DNA from: Actinomycetota bacterium
Lineage (GTDB): Bacteria > Actinomycetota > Actinomycetes > Nanopelagicales > Nanopelagicaceae
DNA length: 41,428 nt
Direction of reading: 5' to 3'
Assembly (NCBI GenBank): GCA_005800815.1
Contig: SYEK01000024.1
Span: forward strand, 1-41,428
Notes under the pieces: generated by a model
The model's database searches: none
Seen by the model: only the letters and a program-made list of their open reading frames with translations
What the model was told of the DNA's origin: nothing
Program-made: the position numbers and the translations under genes
Part shown: positions 1-41,428 of the stretch, piece by piece
How positions within the stretch are numbered: position 1 is the stretch's first letter
Layout of the letters: each line of letters begins with the position of its first letter

Positions 1-39
1 CGGGTCAGCGGGCAGGCACTTAAAAAATTCGGCAGTTGA

Positions 40-2544
40 TTAAGCCGTTGGAGCCTCTTCAGCTAGATCCTCAGGACTATCAGGGGTTTCAACCTTGGGT
101 GAACCCTTGAACGTGAAGATCGCATCAGCGCCCTCGCCTTGAGCATCAACGACAATGATCTCTCCAGCCTTGAGCTCACCAAACAAGATGCGCTCAGAGA
201 GTGCATCTTCGATCTCGCGTTGAATCGTGCGACGCAATGGACGAGCACCCAGTAATGGGTCATAACCACGGATAGCAAGTAAGTCCTTGGCCGCTGGGGT
301 TAATTCGATTCCCATGTCCTTGCCCTGCAAGCGATCATCAAGGTTCTTGATCATCAAATCAACGATCTGAACAATCTGCTCCTTCGTTAACTGGTGGAAG
401 ACGATCACATCATCGATACGGTTGAGGAATTCGGGACGGAAATGAGTTTTGAGTTCGTCATTTACCTTGCCCTTCATGCGCTCGTAATTTGTCTGCTCGT
501 CATCACTGTTTGCAAAACCTAGACCAAGGCTCTTTGAAATATCACGGGTTCCAAGGTTGGTGGTCATGATGATGACTGTATTTTTGAAGTCCACGGTACG
601 GCCCTGCGCATCGGTCAGGCGACCATCCTCTAGAACCTGCAAAAGTGAGTTGAAGATGTCTGGGTGGGCCTTTTCGATCTCATCAAAGAGGACGACTGAG
701 AATGGACGGCGACGAACCTTTTCAGTTAACTGTCCACCCTCGTCATAGCCGACATAGCCTGGAGGAGAGCCAAAGAGACGAGATGCGGTGTGGCGCTCTG
801 AGTATTCAGACATATCTAATTGGATCAAAGCATCTTGATCGCCGAATAAAAAGGCGGCAAGTGTGCGCGAGAGCTCAGTCTTACCGACACCTGATGGGCC
901 GGCGAAGATGAATGATCCACCTGGCCGGCGTGGATCCTTGAGCCCTGCGCGAGTACGACGAATCGCTTGAGATAAGGATTTGATCGCCTGATCCTGCCCA
1001 ATGACACGTTGGTGTAACTCATCCTCCATCCGTAGAAGACGTGCAGTCTCCTCTTCGGTGAGTTTGAATACTGGGATTCCAGTGGAGATAGATAGCACTT
1101 GTGCAATCAACTCTTCATCGACCTCAGTGACCTTATCTAGATCCGTTGCCTTCCAATTCTTCTCAGCCTCATGTTTTTCAGTGATAAGGCTCTTCTCCTT
1201 ATCGCGAAGTGATGCCGCTTTCTCAAAGTCCTGACCATCGATTGCCGACTCTTTCTCCTTCCGGGCATCGGCAATCTTGTCATCGAATGCACGAAGCTCT
1301 GCTGGGGCGGTCATGCGCTTGATACGCAGACGCGAACCAGCCTCATCGATCAGATCGATCGCCTTATCTGGCAGGAAGCGATCAGAGACATAGCGATCGG
1401 CAAGGTTTGCAGCCGCTGCTAGTGCGCCATCGGTGATTGATACACGGTGATGGGTCTCGTAACGATCGCGAAGACCTTTGAGAATCTCGATGGTGTGCGC
1501 AACTGATGGCTCTTTCACCTGGATAGGTTGGAAGCGGCGCTCAAGGGCTGCATCCTTCTCGACGTGCTTGCGATACTCATCAAGAGTTGTTGCACCGATT
1601 GTCTGGAGCTCACCGCGTGCAAGCATCGGCTTCAAGATACTTGCCGCATCGATTGCACCCTCTGCAGCACCGGCACCTACTAGGGTGTGAATCTCATCGA
1701 TGAAGAGAATGATGTCTCCACGCGATTTGATCTCTTTGAGGACCTTCTTCAAGCGCTCTTCGAAATCACCACGATAGCGGCTACCAGCAACGAGTGCACC
1801 CAAATCAAGTGCATATACCTGCTTATCCTTGAGGGTCTCCGGGACATCGTGTTTATAGATGGCCTGGGCAAGGCCCTCGACGACCGCGGTTTTACCAACA
1901 CCTGGCTCACCGATGAGAACGGGATTGTTCTTTGTACGCCGCGATAAGACCTGCATGACTCGTTCGATCTCGTTCTCACGACCGATTACTGGATCTAACT
2001 TTCCCTCACGGGCCGCCTGTGTGAGATTTCGACCGAATTGATCTAAAACTAATGATGTTGAAGGTGTACCTTCAGCAGGTCCGCCTTGAGTAACGGCCTC
2101 TTTACCTTGATAGCCTGAGAGAAGTTGAATGACTTGCTGGCGCACTCGATTGAGATCTGCGCCGAGTTTGACGAGTACCTGCGCTGCAACTCCCTCACCT
2201 TCACGGATCAAACCAAGAAGAATGTGTTCGGTACCGATGTAGTTATGACCCAGTTGTAGTGCCTCGCGTAGGGAGAGTTCAAGGACTTTCTTGGCCCGTG
2301 GAGTAAATGGGATATGTCCACTTGGTGCCTGCTGGCCCTGTCCGATGATCTCCTCTACCTGAGCGCGCACACCCTCAAGTGAGATGCCCAGAGACTCAAG
2401 TCCCTTAGCGGCAACGCCCTCACCCTCGTGGATCAAGCCCAGCAAAATATGCTCAGTGCCGATGTAGTTGTGATTTAACATGCGGGCCTCTTCTTGGGCC
2501 AACACAACAACCCGGCGGGCTCTATCGGTAAAGCGCTCAAACAT
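40..2544 (-). CDS. clpC: ClpC, AAA+ unfoldase of the Clp protease
   Basis: Hexameric ATP-driven unfoldase that feeds substrates to ClpP in the cytoplasm. The 834 residues show the full class I Clp/Hsp100 layout. Two N-terminal Clp_N repeats (about 1-145) each contain [13 protein letters not shown]. The first AAA+ domain has Walker A GEPGVGKT at 212-219 and Walker B LFIDEIH. A central coiled UVR-like segment ([15 protein letters not shown]) marks ClpC rather than ClpB. The second AAA+ domain has [10 protein letters not shown] and [11 protein letters not shown]. The ATG follows AAGGAG with 7 bases of spacing. It is the last gene of a long minus-strand run. In many actinobacteria lsr2 lies between lysS and clpC; here an acetyltransferase does. 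No clear ClgR box was seen upstream. Confidence 0.97.
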
Positions 2545-2640
2545 CGACGTACTCCTTTTTTTCCCTGTTGGTTAAGCCTAATACCTCTCTAGCTAGGCTC
2601 GCGAGGCAGAACTCGGCTCGATTCTTACAACCCTAGTCCT

Positions 2641-2656
2641 GGGGCATTTATGCCCC
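2641..2656. other. Perfect inverted repeat between the acetyltransferase gene and clpC
   Basis: GGGGCAT-TT-ATGCCCC forms a perfect hairpin 15 bases past the stop codon of the upstream minus-strand acetyltransferase gene and about 97 bases before the clpC start. No U-run follows on the minus strand, so it is not a standard intrinsic terminator. It may be an attenuating or mRNA-stabilising hairpin, or an operator. The rest of the 126-base gap (2545-2670) holds the clpC ribosome site and presumably its promoter, which I could not place with confidence. Confidence 0.45.
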
Positions 2657-2670
2657 GATACGCCCAATAT

Positions 2671-3165
2671 CTAGGGCAGGATTTTCAACATTCTGGTGTT
2701 TCCCAGGGTATTTGGCTTGGCCGATTCAAGATCTAAAAACTCGGCGATACCGGCATCATATGAGCGCAGGAGTTGTTCGTAGACCGCTGCATCCACGGGA
2801 GTACCTTCAATGGTTTCAAAGCCATGAGCGCTGAAAAATCTCGTCTCAAAAGTTAGACAGAACACTCTTTTTACTCCAAGGACCAGAGCGCGCGCGATGA
2901 TGGCATCGAGAATCTGATGACCTATACCGGCTCCTCGCATCCTCTCGGTGACAGCGACGGTGCGAACCTCTGCTAAATCCTCCCAAAGGACATGCAGTGC
3001 TCCACAGCCAACGAGAACACCGGCATCGATTGCAACGACAAACTCTTGAACACTCTCATAGAGAGTGACGGTCTCTTTGGTCAAGAGTCGACCCTCTGGT
3101 GCGTATGCATCTATGAGGGCACGAATCCCTTTAATATCACTGGTGCGAGCAGGGCGAATCTCCAT
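2671..3165 (-). CDS. GNAT N-acetyltransferase, ArgA-like amino-acid acetyltransferase
   Basis: A 164-residue single-domain GNAT protein. It begins EIRPARTSDI, and the acetyl-CoA loop lies in VAVTERMRGAGIGHQIL (about 90-106). The stretch VKRVFCLTFETRFFSAHGF resembles the small actinobacterial L-glutamate/L-glutamine acetyltransferases (Rv2747 type) that start arginine synthesis, so N-acetylglutamate synthase is the best guess. No other arg gene is present to support it. It starts 2 bases after the lysS stop, so it is probably co-transcribed with lysS, which has no obvious metabolic link. General GNAT function is secure; the glutamate substrate is inferred. Confidence 0.82.
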   Translation of the reverse strand: MEIRPARTSDIKGIRALIDAYAPEGRLLTKETVTLYESVQEFVVAIDAGVLVGCGALHVLWEDLAEVRTVAVTERMRGAGIGHQILDAIIARALVLGVKRVFCLTFETRFFSAHGFETIEGTPVDAAVYEQLLRSYDAGIAEFLDLESAKPNTLGNTRMLKILP

Positions 3166-3167
3166 CG

Positions 3168-4673
3168 CTAATCGGTTTCAGGTTTTACTAATGGGAACAA
3201 GATAGTTTCACGGATACCAAGTCCTGTGAGTGCCATGAGTAGGCGATCCACACCCATTCCCATTCCACCCATGGGTGGCATCCCGTACTCCATCGCGCGT
3301 AGGAAATCCTCATCAACTTGCATCGCCTCCATATCACCTTTTGCGCCGAGGCTGGATTGTTCGACCAAACGCTCCCGCTGGATGACAGGATCAATTAATT
3401 CAGAGTATCCAGTTGCAAGTTCAAAACCATTGACATACAGATCCCATTTCTCAGCAACACCTGGGAGTTCACGATGTGCTCTAACAAGTGGGGAGGTATC
3501 GAGCGGAAAGCCCATGACGAAGGTCGGTGCAATCAGCTGATCTACTGCCACATGCTCAAAGATCTCCTCGGCCAACTTGCCTGTAATCCACTGAGGGTCG
3601 GTTTTGATGCCAAGTTTTTTCGCGATAGTTTTCAATTCAGCGATCGGAGTGAGTGCGCTGACACTTTGGCCTACGCCCTTAGAGATGGCCTCATAAAGGG
3701 ATATTTCTGGCCAATCCCCACCCAGATTCATCTGGCGACCATCATGATGGGTCACTACATACGAACCGGCAACGGCCATCGCCGCCTCTTGCACCAAAGT
3801 GCGCGTGAGATGCCCGATTGATCGCCAGTCCCCGTATGCCTGATAGCTCTCAATCATCGCAAACTCTGGCGAGTGCGAGGAATCAGTACCTTCATTGCGA
3901 AAATTGCGGTTGATCTCAAATACCCGCTCGATTCCACCGACAACACAGCGCTTGAGGAATAGTTCCGGGGCGATGCGCAGATAGAGATCCATATCGTAGG
4001 CATTTGAGAAAGATTTGAAAGGCCGGGCCGTCGCACCGCCATGCATCACCTGCAGCATGGGCGTTTCGACTTCGATGAAATCTGCCTGTGCAAAGGTGTT
4101 GCGCAGAGATTTCATCACCGCTGGTCTCAGACGGGCGTTAGCTCGTGCCTCTGGGCGAACGATCAGATCCACATATCGCATCCGAACGCGAGTCTCCTCC
4201 GACATCGGCTTGTGATCATTTGGCAGCGGCCGTAGTGATTTAGAGGCCAACTTCCATGATGCTGCGAGTACCGATAGTTCACCCCGTTTTGAGGTGATGA
4301 TCTCACCAGTTACTGAAACTATGTCACCTAAATCAATATTTGATTTCCAGGAGTCAATCGAGTTTTGCCCCACCTTATCTAGTGAGAGCATGGCCTGAAT
4401 CTCAGTGCCATCTCCTTCTCGCAATGTGGCAAAACACAGTTTGCCCGTATCACGCTTGAAAATAATCCGGCCGGTCAGACTTTCAATGATCCCAGTTGCA
4501 ACATCGATTGCCAGCCCTGCATGTTGCTCTCGCACCTCGCGGAGTGATTTTGTGCGCGGGACAGAGACTGGATATGGCTCACTTCCATCTGCGATCAGCG
4601 CGGCCCGTTTTTCACGACGAATCCTCAACTGCTCTGGCAGTTCCTCATCGGTAGATGGGTTGTCCTTGCTCAT
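3168..4673 (-). CDS. lysS: Lysyl-tRNA synthetase, class II
   Basis: Charges tRNA-Lys with lysine in the cytoplasm. The 501 residues match the bacterial class II family: an N-terminal OB-fold anticodon-binding domain (about 60-150, starting TGIIESLTGRIIFKRDTGK), motif 2 around FEINRNFRNEGTDSSHSPEF (about 250-270), and motif 3 at the C-terminus (GMGMGVDRLLMALTG). The start ATG at 4673 gives a normal N-terminus. It lies 21 bases downstream of coaX and 2 bases upstream of the acetyltransferase gene. The coaX-lysS-clpC neighbourhood is conserved in actinobacteria. Confidence 0.97.
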   Translation of the reverse strand: MSKDNPSTDEELPEQLRIRREKRAALIADGSEPYPVSVPRTKSLREVREQHAGLAIDVATGIIESLTGRIIFKRDTGKLCFATLREGDGTEIQAMLSLDKVGQNSIDSWKSNIDLGDIVSVTGEIITSKRGELSVLAASWKLASKSLRPLPNDHKPMSEETRVRMRYVDLIVRPEARANARLRPAVMKSLRNTFAQADFIEVETPMLQVMHGGATARPFKSFSNAYDMDLYLRIAPELFLKRCVVGGIERVFEINRNFRNEGTDSSHSPEFAMIESYQAYGDWRSIGHLTRTLVQEAAMAVAGSYVVTHHDGRQMNLGGDWPEISLYEAISKGVGQSVSALTPIAELKTIAKKLGIKTDPQWITGKLAEEIFEHVAVDQLIAPTFVMGFPLDTSPLVRAHRELPGVAEKWDLYVNGFELATGYSELIDPVIQRERLVEQSSLGAKGDMEAMQVDEDFLRAMEYGMPPMGGMGMGVDRLLMALTGLGIRETILFPLVKPETD

Positions 4674-4694
4674 AATGGGTAGGAGTCTAGCGAA

Positions 4695-5459
4695 TTAGGC
4701 ATTTCGTTCGTGAATCAAACGAAGGCCAATCAGAGTCAAATCTGGTTCGTGATCGGTAATAGTTTCACAGACTCCGATGATCAGCGGTGCTAATCCACCT
4801 GTTGCGATTACCTTTGGAGCCCCCGAATATGAGTCGGCAAGCTCGGCAGTGATGCGATCAACGAGGCCATCGACTTGACCGGCAAAACCAAAGATTGTGC
4901 CCGACTGCAAGGCTTCAACAGTATTTTTCCCGATGACATTTCTTGGTCTGATCAATTCGACTTTGCGTAATTGCGCTGCTCGCGCGGCCAAGGCATCGAC
5001 AGATATCTCTATTCCTGGGGCGAGCGCTCCTCCTAGAAATTCACCCTTTGGTGAGACGACATCCAAGTTTGTTGATGTACCAAAATCGACAACGATAGCT
5101 GGACCACCAAATAATGTGTGGGCAGCTAGCGTATTTACAATTCGATCGGCACCAATCTCCTTTGGATTATCAACTAGGAGTGGCACGCCTGTCTTGATCC
5201 CTGGTTCGACGATTGTGGTGCGCACATCGGCAAAGTAATCACTCATCATGTTGCGTAATTCACGCAAGGTTGCCGGTACCGTCGAGCAGATTGATAAGCC
5301 GGTAACGCTGTAATCCTCCACCAAAGAGCGGTACTGTAGCCAAAGTTCATCAGCAGTACTGCGCGCATCTGTCTTGACGCGCCAGGAGCGTAGAAGATTG
5401 TCACCGTCAAAGATTCCTAGAACGGTATTGGTATTTCCCACATCGATAGTTAGTAGCAT
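4695..5459 (-). CDS. coaX: Type III pantothenate kinase
   Basis: First step of CoA synthesis: ATP-dependent phosphorylation of pantothenate. With the start at 5459 the protein has 254 residues and opens MLLTIDVGNTNTVLGIFDGD, the family's phosphate loop with the essential Asp. It also has GADRIVNTLAA and DFGTSTNLDVV (the ASKHA ADP-binding segment). The open frame runs 16 codons further upstream inside panC, but the ATG at 5459 shares one base with the panC stop (TGATG), so the two are translationally coupled. This pairs pantothenate synthesis with its use. panD, often found between panC and coaX, is absent. Confidence 0.95.
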   Translation of the reverse strand: MLLTIDVGNTNTVLGIFDGDNLLRSWRVKTDARSTADELWLQYRSLVEDYSVTGLSICSTVPATLRELRNMMSDYFADVRTTIVEPGIKTGVPLLVDNPKEIGADRIVNTLAAHTLFGGPAIVVDFGTSTNLDVVSPKGEFLGGALAPGIEISVDALAARAAQLRKVELIRPRNVIGKNTVEALQSGTIFGFAGQVDGLVDRITAELADSYSGAPKVIATGGLAPLIIGVCETITDHEPDLTLIGLRLIHERNA

Positions 5460-6208
5460 CAGGCACCCATTCTCATATTGTCTATTAAGCGAACGCCATC
5501 TATCCATCCAGCGATGATTGCGCGCTTGTGTTTTGTTGAATCAGTCGCTAAAGAGAAATCTGCTTCATCAATGATCACTGCATAATCACATTTGAAGCCC
5601 TTTTCAGTAGAAATCGTCGTATCGATGATCTCCTGAGCTATTGCGATAGTCGGTGCCAGTCGTGCCGCTCTCATCGATCGATAGATCACATTTGCACTCA
5701 TTCGACCACCTTGGCTCAATCGGATATTGCGTGAGGAGAGTGCAAGTCCATCGTATTCGCGCACAGTCGGGACTCCAATGATCTCAACAGGGCTCTTCAT
5801 CGCATGGATGATCTGCAGTTGTTGAAAATCTTTTTCGCCAAAGATCGCTGCCTCAGGTCTGACTATCTCGAAGAGGCGATTTACGACAGTGACAACGCCA
5901 TCGAAGTGTCCTGGGCGAGATGCACCCTCGTATGAATCGCCTAGTGATGAGGCTTTTAGTTTTTTAATCTCACCCGGATATATCTCCTCATACTCAGGGA
6001 TCCAAATCTCTGTGGCACCTGCCAAAGTCGCCCTCTCTATGTCACGCTCAGGGGTGCGGGGATATTTGGTAATTTCAGTGGGATCTTCAAACTGCAGAGG
6101 ATTGATAAAAATACTCACCACAACCTCTGTGCTCAACATGCGAGCACGCTTAATCAAGGCTTGGTGACCCTTATGCAGGGCTCCCATAGTCGGGACTAAT
6201 ACGCTCAT
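5459..6208 (-). CDS. panC: Pantothenate synthetase with a trimmed N-terminus
   Basis: Joins pantoate and beta-alanine using ATP. The 249 residues keep the adenylation motifs: HKGH at 12-15 (HIGH type) after PTMGAL, FGEKDFQQL in the middle, and SSRN as the KMSKS equivalent. Most homologs have about 20 more residues before the first strand; here the ATG lies only five codons before PTMGAL. An in-frame TGA at 6224-6226, six codons upstream, rules out extension. The ATG is preceded by AAAGGA and GGAG, so the short form is probably genuine. The gene overlaps coaX by one base and follows folK after 43 bases. Confidence 0.94.
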   Translation of the reverse strand: MSVLVPTMGALHKGHQALIKRARMLSTEVVVSIFINPLQFEDPTEITKYPRTPERDIERATLAGATEIWIPEYEEIYPGEIKKLKASSLGDSYEGASRPGHFDGVVTVVNRLFEIVRPEAAIFGEKDFQQLQIIHAMKSPVEIIGVPTVREYDGLALSSRNIRLSQGGRMSANVIYRSMRAARLAPTIAIAQEIIDTTISTEKGFKCDYAVIIDEADFSLATDSTKHKRAIIAGWIDGVRLIDNMRMGA

Positions 6209-6251
6209 CTGGCTCCAGTCCTTTCAGGTACCGGGCGAAGCGTCCTTAAGT

Positions 6252-6707
6252 TTACGCGCTTGCAGGCAGTTGTGCCAAAAGCTGATCGACTCGTCCATGC
6301 GTGAGCAGGACTGCATCGGCATCGATCTCAATCCATGGCTCTAGGACGAATCTACGCGTATGGGCACGTGGATGAGGAAGTTCAAGCTCGATGCTTTTGC
6401 TCAAAAGCGAGCCATACTGGATCAGATCTAAATCGATTGTACGTGGTCCCCAATGAACAAGACGCTCGCGCCCCATGCTCTTTTCGATTCCCTGCAAGAG
6501 TGAGAGTAGATCTAAGGCAGGGAGCTCGCTCTCAAGTATGCATACCGCATTCTTATAATCTGGCTGCTCTGGTCCACCGATTGGAGTAGTGGTGTAATAA
6601 GAAGAGGTTGCAACGACATCTGTGGCCTGACGCAATAGCGTTAAAGCGATATCTAAATTCTCGCCTGCATCTCCTATATTTGCACCAAGTGCGACCACTG
6701 CTCTCAT
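6252..6707 (-). CDS. folK: 6-hydroxymethyl-7,8-dihydropterin pyrophosphokinase
   Basis: Transfers pyrophosphate from ATP to hydroxymethyl-dihydropterin, preparing it for FolP. The 151 residues show the HPPK signatures: N-terminal ALGANIGD, SSYYTTTPIGGPEQPDYKNAV, and the magnesium and pterin loop WGPRTIDLDL followed by LPHPRAHTRRFVLEPW. The start ATG overlaps the folB stop (ATGA, 6707-6704), so translation is coupled within folE-folP-folB-folK. Confidence 0.97.
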   Translation of the reverse strand: MRAVVALGANIGDAGENLDIALTLLRQATDVVATSSYYTTTPIGGPEQPDYKNAVCILESELPALDLLSLLQGIEKSMGRERLVHWGPRTIDLDLIQYGSLLSKSIELELPHPRAHTRRFVLEPWIEIDADAVLLTHGRVDQLLAQLPASA

Positions 6708-7066
6708 CGTGTACGAGTTATCTTCACCGCAATGTCCTTCATCGAAGCGGCAACTGGAGCTTGTGGCTTGTGTACGGTGACCGTCACAGAGTTGACTCTC
6801 ATGTGGGAGTTGAGAATCCGCTCTGCAATACGTCCTGCGAGTCTTTCGATAAGTGAGACTGGATTTGAGGTAATTTCAGTGACAACCAAATCAATGATCT
6901 CACCGTAATTGATAGTGTCTTGAATCGAGTCACTACGCGATGCCATCTCCAGATTTACATCAAGAGCCAGATCAACATAGAAATCCTGACCATTACTGCG
7001 CTCATGTTCAAAGAGCCCGTGGTAGCCAAAGCCATGGATTCCAGTAAGGAGAATCTGATCGCTCAT
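6704..7066 (-). CDS. folB: Dihydroneopterin aldolase
   Basis: Cleaves dihydroneopterin to hydroxymethyl-dihydropterin and glycolaldehyde. The 120 residues contain GIHGFGYHGLFEHER, YGEIIDLV, LIERLAGRIAERIL and a C-terminal VTVHKPQAPV, all typical of FolB. The open frame extends 17 codons upstream into folP, but the ATG at 7066 overlaps the folP stop as ATGA and gives the normal N-terminus MSDQILLTGI. It overlaps folK downstream in the same way. Confidence 0.95.
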   Translation of the reverse strand: MSDQILLTGIHGFGYHGLFEHERSNGQDFYVDLALDVNLEMASRSDSIQDTINYGEIIDLVVTEITSNPVSLIERLAGRIAERILNSHMRVNSVTVTVHKPQAPVAASMKDIAVKITRTR

Positions 7067-7818
7067 GGATGCAACACATCTTTGTGGGCCTTCACAGAGT
7101 GCACTCTCACTCCCCAAATACCGCTCGTGGAGAGGCGCTTGGTCAGGGCTACCGTTGCCGCCTCTCGTTCATCAGGAGTACCTGCCCCCAAGAATCTCTT
7201 ACGAGAGCCACCGACTAGCACTCGATATCCAAGGCCAACAAACTCATCGATGTGATCAATGATGCTCCAGTTGTGTTCGGCCTCTTTGGCAAAGCCAAGA
7301 CCTGGATCGATGATCAATCTCTCCTGACTTATCCCGGCATCCAGGGCTGCATGGATCCTACCTTGAAGTTCGCTGATGACATCGTGCACTACATCTCCAT
7401 AGACTGCACGTGAGTTCATCTCCTTTGATGCACCCCGCCAATGCATAGCAATATAAGGAAGCTTTGATTGGGCCGCTACTTCGAACATCTGTGAGTCTGC
7501 TAACCCACCACTCACGTCATTAATCATCTGCGCACCTGCATCTATGGCAGCCTTCGCCGTCGATGCACGCATGGTGTCGATACTAATCGGCACCCCATCA
7601 TGAGCTAGTGCTGTGATTATGGGAATCACTCGAGCCAGTTCCTCCTGTGCACTCACACGATCGGCGCCAGGACGTGTCGATTCGCCACCAATGTCTAGAA
7701 TGTCCACACCTTCGGCGATCATGGTGCGGGCGTGATTGAGCGCAGTGTCAAGTGAGTTATAGCGACCACCATCTGCAAATGAGTCGGGAGTGATGTTGAG
7801 GATCCCCATAACTAACAT
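7063..7818 (-). CDS. folP: Dihydropteroate synthase
   Basis: Condenses hydroxymethyl-dihydropterin pyrophosphate with p-aminobenzoate; this is the sulfonamide target. The 251-residue TIM barrel begins almost directly at the signature MGILNITPDSFADGG, followed by DIGGESTRPGA, INDVSGG and DPGLGFAKE. It is a little short at the N-terminus compared with typical 270-280 residue forms, but no key motif is lost. It starts 5 bases after the folE stop and ends in an ATGA overlap with folB. Confidence 0.96.
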   Translation of the reverse strand: MLVMGILNITPDSFADGGRYNSLDTALNHARTMIAEGVDILDIGGESTRPGADRVSAQEELARVIPIITALAHDGVPISIDTMRASTAKAAIDAGAQMINDVSGGLADSQMFEVAAQSKLPYIAMHWRGASKEMNSRAVYGDVVHDVISELQGRIHAALDAGISQERLIIDPGLGFAKEAEHNWSIIDHIDEFVGLGYRVLVGGSRKRFLGAGTPDEREAATVALTKRLSTSGIWGVRVHSVKAHKDVLHP

Positions 7819-7823
7819 GGGTT

Positions 7824-8426
7824 TTACCTATGGGTTATGAGACTAATTGCTTCAGCGCGCGTAGAGGCATTGAGTAATGCACCTCGGACAGCACTCGTTG
7901 TTGTTCGTGCTTGTGACTTCTTGATACCACGCATTGACATACATAAGTGTTCACAGTCAATAATGACAATCACGCCTAGGGGATCAAGGATCTCAACCAG
8001 GGCATCTGCAATCTGTGTTGTCAGACGCTCTTGTACTTGAGGGCGCTTGGCATAGACATCAACTAGGCGCGCTAACTTGGAAAGACCTGTGATTTTCCCG
8101 CGCGGGATATAGCCAATATGTGCAACACCATGAAAAGGAGTCAGGTGGTGTTCACAATGTGAAAAAATCTCGATATCTCGCACAATAACTAGCTCTTCAT
8201 GGCCGATATCAAATGTCGTTGTCAGTACATCTTCTGGTACCTGCCACAGGCCTGCAAAGTTCTCCTTCATGGCACGGGCAACACGTTCAGGTGTCTGTCT
8301 TAATCCCTCACGATCTGGATCCTCACCAAGAGCCAATAAGAGTTCACGCACTGCACGCTCGGCTCGCTCTTGATCATAGGGAGCTGCTGGACGGCCACTT
8401 GTCAGAGTGACCTTACTGATTGTCAT
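7824..8426 (-). CDS. folE: GTP cyclohydrolase I
   Basis: Converts GTP to 7,8-dihydroneopterin triphosphate, the entry to folate. The 200 residues contain the zinc and active-site region [41 protein letters not shown], and the second zinc Cys in [10 protein letters not shown]. The ATG overlaps the end of ftsH by 14 bases, with its Shine-Dalgarno (AAGAAGG) inside the ftsH coding sequence. This suggests folE is translated from the ftsH transcript. Confidence 0.97.
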
Positions 8427-10479
8427 CTGAGACCTTCTTACCGCGGCTTGGCTTCTTCACTTTTGTTATAACGACTCGCTCTGGAATATCAACGGGGGGT
8501 TGATCCGATGGAATGCGAGTAGATGAGCCGGTCCAAGCAGGACGCGTAGTTACAGATTTGACTTTTTTGAAGATTTTAGCGATCTCCTTTTTATTCAACG
8601 TCTCTCTCTCAAGTAGCTGTAACACCATCTCATCTAGGATCTTACGATTTGCAACCAGGATATCGAAGGCCTCCTGATGCGCATTTTCAATGAGTTTGCG
8701 GATCTCACGATCCACAACACCTGCAATACTTTCAGAGTAATCTCGTTGGTGGCTGTAGTCACGGCCCATAAATGGAGCATCACTACTTGTGCCTAGTTTT
8801 ATCGCTCCGACTGCCTCGGTCATTCCATACTGTGTGACCATTGCACGGGCTAATGCGCTCGCCTTTTCAATATCATTCGATGCACCCGTCGATGGATCAT
8901 GGAAAATGAGCTCTTCGGCTGCACGACCGCCTAATGAATACGCCAACTGGTCGAGTAGTTGGTTGCGCGTCGTTGAGTAGCGATCCTCATCGGGAAGGAT
9001 CATGGTGTAACCCAATGCCCGACCGCGTGGCATGATCGTGATTTTATGGACCGGATCAGTGTGTGGCAGTGCATGTGCAACCAGGGCATGGCCACCTTCA
9101 TGATAAGCCGTCACCCGTCGCTCATCATCACTCATGATCCGTGATTTGCGCTGCGGCCCAGCCATGACACGGTCGATAGCCTCATCGAGCTCACTATTTG
9201 AAATAGTCTGCCTCTCTTCTCGCGCAGTCAATAGAGCGGCTTCGTTGAGAACATTTGCAAGATCGGCGCCTGTGAACCCGGGGGTGCGACGGGCATAGTC
9301 AAGGAGTTTGACCTCATCACTGAGTGGTTTGCCCTTTGCATGCACAGTCAAAATCGCTTCGCGCCCCTTGAGATCTGGTCGTTCGACTGCGATCTGACGA
9401 TCAAAGCGGCCTGGACGCAAAAGTGCTGGATCTAGAACATCTGGACGGTTCGTTGCAGCGATAAGTATGACCTTGGTGTTCTCCTCGAAACCATCCATCT
9501 CGACCAATAATTGATTGAGTGTCTGCTCACGCTCATCGTGGCCACCTCCCATACCTGTACCGCGTTGACGACCAACTGCATCAATCTCATCAACAAAGAC
9601 GATTGCCGGTGAGTTGGCCTTCGCTTGATTGAATAGATCACGCACGCGCGCTGCGCCAACACCCACAAACATCTCAACGAAATCAGATCCGGATATGGAG
9701 TAGAAAGGCACACCGGCTTCACCAGCTACTGCACGAGCAAGGAGCGTCTTACCGGTTCCTGGAGGACCATAGAGCAGAACACCTTTTGGAATCTTGGCGC
9801 CCAGCGCCCCATACTTATCTGGTTTGGCCAGGAAATCCTTGATCTCTTGGAGTTCGGCAATCGCCTCATCGGCACCTGCCACATCTTTAAAGCTTGTCTG
9901 AGGTACATCATTACTCTGTAATTTGGCCCTGGATTTACCAAATTGGAAGACTTTGTTGCCACCTTGGGCCTGGCTCATTAACCAGAAGAAGAGAAAGCCG
10001 ATGAGGAGAAAGGGAATTATCGAAAAGAGAAATGAGACTAGGAGTGATTGTGATGGGACACGTACATTCCAGCCCTTTGATGGGGGGTTAGATGTGAGTG
10101 CATCGATGATTGTTGGCTCCTGGCGGGCGACATAGGAGGCTTCTACCTTGGTCTCACCTTTTATTGCAGCACCTGGCTTGAGAACAAGGCGGATCTTCTG
10201 ATCTTTATCGACGACCTCTGCTGATTCCACGTTAGAGCGACCGATCGCATCGAGGGCTTGAGATGTCTCAATCTGTGCATATCGATTTCCAGCAGATGTG
10301 ATCTGACCAAAGATAGAGACAGCAAAGATGGCAACTAGAATCCAAAAGAGAGGTCCACGAAAGATTCGACCCGCACGAGTTACTGGCTTTTTCGGGTTGG
10401 AAGTGCCTGCAAAACTCTTCTTGAGTGGTTTGCTCTTGCCCGTTTTATCTGGCTTCTTGGTTTGAAACATCTGTTTCAT
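8413..10479 (-). CDS. ftsH: FtsH, membrane-anchored ATP-dependent zinc metalloprotease
   Basis: Degrades misfolded membrane proteins and selected cytosolic proteins. The 688 residues give a basic N-terminal tail, TM1 (about 43-60), an extracytoplasmic domain, TM2 (about 146-170), and an AAA domain with GPPGTGKT (near 238), [10 protein letters not shown] and the second-region-of-homology arginine stretch RPGRFDRQ. The M41 protease domain follows, with HEGGH near 460. The C-terminus is basic and disordered (KKPSRGKK). The ATG at 10479 follows AGGA with 8 bases, 17 bases after the hpt stop. The tilS-hpt-ftsH-folE order is common in actinobacteria and firmicutes. Confidence 0.98.
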
Positions 10480-10496
10480 ATCTCGTTTCCTAGGGC

Positions 10497-11048
10497 TTAA
10501 GAGTACATGTGCTTAGCAAGCACGGCGATAAATGGGAGGTTGCGATATCTTTCATTGTAATCAAGGCCGTAACCGACAACGAAATCTGGTGGAATCTCAA
10601 AGCCGACATATTTGACTTCGACCATGACTTTGGCCGCCGCTGGCTTACGAAGGATTGAGAGAATCTCCACACTCTGGGCCCCTCGTGATTCAAGATTTGC
10701 TTTGAGCCAAGAGAGCGTCAGACCTGAGTCGACAATATCTTCGACTATCAAAACATTTCTCCCAGTGATGTCACAATCTAAATCCTTTAAAATTCGGACA
10801 ACACCACTGGATTTTGTGCCAGAGCCATAGGATGAAACCGCCATCCAATCCATCTCAACGTGGCGATTTAAAGCACGTGAGAGGTCGGCCATCGCCATGA
10901 CCGCCCCTTTGAGTACCCCAATGAGAAGAAGATCCTTACCTTGATAATCCCTATCAATTCGCGCAGCCAGCTCCTTGACCTTTGCCTGCAGTTGCTCTTG
11001 GCTCACGATTACTCGCTCGATCTCTCTTTCGACTCCAGCTAAATCCAC
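10497..11048 (-). CDS. hpt: Hypoxanthine phosphoribosyltransferase
   Basis: Purine salvage: PRPP plus hypoxanthine or guanine gives IMP or GMP. The 183-residue product contains LLLIGVLKGAV, MAVSSYGSGTKSSG, the PRPP loop VLIVEDIVDSGLTL and VGYGLDYNERYRNLP. A TTG-initiated frame starts at 11105 inside tilS, but GTG at 11048 is better: it has GGGAG five bases upstream, lies just after the tilS stop at 11065, and gives the expected length. It sits in the usual tilS-hpt-ftsH cluster and complements the de novo purine operon at the other end of the window. Confidence 0.94.
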   Translation of the reverse strand: MDLAGVEREIERVIVSQEQLQAKVKELAARIDRDYQGKDLLLIGVLKGAVMAMADLSRALNRHVEMDWMAVSSYGSGTKSSGVVRILKDLDCDITGRNVLIVEDIVDSGLTLSWLKANLESRGAQSVEILSILRKPAAAKVMVEVKYVGFEIPPDFVVGYGLDYNERYRNLPFIAVLAKHMYS

Positions 11049-11064
11049 GAGGGCTCCCTTTGGG

Positions 11065-12021
11065 CTAGTTGCGCAAGAGCGAAAGTCTGCCCGATAAACG
11101 CTCAACCTTCACACCACCGGGCAAATCAGCTGCCCCCTGCCCACTCCAGGCGGTGATGAGCCCCTCAACGCTGGCCAGATGCTCGGCCGAGATTGAGCCA
11201 GATGGGGCTCCTGCGGCATAGATCGCGGCCTTGATAATTCGGCTGCGAATCGCCTGTGGAAGATTGGCCAAATATCCACACTCTAAATCCGCCAGATCCA
11301 ACTGGTTGATCTCGCGCTGTGCCCATGCATCGAGTGCATCGGCATCCTGGCGCAGTAAATCGGCACTACGCGCCAGGGCCTGTGAGATACCCGGGCCGAT
11401 CGTCCTCTCAAGAGTGGGGAGTGCATCCAGACGTACACGTACTCGAGCAAAATTTAAATCCTTATTGTGGGGATCCTGCCATGGCTGCAAACCAACCTCT
11501 TCACAGAGCTTTTCAGTCTGTGTTCGGGTGATGGAAAGTAAGGGACGAATATATTTCTTATGATGCGATGCCATGCCAGATAAGGAGCGTGTGCCAGAGC
11601 CTCGTGCCAATCCGAGTAGAACTGTCTCTGCTTGATCATCACGGGTATGTCCTAGAAAGATCGCTGCGGCCTTCATCTCATTACCCACTAAATCCAAAGC
11701 GGCATAACGGGCCTTGCGTGCAGATGCCTCAAGGCCCTCACTCATTGTCACGGTGACTTTTTGAATTGTTGTCTGGATACCAAGAGAGTTCATCTGATCA
11801 AGAACCCTTGATGCCTGTGCACCAGATCCTGGTTGAAGTTGATGATCAATAGTCACTGCATGCACTTTGACCGCAAGTTTTGGAGCCTCCAGTGAGAGTA
11901 CATATGCAAGAGCGAGGGAGTCTGCCCCACCAGATACGGCGACAAGAACGAGATCACCGGCCTCACACTTTTCAAGCCAATGACGAACTGCGTTGCGCAG
12001 AGCGGGCGCAGTTGTGCTCAT
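11065..12021 (-). CDS. tilS: tRNA(Ile)-lysidine synthase
   Basis: Converts the wobble cytidine of tRNA-Ile(CAU) to lysidine so that it reads AUA. The PP-loop ATPase motif VAVSGGADSLALAY (about 27-40) and the downstream GHTRDDQAETVLLGLARGSGTRSL are diagnostic. At 318 residues it is the short form without the full C-terminal domains of E. coli TilS, which is usual in actinobacteria. It starts 9 bases after the NlpC/P60 gene and is followed closely by hpt. Confidence 0.95.
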   Translation of the reverse strand: MSTTAPALRNAVRHWLEKCEAGDLVLVAVSGGADSLALAYVLSLEAPKLAVKVHAVTIDHQLQPGSGAQASRVLDQMNSLGIQTTIQKVTVTMSEGLEASARKARYAALDLVGNEMKAAAIFLGHTRDDQAETVLLGLARGSGTRSLSGMASHHKKYIRPLLSITRTQTEKLCEEVGLQPWQDPHNKDLNFARVRVRLDALPTLERTIGPGISQALARSADLLRQDADALDAWAQREINQLDLADLECGYLANLPQAIRSRIIKAAIYAAGAPSGSISAEHLASVEGLITAWSGQGAADLPGGVKVERLSGRLSLLRN

Positions 12022-12030
12022 AGGTAAAGA

Positions 12031-13233
12031 CTAGACCCGACCACCAAATGGCATTAGCCCTTTAACGCTATAGATGCTCGAGAAGAGAAGGCCTTTGTCC
12101 TTGGAGTTTGCCTCCCACATCATGCCATTGCCGGCGTAGATAGAGATGTGGTGGATAGTTGAGATCGTGCCTTTGTATGAGTAAAAAAGCAGATCCCCAG
12201 GCACGAGATCATTGAGGGAGACATGCTTGGTATAGCCCGTATACAGCGCTGAGTTGAGGCGATCCCAGTTGGGCCAGCCCAATCCAGCATATTTATATGC
12301 GGCATAGACAAGGCCCGAACAGTCAAAGGTATTTGGTCCCTCATCGCCCCATACATAAGGTTTGCGAGCGAGTACTTGTCTCTTTGCAAACTCCACGGCC
12401 TTTAGTCGTTGTGCTTCATCGGTTCTAATCGTCGAGCGCCCTTTGAACCCAGTGTTTGGCCAAATCTTTGACTGCCCTGGGGTTTGTCCTGCCTGGTTTG
12501 CCTGGGACTCCTCTAAGAGAGCGAGTTGGCGCTGCTGCTCAAGGGTTGTACGGACTTTTCTTGCGCTAAGAAGCTCTCTTAATAATTCATCTTGAACCTT
12601 TTGTAACTTAGCGACTTCGGCTGCCTGTTCTGCCTTTGCATCATCGGCAACCTCTTTCGCCGCGGCAACCTTATCGGTCGCCTTTTGTTGGACGATCTCA
12701 GCCTCCAACGCTGCCTGCTTGGCTGCACGTGCGATTATCTCGGCCGCCTTAAAGCGTTCAAGTGAGACAGTGTTCTTAGAACCTAATGTGCTCAAAGTGC
12801 TGAGTTGGTCCATCAAATCCTGTGGGCCATTGGCGCTCAGTAAGGGCTGGATATCGCTCATGCTCCCACCCAAGATATACGCATTGGTTGCAAGTCTTCC
12901 AATTACTCGATGCGCCTCTGCAACAGATGCCGCTGTTTCGGCGGCGTATTGTGCCGCAGCGCGTGCTGCCTCCTCGGCAACTGCTAACTCTCTCTGAGCC
13001 TTGACATACAGTGCTCGCGCAGCGTTTGCCTTGACTGTAAGAGTTCGTAGATTCTGATTTGCCGCCCTCAACTTTGCCGCTTGGGCCTCAGCCACCTTCT
13101 TCTTGGCCGCCTCGATCTTCTTGGCCGCCTCGATCTGGGCCAGCGTTGGCTTTGGGGTCTTTGCGATCGCAGGTGCCACCGTGAAGGTTAAGGCCGCGAT
13201 GAGAGCAAGAAAGATCGCTCTATGAGTTTTCAC
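12031..13233 (-). CDS. Secreted NlpC/P60 peptidoglycan endopeptidase with coiled-coil N-terminus
   Basis: Probable cell-wall hydrolase cutting peptide stems, comparable in layout to RipA/RipC-type enzymes. The 400 residues have a signal peptide (MKTHRAIFLALIAALTFTVAPAIA), a long Ala/Lys/Glu-rich coiled coil (about 30-240), and a C-terminal NlpC/P60 domain. Catalytic Cys is in DCSGLVYAAYKYAG near residue 305 and the His in HHISIYAGNG, with PGDLLFY between. The coiled coil may keep the enzyme inactive until a partner binds it (family inference). The start is GTG after a strong GGAGG with 6 bases. In many actinobacteria dacB sits in this place upstream of tilS; here dacB is about 4 kb away. Confidence 0.93.
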   Translation of the reverse strand: MKTHRAIFLALIAALTFTVAPAIAKTPKPTLAQIEAAKKIEAAKKKVAEAQAAKLRAANQNLRTLTVKANAARALYVKAQRELAVAEEAARAAAQYAAETAASVAEAHRVIGRLATNAYILGGSMSDIQPLLSANGPQDLMDQLSTLSTLGSKNTVSLERFKAAEIIARAAKQAALEAEIVQQKATDKVAAAKEVADDAKAEQAAEVAKLQKVQDELLRELLSARKVRTTLEQQRQLALLEESQANQAGQTPGQSKIWPNTGFKGRSTIRTDEAQRLKAVEFAKRQVLARKPYVWGDEGPNTFDCSGLVYAAYKYAGLGWPNWDRLNSALYTGYTKHVSLNDLVPGDLLFYSYKGTISTIHHISIYAGNGMMWEANSKDKGLLFSSIYSVKGLMPFGGRV

Positions 13234-13307
13234 TTAAAACCTCCGGGGGAAGGTCTTAAGAATAAATCACCTACCTCTGAAAAGCCTGATAACTGCCACT
13301 GATGTCG

Positions 13308-14114
13308 CTAATTAGATACATCACGTCTTACAAATAGCAGTGAGGCCACAACGGCCCCAACTGCGACGTAGATCCCACCAACGAATAGCGCATGTGAGTA
13401 CTCGATCCCATCATTGAAGCCTCTTTGTGCCCCACCAGATGCGATGGCGGTGAGTTGTGCCCCTGGCAACCAGTCTTGTAGTGAATTCTTCACCGCTATT
13501 AAGAGGTTCTCAACGATCAAGAGCCATAAGACCCCGAGTGAGATCGCACTTATGGGGGAGCGAAGAAGGAGGCCAAGGACCATTCCAATCGTGCCAAATC
13601 CGATGACAGAGACGGTGATATTGATAAAAGTGGTGAGTAGGGCATGACGACCATCGCCGGTGAACCAGAGCTCTGTTGAGACCTTGGCGCGTGGAGCTAA
13701 AAGAAGTGATGCGCTCACACTGATGAGTCCAGAGAGAATAATCATGAGGATGGCAAATAAGTTCATCGCAATAAATTTTCCTATCAGAACTCGCATGCGT
13801 CCGGGCTGGCGGACCAAAATGTTGCGCAAGGTCCCGTATGTGTACTCTTGCGCAGTTTGAGCGGCAAAGACGCAGAGCGCGATTATCCCAAGAAAGCCAC
13901 CGACATTACTGAAGCCTTGCACCACTCCAGTTGCAAGCCCAAGAACCTCTCGACCTACGGTGCGACCTCGATCAGAGTTTCCATCGGGTGAATCAATGAG
14001 TAAAAATAGAAGAGAGGAGAAGAGAGCGCTAAAGAAGACGACTGCACCCATGGTGCCAAGAAAAAGTGTTAGCCGCCTTAATTTACGCAACTCTGATAGA
14101 GCCACACGCCACAT
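13308..14114 (-). CDS. ABC-2 type transporter permease
   Basis: A 268-residue integral membrane protein with about six hydrophobic segments. The first spans about 18-40, and FLGIIALCVFAAQTAQEYTYGTLRNIL carries the EYxxGTLR-like motif of ABC-2 exporter permeases. It is the membrane half of the exporter whose ATPase lies immediately upstream; the ATPase stop and this ATG share one base (TAATG). The substrate is unknown. Candidates for such pairs are bacteriocin or drug export and lipid or copper-related export. Nearby ctaB gives a weak hint of a respiration link. Confidence 0.9.
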   Translation of the reverse strand: MWRVALSELRKLRRLTLFLGTMGAVVFFSALFSSLLFLLIDSPDGNSDRGRTVGREVLGLATGVVQGFSNVGGFLGIIALCVFAAQTAQEYTYGTLRNILVRQPGRMRVLIGKFIAMNLFAILMIILSGLISVSASLLLAPRAKVSTELWFTGDGRHALLTTFINITVSVIGFGTIGMVLGLLLRSPISAISLGVLWLLIVENLLIAVKNSLQDWLPGAQLTAIASGGAQRGFNDGIEYSHALFVGGIYVAVGAVVASLLFVRRDVSN

Positions 14115-15019
14115 TACTTCTCCCCCGTCATCTCGAAGAAGGTCTCCTCCAGATTAGGCAGCTGAGGTGTCAACTGCGAGAGAGTAATACCAGCATCAAA
14201 GGCGGCCCGATTGAACTCGATTGCCCACTTGGCCGGTCCCTGGATATGGACAGCTCCATCTCGGATCAGCCCGTGATGTCCAGCCTTCTGTGCTATCTCT
14301 AGTAAGGCTACTAAATCAGCATCATTCGTACCTTTAGCGATGATTACTGGCTGCTGATTGACCATCAGATCCATCATCTTGCCCGTAAAGACGACCTCGC
14401 CTTTTCGTAACATGACCAGATAATCACTGATGAGTTCGAGTTCGGATAAGAGATGAGATGAGACAAAGACGGAGGTCCCATCAATGGCCAACTGGCGCAA
14501 GAGAGCGCGCACCTCTTGAATGCCTTCGGGATCCAATCCATTTGTAGGCTCATCTAGCATCAGTAGTTTTGGATCAGGTAACAGAGCTGCAGCGATACCT
14601 AAGCGCTGCTTCATCCCCAATGAATACGTCTTGTACTTAGATTTAGCACGATCTCCTAGCCCCACTTGATCAAGAAGATATTGGACTCGATGAGTTGGAA
14701 ACCCCCCAAGGTCTGCCAGATACTTGAGATTTTCGCTCCCACTCATAGCAGGATAGAAGGCTGGGCCCTCAATCATCGCACCTACTCGCCGAAGATACTT
14801 TTCAGGATGCTCTATCGATTCACCCAAAATCTCTCCAGTACCACCGGTTGGAGTGATAAGGCCAAGTAGCATGCGCATCGTTGTCGTTTTCCCCGAACCG
14901 TTAGGCCCGACAAAACCACAGATGGTACCCAGTGGTACTTCAAAACTGGCATGAGAGACAGCCATACGCTCGCCATATTTTTTGCTCAGATCACTCACAG
15001 AGATTGCAGTATTGGACAT
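14114..15019 (-). CDS. ABC transporter ATP-binding protein
   Basis: The 301-residue nucleotide-binding subunit of an ABC-2 exporter. Walker A is GPNGSGKTTTMRMLLGL (near 36-52). The signature appears as YSLGMKQRLGIA and Walker B as LLMLDEPTNGLDPEG, with a switch His in FVSSHLLSE. The C-terminal about 75 residues resemble the regulatory tail of CcmA/YhbF-like ATPases. It is coupled by a one-base overlap to its permease and lies 9 bases after ctaB, so the three genes probably share a transcript. Confidence 0.94.
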   Translation of the reverse strand: MSNTAISVSDLSKKYGERMAVSHASFEVPLGTICGFVGPNGSGKTTTMRMLLGLITPTGGTGEILGESIEHPEKYLRRVGAMIEGPAFYPAMSGSENLKYLADLGGFPTHRVQYLLDQVGLGDRAKSKYKTYSLGMKQRLGIAAALLPDPKLLMLDEPTNGLDPEGIQEVRALLRQLAIDGTSVFVSSHLLSELELISDYLVMLRKGEVVFTGKMMDLMVNQQPVIIAKGTNDADLVALLEIAQKAGHHGLIRDGAVHIQGPAKWAIEFNRAAFDAGITLSQLTPQLPNLEETFFEMTGEK

Positions 15020-15028
15020 AGTTTTACC

Positions 15029-15904
15029 CTACACAATCAATTGGGCTACTACGAGTACGACTGAGAGCAGACTCAAATAAGTGATCGACCATTGGAATAT
15101 CCTGCTTGCTATCTGTGTGTAGTCAGGTGAACTCTCCTTGAGAGCAAGAAGTTGAATAGCAAAGACAAGACCGAGCAGTACTGTTGCCACGAGTGAACCT
15201 ACAGGTAAGCCAGCTGAGAGAATTAACCAGATAGAGCAGGCGATCATCAAGACGGTGTGAAGCCACATCTGCTGATGGACCTTGGCTTGAGGGGCCACGA
15301 CGGGAAGCATGGGGATACCAGCGGCTGAATAATCATCTTTATATCGAATAGCAAGTGACCAAAAATGTGGAGGTGTCCAGAAAAAGATCACCATGAAGAA
15401 AGCCAAAGCTGTCAATGAGAGAGAGTTGGTGACAGCGGCCCAACCGATAAATACTGGCATGCATCCTGCAGCCCCACCCCAAACAATATTCTGTGATGTA
15501 CGACGCTTTAATCCTATCGTATAGACCAGGACATAAAATAAGATTGCTACCAATGTGAGTATTGTTGCAAGTGGTGTAGTGAAAATCCCAAAGAGAACCA
15601 GAGATAAGATTCCAATCACTGTTGCAAAAATCGCAGCATTTGTCTTACTTATAACACCTGTCACAATTGGCCGCTGTGACGTGCGCTGCATCAACTTATC
15701 GCTCTCACTTTCAATCACCATGTTGAAGGCGTTGGCACTTCCTGCGGCTAAGGTCCCGGCAATCATTGTTGTCACAACCAATGTGAATGAGGGTAGGCCC
15801 CGATCGGCCAGGACCATAGCCGGTAGTGTGGAGACCAAGAGCAGCTCTACAACGCGTAACTTCATCAAATCTAAATATCCACGCACAATGCTCTTCACGC
15901 CCAT
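15029..15904 (-). CDS. ctaB: Protoheme IX farnesyltransferase (heme O synthase)
   Basis: UbiA-family membrane prenyltransferase making heme O for the aa3-type oxidase. The 291 residues form about nine hydrophobic segments. The prenyl-diphosphate region reads NMVIESESDKLMQRTSQRP (about 59-77), and the second half has YTIGLKRRTSQNIVWGGAAGCMP and DYSAAGIPMLPVV, which are specific for CtaB/CyoE. In the first acidic motif, usually N-x-x-x-D-x-x-x-D, the first Asp is Glu here while the last Asp is kept. The start ATG at 15904 has GAGGG at a somewhat long spacing. No other oxidase gene is nearby. Confidence 0.93.
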   Translation of the reverse strand: MGVKSIVRGYLDLMKLRVVELLLVSTLPAMVLADRGLPSFTLVVTTMIAGTLAAGSANAFNMVIESESDKLMQRTSQRPIVTGVISKTNAAIFATVIGILSLVLFGIFTTPLATILTLVAILFYVLVYTIGLKRRTSQNIVWGGAAGCMPVFIGWAAVTNSLSLTALAFFMVIFFWTPPHFWSLAIRYKDDYSAAGIPMLPVVAPQAKVHQQMWLHTVLMIACSIWLILSAGLPVGSLVATVLLGLVFAIQLLALKESSPDYTQIASRIFQWSITYLSLLSVVLVVAQLIV

Positions 15905-16014
15905 AGATTACTTGCCCTCGTGATGATGGGTTTACCGAAACTTCCGACCGTGTGCAGGACTCGGAGTAAAATCCCAGAGGTTCACATCACATCTGCAGGT
16001 ATTAGAGTCGGGCT

Positions 16015-17094
16015 GTGCGCCGATGCTCTATCGCCCTTTTTATCACGGCTTTGCTATGCCTTCAGAGCTCACCAACCCAGAGTGAGATGCTAACCAGTGA
16101 TACCAAGATGAGCTTGGTCAAGACCATCACCGGTGCCATCTCACCAAAGTCAGTCCGATCCTCGGGGACGGGATTAATAAGTGCCCACAATATGATGTAC
16201 AGGCACAGTGTGACTATCTATGACGCAACTACCTTTGGGTTGATCAGGACCGTATCTGACTCTGTACAACTCTCCAAGTTTGGGTATTCAAAGTACTCAT
16301 CCATCTTTCAGGGTGCCCCGGTGGAGGGTGCATATTCACCCGATGGAAAGTATCTCTATGTCACGAACTACTCGATGTATGGCAAGGGTTATAACCGGGA
16401 GGGAAGTGATGACTGCTCACCCGCCTCTCGTTACGATAAGAGTTTCCTCTACCGCATCAACTTAGGCTCTTATGAGATCGATGCTGTTTATCCAGTTGGT
16501 GCGGTCCCTAAGGTCGTGGAGGTGACACCAGATAATAAATATATCCTTGTCTCTAACTGGTGTACGTATGACCTAAATATAATCTCGATAGATAGCCAAA
16601 AAACAGTGAAGACGCTAAAGATAGGTAGATATCCCCGTGGGATTGCCTCTAGTGCCGACAGTAAATTCGCTTACGTCGCGGAGATGGGCGGTAGCAGAGT
16701 CCATGTCATCAATTTAGAGGATTTTTCAGTCACTTATATTCCCATCGGTAGGAATCCCCGGGCCATAACCATCTCCCCCGATGGCACCAAGATGTATGTC
16801 ACACTCAATCTCTCAGGAAAGGTCGCTGCCTGGGATTTAATTGCCAACAAAATGCTAGGCACAGTAACAACAGGCAAATCCGCCCGCTCTCTAGCGATTT
16901 CTAGCGATGGCAGTGCTTTATTTGTTGTCAACTTTACGGGTGATACTGTCTCAAAGGTACGCACAAGAGATCTTAAGACTATTCAGACGATCAAAGTGTG
17001 TAATGAGCCCATAGGGATCACCTTTGATAAACCGACCCAGCGCACATGGGTCGCTTGTTATGGTGGATCAATCAAGGTTTTCGACAACAATTAA
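16015..17094 (+). CDS. Secreted YVTN-type beta-propeller protein
   Basis: A 359-residue protein with an N-terminal signal peptide (RRCSIALFITALLCLQSSPTQS) and repeated blades of about 40 residues such as AYSPDGKYLYVTNY, VTPDNKYILVSNW, ISPDGTKMYVTLN and ISSDGSALFVVNF. The xSPDGxxxYVxN pattern is typical of the YVTN/NHL-like seven-bladed propellers found in extracellular binding proteins. The exact ligand is unknown. It starts with GTG and has no good ribosome site; TATTAG lies 9 bases upstream, so a near-leaderless mRNA is possible. It is convergent with dacB, sharing the TTAA at its end. The 110-base divergent gap to ctaB (15905-16014) shows no other clear feature. Confidence 0.85.
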   Translation: MRRCSIALFITALLCLQSSPTQSEMLTSDTKMSLVKTITGAISPKSVRSSGTGLISAHNMMYRHSVTIYDATTFGLIRTVSDSVQLSKFGYSKYSSIFQGAPVEGAYSPDGKYLYVTNYSMYGKGYNREGSDDCSPASRYDKSFLYRINLGSYEIDAVYPVGAVPKVVEVTPDNKYILVSNWCTYDLNIISIDSQKTVKTLKIGRYPRGIASSADSKFAYVAEMGGSRVHVINLEDFSVTYIPIGRNPRAITISPDGTKMYVTLNLSGKVAAWDLIANKMLGTVTTGKSARSLAISSDGSALFVVNFTGDTVSKVRTRDLKTIQTIKVCNEPIGITFDKPTQRTWVACYGGSIKVFDNN

Positions 17095-18266
17095 GGTGCT
17101 GGAACTACCTCAGAGATCACACCCGGAGTATTTGGCGCAGCGATCCGCCCCAGTAGACGATCGATGGCAGCTCGGGCTTTGGAGTTGGCTCGTGTCCCGC
17201 GTGGTATCCCATCGGCTAGCGTGACAAAGACATATTCACGTTCTCCCGACTCAATATAACCCGCCAAAGTGACCGTCCCATTAAGACTGCCTGTTTTCGC
17301 ACGGACCAAACCAATGGCTTGAGGAGCAGTAGTCAAAAATCTTGATCTCAACGTCCCTGAGACTCCTCCCACGGGCATTGATTCATATAGTAATTTGTAT
17401 CTCTCATCTTTGCGCAGCTTATAGAGAAGCTCCCCCATCATGGCTGCACTTATACGATTCTCTTTTGATAATCCACTTGCATCGATCACTGTAAGCTTAG
17501 ATGCATCAATCTCAAGATCGGTGAGAATTTTCACGAAGGTATCAGATACTCCCTGGGAGTTAAAGGCGAATCCACCGGCTCGGGAGGATAAGCGGGCAAG
17601 ACGCTCGGCTAGATTGTTGGCGCTCCATTTCATCATGTAATCGAGCAGCTCAGTGACCGTTGGTGATGTATCGCTTACGACCAGTGTGGCCGAGTTTGAT
17701 GAAGCTTCATCGGCTGTTATCGCCTTCATCGATGGTTTGAAGCCCCGCTTGGCCCAGAATCTCTTAAGGTTAGAGACATCCTGTGAATATAGACCTGAAT
17801 ATAGGACGGTAATTTTTTTCAGTGATCCATTATTTGCTTTTTTTACTGCGCTCAGAGAGTTAAAGGCAAGGTACGGTAGCGATGTGCGTTTCATCTTCCT
17901 TGCGACTCTGTGGTCAAGGCTTATCCATGGGTCATAGCTTCCTGAGATGACAAGGGTCCTATCTTTGACTCCCAGAGATATGCTCGTCACAAAAGAGGAT
18001 TGAGGATCTAAATACTTCAACGTTGCCACTCCAGCAAAAATCTTCATCACAGAGGCTGGTTTGCGCTGTGAGAATGAGTTCTTCTCATAGACAATCTGAC
18101 CGGTGGTGCCATCGATGAGAACCATCGCTGGGTTAGAAAGCGCCGCTGATTTCAAAAGCTCGTCAAAGACAGCAGGGATTGAGGCCGCTGAGAGGGCGGC
18201 TTGGGCAGGGGCAATCGAAAGAGCCACCGAGAGTGATAAGAGAGAGATCCCTACCTTGGCGAGCAT
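17091..18266 (-). CDS. dacB: D-alanyl-D-alanine carboxypeptidase/endopeptidase (PBP4, S13 family)
   Basis: Periplasmic-side penicillin-binding protein trimming or cutting peptidoglycan stem peptides. From ATG 18266 the product has 391 residues: signal peptide MLAKVGISLLSLSVALSIAP with an AQA-A cleavage site, the SxxK motif SVMK (72-75), SAN (215-217) and KTG (324-326), all in the expected order. The open frame extends 46 codons upstream, but that part overlaps the divergent methyltransferase gene and would bury the signal peptide, so the later start is preferred. The stop codon shares TTAA with the convergent propeller gene. Confidence 0.93.
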   Translation of the reverse strand: MLAKVGISLLSLSVALSIAPAQAALSAASIPAVFDELLKSAALSNPAMVLIDGTTGQIVYEKNSFSQRKPASVMKIFAGVATLKYLDPQSSFVTSISLGVKDRTLVISGSYDPWISLDHRVARKMKRTSLPYLAFNSLSAVKKANNGSLKKITVLYSGLYSQDVSNLKRFWAKRGFKPSMKAITADEASSNSATLVVSDTSPTVTELLDYMMKWSANNLAERLARLSSRAGGFAFNSQGVSDTFVKILTDLEIDASKLTVIDASGLSKENRISAAMMGELLYKLRKDERYKLLYESMPVGGVSGTLRSRFLTTAPQAIGLVRAKTGSLNGTVTLAGYIESGEREYVFVTLADGIPRGTRANSKARAAIDRLLGRIAAPNTPGVISEVVPAP

Positions 18267-18278
18267 CAAAGTTCCCAA

Positions 18279-18308
18279 TTGATAGAGCCCATAAAGGCAG
18301 TTTAGAGT
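18279..18308 (+). promoter_or_regulatory. Predicted leaderless promoter of the SpoU methyltransferase gene
   Basis: TTGATA (18279-18284), an 18-base spacer and TAGAGT (18303-18308, TANNNT type) end exactly 6 bases before the ATG at 18315. Transcription would begin at or next to the start codon, and no Shine-Dalgarno is present. Leaderless mRNAs with this geometry are common in actinobacteria. Inferred from sequence only. Confidence 0.55.
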
Positions 18309-18314
18309 GCCCAC

Positions 18315-18962
18315 ATGAGCACACCAACTACTCCAGGCAGTATCGGACCCGGTGAGTTCTTCCCTGTTGTTGGCGTGGGAGCTCACGAAAAACCCTGGCC
18401 ACAAGGGGATTGGTATGACCCTGAACTATTACTAAACGGTGATCGTAGAAATGTCCTAGATCACTATCGTTATTGGAGTATTGAATCAATCGTTGCGGAT
18501 TTGGATACCAAGCGCCACAAGCTCCACATTGCAATCGAGAACTGGCAACATGATCTAAATATCGGCTCAGTCGTAAGAACTGCAAACGCCTTCAACGTCG
18601 GTGGAGTTCATATCGTGGGAAAGCGTGATTGGAACAAACGTGGCGCGATGGTGACTGATAGGTATCTAAGTGTTCATCACCATCCAACAGTTGACGATTT
18701 CACCGCTTGGTGTAAGGAGAATGATCTCCCCATCATTGGGATCGATAATGTCCCAGGTTCGGCACGATTAGAGAGTGCACAACTGCCAGAGAGCTGCGTC
18801 CTTTTATTCGGACAAGAGGGAGCAGGTATGTCTGATGAGGGGATCTTGGCATGCGATATCGTGTATGAGATTCATCAGTACGGCTCTACCCGTTCAATGA
18901 ATGCATCGGCCGCTGGAGCCATTGCCATGTATCACTGGGCTCTCCAGCATTTAGCGCACTAG
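18315..18962 (+). CDS. TrmH/SpoU-family RNA 2'-O-methyltransferase
   Basis: SAM-dependent ribose methylation of tRNA or rRNA. The 215-residue knotted SPOUT domain has motif 1 DLNIGSVVRTANAF (catalytic-type Asn82 and Arg88), motif 2 LLFGQEGAGMS (about 163-173) and motif 3 QYGSTRSMNASAAGAIAMYHW (188-208). Its compact size and lack of an extra substrate-binding domain resemble TrmH (Gm18 of tRNA), but the target base cannot be read from sequence. A promoter ends 6 bases before the ATG. It converges on the phosphatase gene, sharing CTAG as both stop codons. Confidence 0.9.
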   Translation: MSTPTTPGSIGPGEFFPVVGVGAHEKPWPQGDWYDPELLLNGDRRNVLDHYRYWSIESIVADLDTKRHKLHIAIENWQHDLNIGSVVRTANAFNVGGVHIVGKRDWNKRGAMVTDRYLSVHHHPTVDDFTAWCKENDLPIIGIDNVPGSARLESAQLPESCVLLFGQEGAGMSDEGILACDIVYEIHQYGSTRSMNASAAGAIAMYHWALQHLAH

Positions 18963-19477
18963 CGTTCTAACTCCTGCACTAGACCATCTATGGCGCGCTC
19001 AATCATACCTAATGTCACTTCGTAGGCCTCGACCGATTGATTATAGGGATCAGGAACCTCCAACTCGGAAAATCTCTCAGATGCTGGATCGATTTTTGAG
19101 AGTTCAGGGTCGAAACTGCGCAGATAAAAGACTTTTGCACGCGACTCTTCATCCTTTGCTAATTTGATAACGTTATCAAAGTTGCTTGAATCCATCACCA
19201 GGATCAGATCCCTCTCAAAAAAATCACTCGAGTTGAACTGTCGTGCTGCGTGGATGTGCTTATAGCCAGCCTTCTCCCAGACCTTGCGTGATGTTGGATG
19301 AGCGTCTTGGCCCACATGCCAGGCCCCTGTGCCAGCACTATCTACGATTATCTTCGGTGAACTCCAGGCCGCGGTGCGGTGTGAGAGCACGGCTGCGGCC
19401 ATGGGAGATCTACAGATATTGCCCATACAGACCATCATTATTCGAAACTCAGGGGCGGATTTTGAGAACTTGATCAA
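18959..19477 (-). CDS. Low-molecular-weight protein-tyrosine phosphatase
   Basis: Cysteine phosphatase of the LMW-PTP/ArsC fold, with 172 residues. The P-loop is CMGNICRS (Cys17 to Arg23, CX5R) and the general-acid loop is VPDPYNQS with DPY. Start: TTG at 19477 overlaps the TPR gene stop (TTGA). The next ATGs (19438, 19435) would remove the first beta strand before the P-loop, so TTG is favoured. Bacterial members act on tyrosine kinases of capsule synthesis or as secreted effectors; no kinase is nearby, so the substrate is unknown. Translational coupling to the TPR protein suggests a shared regulatory role. Confidence 0.88.
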   Translation of the reverse strand: MIKFSKSAPEFRIMMVCMGNICRSPMAAAVLSHRTAAWSSPKIIVDSAGTGAWHVGQDAHPTSRKVWEKAGYKHIHAARQFNSSDFFERDLILVMDSSNFDNVIKLAKDEESRAKVFYLRSFDPELSKIDPASERFSELEVPDPYNQSVEAYEVTLGMIERAIDGLVQELER

Positions 19478-20412
19478 GCCTGAGGCTCGTCTTCTAGGCT
19501 CTCTTGTACTGATTTCAATCGGCGCTCAATCTCATTGGCTTCATCGATACGCCCATGCAAAGCCAAGATCTTTGCAATTCGGGATTCGACGTCGATGATG
19601 AACTCAAAGTCCTTGGGTTCATCCTCACTTACCACGGATAAGACTTGCTCGAGAGTTGCAAGTCCTTCATCGAATTTTTCGAGCAGGATCTGGGCCTTGC
19701 CTACTTCAAATAGCGCAAAGGTCTCGCGCCGATGATCATGACCCGTCTCAAAGACGTCAACGGCTTTGCGTGCAGTCTCAAGTGCTAACTGGCCCTCATC
19801 GAGTTCGATAAGACATGATGCTATCTTTTGATCACATCGGGCGACATGGATGATCTCTTTGTTGCGTTTGAATAATATTCGGGCCTCTTTGAAGGAGTCA
19901 ATCGCCTTTGCGTAGTTCTTGAGCTCTCGCTCTGCGCAGCCGATCAAATGCAGATCATTGGCAGCACCAATCTCATTTCCATCCACCAGATGCTCTTGAG
20001 CACACTCACCCATCGTCGCAACGACTTTGGCATATTGCTTGGATGAGTACCACCACTCGGCAAGTGTGCATGCAAGTTCGAGAGCGACCGGAGATTTGTT
20101 CTCACGTAAAATCTCAACAGCTTTGCTCATGGCAGATGCCGCTTCATCCATACGCTTCAACTGATTGAGGTTGTAACCAATCGCTGAATACGCCTGAGCT
20201 AGACCCTCACTCGGTGCACTAGCACCAAGGGTCGAGTAGATATCCCGCGCAGTTTCGGCGAGGGCTAACGCCTCGTCATACTGTCCACGTGCATAGATTC
20301 TTGCGCTGAGTTCGTAATATGTGCTGGCACGCTCTTCGCCATCGACTTCAGGGATTCGATCCCAGAGCATCTCTTCGCTGATGAGTTCTTCCAAGCCGTC
20401 ATCCTCGCTCAT
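19474..20412 (-). CDS. TPR-repeat protein
   Basis: A soluble, acidic 312-residue protein built from tetratricopeptide helices. Repeats include YELSARIYARGQYDEALALAETARDIY, AYSAIGYNLNQLKRMDEAASAMSKAVEIL and AKAIDSFKEARILFK, with spacing close to 40 residues. There is no signal peptide or membrane segment. It is likely a cytoplasmic protein-protein interaction scaffold, with no recognisable enzymatic domain. The gene overlaps the phosphatase gene downstream and is divergent from the cbi transporter. TATAAG lies 8 bases upstream of the ATG (20421-20426, minus strand), suggesting a nearly leaderless transcript. Confidence 0.8.
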   Translation of the reverse strand: MSEDDGLEELISEEMLWDRIPEVDGEERASTYYELSARIYARGQYDEALALAETARDIYSTLGASAPSEGLAQAYSAIGYNLNQLKRMDEAASAMSKAVEILRENKSPVALELACTLAEWWYSSKQYAKVVATMGECAQEHLVDGNEIGAANDLHLIGCAERELKNYAKAIDSFKEARILFKRNKEIIHVARCDQKIASCLIELDEGQLALETARKAVDVFETGHDHRRETFALFEVGKAQILLEKFDEGLATLEQVLSVVSEDEPKDFEFIIDVESRIAKILALHGRIDEANEIERRLKSVQESLEDEPQA

Positions 20413-20512
20413 ACAAGAAACTTATACGCCTTGGCCTCGGAGAGAGCAGGGAATTTGGTCTGCGCCACCGGCTATTTGGCCATTTTGAGCCTAAGATGCC
20501 TTCAAGATGCAG

Positions 20513-20535
20513 ATGCGAATCGTTTGCATTAAAAT
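20513..20535 (+). promoter_or_regulatory. Candidate metal-responsive operator and -10 box of cbiMNQO
   Basis: ATGCGAATCGTTTGCAT (20513-20529) is an interrupted palindrome: 7-base arms with one G:T mismatch around a 3-base centre. It directly abuts TAAAAT (20530-20535), which lies 6 bases before the cbiM ATG. It resembles the nickel-responsive Nur box of Streptomyces (tTGCaa-N5-ttGCAA) with few mismatches. A bound repressor would cover the spacer of this promoter. Whether the regulator is Nur, another Fur-family protein or something else is inference. Confidence 0.55.
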
Positions 20536-20541
20536 AGGGCC

Positions 20542-21219
20542 ATGCATATTCCTGACGGCTTTATTGATCTTCAAACCTCAGCAGTCTTTGCTGGGTTAGC
20601 TGCCGCTGGGATTGCCACCGCGCTCAAGGGTGCTAGAACACAACTGGATGAAAAGATCGCGCCGCTTGCTGGCTTAACTGCCGTATTCATTTTTGCTGTA
20701 CAGATGCTCAACTTTCCAGTTGTTGCAGGAACAAGTGGTCACTTATTGGGTGGAGCGCTCGCCGCAGTTTTAGTTGGTCCATGGGCTGCAACTTTGGCAT
20801 TAACCGTTGTTTTGTTAATGCAAGGCTTGTTGTTTGCCGATGGTGGTCTAACCGCAATTGGTCTCAATATTTTCAACATGGGGGTACTTGGAGTCTGGGC
20901 GGGATATGGAATCTTCTTGCTTCTTCGCAAACTCTTGCCTAAGAATAAATCTTCGATTTCATTAGCTGCAGCCCTTGGCGGATTGCTTTCAGTTCCGGCT
21001 GCAGCTGTTGGTTTCACAATTCAATATGCGATGGGCGCAACAGCAACTTTTTCTACATCTGCAGTTCTTAGCGCCATGGTTGGAACACATGTTCTAATTG
21101 GAATCGGTGAAGCATTAATAACAGGTTTGACAGTCAGCGCAGTTTTAGCAAGTCGCAGCGACTTGGTATATGGATGGAAAAATAATAATCAGAAGCTGGA
21201 GCTCCGAAGTGCTGACTAA
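20542..21219 (+). CDS. cbiM: CbiM/NikM, substrate-binding subunit of a cobalt/nickel ECF transporter
   Basis: Integral membrane S-component that binds Co2+ or Ni2+. The 225 residues begin MHIPDGFI, the conserved N-terminus whose free amine and His2 ligate the metal, and contain further metal-site signatures (GTSGHLLGG, LLFADGGLTAIGLNIFNMG). Six or so transmembrane helices are visible. The gene is first in cbiM-cbiN-cbiQ-cbiO. Codon and base usage are clearly more AT-rich than in flanking genes. No cobalamin biosynthesis gene is in the window, so cobalt versus nickel is undecided. Confidence 0.95.
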   Translation: MHIPDGFIDLQTSAVFAGLAAAGIATALKGARTQLDEKIAPLAGLTAVFIFAVQMLNFPVVAGTSGHLLGGALAAVLVGPWAATLALTVVLLMQGLLFADGGLTAIGLNIFNMGVLGVWAGYGIFLLLRKLLPKNKSSISLAAALGGLLSVPAAAVGFTIQYAMGATATFSTSAVLSAMVGTHVLIGIGEALITGLTVSAVLASRSDLVYGWKNNNQKLELRSAD

Positions 21220-21517
21220 TCGCAGGTTTTACATCATAGGATTTGTAGTTTCTCTTTTTTTTGCAGGAGTTGTATCTTTTTACGCATCTTCTGCCCCGGA
21301 TGGTTTAGAAAAAGTTGCTCAAGATATTGGCTTTATTGACACTGCAAGAGATCATACAAACGCGGATAAGGCTTTGGCTGATTATGGAGTTAAAGGAATC
21401 GACAATGAACGGGCATCTGTTGGTGTGGCAGGAATAATTGGCGTGATAGGCACCGCTGTAGTTGCCGGAATTAGTTTCAAACTCATTGCTCGTAAATCAA
21501 AAAAGGATCACAATTAA
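21209..21517 (+). CDS. cbiN: CbiN-like PDGLE-domain subunit
   Basis: Small auxiliary membrane subunit working with CbiM in metal uptake. The 102 residues have two membrane segments (FYIIGFVVSLFFAGVVSFYA and GIIGVIGTAVVAGISFKLIA) flanking an external loop with the family hallmark SSAPDGLEKVAQDIGF. The chosen GTG at 21209 overlaps cbiM by 11 bases and has GGAG seven bases upstream; an upstream in-frame codon at 21170 lies deep in cbiM and is unlikely. It ends just before or inside the start region of cbiQ. Confidence 0.9.
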   Translation: MLTNRRFYIIGFVVSLFFAGVVSFYASSAPDGLEKVAQDIGFIDTARDHTNADKALADYGVKGIDNERASVGVAGIIGVIGTAVVAGISFKLIARKSKKDHN

Positions 21518-22310
21518 GGTCGAGCAAGAGAACCATCACCACGGACATGATGTAGGTGAAAGGCTCTACCTTCATCGCCATTCATTGGTCCACGCTTTAC
21601 CTTCGCACCTAAAGATCATTGCTGCGCTGGCCTTTATTTTGCTTGTTGTTTCAACCCCAGTTACTCAATGGCCTGCTTTTGTTGCATATTTCATCTGGTT
21701 GCTAACAGTTGTTGCAATTACAAAGATCCCCTTTTCTCTTCTCTTTAAGCGCTCATTAATCGAAATTCCTTTTATTTTTTTCGCAATTCTGATGCCTTTT
21801 TTTGGCTCTGGAGAGAAGATTCAAGTTGGACCTTTTGATCTTTATCGTGAAGGGTTAATTGCAGGTTCTGGAATTGTTGTTAAAGGAACTTTGGGTGTGA
21901 TGACGGCAATTATTTTGTCTACGTCGACAACTGCTCGTGAAATCCTTCGAGGACTTGAGCGGCTAAAGCTTCCGGTTTTAATGGTTCAAATTGCCTCATT
22001 TATGTTGCGCTACGTAAATGTTGTAAATGATGAGATGGAGAGAATGAAGGTTGCACGTGAGTCTCGAGGCTTTGAAGCAACTGGGGTCAAGCACTGGAAA
22101 GTTTTAGCAACAGCAGCTGGCGCACTATTTATTCGCTCTTACGAACGAGGAGAAAGAGTTCATCTTTCTATGCTTTCTCGTGGATATGTTGGTGTACTTC
22201 CACATGAGGAACAACCGCATGTTCGATTTTCAGTTTGGATAACGGCAGTGCTGTATCCACTAGTAGCTTTAATAATTTTTGTTACACAACTAATAATTGG
22301 AAAAATGTAA
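21486..22310 (+). CDS. cbiQ: CbiQ, transmembrane T-component of the cobalt/nickel ECF transporter
   Basis: Couples ATP hydrolysis by CbiO to the S-component. About 270 residues, with four to five helices and the T-component coupling motifs: Ala-Arg-Gly type ARESRGFEA and SYERGERVHLSMLSRGY. The N-terminus is His-rich (HHHGHDVGERLYLHRHS). The start is unclear: no ATG or GTG lies in the right place. TTG at 21486 is used here. ATT at 21513 has a much better ribosome site (AAAGGA five bases upstream) and would sit exactly on the cbiN stop (ATTAA). The C-terminal boundary is firm; the cbiO ATG shares a base with this stop. Confidence 0.9.
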   Translation: MLVNQKRITIKVEQENHHHGHDVGERLYLHRHSLVHALPSHLKIIAALAFILLVVSTPVTQWPAFVAYFIWLLTVVAITKIPFSLLFKRSLIEIPFIFFAILMPFFGSGEKIQVGPFDLYREGLIAGSGIVVKGTLGVMTAIILSTSTTAREILRGLERLKLPVLMVQIASFMLRYVNVVNDEMERMKVARESRGFEATGVKHWKVLATAAGALFIRSYERGERVHLSMLSRGYVGVLPHEEQPHVRFSVWITAVLYPLVALIIFVTQLIIGKM

Positions 22311-23053
22311 TGGGTACGCCAAGTTTAGAAATCAAAGAGCTTGCCTTTGCATACCCTGATGGCAATCAAGCGCTTTATGGCGTAAACCTCTCGGTGCAAA
22401 AGGGAGAACGTGTCGCTCTCCTTGGACCAAATGGTGCTGGTAAGTCAACACTTGTCATGCACATAAATGGTATCCATCCAACATCACACGGAACTATTCA
22501 TGTTTCCGGACAATTAGTTGACTCCAAAAATAAAGAATTGATAAAGGAGATACGTTCAAAGGTGGGAATTGTTTTCCAGGATCCCGATGATCAGTTGTTT
22601 ATGCCAACAGTTGGTGAAGATATTGCGTTTGGCCCCTACAACATGGGAAAGCGTGGTTCAGAACTGGATGCAATTGTTGATGGTGCATTGAACTTAGTAG
22701 GAATGAGCGAGTTCAAGAATCGTCCGCCACATCACCTCTCCTTTGGGCAACGCCGACGTGTGGCGGTTGCGACTGTTTTAGCAATGAAGCCTGAAATCCT
22801 TGTTTTAGATGAACCATCATCAAACCTTGACCCTGCAAGTCGCCGTGAATTAGCTGACATTTTGCGCTCTCTAGACATCACGATGGTGATGGTTACCCAC
22901 GATCTTCCTTATGCATACGAATTGTGTGCCAGATCAGTAATTTTGAAGGATGGAATCATAGTTGCAGATGGTTCTACCCATGAAATTCTGACGAATTCAG
23001 CCTTGTTATCGGCTAATCGACTAGAACTTCCTGTTGGTTTTTCAATCCAATAA
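22310..23053 (+). CDS. cbiO: CbiO, ATPase of the cobalt/nickel ECF transporter
   Basis: A 247-residue ABC ATPase with Walker A GPNGAGKST (39-47), Q-loop VFQDPDDQLF, signature LSFGQRRRVA (Phe in place of the usual second Gly/Ser position), Walker B ILVLDEPSSNLDP and switch His in VTHDLPYAYELC. The Q-loop DPDDQLF form is characteristic of ECF ATPases. A frame extends 25 codons upstream but the ATG at 22310 overlaps the cbiQ stop (TAATG), so coupling decides the start. It is the last gene of the transporter cassette; no terminator hairpin with a U-run was seen after it. Confidence 0.95.
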   Translation: MGTPSLEIKELAFAYPDGNQALYGVNLSVQKGERVALLGPNGAGKSTLVMHINGIHPTSHGTIHVSGQLVDSKNKELIKEIRSKVGIVFQDPDDQLFMPTVGEDIAFGPYNMGKRGSELDAIVDGALNLVGMSEFKNRPPHHLSFGQRRRVAVATVLAMKPEILVLDEPSSNLDPASRRELADILRSLDITMVMVTHDLPYAYELCARSVILKDGIIVADGSTHEILTNSALLSANRLELPVGFSIQ

Positions 23054-23172
23054 TCCACGATAGAATTAGACCGTTGGTGCATCCGCATCAATTCTCTTCC
23101 CCCAACGCGCCGCTTATGCAGCGCTACTTGCGAGTCTTATCTTCGCCCTGGCCGCCACAAGCGCGCCATACC

Positions 23173-23193
23173 CGAGACGCGCTTGTCGTCTCG
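23173..23193. other. Hairpin upstream of the DEAD-box helicase gene
   Basis: CGAGACG-cgcttgt-CGTCTCG is a perfect 7-bp stem with a 7-base loop in the 156-base gap between cbiO and the helicase gene. No U-run follows; TATAAG (23199-23204) comes 5 bases later. It could be an operator near the helicase promoter or part of a regulatory 5' RNA if transcription starts further upstream. The rest of the gap is GC-richer than cbiO and holds no convincing gene. Confidence 0.4.
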
Positions 23194-23198
23194 ATTGG

Positions 23199-23204
23199 TA
23201 TAAG
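23199..23204 (+). promoter_or_regulatory. Predicted -10 box of the helicase gene
   Basis: TATAAG ends 5 bases before the ATG at 23210, with no Shine-Dalgarno in between and no good -35. This spacing suggests a leaderless or nearly leaderless mRNA. It resembles the TATAAG placed 8 bases before the TPR gene start. Confidence 0.4.
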
Positions 23205-23209
23205 TTTGC

Positions 23210-25213
23210 ATGTCTTTACAATCACGTACGAGCGCGCCCGGAAGGGCACGTCGTGCAGCCTCTGTTGGAAAACCCAAGCGTGCAAAAAAGGCTGTTGCAA
23301 TCAAGGTGGTAGCACCCAAAGCTCGCCATACGACTGCCCAAAAGAATGCACGAAAGAGTGCGGGGCAAAAATCTATTTCGACCCGTCGCCATACAGATGC
23401 CGATCCAGCAACTATTTCCAAGAAACAGGCCCGATTAGCCGATCGTTCGAAGCTTCGTGCCAAGCGTTTCCAGGAGAAGACGGCCTCGCGCCCTCGCCCT
23501 CTTGAAGAGCCTCAAGAGCGTAAGGCGCGTATAGAGCTCTCACAAAGGCCCCAGAGTCGAGCAAAGAAATTCGTTGCCCAGCGCACAGAGCGTGCAAAGC
23601 CGATAGTAAATAGAAAGCCAGATACTCTTCCAACAACTCGTCGTGAGGCTGTCAAAGCAAAGATTGCCCGCACCGATGATGGCCGCCCGAACTTTGAGCC
23701 ACGCAAGCGCGAAAAATTCGACCCCACTCGCCCAAAAAAGCGCAGTGTGGCCCCTGATACTCGCGCAGCTAATTTTCGCGCAGAGCGATCCGTTCGAGAG
23801 TCTGGAAAGGAGTCTGCGGCCCATGCCCGCCATGGTTATAAGGGCTCACCAAAGACCCACACACATGCAGCCGTTGATTTTGGCGCCGATGATACTTACA
23901 TATCAGCGAGCCTCGCCGATGCGAATTTAGTTGATGCGACGCCATTGACACAGATTACGATGACTTTTGGTGACCTCGGAGTTGCTGCTGCCTTGGTGAA
24001 GGCTCTTTCAAAACAGGGGATCCTGCATCCTTTCCCGATTCAAATCGCTACATTGCCAGATGCCTTGGCAGGCTTTGACATTCTCGGGCGCGGCCAAACT
24101 GGTTCGGGTAAGACCCTTGCCTTTGGTCTAGCTCTTCTTAATAACCTCAACGCTCGTGTTGCAAAGCCACACAAACCACTCGCTCTGGTACTCACACCTA
24201 CGCGCGAACTTGCTCAACAAATCGATGAGGTACTAACCCCACTTGCACGCTCGATTGGCCATGAGTCTGTTGTTGTCGCCGGTGGTATGTCATATGCAAA
24301 ACAGATAACTGCGATGCGCCGGGGCACTGCGATCCTTGTCGCAACCCCAGGGCGTTTGATAGATCTACTCGATAAGGGCGAGGTTCAATTGGATCAGTTG
24401 GAGATCACTGTGCTTGATGAGGCCGATCAAATGGCAGATATGGGCTTTTTGCCCGTTGTTAAGCAGATTCTAGACCAAGCAAAGCTCGATGGACAGCGCA
24501 TGTTGTTCTCAGCCACTCTTGACCGTGGTGTCGATGCACTGGTCCGTCAGTATCTGAAAAATCCTAAGACGCACTCATTACAAAATGACCGAGCATCCGT
24601 GAGGACTATGGAGCACTTTGTTCTGGTCATGAACCCAGGTGATAAAGATGACATAACAAATCAGATTGCGGCGCGCAATGGTAAGACAATCATGTTTGTA
24701 AAGACCCAACGTGGCGCCGATCGCTTGGCCGACAAGCTCGCACATGCCGGTGTCACTGTCGGGGCACTTCACGGTGGAAAGACACAGGCGGTCCGGACTC
24801 GCACTCTTGCATTGTTCAAGGACTCTACAAATGCTGCTCTCGTTGCCACAGATGTTGCTGCGCGTGGTATCCATGTTGATGGCATCTCACTCGTCGTACA
24901 TGTTGATCCGCCGACAGATCATAAGGATTATCTCCATCGTGCCGGACGTACTGCACGTGCAGGTGAGGCCGGTACCGTTGTAACAATTGCGACGACAAAA
25001 CAGCAGAAATCTATCGGTGGGCTTACATCACGTGCGGGAGTAACCCCTCGGTTTGTTGGAGTGACCCCTTTGAGCACCGAGTTGATGAAAATCACTGGAG
25101 CACAAGAGCCATCAGGTGTTCCGTATGTACTACCAAGAGTTGAGAAATCAGTCCGGAGCCGCACAAAGCGTCCTCGTCCCAACTCAAGTGCGCGTCGTCG
25201 ACGTCCTCATTGA
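23210..25213 (+). CDS. DEAD-box ATP-dependent RNA helicase with long basic N-terminal extension
   Basis: RNA remodelling helicase, probably for ribosome assembly or mRNA turnover in the cold. The core begins at about residue 250 with the Q-motif region (MTFGDLG, then HPFPIQ), followed by GQTGSGKT (near 298), PTRELAQQ, TPGRLIDLL, VLDEADQMADMGF (near 401), SAT, VKTQRGADRLADKL, ATDVAARGIHVDG and HRAGRTARAG. What is unusual is the first about 245 residues: low-complexity, very rich in Arg, Lys, Ala and Ser, with no predicted fold. The tail is also basic (RSRTKRPRPNSSARRRRPH). Such tails usually bind RNA without sequence specificity. RhlE/CshA-like by core, but I would not assign a specific name. 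Confidence 0.93.
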   Translation: MSLQSRTSAPGRARRAASVGKPKRAKKAVAIKVVAPKARHTTAQKNARKSAGQKSISTRRHTDADPATISKKQARLADRSKLRAKRFQEKTASRPRPLEEPQERKARIELSQRPQSRAKKFVAQRTERAKPIVNRKPDTLPTTRREAVKAKIARTDDGRPNFEPRKREKFDPTRPKKRSVAPDTRAANFRAERSVRESGKESAAHARHGYKGSPKTHTHAAVDFGADDTYISASLADANLVDATPLTQITMTFGDLGVAAALVKALSKQGILHPFPIQIATLPDALAGFDILGRGQTGSGKTLAFGLALLNNLNARVAKPHKPLALVLTPTRELAQQIDEVLTPLARSIGHESVVVAGGMSYAKQITAMRRGTAILVATPGRLIDLLDKGEVQLDQLEITVLDEADQMADMGFLPVVKQILDQAKLDGQRMLFSATLDRGVDALVRQYLKNPKTHSLQNDRASVRTMEHFVLVMNPGDKDDITNQIAARNGKTIMFVKTQRGADRLADKLAHAGVTVGALHGGKTQAVRTRTLALFKDSTNAALVATDVAARGIHVDGISLVVHVDPPTDHKDYLHRAGRTARAGEAGTVVTIATTKQQKSIGGLTSRAGVTPRFVGVTPLSTELMKITGAQEPSGVPYVLPRVEKSVRSRTKRPRPNSSARRRRPH

Positions 25214-25229
25214 TAAGTAGGCTAGTCCT

Positions 25230-27263
25230 ATGACACAGGCAAACCCATTTTCGCAACGAAGCACCCTTGAACATGAACTACCACCATTTGCGCAGATAAG
25301 TGAGGAGCACTATCTGCCGGCTTTCTATGAGGGTTTTAACCAGCAACTACTTGAGGTTCAGGTGATTCTCGATACCCCGGGTGAGGCCACATTTGAGAAC
25401 ACGATCGTTGCACTAGAAAAGAGTGGCAAGATTTTAGAGCGCGTCTCTATGGTATTTTTCAACAAAACCTCGAGTGATACAAATGATGCTTTGGAGGCGA
25501 TGCGTGCAGAGATTGCTCCAAAGCTCTCGGCACATCATGATGCAATCATGCTCAATCCGAAGTTCTTTGCCCGAATAAAAACCTTGTATGAAAATCGCGA
25601 AGGATTGGATCTCAGTGATGAGGATGGTTGGCTCCTAGAGCGCTATTACAAGGATCTGATTCAATCTGGAGCGCATTTGAACGATGAACAACGCACGCGT
25701 TTGACCGAACTCAACAGTGCACTCTCCAAGTTATCGACAAGATTCTCTAGAAACCTTCTTGCAGATACCAATGACCTTGCAATAATCGTGGATTCTGTGG
25801 AGGAGCTTGATGGACTTACTCCCAATCAGATCCTGGCGGCAGCTACTGCCGCCACTGAGCGAGGGCTCACTGGAAAGTGGTTGCTAGCTCAGGTCAACTT
25901 CACTGGTAATCCACTGCTGAACTCACTTACTAATCGCACCCTACGCAGGCGAATCATGGAGAGCTCCTTACGCAAAGGAAATCAAAACAACGAAAACGAC
26001 AATAAATCCATCCTTTTGGAGATGGTCAGACTCCGTGCACAACGGGCACAACTCTTCGGCGTCAACTCACATGCCGAACACATCACAGCCGTCCAGACGG
26101 CGCAGAACCCCTCCAACATCCACGCAATGTTGAAGAGGATTGCACCTGCCGCCATTCGCAACGCCACAGCCGAAGCGGCTGACCTTGCTGCATCTGCAGG
26201 TAGTGCGATCGAAAGCTGGGATTGGGGTTTTTATACCGAGAAAGTCCGTTTAGAAAAATATAACCTCGATACAGGAAAAATGCAGCCCTACTTCGAGCTT
26301 GAGCGGGTGTTACACGAGGGAGTATTTTTTGCAGCAAACAAACTCTTTGGAATCACATTCAAAGAGCGTCCCGATCTTGTGACATACCACCCTGAGGCTC
26401 GTGCATTCGAAGTCAACAACGAAGATGGCACACCCCTTGGTTTCTATATAGGTGACTTCTTCACTCGCGATTCAAAACGTGGTGGGGCTTGGATGAACTC
26501 TCTTGTAAAGCAGAATCACCTACTCAATCAGCTCCCTGTCGTTGTCAATAACCTCAATATCCCCAAACCTGCCACAGGCCAACCTGCCTTATTGACGCTG
26601 GATTTCACGACGACTTTATTCCATGAGTTCGGTCACGCCTTGCATGGCCTGCTCTCCCAAGTGAGATATCCACGCGTCTCTGGGACGGCAGTACAGCGTG
26701 ACTTTGTCGAATTTCCATCACAGGTAAATGAGATGTGGATCATGTGGCCTGAAGTACTCAATAACTATGCCCGTCACTACCAGAGCGGTGAGCTCATGCC
26801 AAAGCAGTGGATAGATAACCTCAATGCTGCAGCGGTCTTCAATGAAGGCTTTGCAACTACAAGCTATCTCGCTGCAGCGGTTTTAGATCTTGCCTGGCAC
26901 TCACTCACAAGTGATGAGGCATCCCAGATCACCGATGTCGAGGCCTTTGAGGCACAGGCTTTGAAGGATTATGGTCTGGATTTTGCACCAGTCCCAACTC
27001 GATATCGCTCGACCTATTTCTCACATATCTTTGATGGGGGTTACTCAGCTGGCTATTACGGATATATCTGGTCAGAAGTACTAGATGCCGATGCCGTTGA
27101 TTGGTTCAAGGAGAATGGTGGTCTTACTCGCAAGAACGGTGATCACTTCAGAGACACATTGCTTGGACGTGGTGGCTCTGTAGACTCCATGCAGATGTTT
27201 AGGAACTTTAGAGGTCGAGATTCGAAAATCGAACCACTACTCAAACGCCGCGGTCTTCTATAA
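25230..27263 (+). CDS. dcp: M3-family oligopeptidase (peptidyl-dipeptidase Dcp type)
   Basis: Cytoplasmic zinc metallopeptidase that degrades short peptides to dipeptides or small fragments. The 677 residues fit the M3A family. The zinc site HEFGHALHG starts at His465, the metal-ligand region DFVEFPSQVNEMW follows, and the substrate-loop Tyr/His region is FSHIFDGGYSAGYYGYIWSEVLD. The length matches Dcp/PrlC. The name Dcp rather than oligopeptidase A is a similarity judgement. The ATG lies 16 bases after the helicase stop, so it may be read from the same transcript; TAGGCT sits 6 bases before the ATG. Confidence 0.92.
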   Translation: MTQANPFSQRSTLEHELPPFAQISEEHYLPAFYEGFNQQLLEVQVILDTPGEATFENTIVALEKSGKILERVSMVFFNKTSSDTNDALEAMRAEIAPKLSAHHDAIMLNPKFFARIKTLYENREGLDLSDEDGWLLERYYKDLIQSGAHLNDEQRTRLTELNSALSKLSTRFSRNLLADTNDLAIIVDSVEELDGLTPNQILAAATAATERGLTGKWLLAQVNFTGNPLLNSLTNRTLRRRIMESSLRKGNQNNENDNKSILLEMVRLRAQRAQLFGVNSHAEHITAVQTAQNPSNIHAMLKRIAPAAIRNATAEAADLAASAGSAIESWDWGFYTEKVRLEKYNLDTGKMQPYFELERVLHEGVFFAANKLFGITFKERPDLVTYHPEARAFEVNNEDGTPLGFYIGDFFTRDSKRGGAWMNSLVKQNHLLNQLPVVVNNLNIPKPATGQPALLTLDFTTTLFHEFGHALHGLLSQVRYPRVSGTAVQRDFVEFPSQVNEMWIMWPEVLNNYARHYQSGELMPKQWIDNLNAAAVFNEGFATTSYLAAAVLDLAWHSLTSDEASQITDVEAFEAQALKDYGLDFAPVPTRYRSTYFSHIFDGGYSAGYYGYIWSEVLDADAVDWFKENGGLTRKNGDHFRDTLLGRGGSVDSMQMFRNFRGRDSKIEPLLKRRGLL

Positions 27264-27281
27264 CCTGGAAAATATCCCGAC

Positions 27282-27473
27282 TTAACCAGCAGAGCCTGAG
27301 CCTGATGGACCGGCTTTGCGCTGAACTTGTGGGGCTGCGCCGCTGCGCTGTCCGCCACGAATCTTTGAACCAGTTTCTGTATGTGTCTGGGTGCCAGGGG
27401 CGCTCTTTTTATTCCTCTTTGCTTCAAGGGCGGCAAGCATCTTTGCCTTTACATCATCGTTCTCATCGGCCAT
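27282..27473 (-). CDS. DUF5302-family small protein
   Basis: A 63-residue hydrophilic protein, MADENDDVKAKMLAALEAKR at its start, with a short amphipathic helix, a disordered middle and a conserved-looking C-terminus (SKIRGGQRSG...VQRKAG). This pattern matches the actinobacterial DUF5302 family; function unknown. It begins 15 bases after bldC with AGGA seven bases before the ATG, so it is likely in the bldC operon. It is convergent with the M3 peptidase gene, 18 bases apart. Confidence 0.78.
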   Translation of the reverse strand: MADENDDVKAKMLAALEAKRNKKSAPGTQTHTETGSKIRGGQRSGAAPQVQRKAGPSGSGSAG

Positions 27474-27488
27474 ATGCCGATCCTATCT

Positions 27489-27692
27489 TTAATTTATACT
27501 CGCTTTATACTCACGCAAGCGCTCTAATATCTCTGATTCGCGGTAGCGACGATGGCCGCCAAGGGTACGGATCGCTGTTAGTTTGCCCGCCTTTGCCCAA
27601 CGAGTCACTGTTTTGGGATTCACATGGAAGCGCACTGCGACCTCTTTGGGAGTCAAAAGGACCTCTGGTGCGTGTGGGCGCTCAGTTGTCAT
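27489..27692 (-). CDS. bldC: BldC-like MerR-type DNA-binding protein
   Basis: A 67-residue protein that is essentially one winged-helix domain: LLTPKEVAVRFHVNPKTVTRWAKAGKL followed by the wing TLGGHRRYRESEI. This is nearly the Streptomyces BldC sequence. BldC binds DNA cooperatively as tandem monomers and controls development in Streptomyces; in a simple planktonic cell it must serve another role. The ATG has GAGGAAG seven bases upstream. A good promoter precedes it. Confidence 0.92.
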   Translation of the reverse strand: MTTERPHAPEVLLTPKEVAVRFHVNPKTVTRWAKAGKLTAIRTLGGHRRYRESEILERLREYKASIN

Positions 27693-27741
27693 CGCACCAC
27701 TTCCTCAATCTTGGAGTCCACATTGGACCGTATTGTGCCCA

Positions 27742-27770
27742 ATTATCACGGCTTTAACTGGCTTGGGCAA
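27742..27770 (-). promoter_or_regulatory. Predicted promoter of bldC
   Basis: On the minus strand TTGCCC (27770-27765), a 17-base spacer and GATAAT (27747-27742) make a good housekeeping-sigma promoter with an expected start near 27735 and a leader of roughly 40 bases. An inverted repeat GCCCAA/TTGGGC (27738-27743 and 27763-27768) brackets it, and GTCCA-cat-TGGAC (27716-27728) lies in the leader. Either could be an operator. The 91-base gap (27693-27783) contains nothing else evident. Confidence 0.55.
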
Positions 27771-27783
27771 TAGCGATGGCTTT

Positions 27784-28599
27784 CTAATTCGCTGATTCAA
27801 GGCCTTGCACATTGCGCCATCGTGTCATCAACCTTTCATATCCCTGTCCGGCAACCATCCCATCGGCCACAGCAAGTCCTGATATGGATTGCAAGACATC
27901 TTCGATCGATGAATCCGCTAACAATCCATCCTCGCCATTTTCTCGAAGGGATTTATCGAGATAAGTGGCCAAACCACCATAATCTAATTCGACGAAGGAT
28001 TTTGGGTGAAACATCTCTAGCCATGCAAGGAGATTCTCTAAATCCTGTTCGACGGGGCCCTCTCCAAATGCACCTACGACTGTTTCATGCGCTGTCTGGG
28101 CCCGAGACTTTGCAAGGGCGATAGTGGTCCGCGCCTGAGTGAACAGGCCATGAGCATCCTCTCCTCTTTGACGTTCTTGAGGTTGAAAGAGTAAAAACCA
28201 TCGTGGGGGGATCACCCAAGTTTCAGTGAGAATATGCGGAACTTTATCCTCAAGCAGATCCACACCAGCGGTTATGACATCCTCGATGGCTGGAGTGATG
28301 AAAAAAGGGACGACCGTACTTGGTAGGGAGTCCTTGAAGTTATCCAGGGCCGCCCAACAACGTGTCGCAGTTGCCCACGGGGCAACGTAACGCTCGCCTT
28401 CGACCTCAAGAATATGAACGCCATCTGGCCGTCCAGCCGGGGGTTCAGGAAAGACTAAACGTCGTAGCGCTAACCTCTCTTCAACGATGTAGCTCTCTTC
28501 GTTGATTTCCATCGACTGCCAGCGCAGGCGATCTGTGGGTTCAAATGCTGAGAGTGGTTCGTAGATGCGAAGAGAGGCGACGTACGGAGTTGGTCTCAC
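27784..28599 (-). CDS. Conserved actinobacterial protein of unknown function, next to bldC
   Basis: A 271-residue soluble protein with no signal peptide or membrane span and no motif I can name. It opens RPTPYVASLRIYEPLSAF and is rich in Trp, Glu and Leu; segments such as ETWVIPPRWFLLFQPQER and LAWLEMFHPKSFVELDYGGLA look conserved and structured. Similar uncharacterised proteins lie beside bldC in other actinobacteria (from memory, not searched). It starts with GTG overlapping the DUF3073 stop (GTGA), so the two are coupled. Confidence 0.8.
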   Translation of the reverse strand: MRPTPYVASLRIYEPLSAFEPTDRLRWQSMEINEESYIVEERLALRRLVFPEPPAGRPDGVHILEVEGERYVAPWATATRCWAALDNFKDSLPSTVVPFFITPAIEDVITAGVDLLEDKVPHILTETWVIPPRWFLLFQPQERQRGEDAHGLFTQARTTIALAKSRAQTAHETVVGAFGEGPVEQDLENLLAWLEMFHPKSFVELDYGGLATYLDKSLRENGEDGLLADSSIEDVLQSISGLAVADGMVAGQGYERLMTRWRNVQGLESAN

Positions 28600-28772
28600 G
28601 CACGTGGGATGTAATTGCCCTCGGCGAAGGGGTCGTCATCATCTGTTTTGTTGGATGTATCAACTTCACCATGGAGCTCTTTAGTCAAACGATCTAGATC
28701 CATATCTTGGGAGTTGTACTTCAAATCACGTGCGACTTTTGTCTGTTTAGCTTTTGCTCGGCCGCGACCCAT
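28596..28772 (-). CDS. DUF3073-family small protein
   Basis: A 58-residue gene. It reads MGRGRAKAKQTKVARDLKYN at its start and ends DDDDPFAEGNYIPRA. The basic N-terminus, YNS...DLDRL middle and acidic tail match the actinobacterial DUF3073 family; function unknown, possibly nucleic-acid-associated given its charge. The ribosome site AAGGAGGT with 6 bases to the ATG is the strongest I noticed in the window, which implies high expression. Its stop overlaps the GTG of the 271-residue gene. Confidence 0.88.
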   Translation of the reverse strand: MGRGRAKAKQTKVARDLKYNSQDMDLDRLTKELHGEVDTSNKTDDDDPFAEGNYIPRA

Positions 28773-28814
28773 AGTGCGACCTCCTTACCTGTTTGTCTCC
28801 GTCAGATGCGTAGA

Positions 28815-30185
28815 TTAGCGCGCTCTACCGCTTGGCTCCAAAGCCACGGCAAATGAGCGGGTTTTCACCTTGTGGCGCAGGGCAAAATAGCCCATCACTT
28901 GTAAGAACACGCTCAATGTCATAGTTGGGATGCGGTATCGATGATCCCCGACGGTGCCCAAGGCCACTACCCACGACACTGCGACGGGAAGAAATGTTGC
29001 ATAGGCGATATTGGCGTAGATCCCCTTCATAGAGCGGAGCCAGAAGAAGCCGATAAACATCATCGAAATACAGCCCATGACCCAAGCAAACGAGAATGCC
29101 TTGCCTACTGCTTGGGTGACCAAGGCATTTCCTTCACGACTTCCTTGGGCAATATCTACCAAGGGGTTGAATTTAAGCCAAGGGTTTCTTGCCATCGTCC
29201 CTTCGCCAAGTGGGCCTGACCAAGGTGACCAGAAGAAGAATCCTTTATTAATAAATAAGCGAACAGCCTTTAAAGGATGTCCTACGTACCATTTCACTAC
29301 ACATCCGACCATCTGAGCATCTGAGACTGCGGTTGCTGGTGAGATTGGCTCACATGGAACAACGGGCCCTGTATGAGGATATCCACCCGAGGTTTCATCT
29401 CCAGCACCTACGGCCATGTTACTACCAAGAATCGTTGCAACAACCGCTTTATCAACTGACTGAATATTTCGCTGAACAACTAAGGCTGGTCCAATCGCCA
29501 TAACACCAATTACTCCAACAAGAATTGTTGCCTGAATTTTACGGTTTTTGTACATCAGTGCCCATGTGTATGCAATGACTATTGATGTGAGCACCCATCG
29601 GGGTTGAATGAAAGAAGAAAAAGCTGAAAAACCACCAACTCCTATTATGTATTTATCAAATTTTTGACTTTCAAGTGATTGTCTTGATTTAATTATGAGC
29701 CCGACAATCATTAACATGCACGATGAGAGGAGGCTTTCATAACCAATTACAAGTGTACTTAGCGAAAGTGTTGGATTAAATGCAAGAGCTATACCCACAA
29801 GGAAGATATATTGACTTAGTTTCGTCTCACGTAACTGTTTTACGAAATAAAAACTTGCATAAGCATAAAAAGCGCTCTGTGTGAGTGATAAAAGCAAAAC
29901 AGCATGAACAAGTGAAATTTTGGTCAGTAACCAAATCAGAATTGGATAACCAGCAGGCATGTATGAAAGCACACCCGCATCTGAGAAATATCCTTGTTTA
30001 AAAAGTGCGTCAGCACCGCTGAGCCAACTTTCACCGTCAGAACCTAACCAACCACCATTCGGAGTATTCGCCATCGTGATTAATTTGATTACAAAGGCGA
30101 GAAGGGGAATCGCGACTAAATAAATATTGTCTCTATTGCTCTTCTTTGACTGTTGCACGCGTGCAATCTTTGATTTACTAGCCAT
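28815..30185 (-). CDS. Polytopic GT-C-like membrane protein (putative glycosyltransferase)
   Basis: A 456-residue protein with about ten hydrophobic segments after a basic N-terminus. After TM1 (about 21-38) comes an acidic loop GWLGSDGESWLSGADALFKQGYFS (Asp50, Glu52), followed by PAGYPILIWLL. This arrangement resembles lipid-phosphate-sugar-using GT-C enzymes (PMT/ArnT/GT39 type), which have catalytic acids in the first external loop. Donor and acceptor are unknown. The 5' two-thirds (29221-30185) is AT-rich while the 3' third is GC-rich like the neighbourhood, suggesting a chimeric or recombined gene. It follows purM by only 5 bases. Confidence 0.75.
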   Translation of the reverse strand: MASKSKIARVQQSKKSNRDNIYLVAIPLLAFVIKLITMANTPNGGWLGSDGESWLSGADALFKQGYFSDAGVLSYMPAGYPILIWLLTKISLVHAVLLLSLTQSAFYAYASFYFVKQLRETKLSQYIFLVGIALAFNPTLSLSTLVIGYESLLSSCMLMIVGLIIKSRQSLESQKFDKYIIGVGGFSAFSSFIQPRWVLTSIVIAYTWALMYKNRKIQATILVGVIGVMAIGPALVVQRNIQSVDKAVVATILGSNMAVGAGDETSGGYPHTGPVVPCEPISPATAVSDAQMVGCVVKWYVGHPLKAVRLFINKGFFFWSPWSGPLGEGTMARNPWLKFNPLVDIAQGSREGNALVTQAVGKAFSFAWVMGCISMMFIGFFWLRSMKGIYANIAYATFLPVAVSWVVALGTVGDHRYRIPTMTLSVFLQVMGYFALRHKVKTRSFAVALEPSGRAR

Positions 30186-30190
30186 AGGCC

Positions 30191-31255
30191 CTATCCTTTA
30201 AATTCAGATACCAAGTATGAGCGTCGAGATTCGTTATCACCAGAAGGCTCAACAATCCCAGCTACCCAGGCCCTCATCCCTCGCGCTGCCAGTGAGGCCA
30301 GGGCGAGATCGGACGAATCAGGCGCCACTATCGCAACCATCCCTATTCCAGCGTTCCAAGTGCGCTCCATATCGGCCTGCGCCACCCCGCCGATATTTGC
30401 CATGTACTCCATCTCTATCGGCAGCGACCATGTGGAGCGATCGTAGATGGCGCATAGATTATCTGGGATGACTCGCGCTGTATTCTCTGCAAGACCACCG
30501 CCGGTAATATGGGAAAAACCACGCAGCACACCTGACATTGATCTAATCAGTGCCAAGCAATCAAGGGTATAGATCTCTGTAGGCGTCAAAAAAACCTCAC
30601 CGGCAGTCTTACCAAACTCACTCACATAGGCCCCAAGGCTCAGTTTTTGTGACTTCATGATATGTCTGATCAATGAATAGCCGTTTGCATGGAAACCACT
30701 TGATGGCATCGCTATGAGTAGGTCACCGGCTTGGACTAGATGAGAACCAAGTTGCATATTGGCCTCGACTACTCCCGTTGCAGCACCTGCTATATCAAAC
30801 TCATTCCCAGACTCACCTAGTAAACCTGGATGCTCGGCCGTCTCCCCACCGATCAAAGCTGTGTTGGCTTTCACACAGCCCCGTGCAATCCCTGCAACAA
30901 TCTCTGCAATTTGCTCTGGGATTACTTTTGTAACTGCAATGTAATCAGTCATGAACAAGGGTTCGGCCCCACACACAACCAGATCATCAACGACCATCGC
31001 CACTAAATCCTCACCGATTGTGTCGTACTTACCCATAGCCCGGGCGATCTCCGTCTTTGTGCCGACGCCATCAGTTGAGGTAGCAAGTAGTGGTCTCTTC
31101 ATCGCCTTGAGCAAGCTTGCATCAAACAGCCCAGCAAAGCCACCGATGCCACCGACCACTTCAGGCCTCATCGCCTTTGCAATCGATGCCTTCATCAGCT
31201 CTACGGCGAGATTGCCAGCATCAATATCCACACCGGCATCTTTGTATGTGCTCAT
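30191..31255 (-). CDS. purM: Phosphoribosylformylglycinamidine cyclo-ligase (AIR synthetase)
   Basis: Step 5 of purine synthesis: FGAM to AIR with ATP. The 354 residues carry the PurM/SelD-type ATP-binding features: DGVGTKTEIARAMGKYDTIGEDLVAM (about 61-86), ALIGGETAEHPG, SSGFHANGYSLIR and ITGGGLAENTARV. The ATG abuts the purF stop with no spacer (TAAATG). It is the last pur gene of the supercluster. Confidence 0.97.
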   Translation of the reverse strand: MSTYKDAGVDIDAGNLAVELMKASIAKAMRPEVVGGIGGFAGLFDASLLKAMKRPLLATSTDGVGTKTEIARAMGKYDTIGEDLVAMVVDDLVVCGAEPLFMTDYIAVTKVIPEQIAEIVAGIARGCVKANTALIGGETAEHPGLLGESGNEFDIAGAATGVVEANMQLGSHLVQAGDLLIAMPSSGFHANGYSLIRHIMKSQKLSLGAYVSEFGKTAGEVFLTPTEIYTLDCLALIRSMSGVLRGFSHITGGGLAENTARVIPDNLCAIYDRSTWSLPIEMEYMANIGGVAQADMERTWNAGIGMVAIVAPDSSDLALASLAARGMRAWVAGIVEPSGDNESRRSYLVSEFKG

Positions 31256-32728
31256 TTAATGGCCGCCAACTTCGCTTATCTCAAGGCGCATCTTGCCCTC
31301 GGCTAAGTCGGCGGGGATACGAATCGGATATTGACCTGTAAAACAGGCAGAGCAGAGCTTTTTTTCCGGTATCTGTGTCGATTCGATAAGACCCTGGATT
31401 GAGAGGTAGCCGAGTGAATCTGCCCCGATTGAACGACAAATCTCTTCAACCTCAAGCCCGCTTGCAATGAGCTCGGCCCTGGTCGCAAAGTCGATGCCAT
31501 AGAAACATGGCCACTTGACCGGTGGTGAAGAGATACGCACATGAATCTCACGAGCACCTGCCTCACGTAGCATCCGCACAATCGCTCGTTGGGTATTGCC
31601 TCGAACGATTGAATCATCCACGACCACGATGCGCTTACCTTCGATGATCTCTCGCAATGGATTGAGTTTCAAACGGATTCCCAGCTGGCGAATAGTCTGT
31701 GAGGGTTGAATAAAGGTGCGTCCCACATAAGAGTTCTTGACCAATCCGATACCAAATGGGATACCAGAACCCTTTGCAAATCCGATGGCTGCCGGAGTGC
31801 CTGACTCAGGCACAGAGATGACTAAATCTGCTTGAACTGGTGACTCTGTGGCCAAGCGAACACCCATTGCAACCCGTGTTGCATGGATACCTTGTCCTGC
31901 AATCAAAGTATCAGGCCTTGCTAGATAAACATATTCAAACAGACAGCCCTTCGGCTCGGCAGTTGCCCAGCGCTGTGAACGTACGCCATTCTCATCTATC
32001 GCAACGAGTTCGCCAGGCTCAATCTCTCGGACAAAAGCGGCACCGACAATATCTAGCCCAGCACTCTCTGATGCAACCACCCAACCAGTCTCTAATTTAC
32101 CAAGTACTAATGGGCGCACGCCGTGACGATCACGCGCGGCATACAACGTATGTTCATCCATAAAGACCAGGGAGAATGCGCCCTCTAACTGTGGAAGGAC
32201 GGCAATCGCACTAGCCTCGACATTCTTCTCGTTCTGCAGCGAGATAAGAGCGGTCATGATCTCAGTATCAGTGGTTGCTCCACGCTCACGACCATTGCTT
32301 GGCTCTAACTTTTGCACCAGTTCGGCAAGTTCGCCTGTATTAGTCAGATTTCCATTATGGGCTAAAGCCAGTGTCCCGTACTTGGTTGGACGCAGGGTTG
32401 GCTGGGCATTGATCCACGTGCTCGAACCCGTCGTGCTGTACCTGCAGTGCCCTATCGCCAGATCTCCAGGCAGAGATGCAAGATCACTTTCAGTAAAGAC
32501 TTGTGAGACAAGTCCCATATCTTTATAGACAAGAATCCGCTCGCCATCACTGGTTGCGATTCCAGCTGCCTCTTGTCCTCGATGCTGCAGTGCGTACAGG
32601 CCATAGAATGCTAGTTTTGCTACCTCTTCACCCGGTGCCCATACTCCAAATACGCCACAGGCATCTTGCGGGCCCTTATCAGAGTCTAAAATGTTGTGAT
32701 TGAGTAAACCATCTGGACGCCGGCTCAT
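31256..32728 (-). CDS. purF: Amidophosphoribosyltransferase
   Basis: Committed first step: PRPP plus glutamine to phosphoribosylamine. The 490 residues start with a propeptide (about 23 residues), removed to expose the catalytic Cys in CGVFGVWAPG. The PRPP loop is IVVVDDSIVRGNTQRA. It is of the iron-sulfur class: Cys residues in KGCLFEYVY, WPCFYGIDF and LCSACFTGQYP match the four cluster ligands of the B. subtilis enzyme, making it potentially oxygen-sensitive. The ATG overlaps the upstream SCP-domain gene stop (ATGA). Confidence 0.97.
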   Translation of the reverse strand: MSRRPDGLLNHNILDSDKGPQDACGVFGVWAPGEEVAKLAFYGLYALQHRGQEAAGIATSDGERILVYKDMGLVSQVFTESDLASLPGDLAIGHCRYSTTGSSTWINAQPTLRPTKYGTLALAHNGNLTNTGELAELVQKLEPSNGRERGATTDTEIMTALISLQNEKNVEASAIAVLPQLEGAFSLVFMDEHTLYAARDRHGVRPLVLGKLETGWVVASESAGLDIVGAAFVREIEPGELVAIDENGVRSQRWATAEPKGCLFEYVYLARPDTLIAGQGIHATRVAMGVRLATESPVQADLVISVPESGTPAAIGFAKGSGIPFGIGLVKNSYVGRTFIQPSQTIRQLGIRLKLNPLREIIEGKRIVVVDDSIVRGNTQRAIVRMLREAGAREIHVRISSPPVKWPCFYGIDFATRAELIASGLEVEEICRSIGADSLGYLSIQGLIESTQIPEKKLCSACFTGQYPIRIPADLAEGKMRLEISEVGGH

Positions 32729-33075
32729 GGATGAATCCTAAGTGGTAAGTACGGTGTGAGATCTGCACGGACACCAGATGCGTTGATTGCGCCACTCTGC
32801 ATCGCATCTGCCCACAAAAGCTCACCGCTGGCAAGGGCAAGCCAGGTTTGGGCGTTCATCTCTACGACATTGGCAGGAGTACCACGTGTATGTGTGGGCC
32901 CTTCTCCACACTGTACTGCGGCATATGGTGGTACACGCACCTCGATAGCACGTCCTGGCGCTCTTAATTTCAAGAGCTCTAACATCTCTTTGACATCTTC
33001 TAAGATTTGCTGATCACGCATCATCTCAACCGAATAATCGAGGAAAGGTTGAGGTATGGGCATGTCGTAACTCAT
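32725..33075 (-). CDS. Sterol-carrier-domain family protein between purL and purF
   Basis: A 116-residue soluble protein. The core [30 protein letters not shown]...[18 protein letters not shown]...[14 protein letters not shown] is typical of the small actinobacterial sterol carrier (SCP2-like) proteins encoded beside purF; function unknown. The start is ambiguous: ATG 33075 gives a 50-base overlap with purL and no ribosome site, while ATG 33024 lies just past the purL stop and leaves 99 residues. The end overlaps purF as ATGA. The tight coupling suggests a role connected with purine enzymes rather than lipids, but this is inference. Confidence 0.85.
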
Positions 33076-35257
33076 CTAAATCTATTATGCAGTCATTAAT
33101 TATCAGGCTATTACCACCTGTAACTCCGATTTTTTCAGCTTTTATCGAGTAGTGAGTAGCCAACTCTTGAAGATCGATTGCCTTGCTTGGATCAAGAGCA
33201 ACTACAACTCGTCCCGGTGATTCACTCAGTAGTAAAACTCCGACATTTTCTACAGAGATGATCGCACCGACAGAGTGGCGAAGGACCATTTCAGTCAGTC
33301 CTGCAGATAGTCCGCCTTGACTAAGATCATGGGCGGCATGGAATAACTTGGCTGCATGTCCAGCTAAAAGCAACTCAATAAGGCGCATCTCACGGGCTAA
33401 GTCGGCCGCTGGTGCCTGACCCGTGCGCTCTCCATGTAAGAAGGCCCACTCACTTCCGGCTAGATCCTCATCCGTCTGGCCAAGAAGAAATAAATCTAGA
33501 CCTGCAGTATCAAAACTCATCAGTGTGCGGGTGCGCACATCGGCAATTACACCGAGCACACCGATCACTGGTGTTGGCAAGATGGCAACTGCGCCAGTTT
33601 GATTATAAAAAGAGACGTTACCACCCGTGATAGGTAGGCCCATCTCCAAACATCCATCGGCCAAACCGCGTACTGTCTCTGCAAACTGCCACATCACTCC
33701 TGGATCTTCGGGTGAGCCAAAGTTAAGACAGTTTGTAACTGCCAATGGCCGAGCACCTGCGGTTGCAATATTTCTGGCCGCCTCAGCCAAAGCTAACTTC
33801 GCTCCTTGATAAGGGTTTAGGTAGGACCAATTGGCATTTGCATCTGTTGAGATCGCTACACCCAGATGCGTACTCTCATCAATGCGCACCATCCCAGAGT
33901 CTTCTGGGTGCGATTGAATCGTATTGCCTTGAACATACTTATCGTATTGAGATGTCACCCAAGATTTATCGGCTAGATTTGGTGCAGCGGCAAGCTTCAA
34001 GACTGCCGCTTTAACTTCAATGGCTGTCTGCAAAATGGGGATATTCACTTTTTGTGAATTTACCTGATCGATATAATCTGGCTGAGCCATCGGACGACTA
34101 TAGACCGGACCTTCATGGGCAACAGTGCGTGGTGGTACATCGACGATGAGCTGGCCATTCCAGGTGATCTCTAAACGATTGCCATCTGTGACCTCACCGA
34201 TAGCGGTGACACTAACATCCCACTTTTTACAGATCTGCAAAAAGCGGGGGAATTTACCTGGTTCAACGATTGCGCACATGCGCTCTTGTGACTCTGACAT
34301 TAAAATCTCTTCAGGTGAGAGCGATGGATCACGCAGTGGGACCCTATCTAGGGCCACTTTCATGCCCCCTGAGCCCCCCGAGGCAAGTTCGCTGGTGGCA
34401 CAGGATAAACCAGCCCCACCAAGATCTTGGATACCAAGGACTAAATCTTCGGCAAAGATCTCTAATGAGCATTCAATCAGAATCTTTTCAACAAATGGAT
34501 CCCCCACTTGAACACTTGGACGCTTGGTAGCCCCGCTGGCTCCAAATGTTTCAGATGCAAGCACGGATACTCCACCTATGCCATCACCCCCAGTTTTAGC
34601 ACCGAATAAGACAACAAGATTGCCCACTCCTGCCGCTTTTGCCAACTTGATATCACTATGTTTCATTACCCCAACACAGAGAGCGTTGACTAATGGGTTG
34701 CCCGCATACGTTCTATCAAAAACAACCTCCCCACCGATATTGGGTAGACCTAGAGAGTTGCCATAGCCACCGATACCGGCGACTATCCCAGGTAATACAC
34801 GCCGGGTATCAACTGCATCGGCGGGGCCAAAGCGAAGTGGATCCATGACTGCAATCGGTCGCGCTCCCATTGTCAAAATATCCCGGACAATTCCACCAAT
34901 CCCAGTTGCAGCGCCTTGGTAGGGCTCAACAAAAGATGGGTGATTGTGTGATTCGATCTTGAAAGTCACTGCGTATCCCTGCCCGACATCGACTACTCCT
35001 GCATTCTCGCCGATACCAACAAGCAAAGCAGCCGACTCTGGTGCTTTGTCAGCAAACTGTCTTAGATGTACTTTGGATGATTTGTATGAGCAGTGCTCTG
35101 ACCACATGACCGAATACATCGCCAGCTCAGATGATGTCGGGCGTCGACCTAGAATCTCTTTGATACGTGCATACTCATCGGATTTCAAACCTAACTCGGC
35201 AAATGGCTGCTTGGTATTAGGTGATGACTGTGCGGTTGCGACCGTATCTAGTGACAT
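33026..35257 (-). CDS. purL: Phosphoribosylformylglycinamidine synthase, large subunit
   Basis: Step 4: FGAR to FGAM with ATP and ammonia delivered by PurQ, in complex with PurS. At 743 residues it is the small PurL type that needs separate PurQ and PurS, both encoded just upstream. Visible motifs: [16 protein letters not shown] (about 47-62), [48 protein letters not shown] and [10 protein letters not shown]. The ATG shares a base with the purQ stop (TAATG). Confidence 0.97.
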
Positions 35258-35925
35258 TACTTCACCATTGAATTCAAGATCGAAGTGAAGAATCCAAGGC
35301 CAGCGCCAGATGGACCTGTCAGTGGATCAATAGCGTGCTCTGGGTGGGGCATAAGGCCTACAACATTGCCCTGCTCATTGCTGATACCTGCTATGAGATT
35401 GCGAGAGCCGTTGGGGTTATCACCAACATAGCGAGCGATCACTCTGCCCTGATCTTCTAACTGAGCAAGTGTCTTATCATCACATTGAAACGATCCCTCA
35501 CCATTTTTTATTGGGATGACAATCTTCTCATTTATTGAAAAAGTCCTCGTCCAAGGGGTCTTGTTACTCGTTATCTCGATCTCCTGATCACGACATAAGA
35601 AGTGAAGGTCAGAGTTTCGTGTCAGAGCCCCTGGTAATAGATGTGACTCGCAGAGAACTTGGAATCCGTTACAGATTCCTAGGACGGGCATACCCTCACC
35701 GGCAGCCTCAATGACTGATTTCATGACTGGGGCAAAGCGAGAGATAGCTCCAGCGCGTAGGTAATCTCCATATGAAAAACCACCAGGTAAGATCACAGCT
35801 TCTACTCTTTTTAGGTCGGCATCACCATGCCATAAAGAGACTGCCTGTGCACCACTCCTAGTGATGGCTCGCGCAGCGTCTTTATCATCAAGAGTCCCAG
35901 GAAAAGTGATGACGCCAACACGCAT
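35257..35925 (-). CDS. purQ: Phosphoribosylformylglycinamidine synthase, glutaminase subunit
   Basis: Class I glutamine amidotransferase providing ammonia to PurL. The 222 residues include the N-terminal [18 protein letters not shown], the nucleophile elbow [13 protein letters not shown] (Cys near 84) and the His/Glu pair in [11 protein letters not shown]. It is linked by one-base TAATG overlaps to purS upstream and purL downstream, giving near-stoichiometric coupling of the three subunits. Confidence 0.97.
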
Positions 35926-36170
35926 TACTTCTCAACTCTTACTACATAGGTCTCAATCACAGAATTGGACAATAAGAGCTCTGCCGCTTTTTCTACTTGG
36001 GATATCTGAGAGGCAGTTGGCTCTCCTTCTACCTCAATCTCAAAGCGCTTCCCTTGTCGTACAGATTGAGCAAAGGAGAATCCAAGTCGCAGAAGAGCAG
36101 ATGCAACAGCGTCTCCTTGAGGATCAAGGATCTCGGGCTTTAACATCACATCAACCACGATTTTTGCCAT
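35925..36170 (-). CDS. purS: Phosphoribosylformylglycinamidine synthase, PurS subunit
   Basis: The 81-residue bridging subunit of the PurSQL complex. It matches the family: [26 protein letters not shown] at the start, then [13 protein letters not shown] and a C-terminal amphipathic helix with [11 protein letters not shown]. It overlaps purQ by one base and lies 18 bases after purC. Its presence agrees with the short PurL. Confidence 0.96.
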
Positions 36171-36188
36171 TATTACTCTTCCCCTTAT

Positions 36189-37070
36189 CTAGAATCTATT
36201 GCCAGTCAGATGAAAAAATGCATCTTCATATCGCTGTGCAGTTTTCTCCACGATTTCTATAGGTAATTCAGGGGGTGGGCTATTTCTATCCCATCCACTA
36301 GCCATCAGGTAGTCACGTAAAAACTGCTTGTCGTAGGAGGCCTGGGCCCCTCCAGGGGCCCATGTCGAGAGCTCCCAAAAGCGGGATGAATCAGGGGTAA
36401 GAGCCTCATCGCCCAAGAGGATCTCCCCCGATGCGCTGCGGCCGAATTCAAACTTAGTATCGGCAAGGATGATTCCTCGACTCTGTGCGAACTCTGCAGC
36501 AGTTTCATAGAGAGTGATAGTTAACTCCCTCAAGGTTTGGGCCTCATCTTGGCCGATGATTCTTGCAGCAGATTCAAAATCTATGTTGATATCGTGATCA
36601 CCGATCTCAGCCTTGGTCGCCGGTGTAAAGATGGTTTGTGGAAGTTGTGATCCATCGAGTAACCCGAGAGATAACAAGTTCCCGCAGACTGCACGAGTAC
36701 TCTGATACTCACTCCAGCCACTGCCAGTGAGATAGCCACGTGCCACACACTCAATCTCAAACATCTTTAGGGGCTGCACAATAACCCCCCGATCTGCCAC
36801 AGTCTCTGGGACTTCGGTGGAGATAATATGATTGGGGACAATATCCTCAAGTAGTTCAAACCAAAATAACGACATTTGGGTCAACACTGCGCCCTTGCCC
36901 GGAATCATCGTTGGCATCACCCAGTCATAGGCAGATATACGATCAGAGGCGACCAATAAAATCTCATCACTCTCGTTGCTATAGAGATCACGAACTTTAC
37001 CGGTGCGCATATGAATCCACCCCGGTATCACAGGCGCTGGCGGTGGGCCAGCTTGGCCAAAGCCACTCAC
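36189..37070 (-). CDS. purC: SAICAR synthetase
   Basis: Step 8: CAIR plus aspartate gives SAICAR, using ATP. The 293 residues contain HMRTGKVRDLYSNESDEILLVASDRISAYDWVMP, EIECVARGYLTGSGW, LADTKFEFGR and GDEALTPDSSRFW. The start is GTG at 37070, overlapping the purB stop as GTGA; the internal ATG (HMRTGK) would trim the N-terminus and is less likely. No purE/purK lies in the window, so CAIR synthesis is encoded elsewhere. Confidence 0.96.
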   Translation of the reverse strand: MSGFGQAGPPPAPVIPGWIHMRTGKVRDLYSNESDEILLVASDRISAYDWVMPTMIPGKGAVLTQMSLFWFELLEDIVPNHIISTEVPETVADRGVIVQPLKMFEIECVARGYLTGSGWSEYQSTRAVCGNLLSLGLLDGSQLPQTIFTPATKAEIGDHDINIDFESAARIIGQDEAQTLRELTITLYETAAEFAQSRGIILADTKFEFGRSASGEILLGDEALTPDSSRFWELSTWAPGGAQASYDKQFLRDYLMASGWDRNSPPPELPIEIVEKTAQRYEDAFFHLTGNRF

Positions 37071-38488
37071 CGAATAGGGCCGGGCTTGTACTGCACTGCT
37101 GCAGGGTGCGCGGATGTGATCGCCTCGATGCGATGAACAACTCGAGCAACTTGTTGGCGAGCATCGCCAGTAAATTCAAGTGGAGTACTAATCAATGAAT
37201 CTAAAGCGGCACGATTCAAAGGCAGGCGGACATCACTGGCTAAATCATCAAGGAGGGTATTGGCCTTACCCTGGCGCATTGCGAGTGCGGCCTTCACTGA
37301 GTGCTCCTTGATCACTTCATGAGCCAGCTCACGACCGACCCCAGCTTTTACTGCCGCCATCAAGATCTTCGTCGTTGCTAAGAAGGGGAGGTAGCGCTCC
37401 AGCTCGGCTGCAATCACAGCGGGAAATACCGCAAATTCATCAAGGACTGTCAACATCGTCTCAAGGAGTCCATCGATAGCGAAAAAACTATCGGGGAGTG
37501 CGACACGTCTGACGACACTGCACGAGACATCGCCTTCATTCCATTGATCTCCGGCGAGTTCACCCACCATCGAGGAGAATCCACGCAAGATAACAGCTAG
37601 GCCATTTATCCGTTCACAAGAGCGGGTGTTCATCTTGTGTGGCATCGCACTGCTACCCACTTGAGCATCTTTGAACCCCTCGGTGACCAACTCGGCGCCG
37701 GCCATCAATCGGATCGAGGTCGCCAGCGATGAGGGTGCAGAGGCCAACTGGACCAACGTTGTGAGAACATCGTAATCAAAAGAACGTGGGTAGACCTGCC
37801 CGGTTGACTCCAAAACCTCCGTGAACCCGAGCTCTTTGGCGATCGCACTCTCAAGATGTGCATGCGCATCAGATGAGCCAAGTAAATCGATTGAATCCGC
37901 TGCAGTACCAACGGGACCTTTGATCCCACGCATCGGATATCGCCCTTGTAATGCCGATAAGCGCTCGTATGCAAAGAGCAGCTCTTGTGCTGCAGATGCA
38001 AAGCGCTTACCCAGAGTTGTGACCTGTGCCGGCATATTATGAGATCGCCCAGCGATTGGTTGATCGGTGAACTCGGTGGCCTTTTTCGCTAAGCACGCAA
38101 GTAAAGTAATCACCTTCTGACTCACAAGTTCTAGCCCGTTGCAGATCTGGAGCGCCTCGATATTCTCGGTCAGATCCCGGCTAGTCATCCCAGCATGGAT
38201 TGCCTCATGCCCAGCAAGGGCGTTGAACTCCTCGATACGTGCCTTGACATCATGGCGGCTATGTTTTTCGCGTGCATCAATCGATGCCAGATCCACGCGT
38301 GTGATTACCTGCTCATAGGCCGTAATGACATGGGAAGGGATGCTATGGCCGAGCCCTGATTGTGCACGCATCACAGCGATCCATAATCTGCGCTCTGCAA
38401 TTATCTTTGCCTCTGGGGAGAAAATCAGACGCATCGCTGCGGATGCATATCTATCGGCTATGAGGCTCACCGGTGAATTATCTGCCAT
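37067..38488 (-). CDS. purB: Adenylosuccinate lyase
   Basis: Acts twice in purine synthesis: SAICAR to AICAR and adenylosuccinate to AMP, releasing fumarate. The 473-residue helical fumarase-superfamily protein has the signature loop VGSSAMPHKMNTRSCERI (catalytic Ser) and TSRDLTENIEALQ and GRSHNMPAQVTTLGKRF around the other active-site residues. The ATG immediately follows the purD stop (TAAATG), and the stop overlaps purC. Confidence 0.97.
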   Translation of the reverse strand: MADNSPVSLIADRYASAAMRLIFSPEAKIIAERRLWIAVMRAQSGLGHSIPSHVITAYEQVITRVDLASIDAREKHSRHDVKARIEEFNALAGHEAIHAGMTSRDLTENIEALQICNGLELVSQKVITLLACLAKKATEFTDQPIAGRSHNMPAQVTTLGKRFASAAQELLFAYERLSALQGRYPMRGIKGPVGTAADSIDLLGSSDAHAHLESAIAKELGFTEVLESTGQVYPRSFDYDVLTTLVQLASAPSSLATSIRLMAGAELVTEGFKDAQVGSSAMPHKMNTRSCERINGLAVILRGFSSMVGELAGDQWNEGDVSCSVVRRVALPDSFFAIDGLLETMLTVLDEFAVFPAVIAAELERYLPFLATTKILMAAVKAGVGRELAHEVIKEHSVKAALAMRQGKANTLLDDLASDVRLPLNRAALDSLISTPLEFTGDARQQVARVVHRIEAITSAHPAAVQYKPGPIR

Positions 38489-39733
38489 TTAATTACCCTT
38501 CTCAGCCACTGAGGCGTTAAATGCGATGTCGCTGCGATAAAAAGAGCCCGGTAATGAGATTTGGCTGATCGCCCTGTATGCACGATCTCTCGCCTCGGTC
38601 AGATCACTACCTACACCAGTCACGCTCAAGACACGACCACCTGTTGCGATGAGGCCTTGACCGTTAAGGCAGGTGCCTGCATGAAAGATCTGCACGTTCT
38701 CAATCGTTGGCAACTCCGAGATATGCCCACCACATTGGGGCGCAGTTGGATATCCCTGAGCAGCTAGTACAACGGTCACAGCTGCCTCATCTCGCCACTC
38801 TAATACCGTATCTGAAAGTCCAGCAGTTGCCCCTTTATACAGCAGGGTCGCTAAAGGAGTTTTCAAAAGTGGAATTAGTACTTGTGTCTCAGGGTCACCA
38901 AAGCGAACATTAAATTCGATGACTCGGATTCCATGATCAGTAAGTGCCAAGCCTGCGTAGAGAAGACCAACAAACGGGGTTCCCCGTGCATTCATCTCGG
39001 CAATCATCGGTGCCAGAACCTGGGTATATGTATCATCGACGATATCTGATGGTGCCCATGAAAGTGGTGAATAAGCACCCATGCCACCAGTGTTCGATCC
39101 TTCATCATTATCGTGTGCACGTTTGAAATCCTGCGCAGGTTGCATCGCTAGAATCGAGGTGCCATCACTGATTCCAAAGAGTGAGACCTCTGGCCCATTC
39201 AAATACTCCTCGATAACCACTCGCTTGCAAGCCAGCGCATGGGCCAGTGCCTCTTGGCGATCCTGCGTGACTACAACACCCTTGCCACCGGCTAAGCCAT
39301 CATCCTTCACAACATATGGTGGGCCAAAGCAATCGAGTGCTTTCTCGATCTGGATCTGTGTAGTGCAGGTAAAACTATGTGCCGTAGGAACTCCAGCATC
39401 TGACATCACCTCTTTTGCAAAGGTCTTGGATCCCTCCAGTTGGGCTGCGGCCTTTGATGGCCCAAAGACTGGGATTTTTAATCGCCGAAGATCATCGGCG
39501 ACTCCATTGACTAAGGGGAGTTCTGGCCCAATGACGACTAAATCTGCGGCAAGCTCTTGGGCCAGGGCAACGATCTGGGCATTACTGGTTATATCGATCG
39601 CGTGACACTGAGCGAAGGTGGCGATACCAGGATTACCGGGGGCTGCATGAAGTGATGTGCATGCAGGATCTGCGAGTAGACCTAGTCCAAGGGCGTGCTC
39701 GCGCCCGCCACTTCCGACTAGGAGGATTTTCAT
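38489..39733 (-). CDS. purD: Phosphoribosylamine-glycine ligase (GAR synthetase)
   Basis: Step 2: phosphoribosylamine plus glycine gives GAR. The 414-residue ATP-grasp enzyme starts with KILLVGSGGREHAL and contains YVVKDDGLAGGKGVVV (about 139-154), SNTGGMGAYSPL and IEFNVRFGDPETQVL. It begins 3 bases after the purA stop and abuts purB. Confidence 0.97.
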   Translation of the reverse strand: MKILLVGSGGREHALGLGLLADPACTSLHAAPGNPGIATFAQCHAIDITSNAQIVALAQELAADLVVIGPELPLVNGVADDLRRLKIPVFGPSKAAAQLEGSKTFAKEVMSDAGVPTAHSFTCTTQIQIEKALDCFGPPYVVKDDGLAGGKGVVVTQDRQEALAHALACKRVVIEEYLNGPEVSLFGISDGTSILAMQPAQDFKRAHDNDEGSNTGGMGAYSPLSWAPSDIVDDTYTQVLAPMIAEMNARGTPFVGLLYAGLALTDHGIRVIEFNVRFGDPETQVLIPLLKTPLATLLYKGATAGLSDTVLEWRDEAAVTVVLAAQGYPTAPQCGGHISELPTIENVQIFHAGTCLNGQGLIATGGRVLSVTGVGSDLTEARDRAYRAISQISLPGSFYRSDIAFNASVAEKGN

Positions 39734-39736
39734 CTT

Positions 39737-41044
<1,308 letters not shown>

Positions 41045-41428
41045 TTATTTGAGTGAAGAAGTACCAACTGAGCGAAGATCTTCGCAGCCACGCACAACAC
41101 GAGCGGCCATGCCAGCCTCAGCCGCCTTACCCCATGCGCGGGGATCATAAAGTTTCTTGTTACCAACTTCTCCATCGATACGCAAAACTCCATCGTAGTT
41201 TTTGAGCATGTGATCTACCACTGGTCGTGTGAATGCATACTGTGTATCGGTATCGATATTCATCTTGATAACGCCATAATCCAAGGATTCACGGATCTCT
41301 GAGAGCAATGAGCCAGAGCCCCCATGAAATACTAGGTTCATAGGCTTACTTCCTGCAGCCATGCCGAGTTTCTTCGATACAGCATCCTGTAACGTTGCCA
41401 AGATCTTGGGCTGTAAGACAACATTGCC
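41045..41428 (-). CDS. fba: Class II fructose-bisphosphate aldolase, C-terminal part
   Basis: Glycolytic and gluconeogenic zinc aldolase; only the last about 127 codons lie inside the window and the start is beyond base 41428. Visible family features: GNVVLQPKIL, NLVFHGGSGS (phosphate-binding loop) and GVIKMNIDTDTQYAFTRPV, then WGKAAEAGMAARV at the end. Being directly upstream of purA is usual in actinobacteria. The gene is complete at its 3' end and cut by the window edge. Confidence 0.95.
   Translation of the reverse strand, partial: GNVVLQPKILATLQDAVSKKLGMAAGSKPMNLVFHGGSGSLLSEIRESLDYGVIKMNIDTDTQYAFTRPVVDHMLKNYDGVLRIDGEVGNKKLYDPRAWGKAAEAGMAARVVRGCEDLRSVGTSSLK

Follow-up and report, generated by a model that had tools for sequence, protein, structure and literature searches.

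Control of nickel uptake by Nur, a regulator of the Fur family, is already known in Streptomyces. The regulon of S. coelicolor Nur (structure 3EYY) includes sodF and nikABCDE, the published Nur box is tTGCaa-N5-ttGCAA (PMC3919588), and the S. coelicolor nur gene adjoins ygfZ (PMC4531530). In other bacteria the nickel repressor NikR controls the unrelated importers NikABCDE, NikMNQO and NiCoT, and both the Cbi/NikMNQO and the NiCoT families contain cobalt transporters as well (PMC2667541). The locus described here lies in a 41,428-nucleotide contig (SYEK01000024.1; hereafter the window) of a freshwater actinomycete of the Nanopelagicaceae, and what it adds to the Streptomyces picture is a predicted leaderless promoter and a set of swapped importers.

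The palindrome before cbiM (ATGCGAATCGTTTGCAT, read directly from the window; Table 1) is very probably a Nur operator, predicted to repress a leaderless nickel-importer promoter. The first-pass annotation had described a palindrome, then TAAAAT, then six bases and the ATG of cbiM; this layout is exact, the six bases being AGGGCC at 20536-20541. Its arms pair at 6 of 8 positions (arm positions 5 and 8 are mismatched), and 9 of the 10 specified bases of TGCAA-N5-TTGCA match, which agrees with the few mismatches to the Nur consensus that had been claimed. When further copies were sought in the genome, the cbiM site was the sole full match to TGCRAAYNRTTYGCA; the other sites with one mismatch (C12, C14) are inside genes and look like chance occurrences. 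The annotation had also held that no B12 riboswitch was involved: an Rfam search of the window returned neither a B12 riboswitch nor any other RNA family, and riboswitch control was ruled out on that result.

Leaderless promoters are recognized by a -10 element that ends 6-7 nt before the start codon and by the lack of a Shine-Dalgarno sequence; TAAAAT has this placement and no Shine-Dalgarno sequence accompanies it, which fits a leaderless message whose transcription would start at the ATG. The start codon is fixed by Met1, His2 and the central His of CbiM, which we take to be the metal ligands of this family as in TtNikM2, and with it the short spacing from box to ATG. The conserved wTGCAG (-35 to -30) may be a weak -35 element, a third Nur half-site, or both. 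With enough nickel, Ni-Nur would occupy the 17 bp that separate the -10 from the -35 region and block RNA polymerase; with nickel scarce, Nur would leave, cbiM/nikM-PDGLE-cbiQ-cbiO would be transcribed, and the imported nickel would supply Ni-superoxide dismutase. We infer from the sequence comparisons below that Nur binds, that nickel is its effector, that it represses, and that transcription starts at the ATG.

Table 1. Features of the cbiM promoter and importer operon (window coordinates)
Feature	Coordinates	Strand	Basis and remarks
Divergent TPR-protein gene, left edge of exchangeable importer slot	19474..20412	-	Pfam and locus comparison
Conserved wTGCAG	20507..20512	+	17 bp from -10; conserved columns -34 to -31
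Nur-type operator, predicted	20513..20529	.	7-1-7 palindrome, TGCRA-N5-TTGCA core at 20514-20528
-10 element TAAAAT	20530..20535	+	-12 to -7 from ATG; TAnnnT in 45/45 relatives of the 13-bp class
cbiM/nikM, substrate-binding membrane component (PF01891)	20542..21219	+	Pfam; Met1-His2 and His67 present
PDGLE-domain component, NikN-like, in CbiN's place; start codon uncertain	21170..21517	+	Pfam
cbiQ/nikQ, ECF transmembrane component; start codon uncertain	21462..22310	+	Pfam
cbiO/nikO, ATPase; true start probably near 22310	22235..23053	+	Pfam (ABC ATPase)

Relatives keep the palindrome in front of cbiM. A contig scan gave 80 CbiM relatives, of which 79 had a readable promoter (one contig starts inside the gene), making 80 promoters with that of the window. 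At least 9/10 of TGCAA-N5-TTGCA is matched within 80 bp of the start in 71 of these 80, against about 0.4% of background windows, so the cbiM palindrome is not a chance occurrence; the relaxed box TGCRA-N5-TYGCA is fully matched in 1 of 5293 background 80-nt windows. The box stands exactly 13 bp before the start codon in 45 relatives, and their fixed TAnnnT (Table 1), best conserved at A -11 (96%) and T -7 (94%), argues against a transcription start far upstream. Among other lineages, some have the box at a distance of 19 bp, and in some it follows the -10 and a Shine-Dalgarno sequence is present; in Streptomyces cbiM relatives it is at 20-21 bp. The symmetry of the box is kept while its position shifts, as expected of a repressor site.

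CbiM, the PDGLE/NikN component, CbiQ and CbiO are encoded together as in NikMNQO operons, and a nickel importer of this type is the best reading of the operon, since a Ni-superoxide dismutase is present, the B12 gene cbiC is absent, and NicO, of the NiCoT type, replaces cbiM under the same box. These observations favor the first-pass suggestion that the transporter was more likely for nickel. The alternative, import of cobalt, or of both metals to the same extent, under a cobalt-responsive regulator, is unlikely. It draws on the cobalt transporters in both importer families and on the automatic annotation of the operon as a cobalt system, but cbiC was found in 0 of 121 family genomes, complete acI genomes are without cobalamin synthesis (PMC5301498), and Ni-superoxide dismutase is nearly universal in the family (110/121). 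The dismutase of this genome has the hook HCDLPCGVY and is accompanied by a divergent S26-type peptidase. Nickel demand is thus evident, and cobalt demand for corrin synthesis is not. The closest solved relatives of CbiM are 4m5b and 4m58 (E about 1e-30), which we take to be the nickel component NikM2, ahead of the CbiM of 5x3x (E 3e-16).

The exchange with NicO can be followed across the family. Among the 121 genomes, CbiM is found in 37 and NicO in 78 (77 full genes and one remnant), and the two are mutually exclusive (Fisher p=1.4e-22), the sole overlap being the remnant in G027. At that locus (L261, G027:C66, 2934-3400), which resembles an importer replacement caught midway, cbiM and the broken NicO gene directly before it each have a Nur box of their own. 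A Nur-type box lies 10-56 bp before the start in all 44 NicO loci examined (43 genomes), and one NicO subfamily has the leaderless module of cbiM, TGCAGATGCAAATnATTTGCA-wTAACCT-N6-ATG. The chromosomal slot next to the TPR gene is where either importer is found in Planktophila. Parsimony places six importer changes on a tree of three linked genes (DUF4395, Nur, YgfZ) that covers 15 Planktophila genomes with three outgroups; one node that enters this count is almost without support. A stretch of 2361 bp that contains the box and reaches the start codon is 92.6% identical between P. versatilis, which has cbi, and the closely related G104, which has nicO; the two sequences become alike again immediately behind the transporter genes. 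Three further pairs diverge already upstream of the box, so that the box, too, was exchanged. We consider it likely that the Nur operator is a fixed socket at one slot, where two unrelated and mutually exclusive importers, NikMNQO and NicO, have been repeatedly swapped, sometimes as the coding region only and sometimes with the incoming box.

Neither CbiM nor NicO was found in G026, G015, G009, G051, G053, G075 and G089; the first of these is rated 100% complete, and another nickel importer may exist.

This genome encodes two Fur-family proteins. One, on another contig, is the Nur-type homolog that nickel- or cobalt-dependent repression by a Fur-family protein, as first proposed, would call for, and together with the box conserved at cbiM it supports that proposal. 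Its best PDB match is S. coelicolor Nur (3eyy, 2e-43; next match 6e-15), with 71 of 130 residues identical (55%), and its gene adjoins ygfZ; it is an orthologue of S. coelicolor Nur by sequence. His30, 67, 69, 85, 87 and 123 and the four Cys are conserved in it, and among 43 Nur sequences the His/Cys ligand positions are invariant or nearly so (H67, H69 and H123 invariant). We take the three Ni-site His of Nur to be His70, 72 and 126 and the four M-site His to be His33, 86, 88 and 90; in this numbering three of the four M-site His are kept and His86 is replaced by Leu. Of 39 distinct nur loci, 23 have a box 500-750 bp upstream of the gene and none has one downstream; in the loci inspected the upstream box heads a DUF4395-nur-ygfZ operon, and the copy in this genome is degenerate (9/10). 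This suggests that nur is autoregulated in many relatives.

The other Fur-family gene, at the end of the znu operon, has its best matches among Zur structures. It is unlikely, slightly more so than the cobalt reading, that the operator belongs to Zur (zinc) or to a Fur-family protein other than Nur. Zur 7-1-7 boxes share the AAT-N-ATT core, and in several drafts that have cbiM and the box Zur was found and Nur was not. However, the Zur box of this genome, before znuA, is of the TGA...TCA type (TGAGAATAGTTATCA, L285 3649-3663, G000:C26), unlike the cbiM box with its TGC...GCA ends as published for Nur; Zur was rejected as the cbiM regulator on this difference. A perfect TGAAAATGATTTTCA stands at another Fur-family locus in P. 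versatilis, a Nur-type box also precedes the nur operon, and nur was found in every closed cbiM-bearing genome. The roughly 11 of 37 cbiM-bearing genomes in which nur is missing are all drafts, and most of their promoters that were read retain the box. Nearly all are also without ygfZ, so missing assembly blocks look like the simpler explanation; one of them has a contig that ends within ygfZ. Eleven is more than the approximately 4 estimated from stated completeness, and nur may really have been lost in some lineages. Drafts with cbiM in which neither nur nor ygfZ was found are G048, G049, G087, G088, G106, G111, G118 and G124.

Finally, that the palindrome is a mere promoter element or a chance inverted repeat is hardly credible: it does lie inside the promoter spacer, and adjoining -35 and -10 bases are conserved too, but its symmetry survives the shifts in position noted above, and boxes of this type stand before NicO genes, which are unrelated, and before the nur operon too. 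Nur-like boxes were also seen about 200-245 bp upstream of a gene for a secreted rhodanese-like protein (L113 at 2091 in G001; L122 at 1983 in G006); these may mark a further Nur target or be chance.

The reading of the palindrome as a Nur operator assigns a metal, a regulator and a mechanism, all predicted, to an operon that would otherwise carry a cobalt-transport annotation, in dominant freshwater bacteria unable to synthesize B12. On this reading the nickel regulon would be very small, with the importer and, probably, nur as its members. Closely related genomes in which little more than the importer differs behind one operator provide a natural experiment on transporter selection, where affinity, ATP cost and phage entry are possible selecting factors between metal transporters. 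In a literature search whose coverage lay mostly outside subscription journals, neither Nur nor an exchange of importers was found described for this freshwater group.

Compared with TtNikM2 (4m58, 4m5b), CbiM here has full-length homology, the N-terminal Met-His and His67, and a PDGLE (NikN-like) partner, its metal specificity being predicted. With the S. coelicolor Nur regulon the locus shares an orthologous regulator (identity, ygfZ neighbor, His ligands), the box, and nickel import as the target class. Streptomyces nikMNOQ is presumably also under Nur. The differences from the S. coelicolor regulon are that importers of the NikMNQO type or NicO are the predicted targets, that the cbiM promoter appears to be leaderless with the box in its spacer, that the nur operon itself is boxed in many relatives, and that sodN of this genome was found to have no Nur box beside it. 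As in the NikR systems (PMC2667541), one nickel repressor would serve several unrelated importers; here, however, the predicted regulator belongs to the Fur family, and the importers replace each other at one chromosomal slot.
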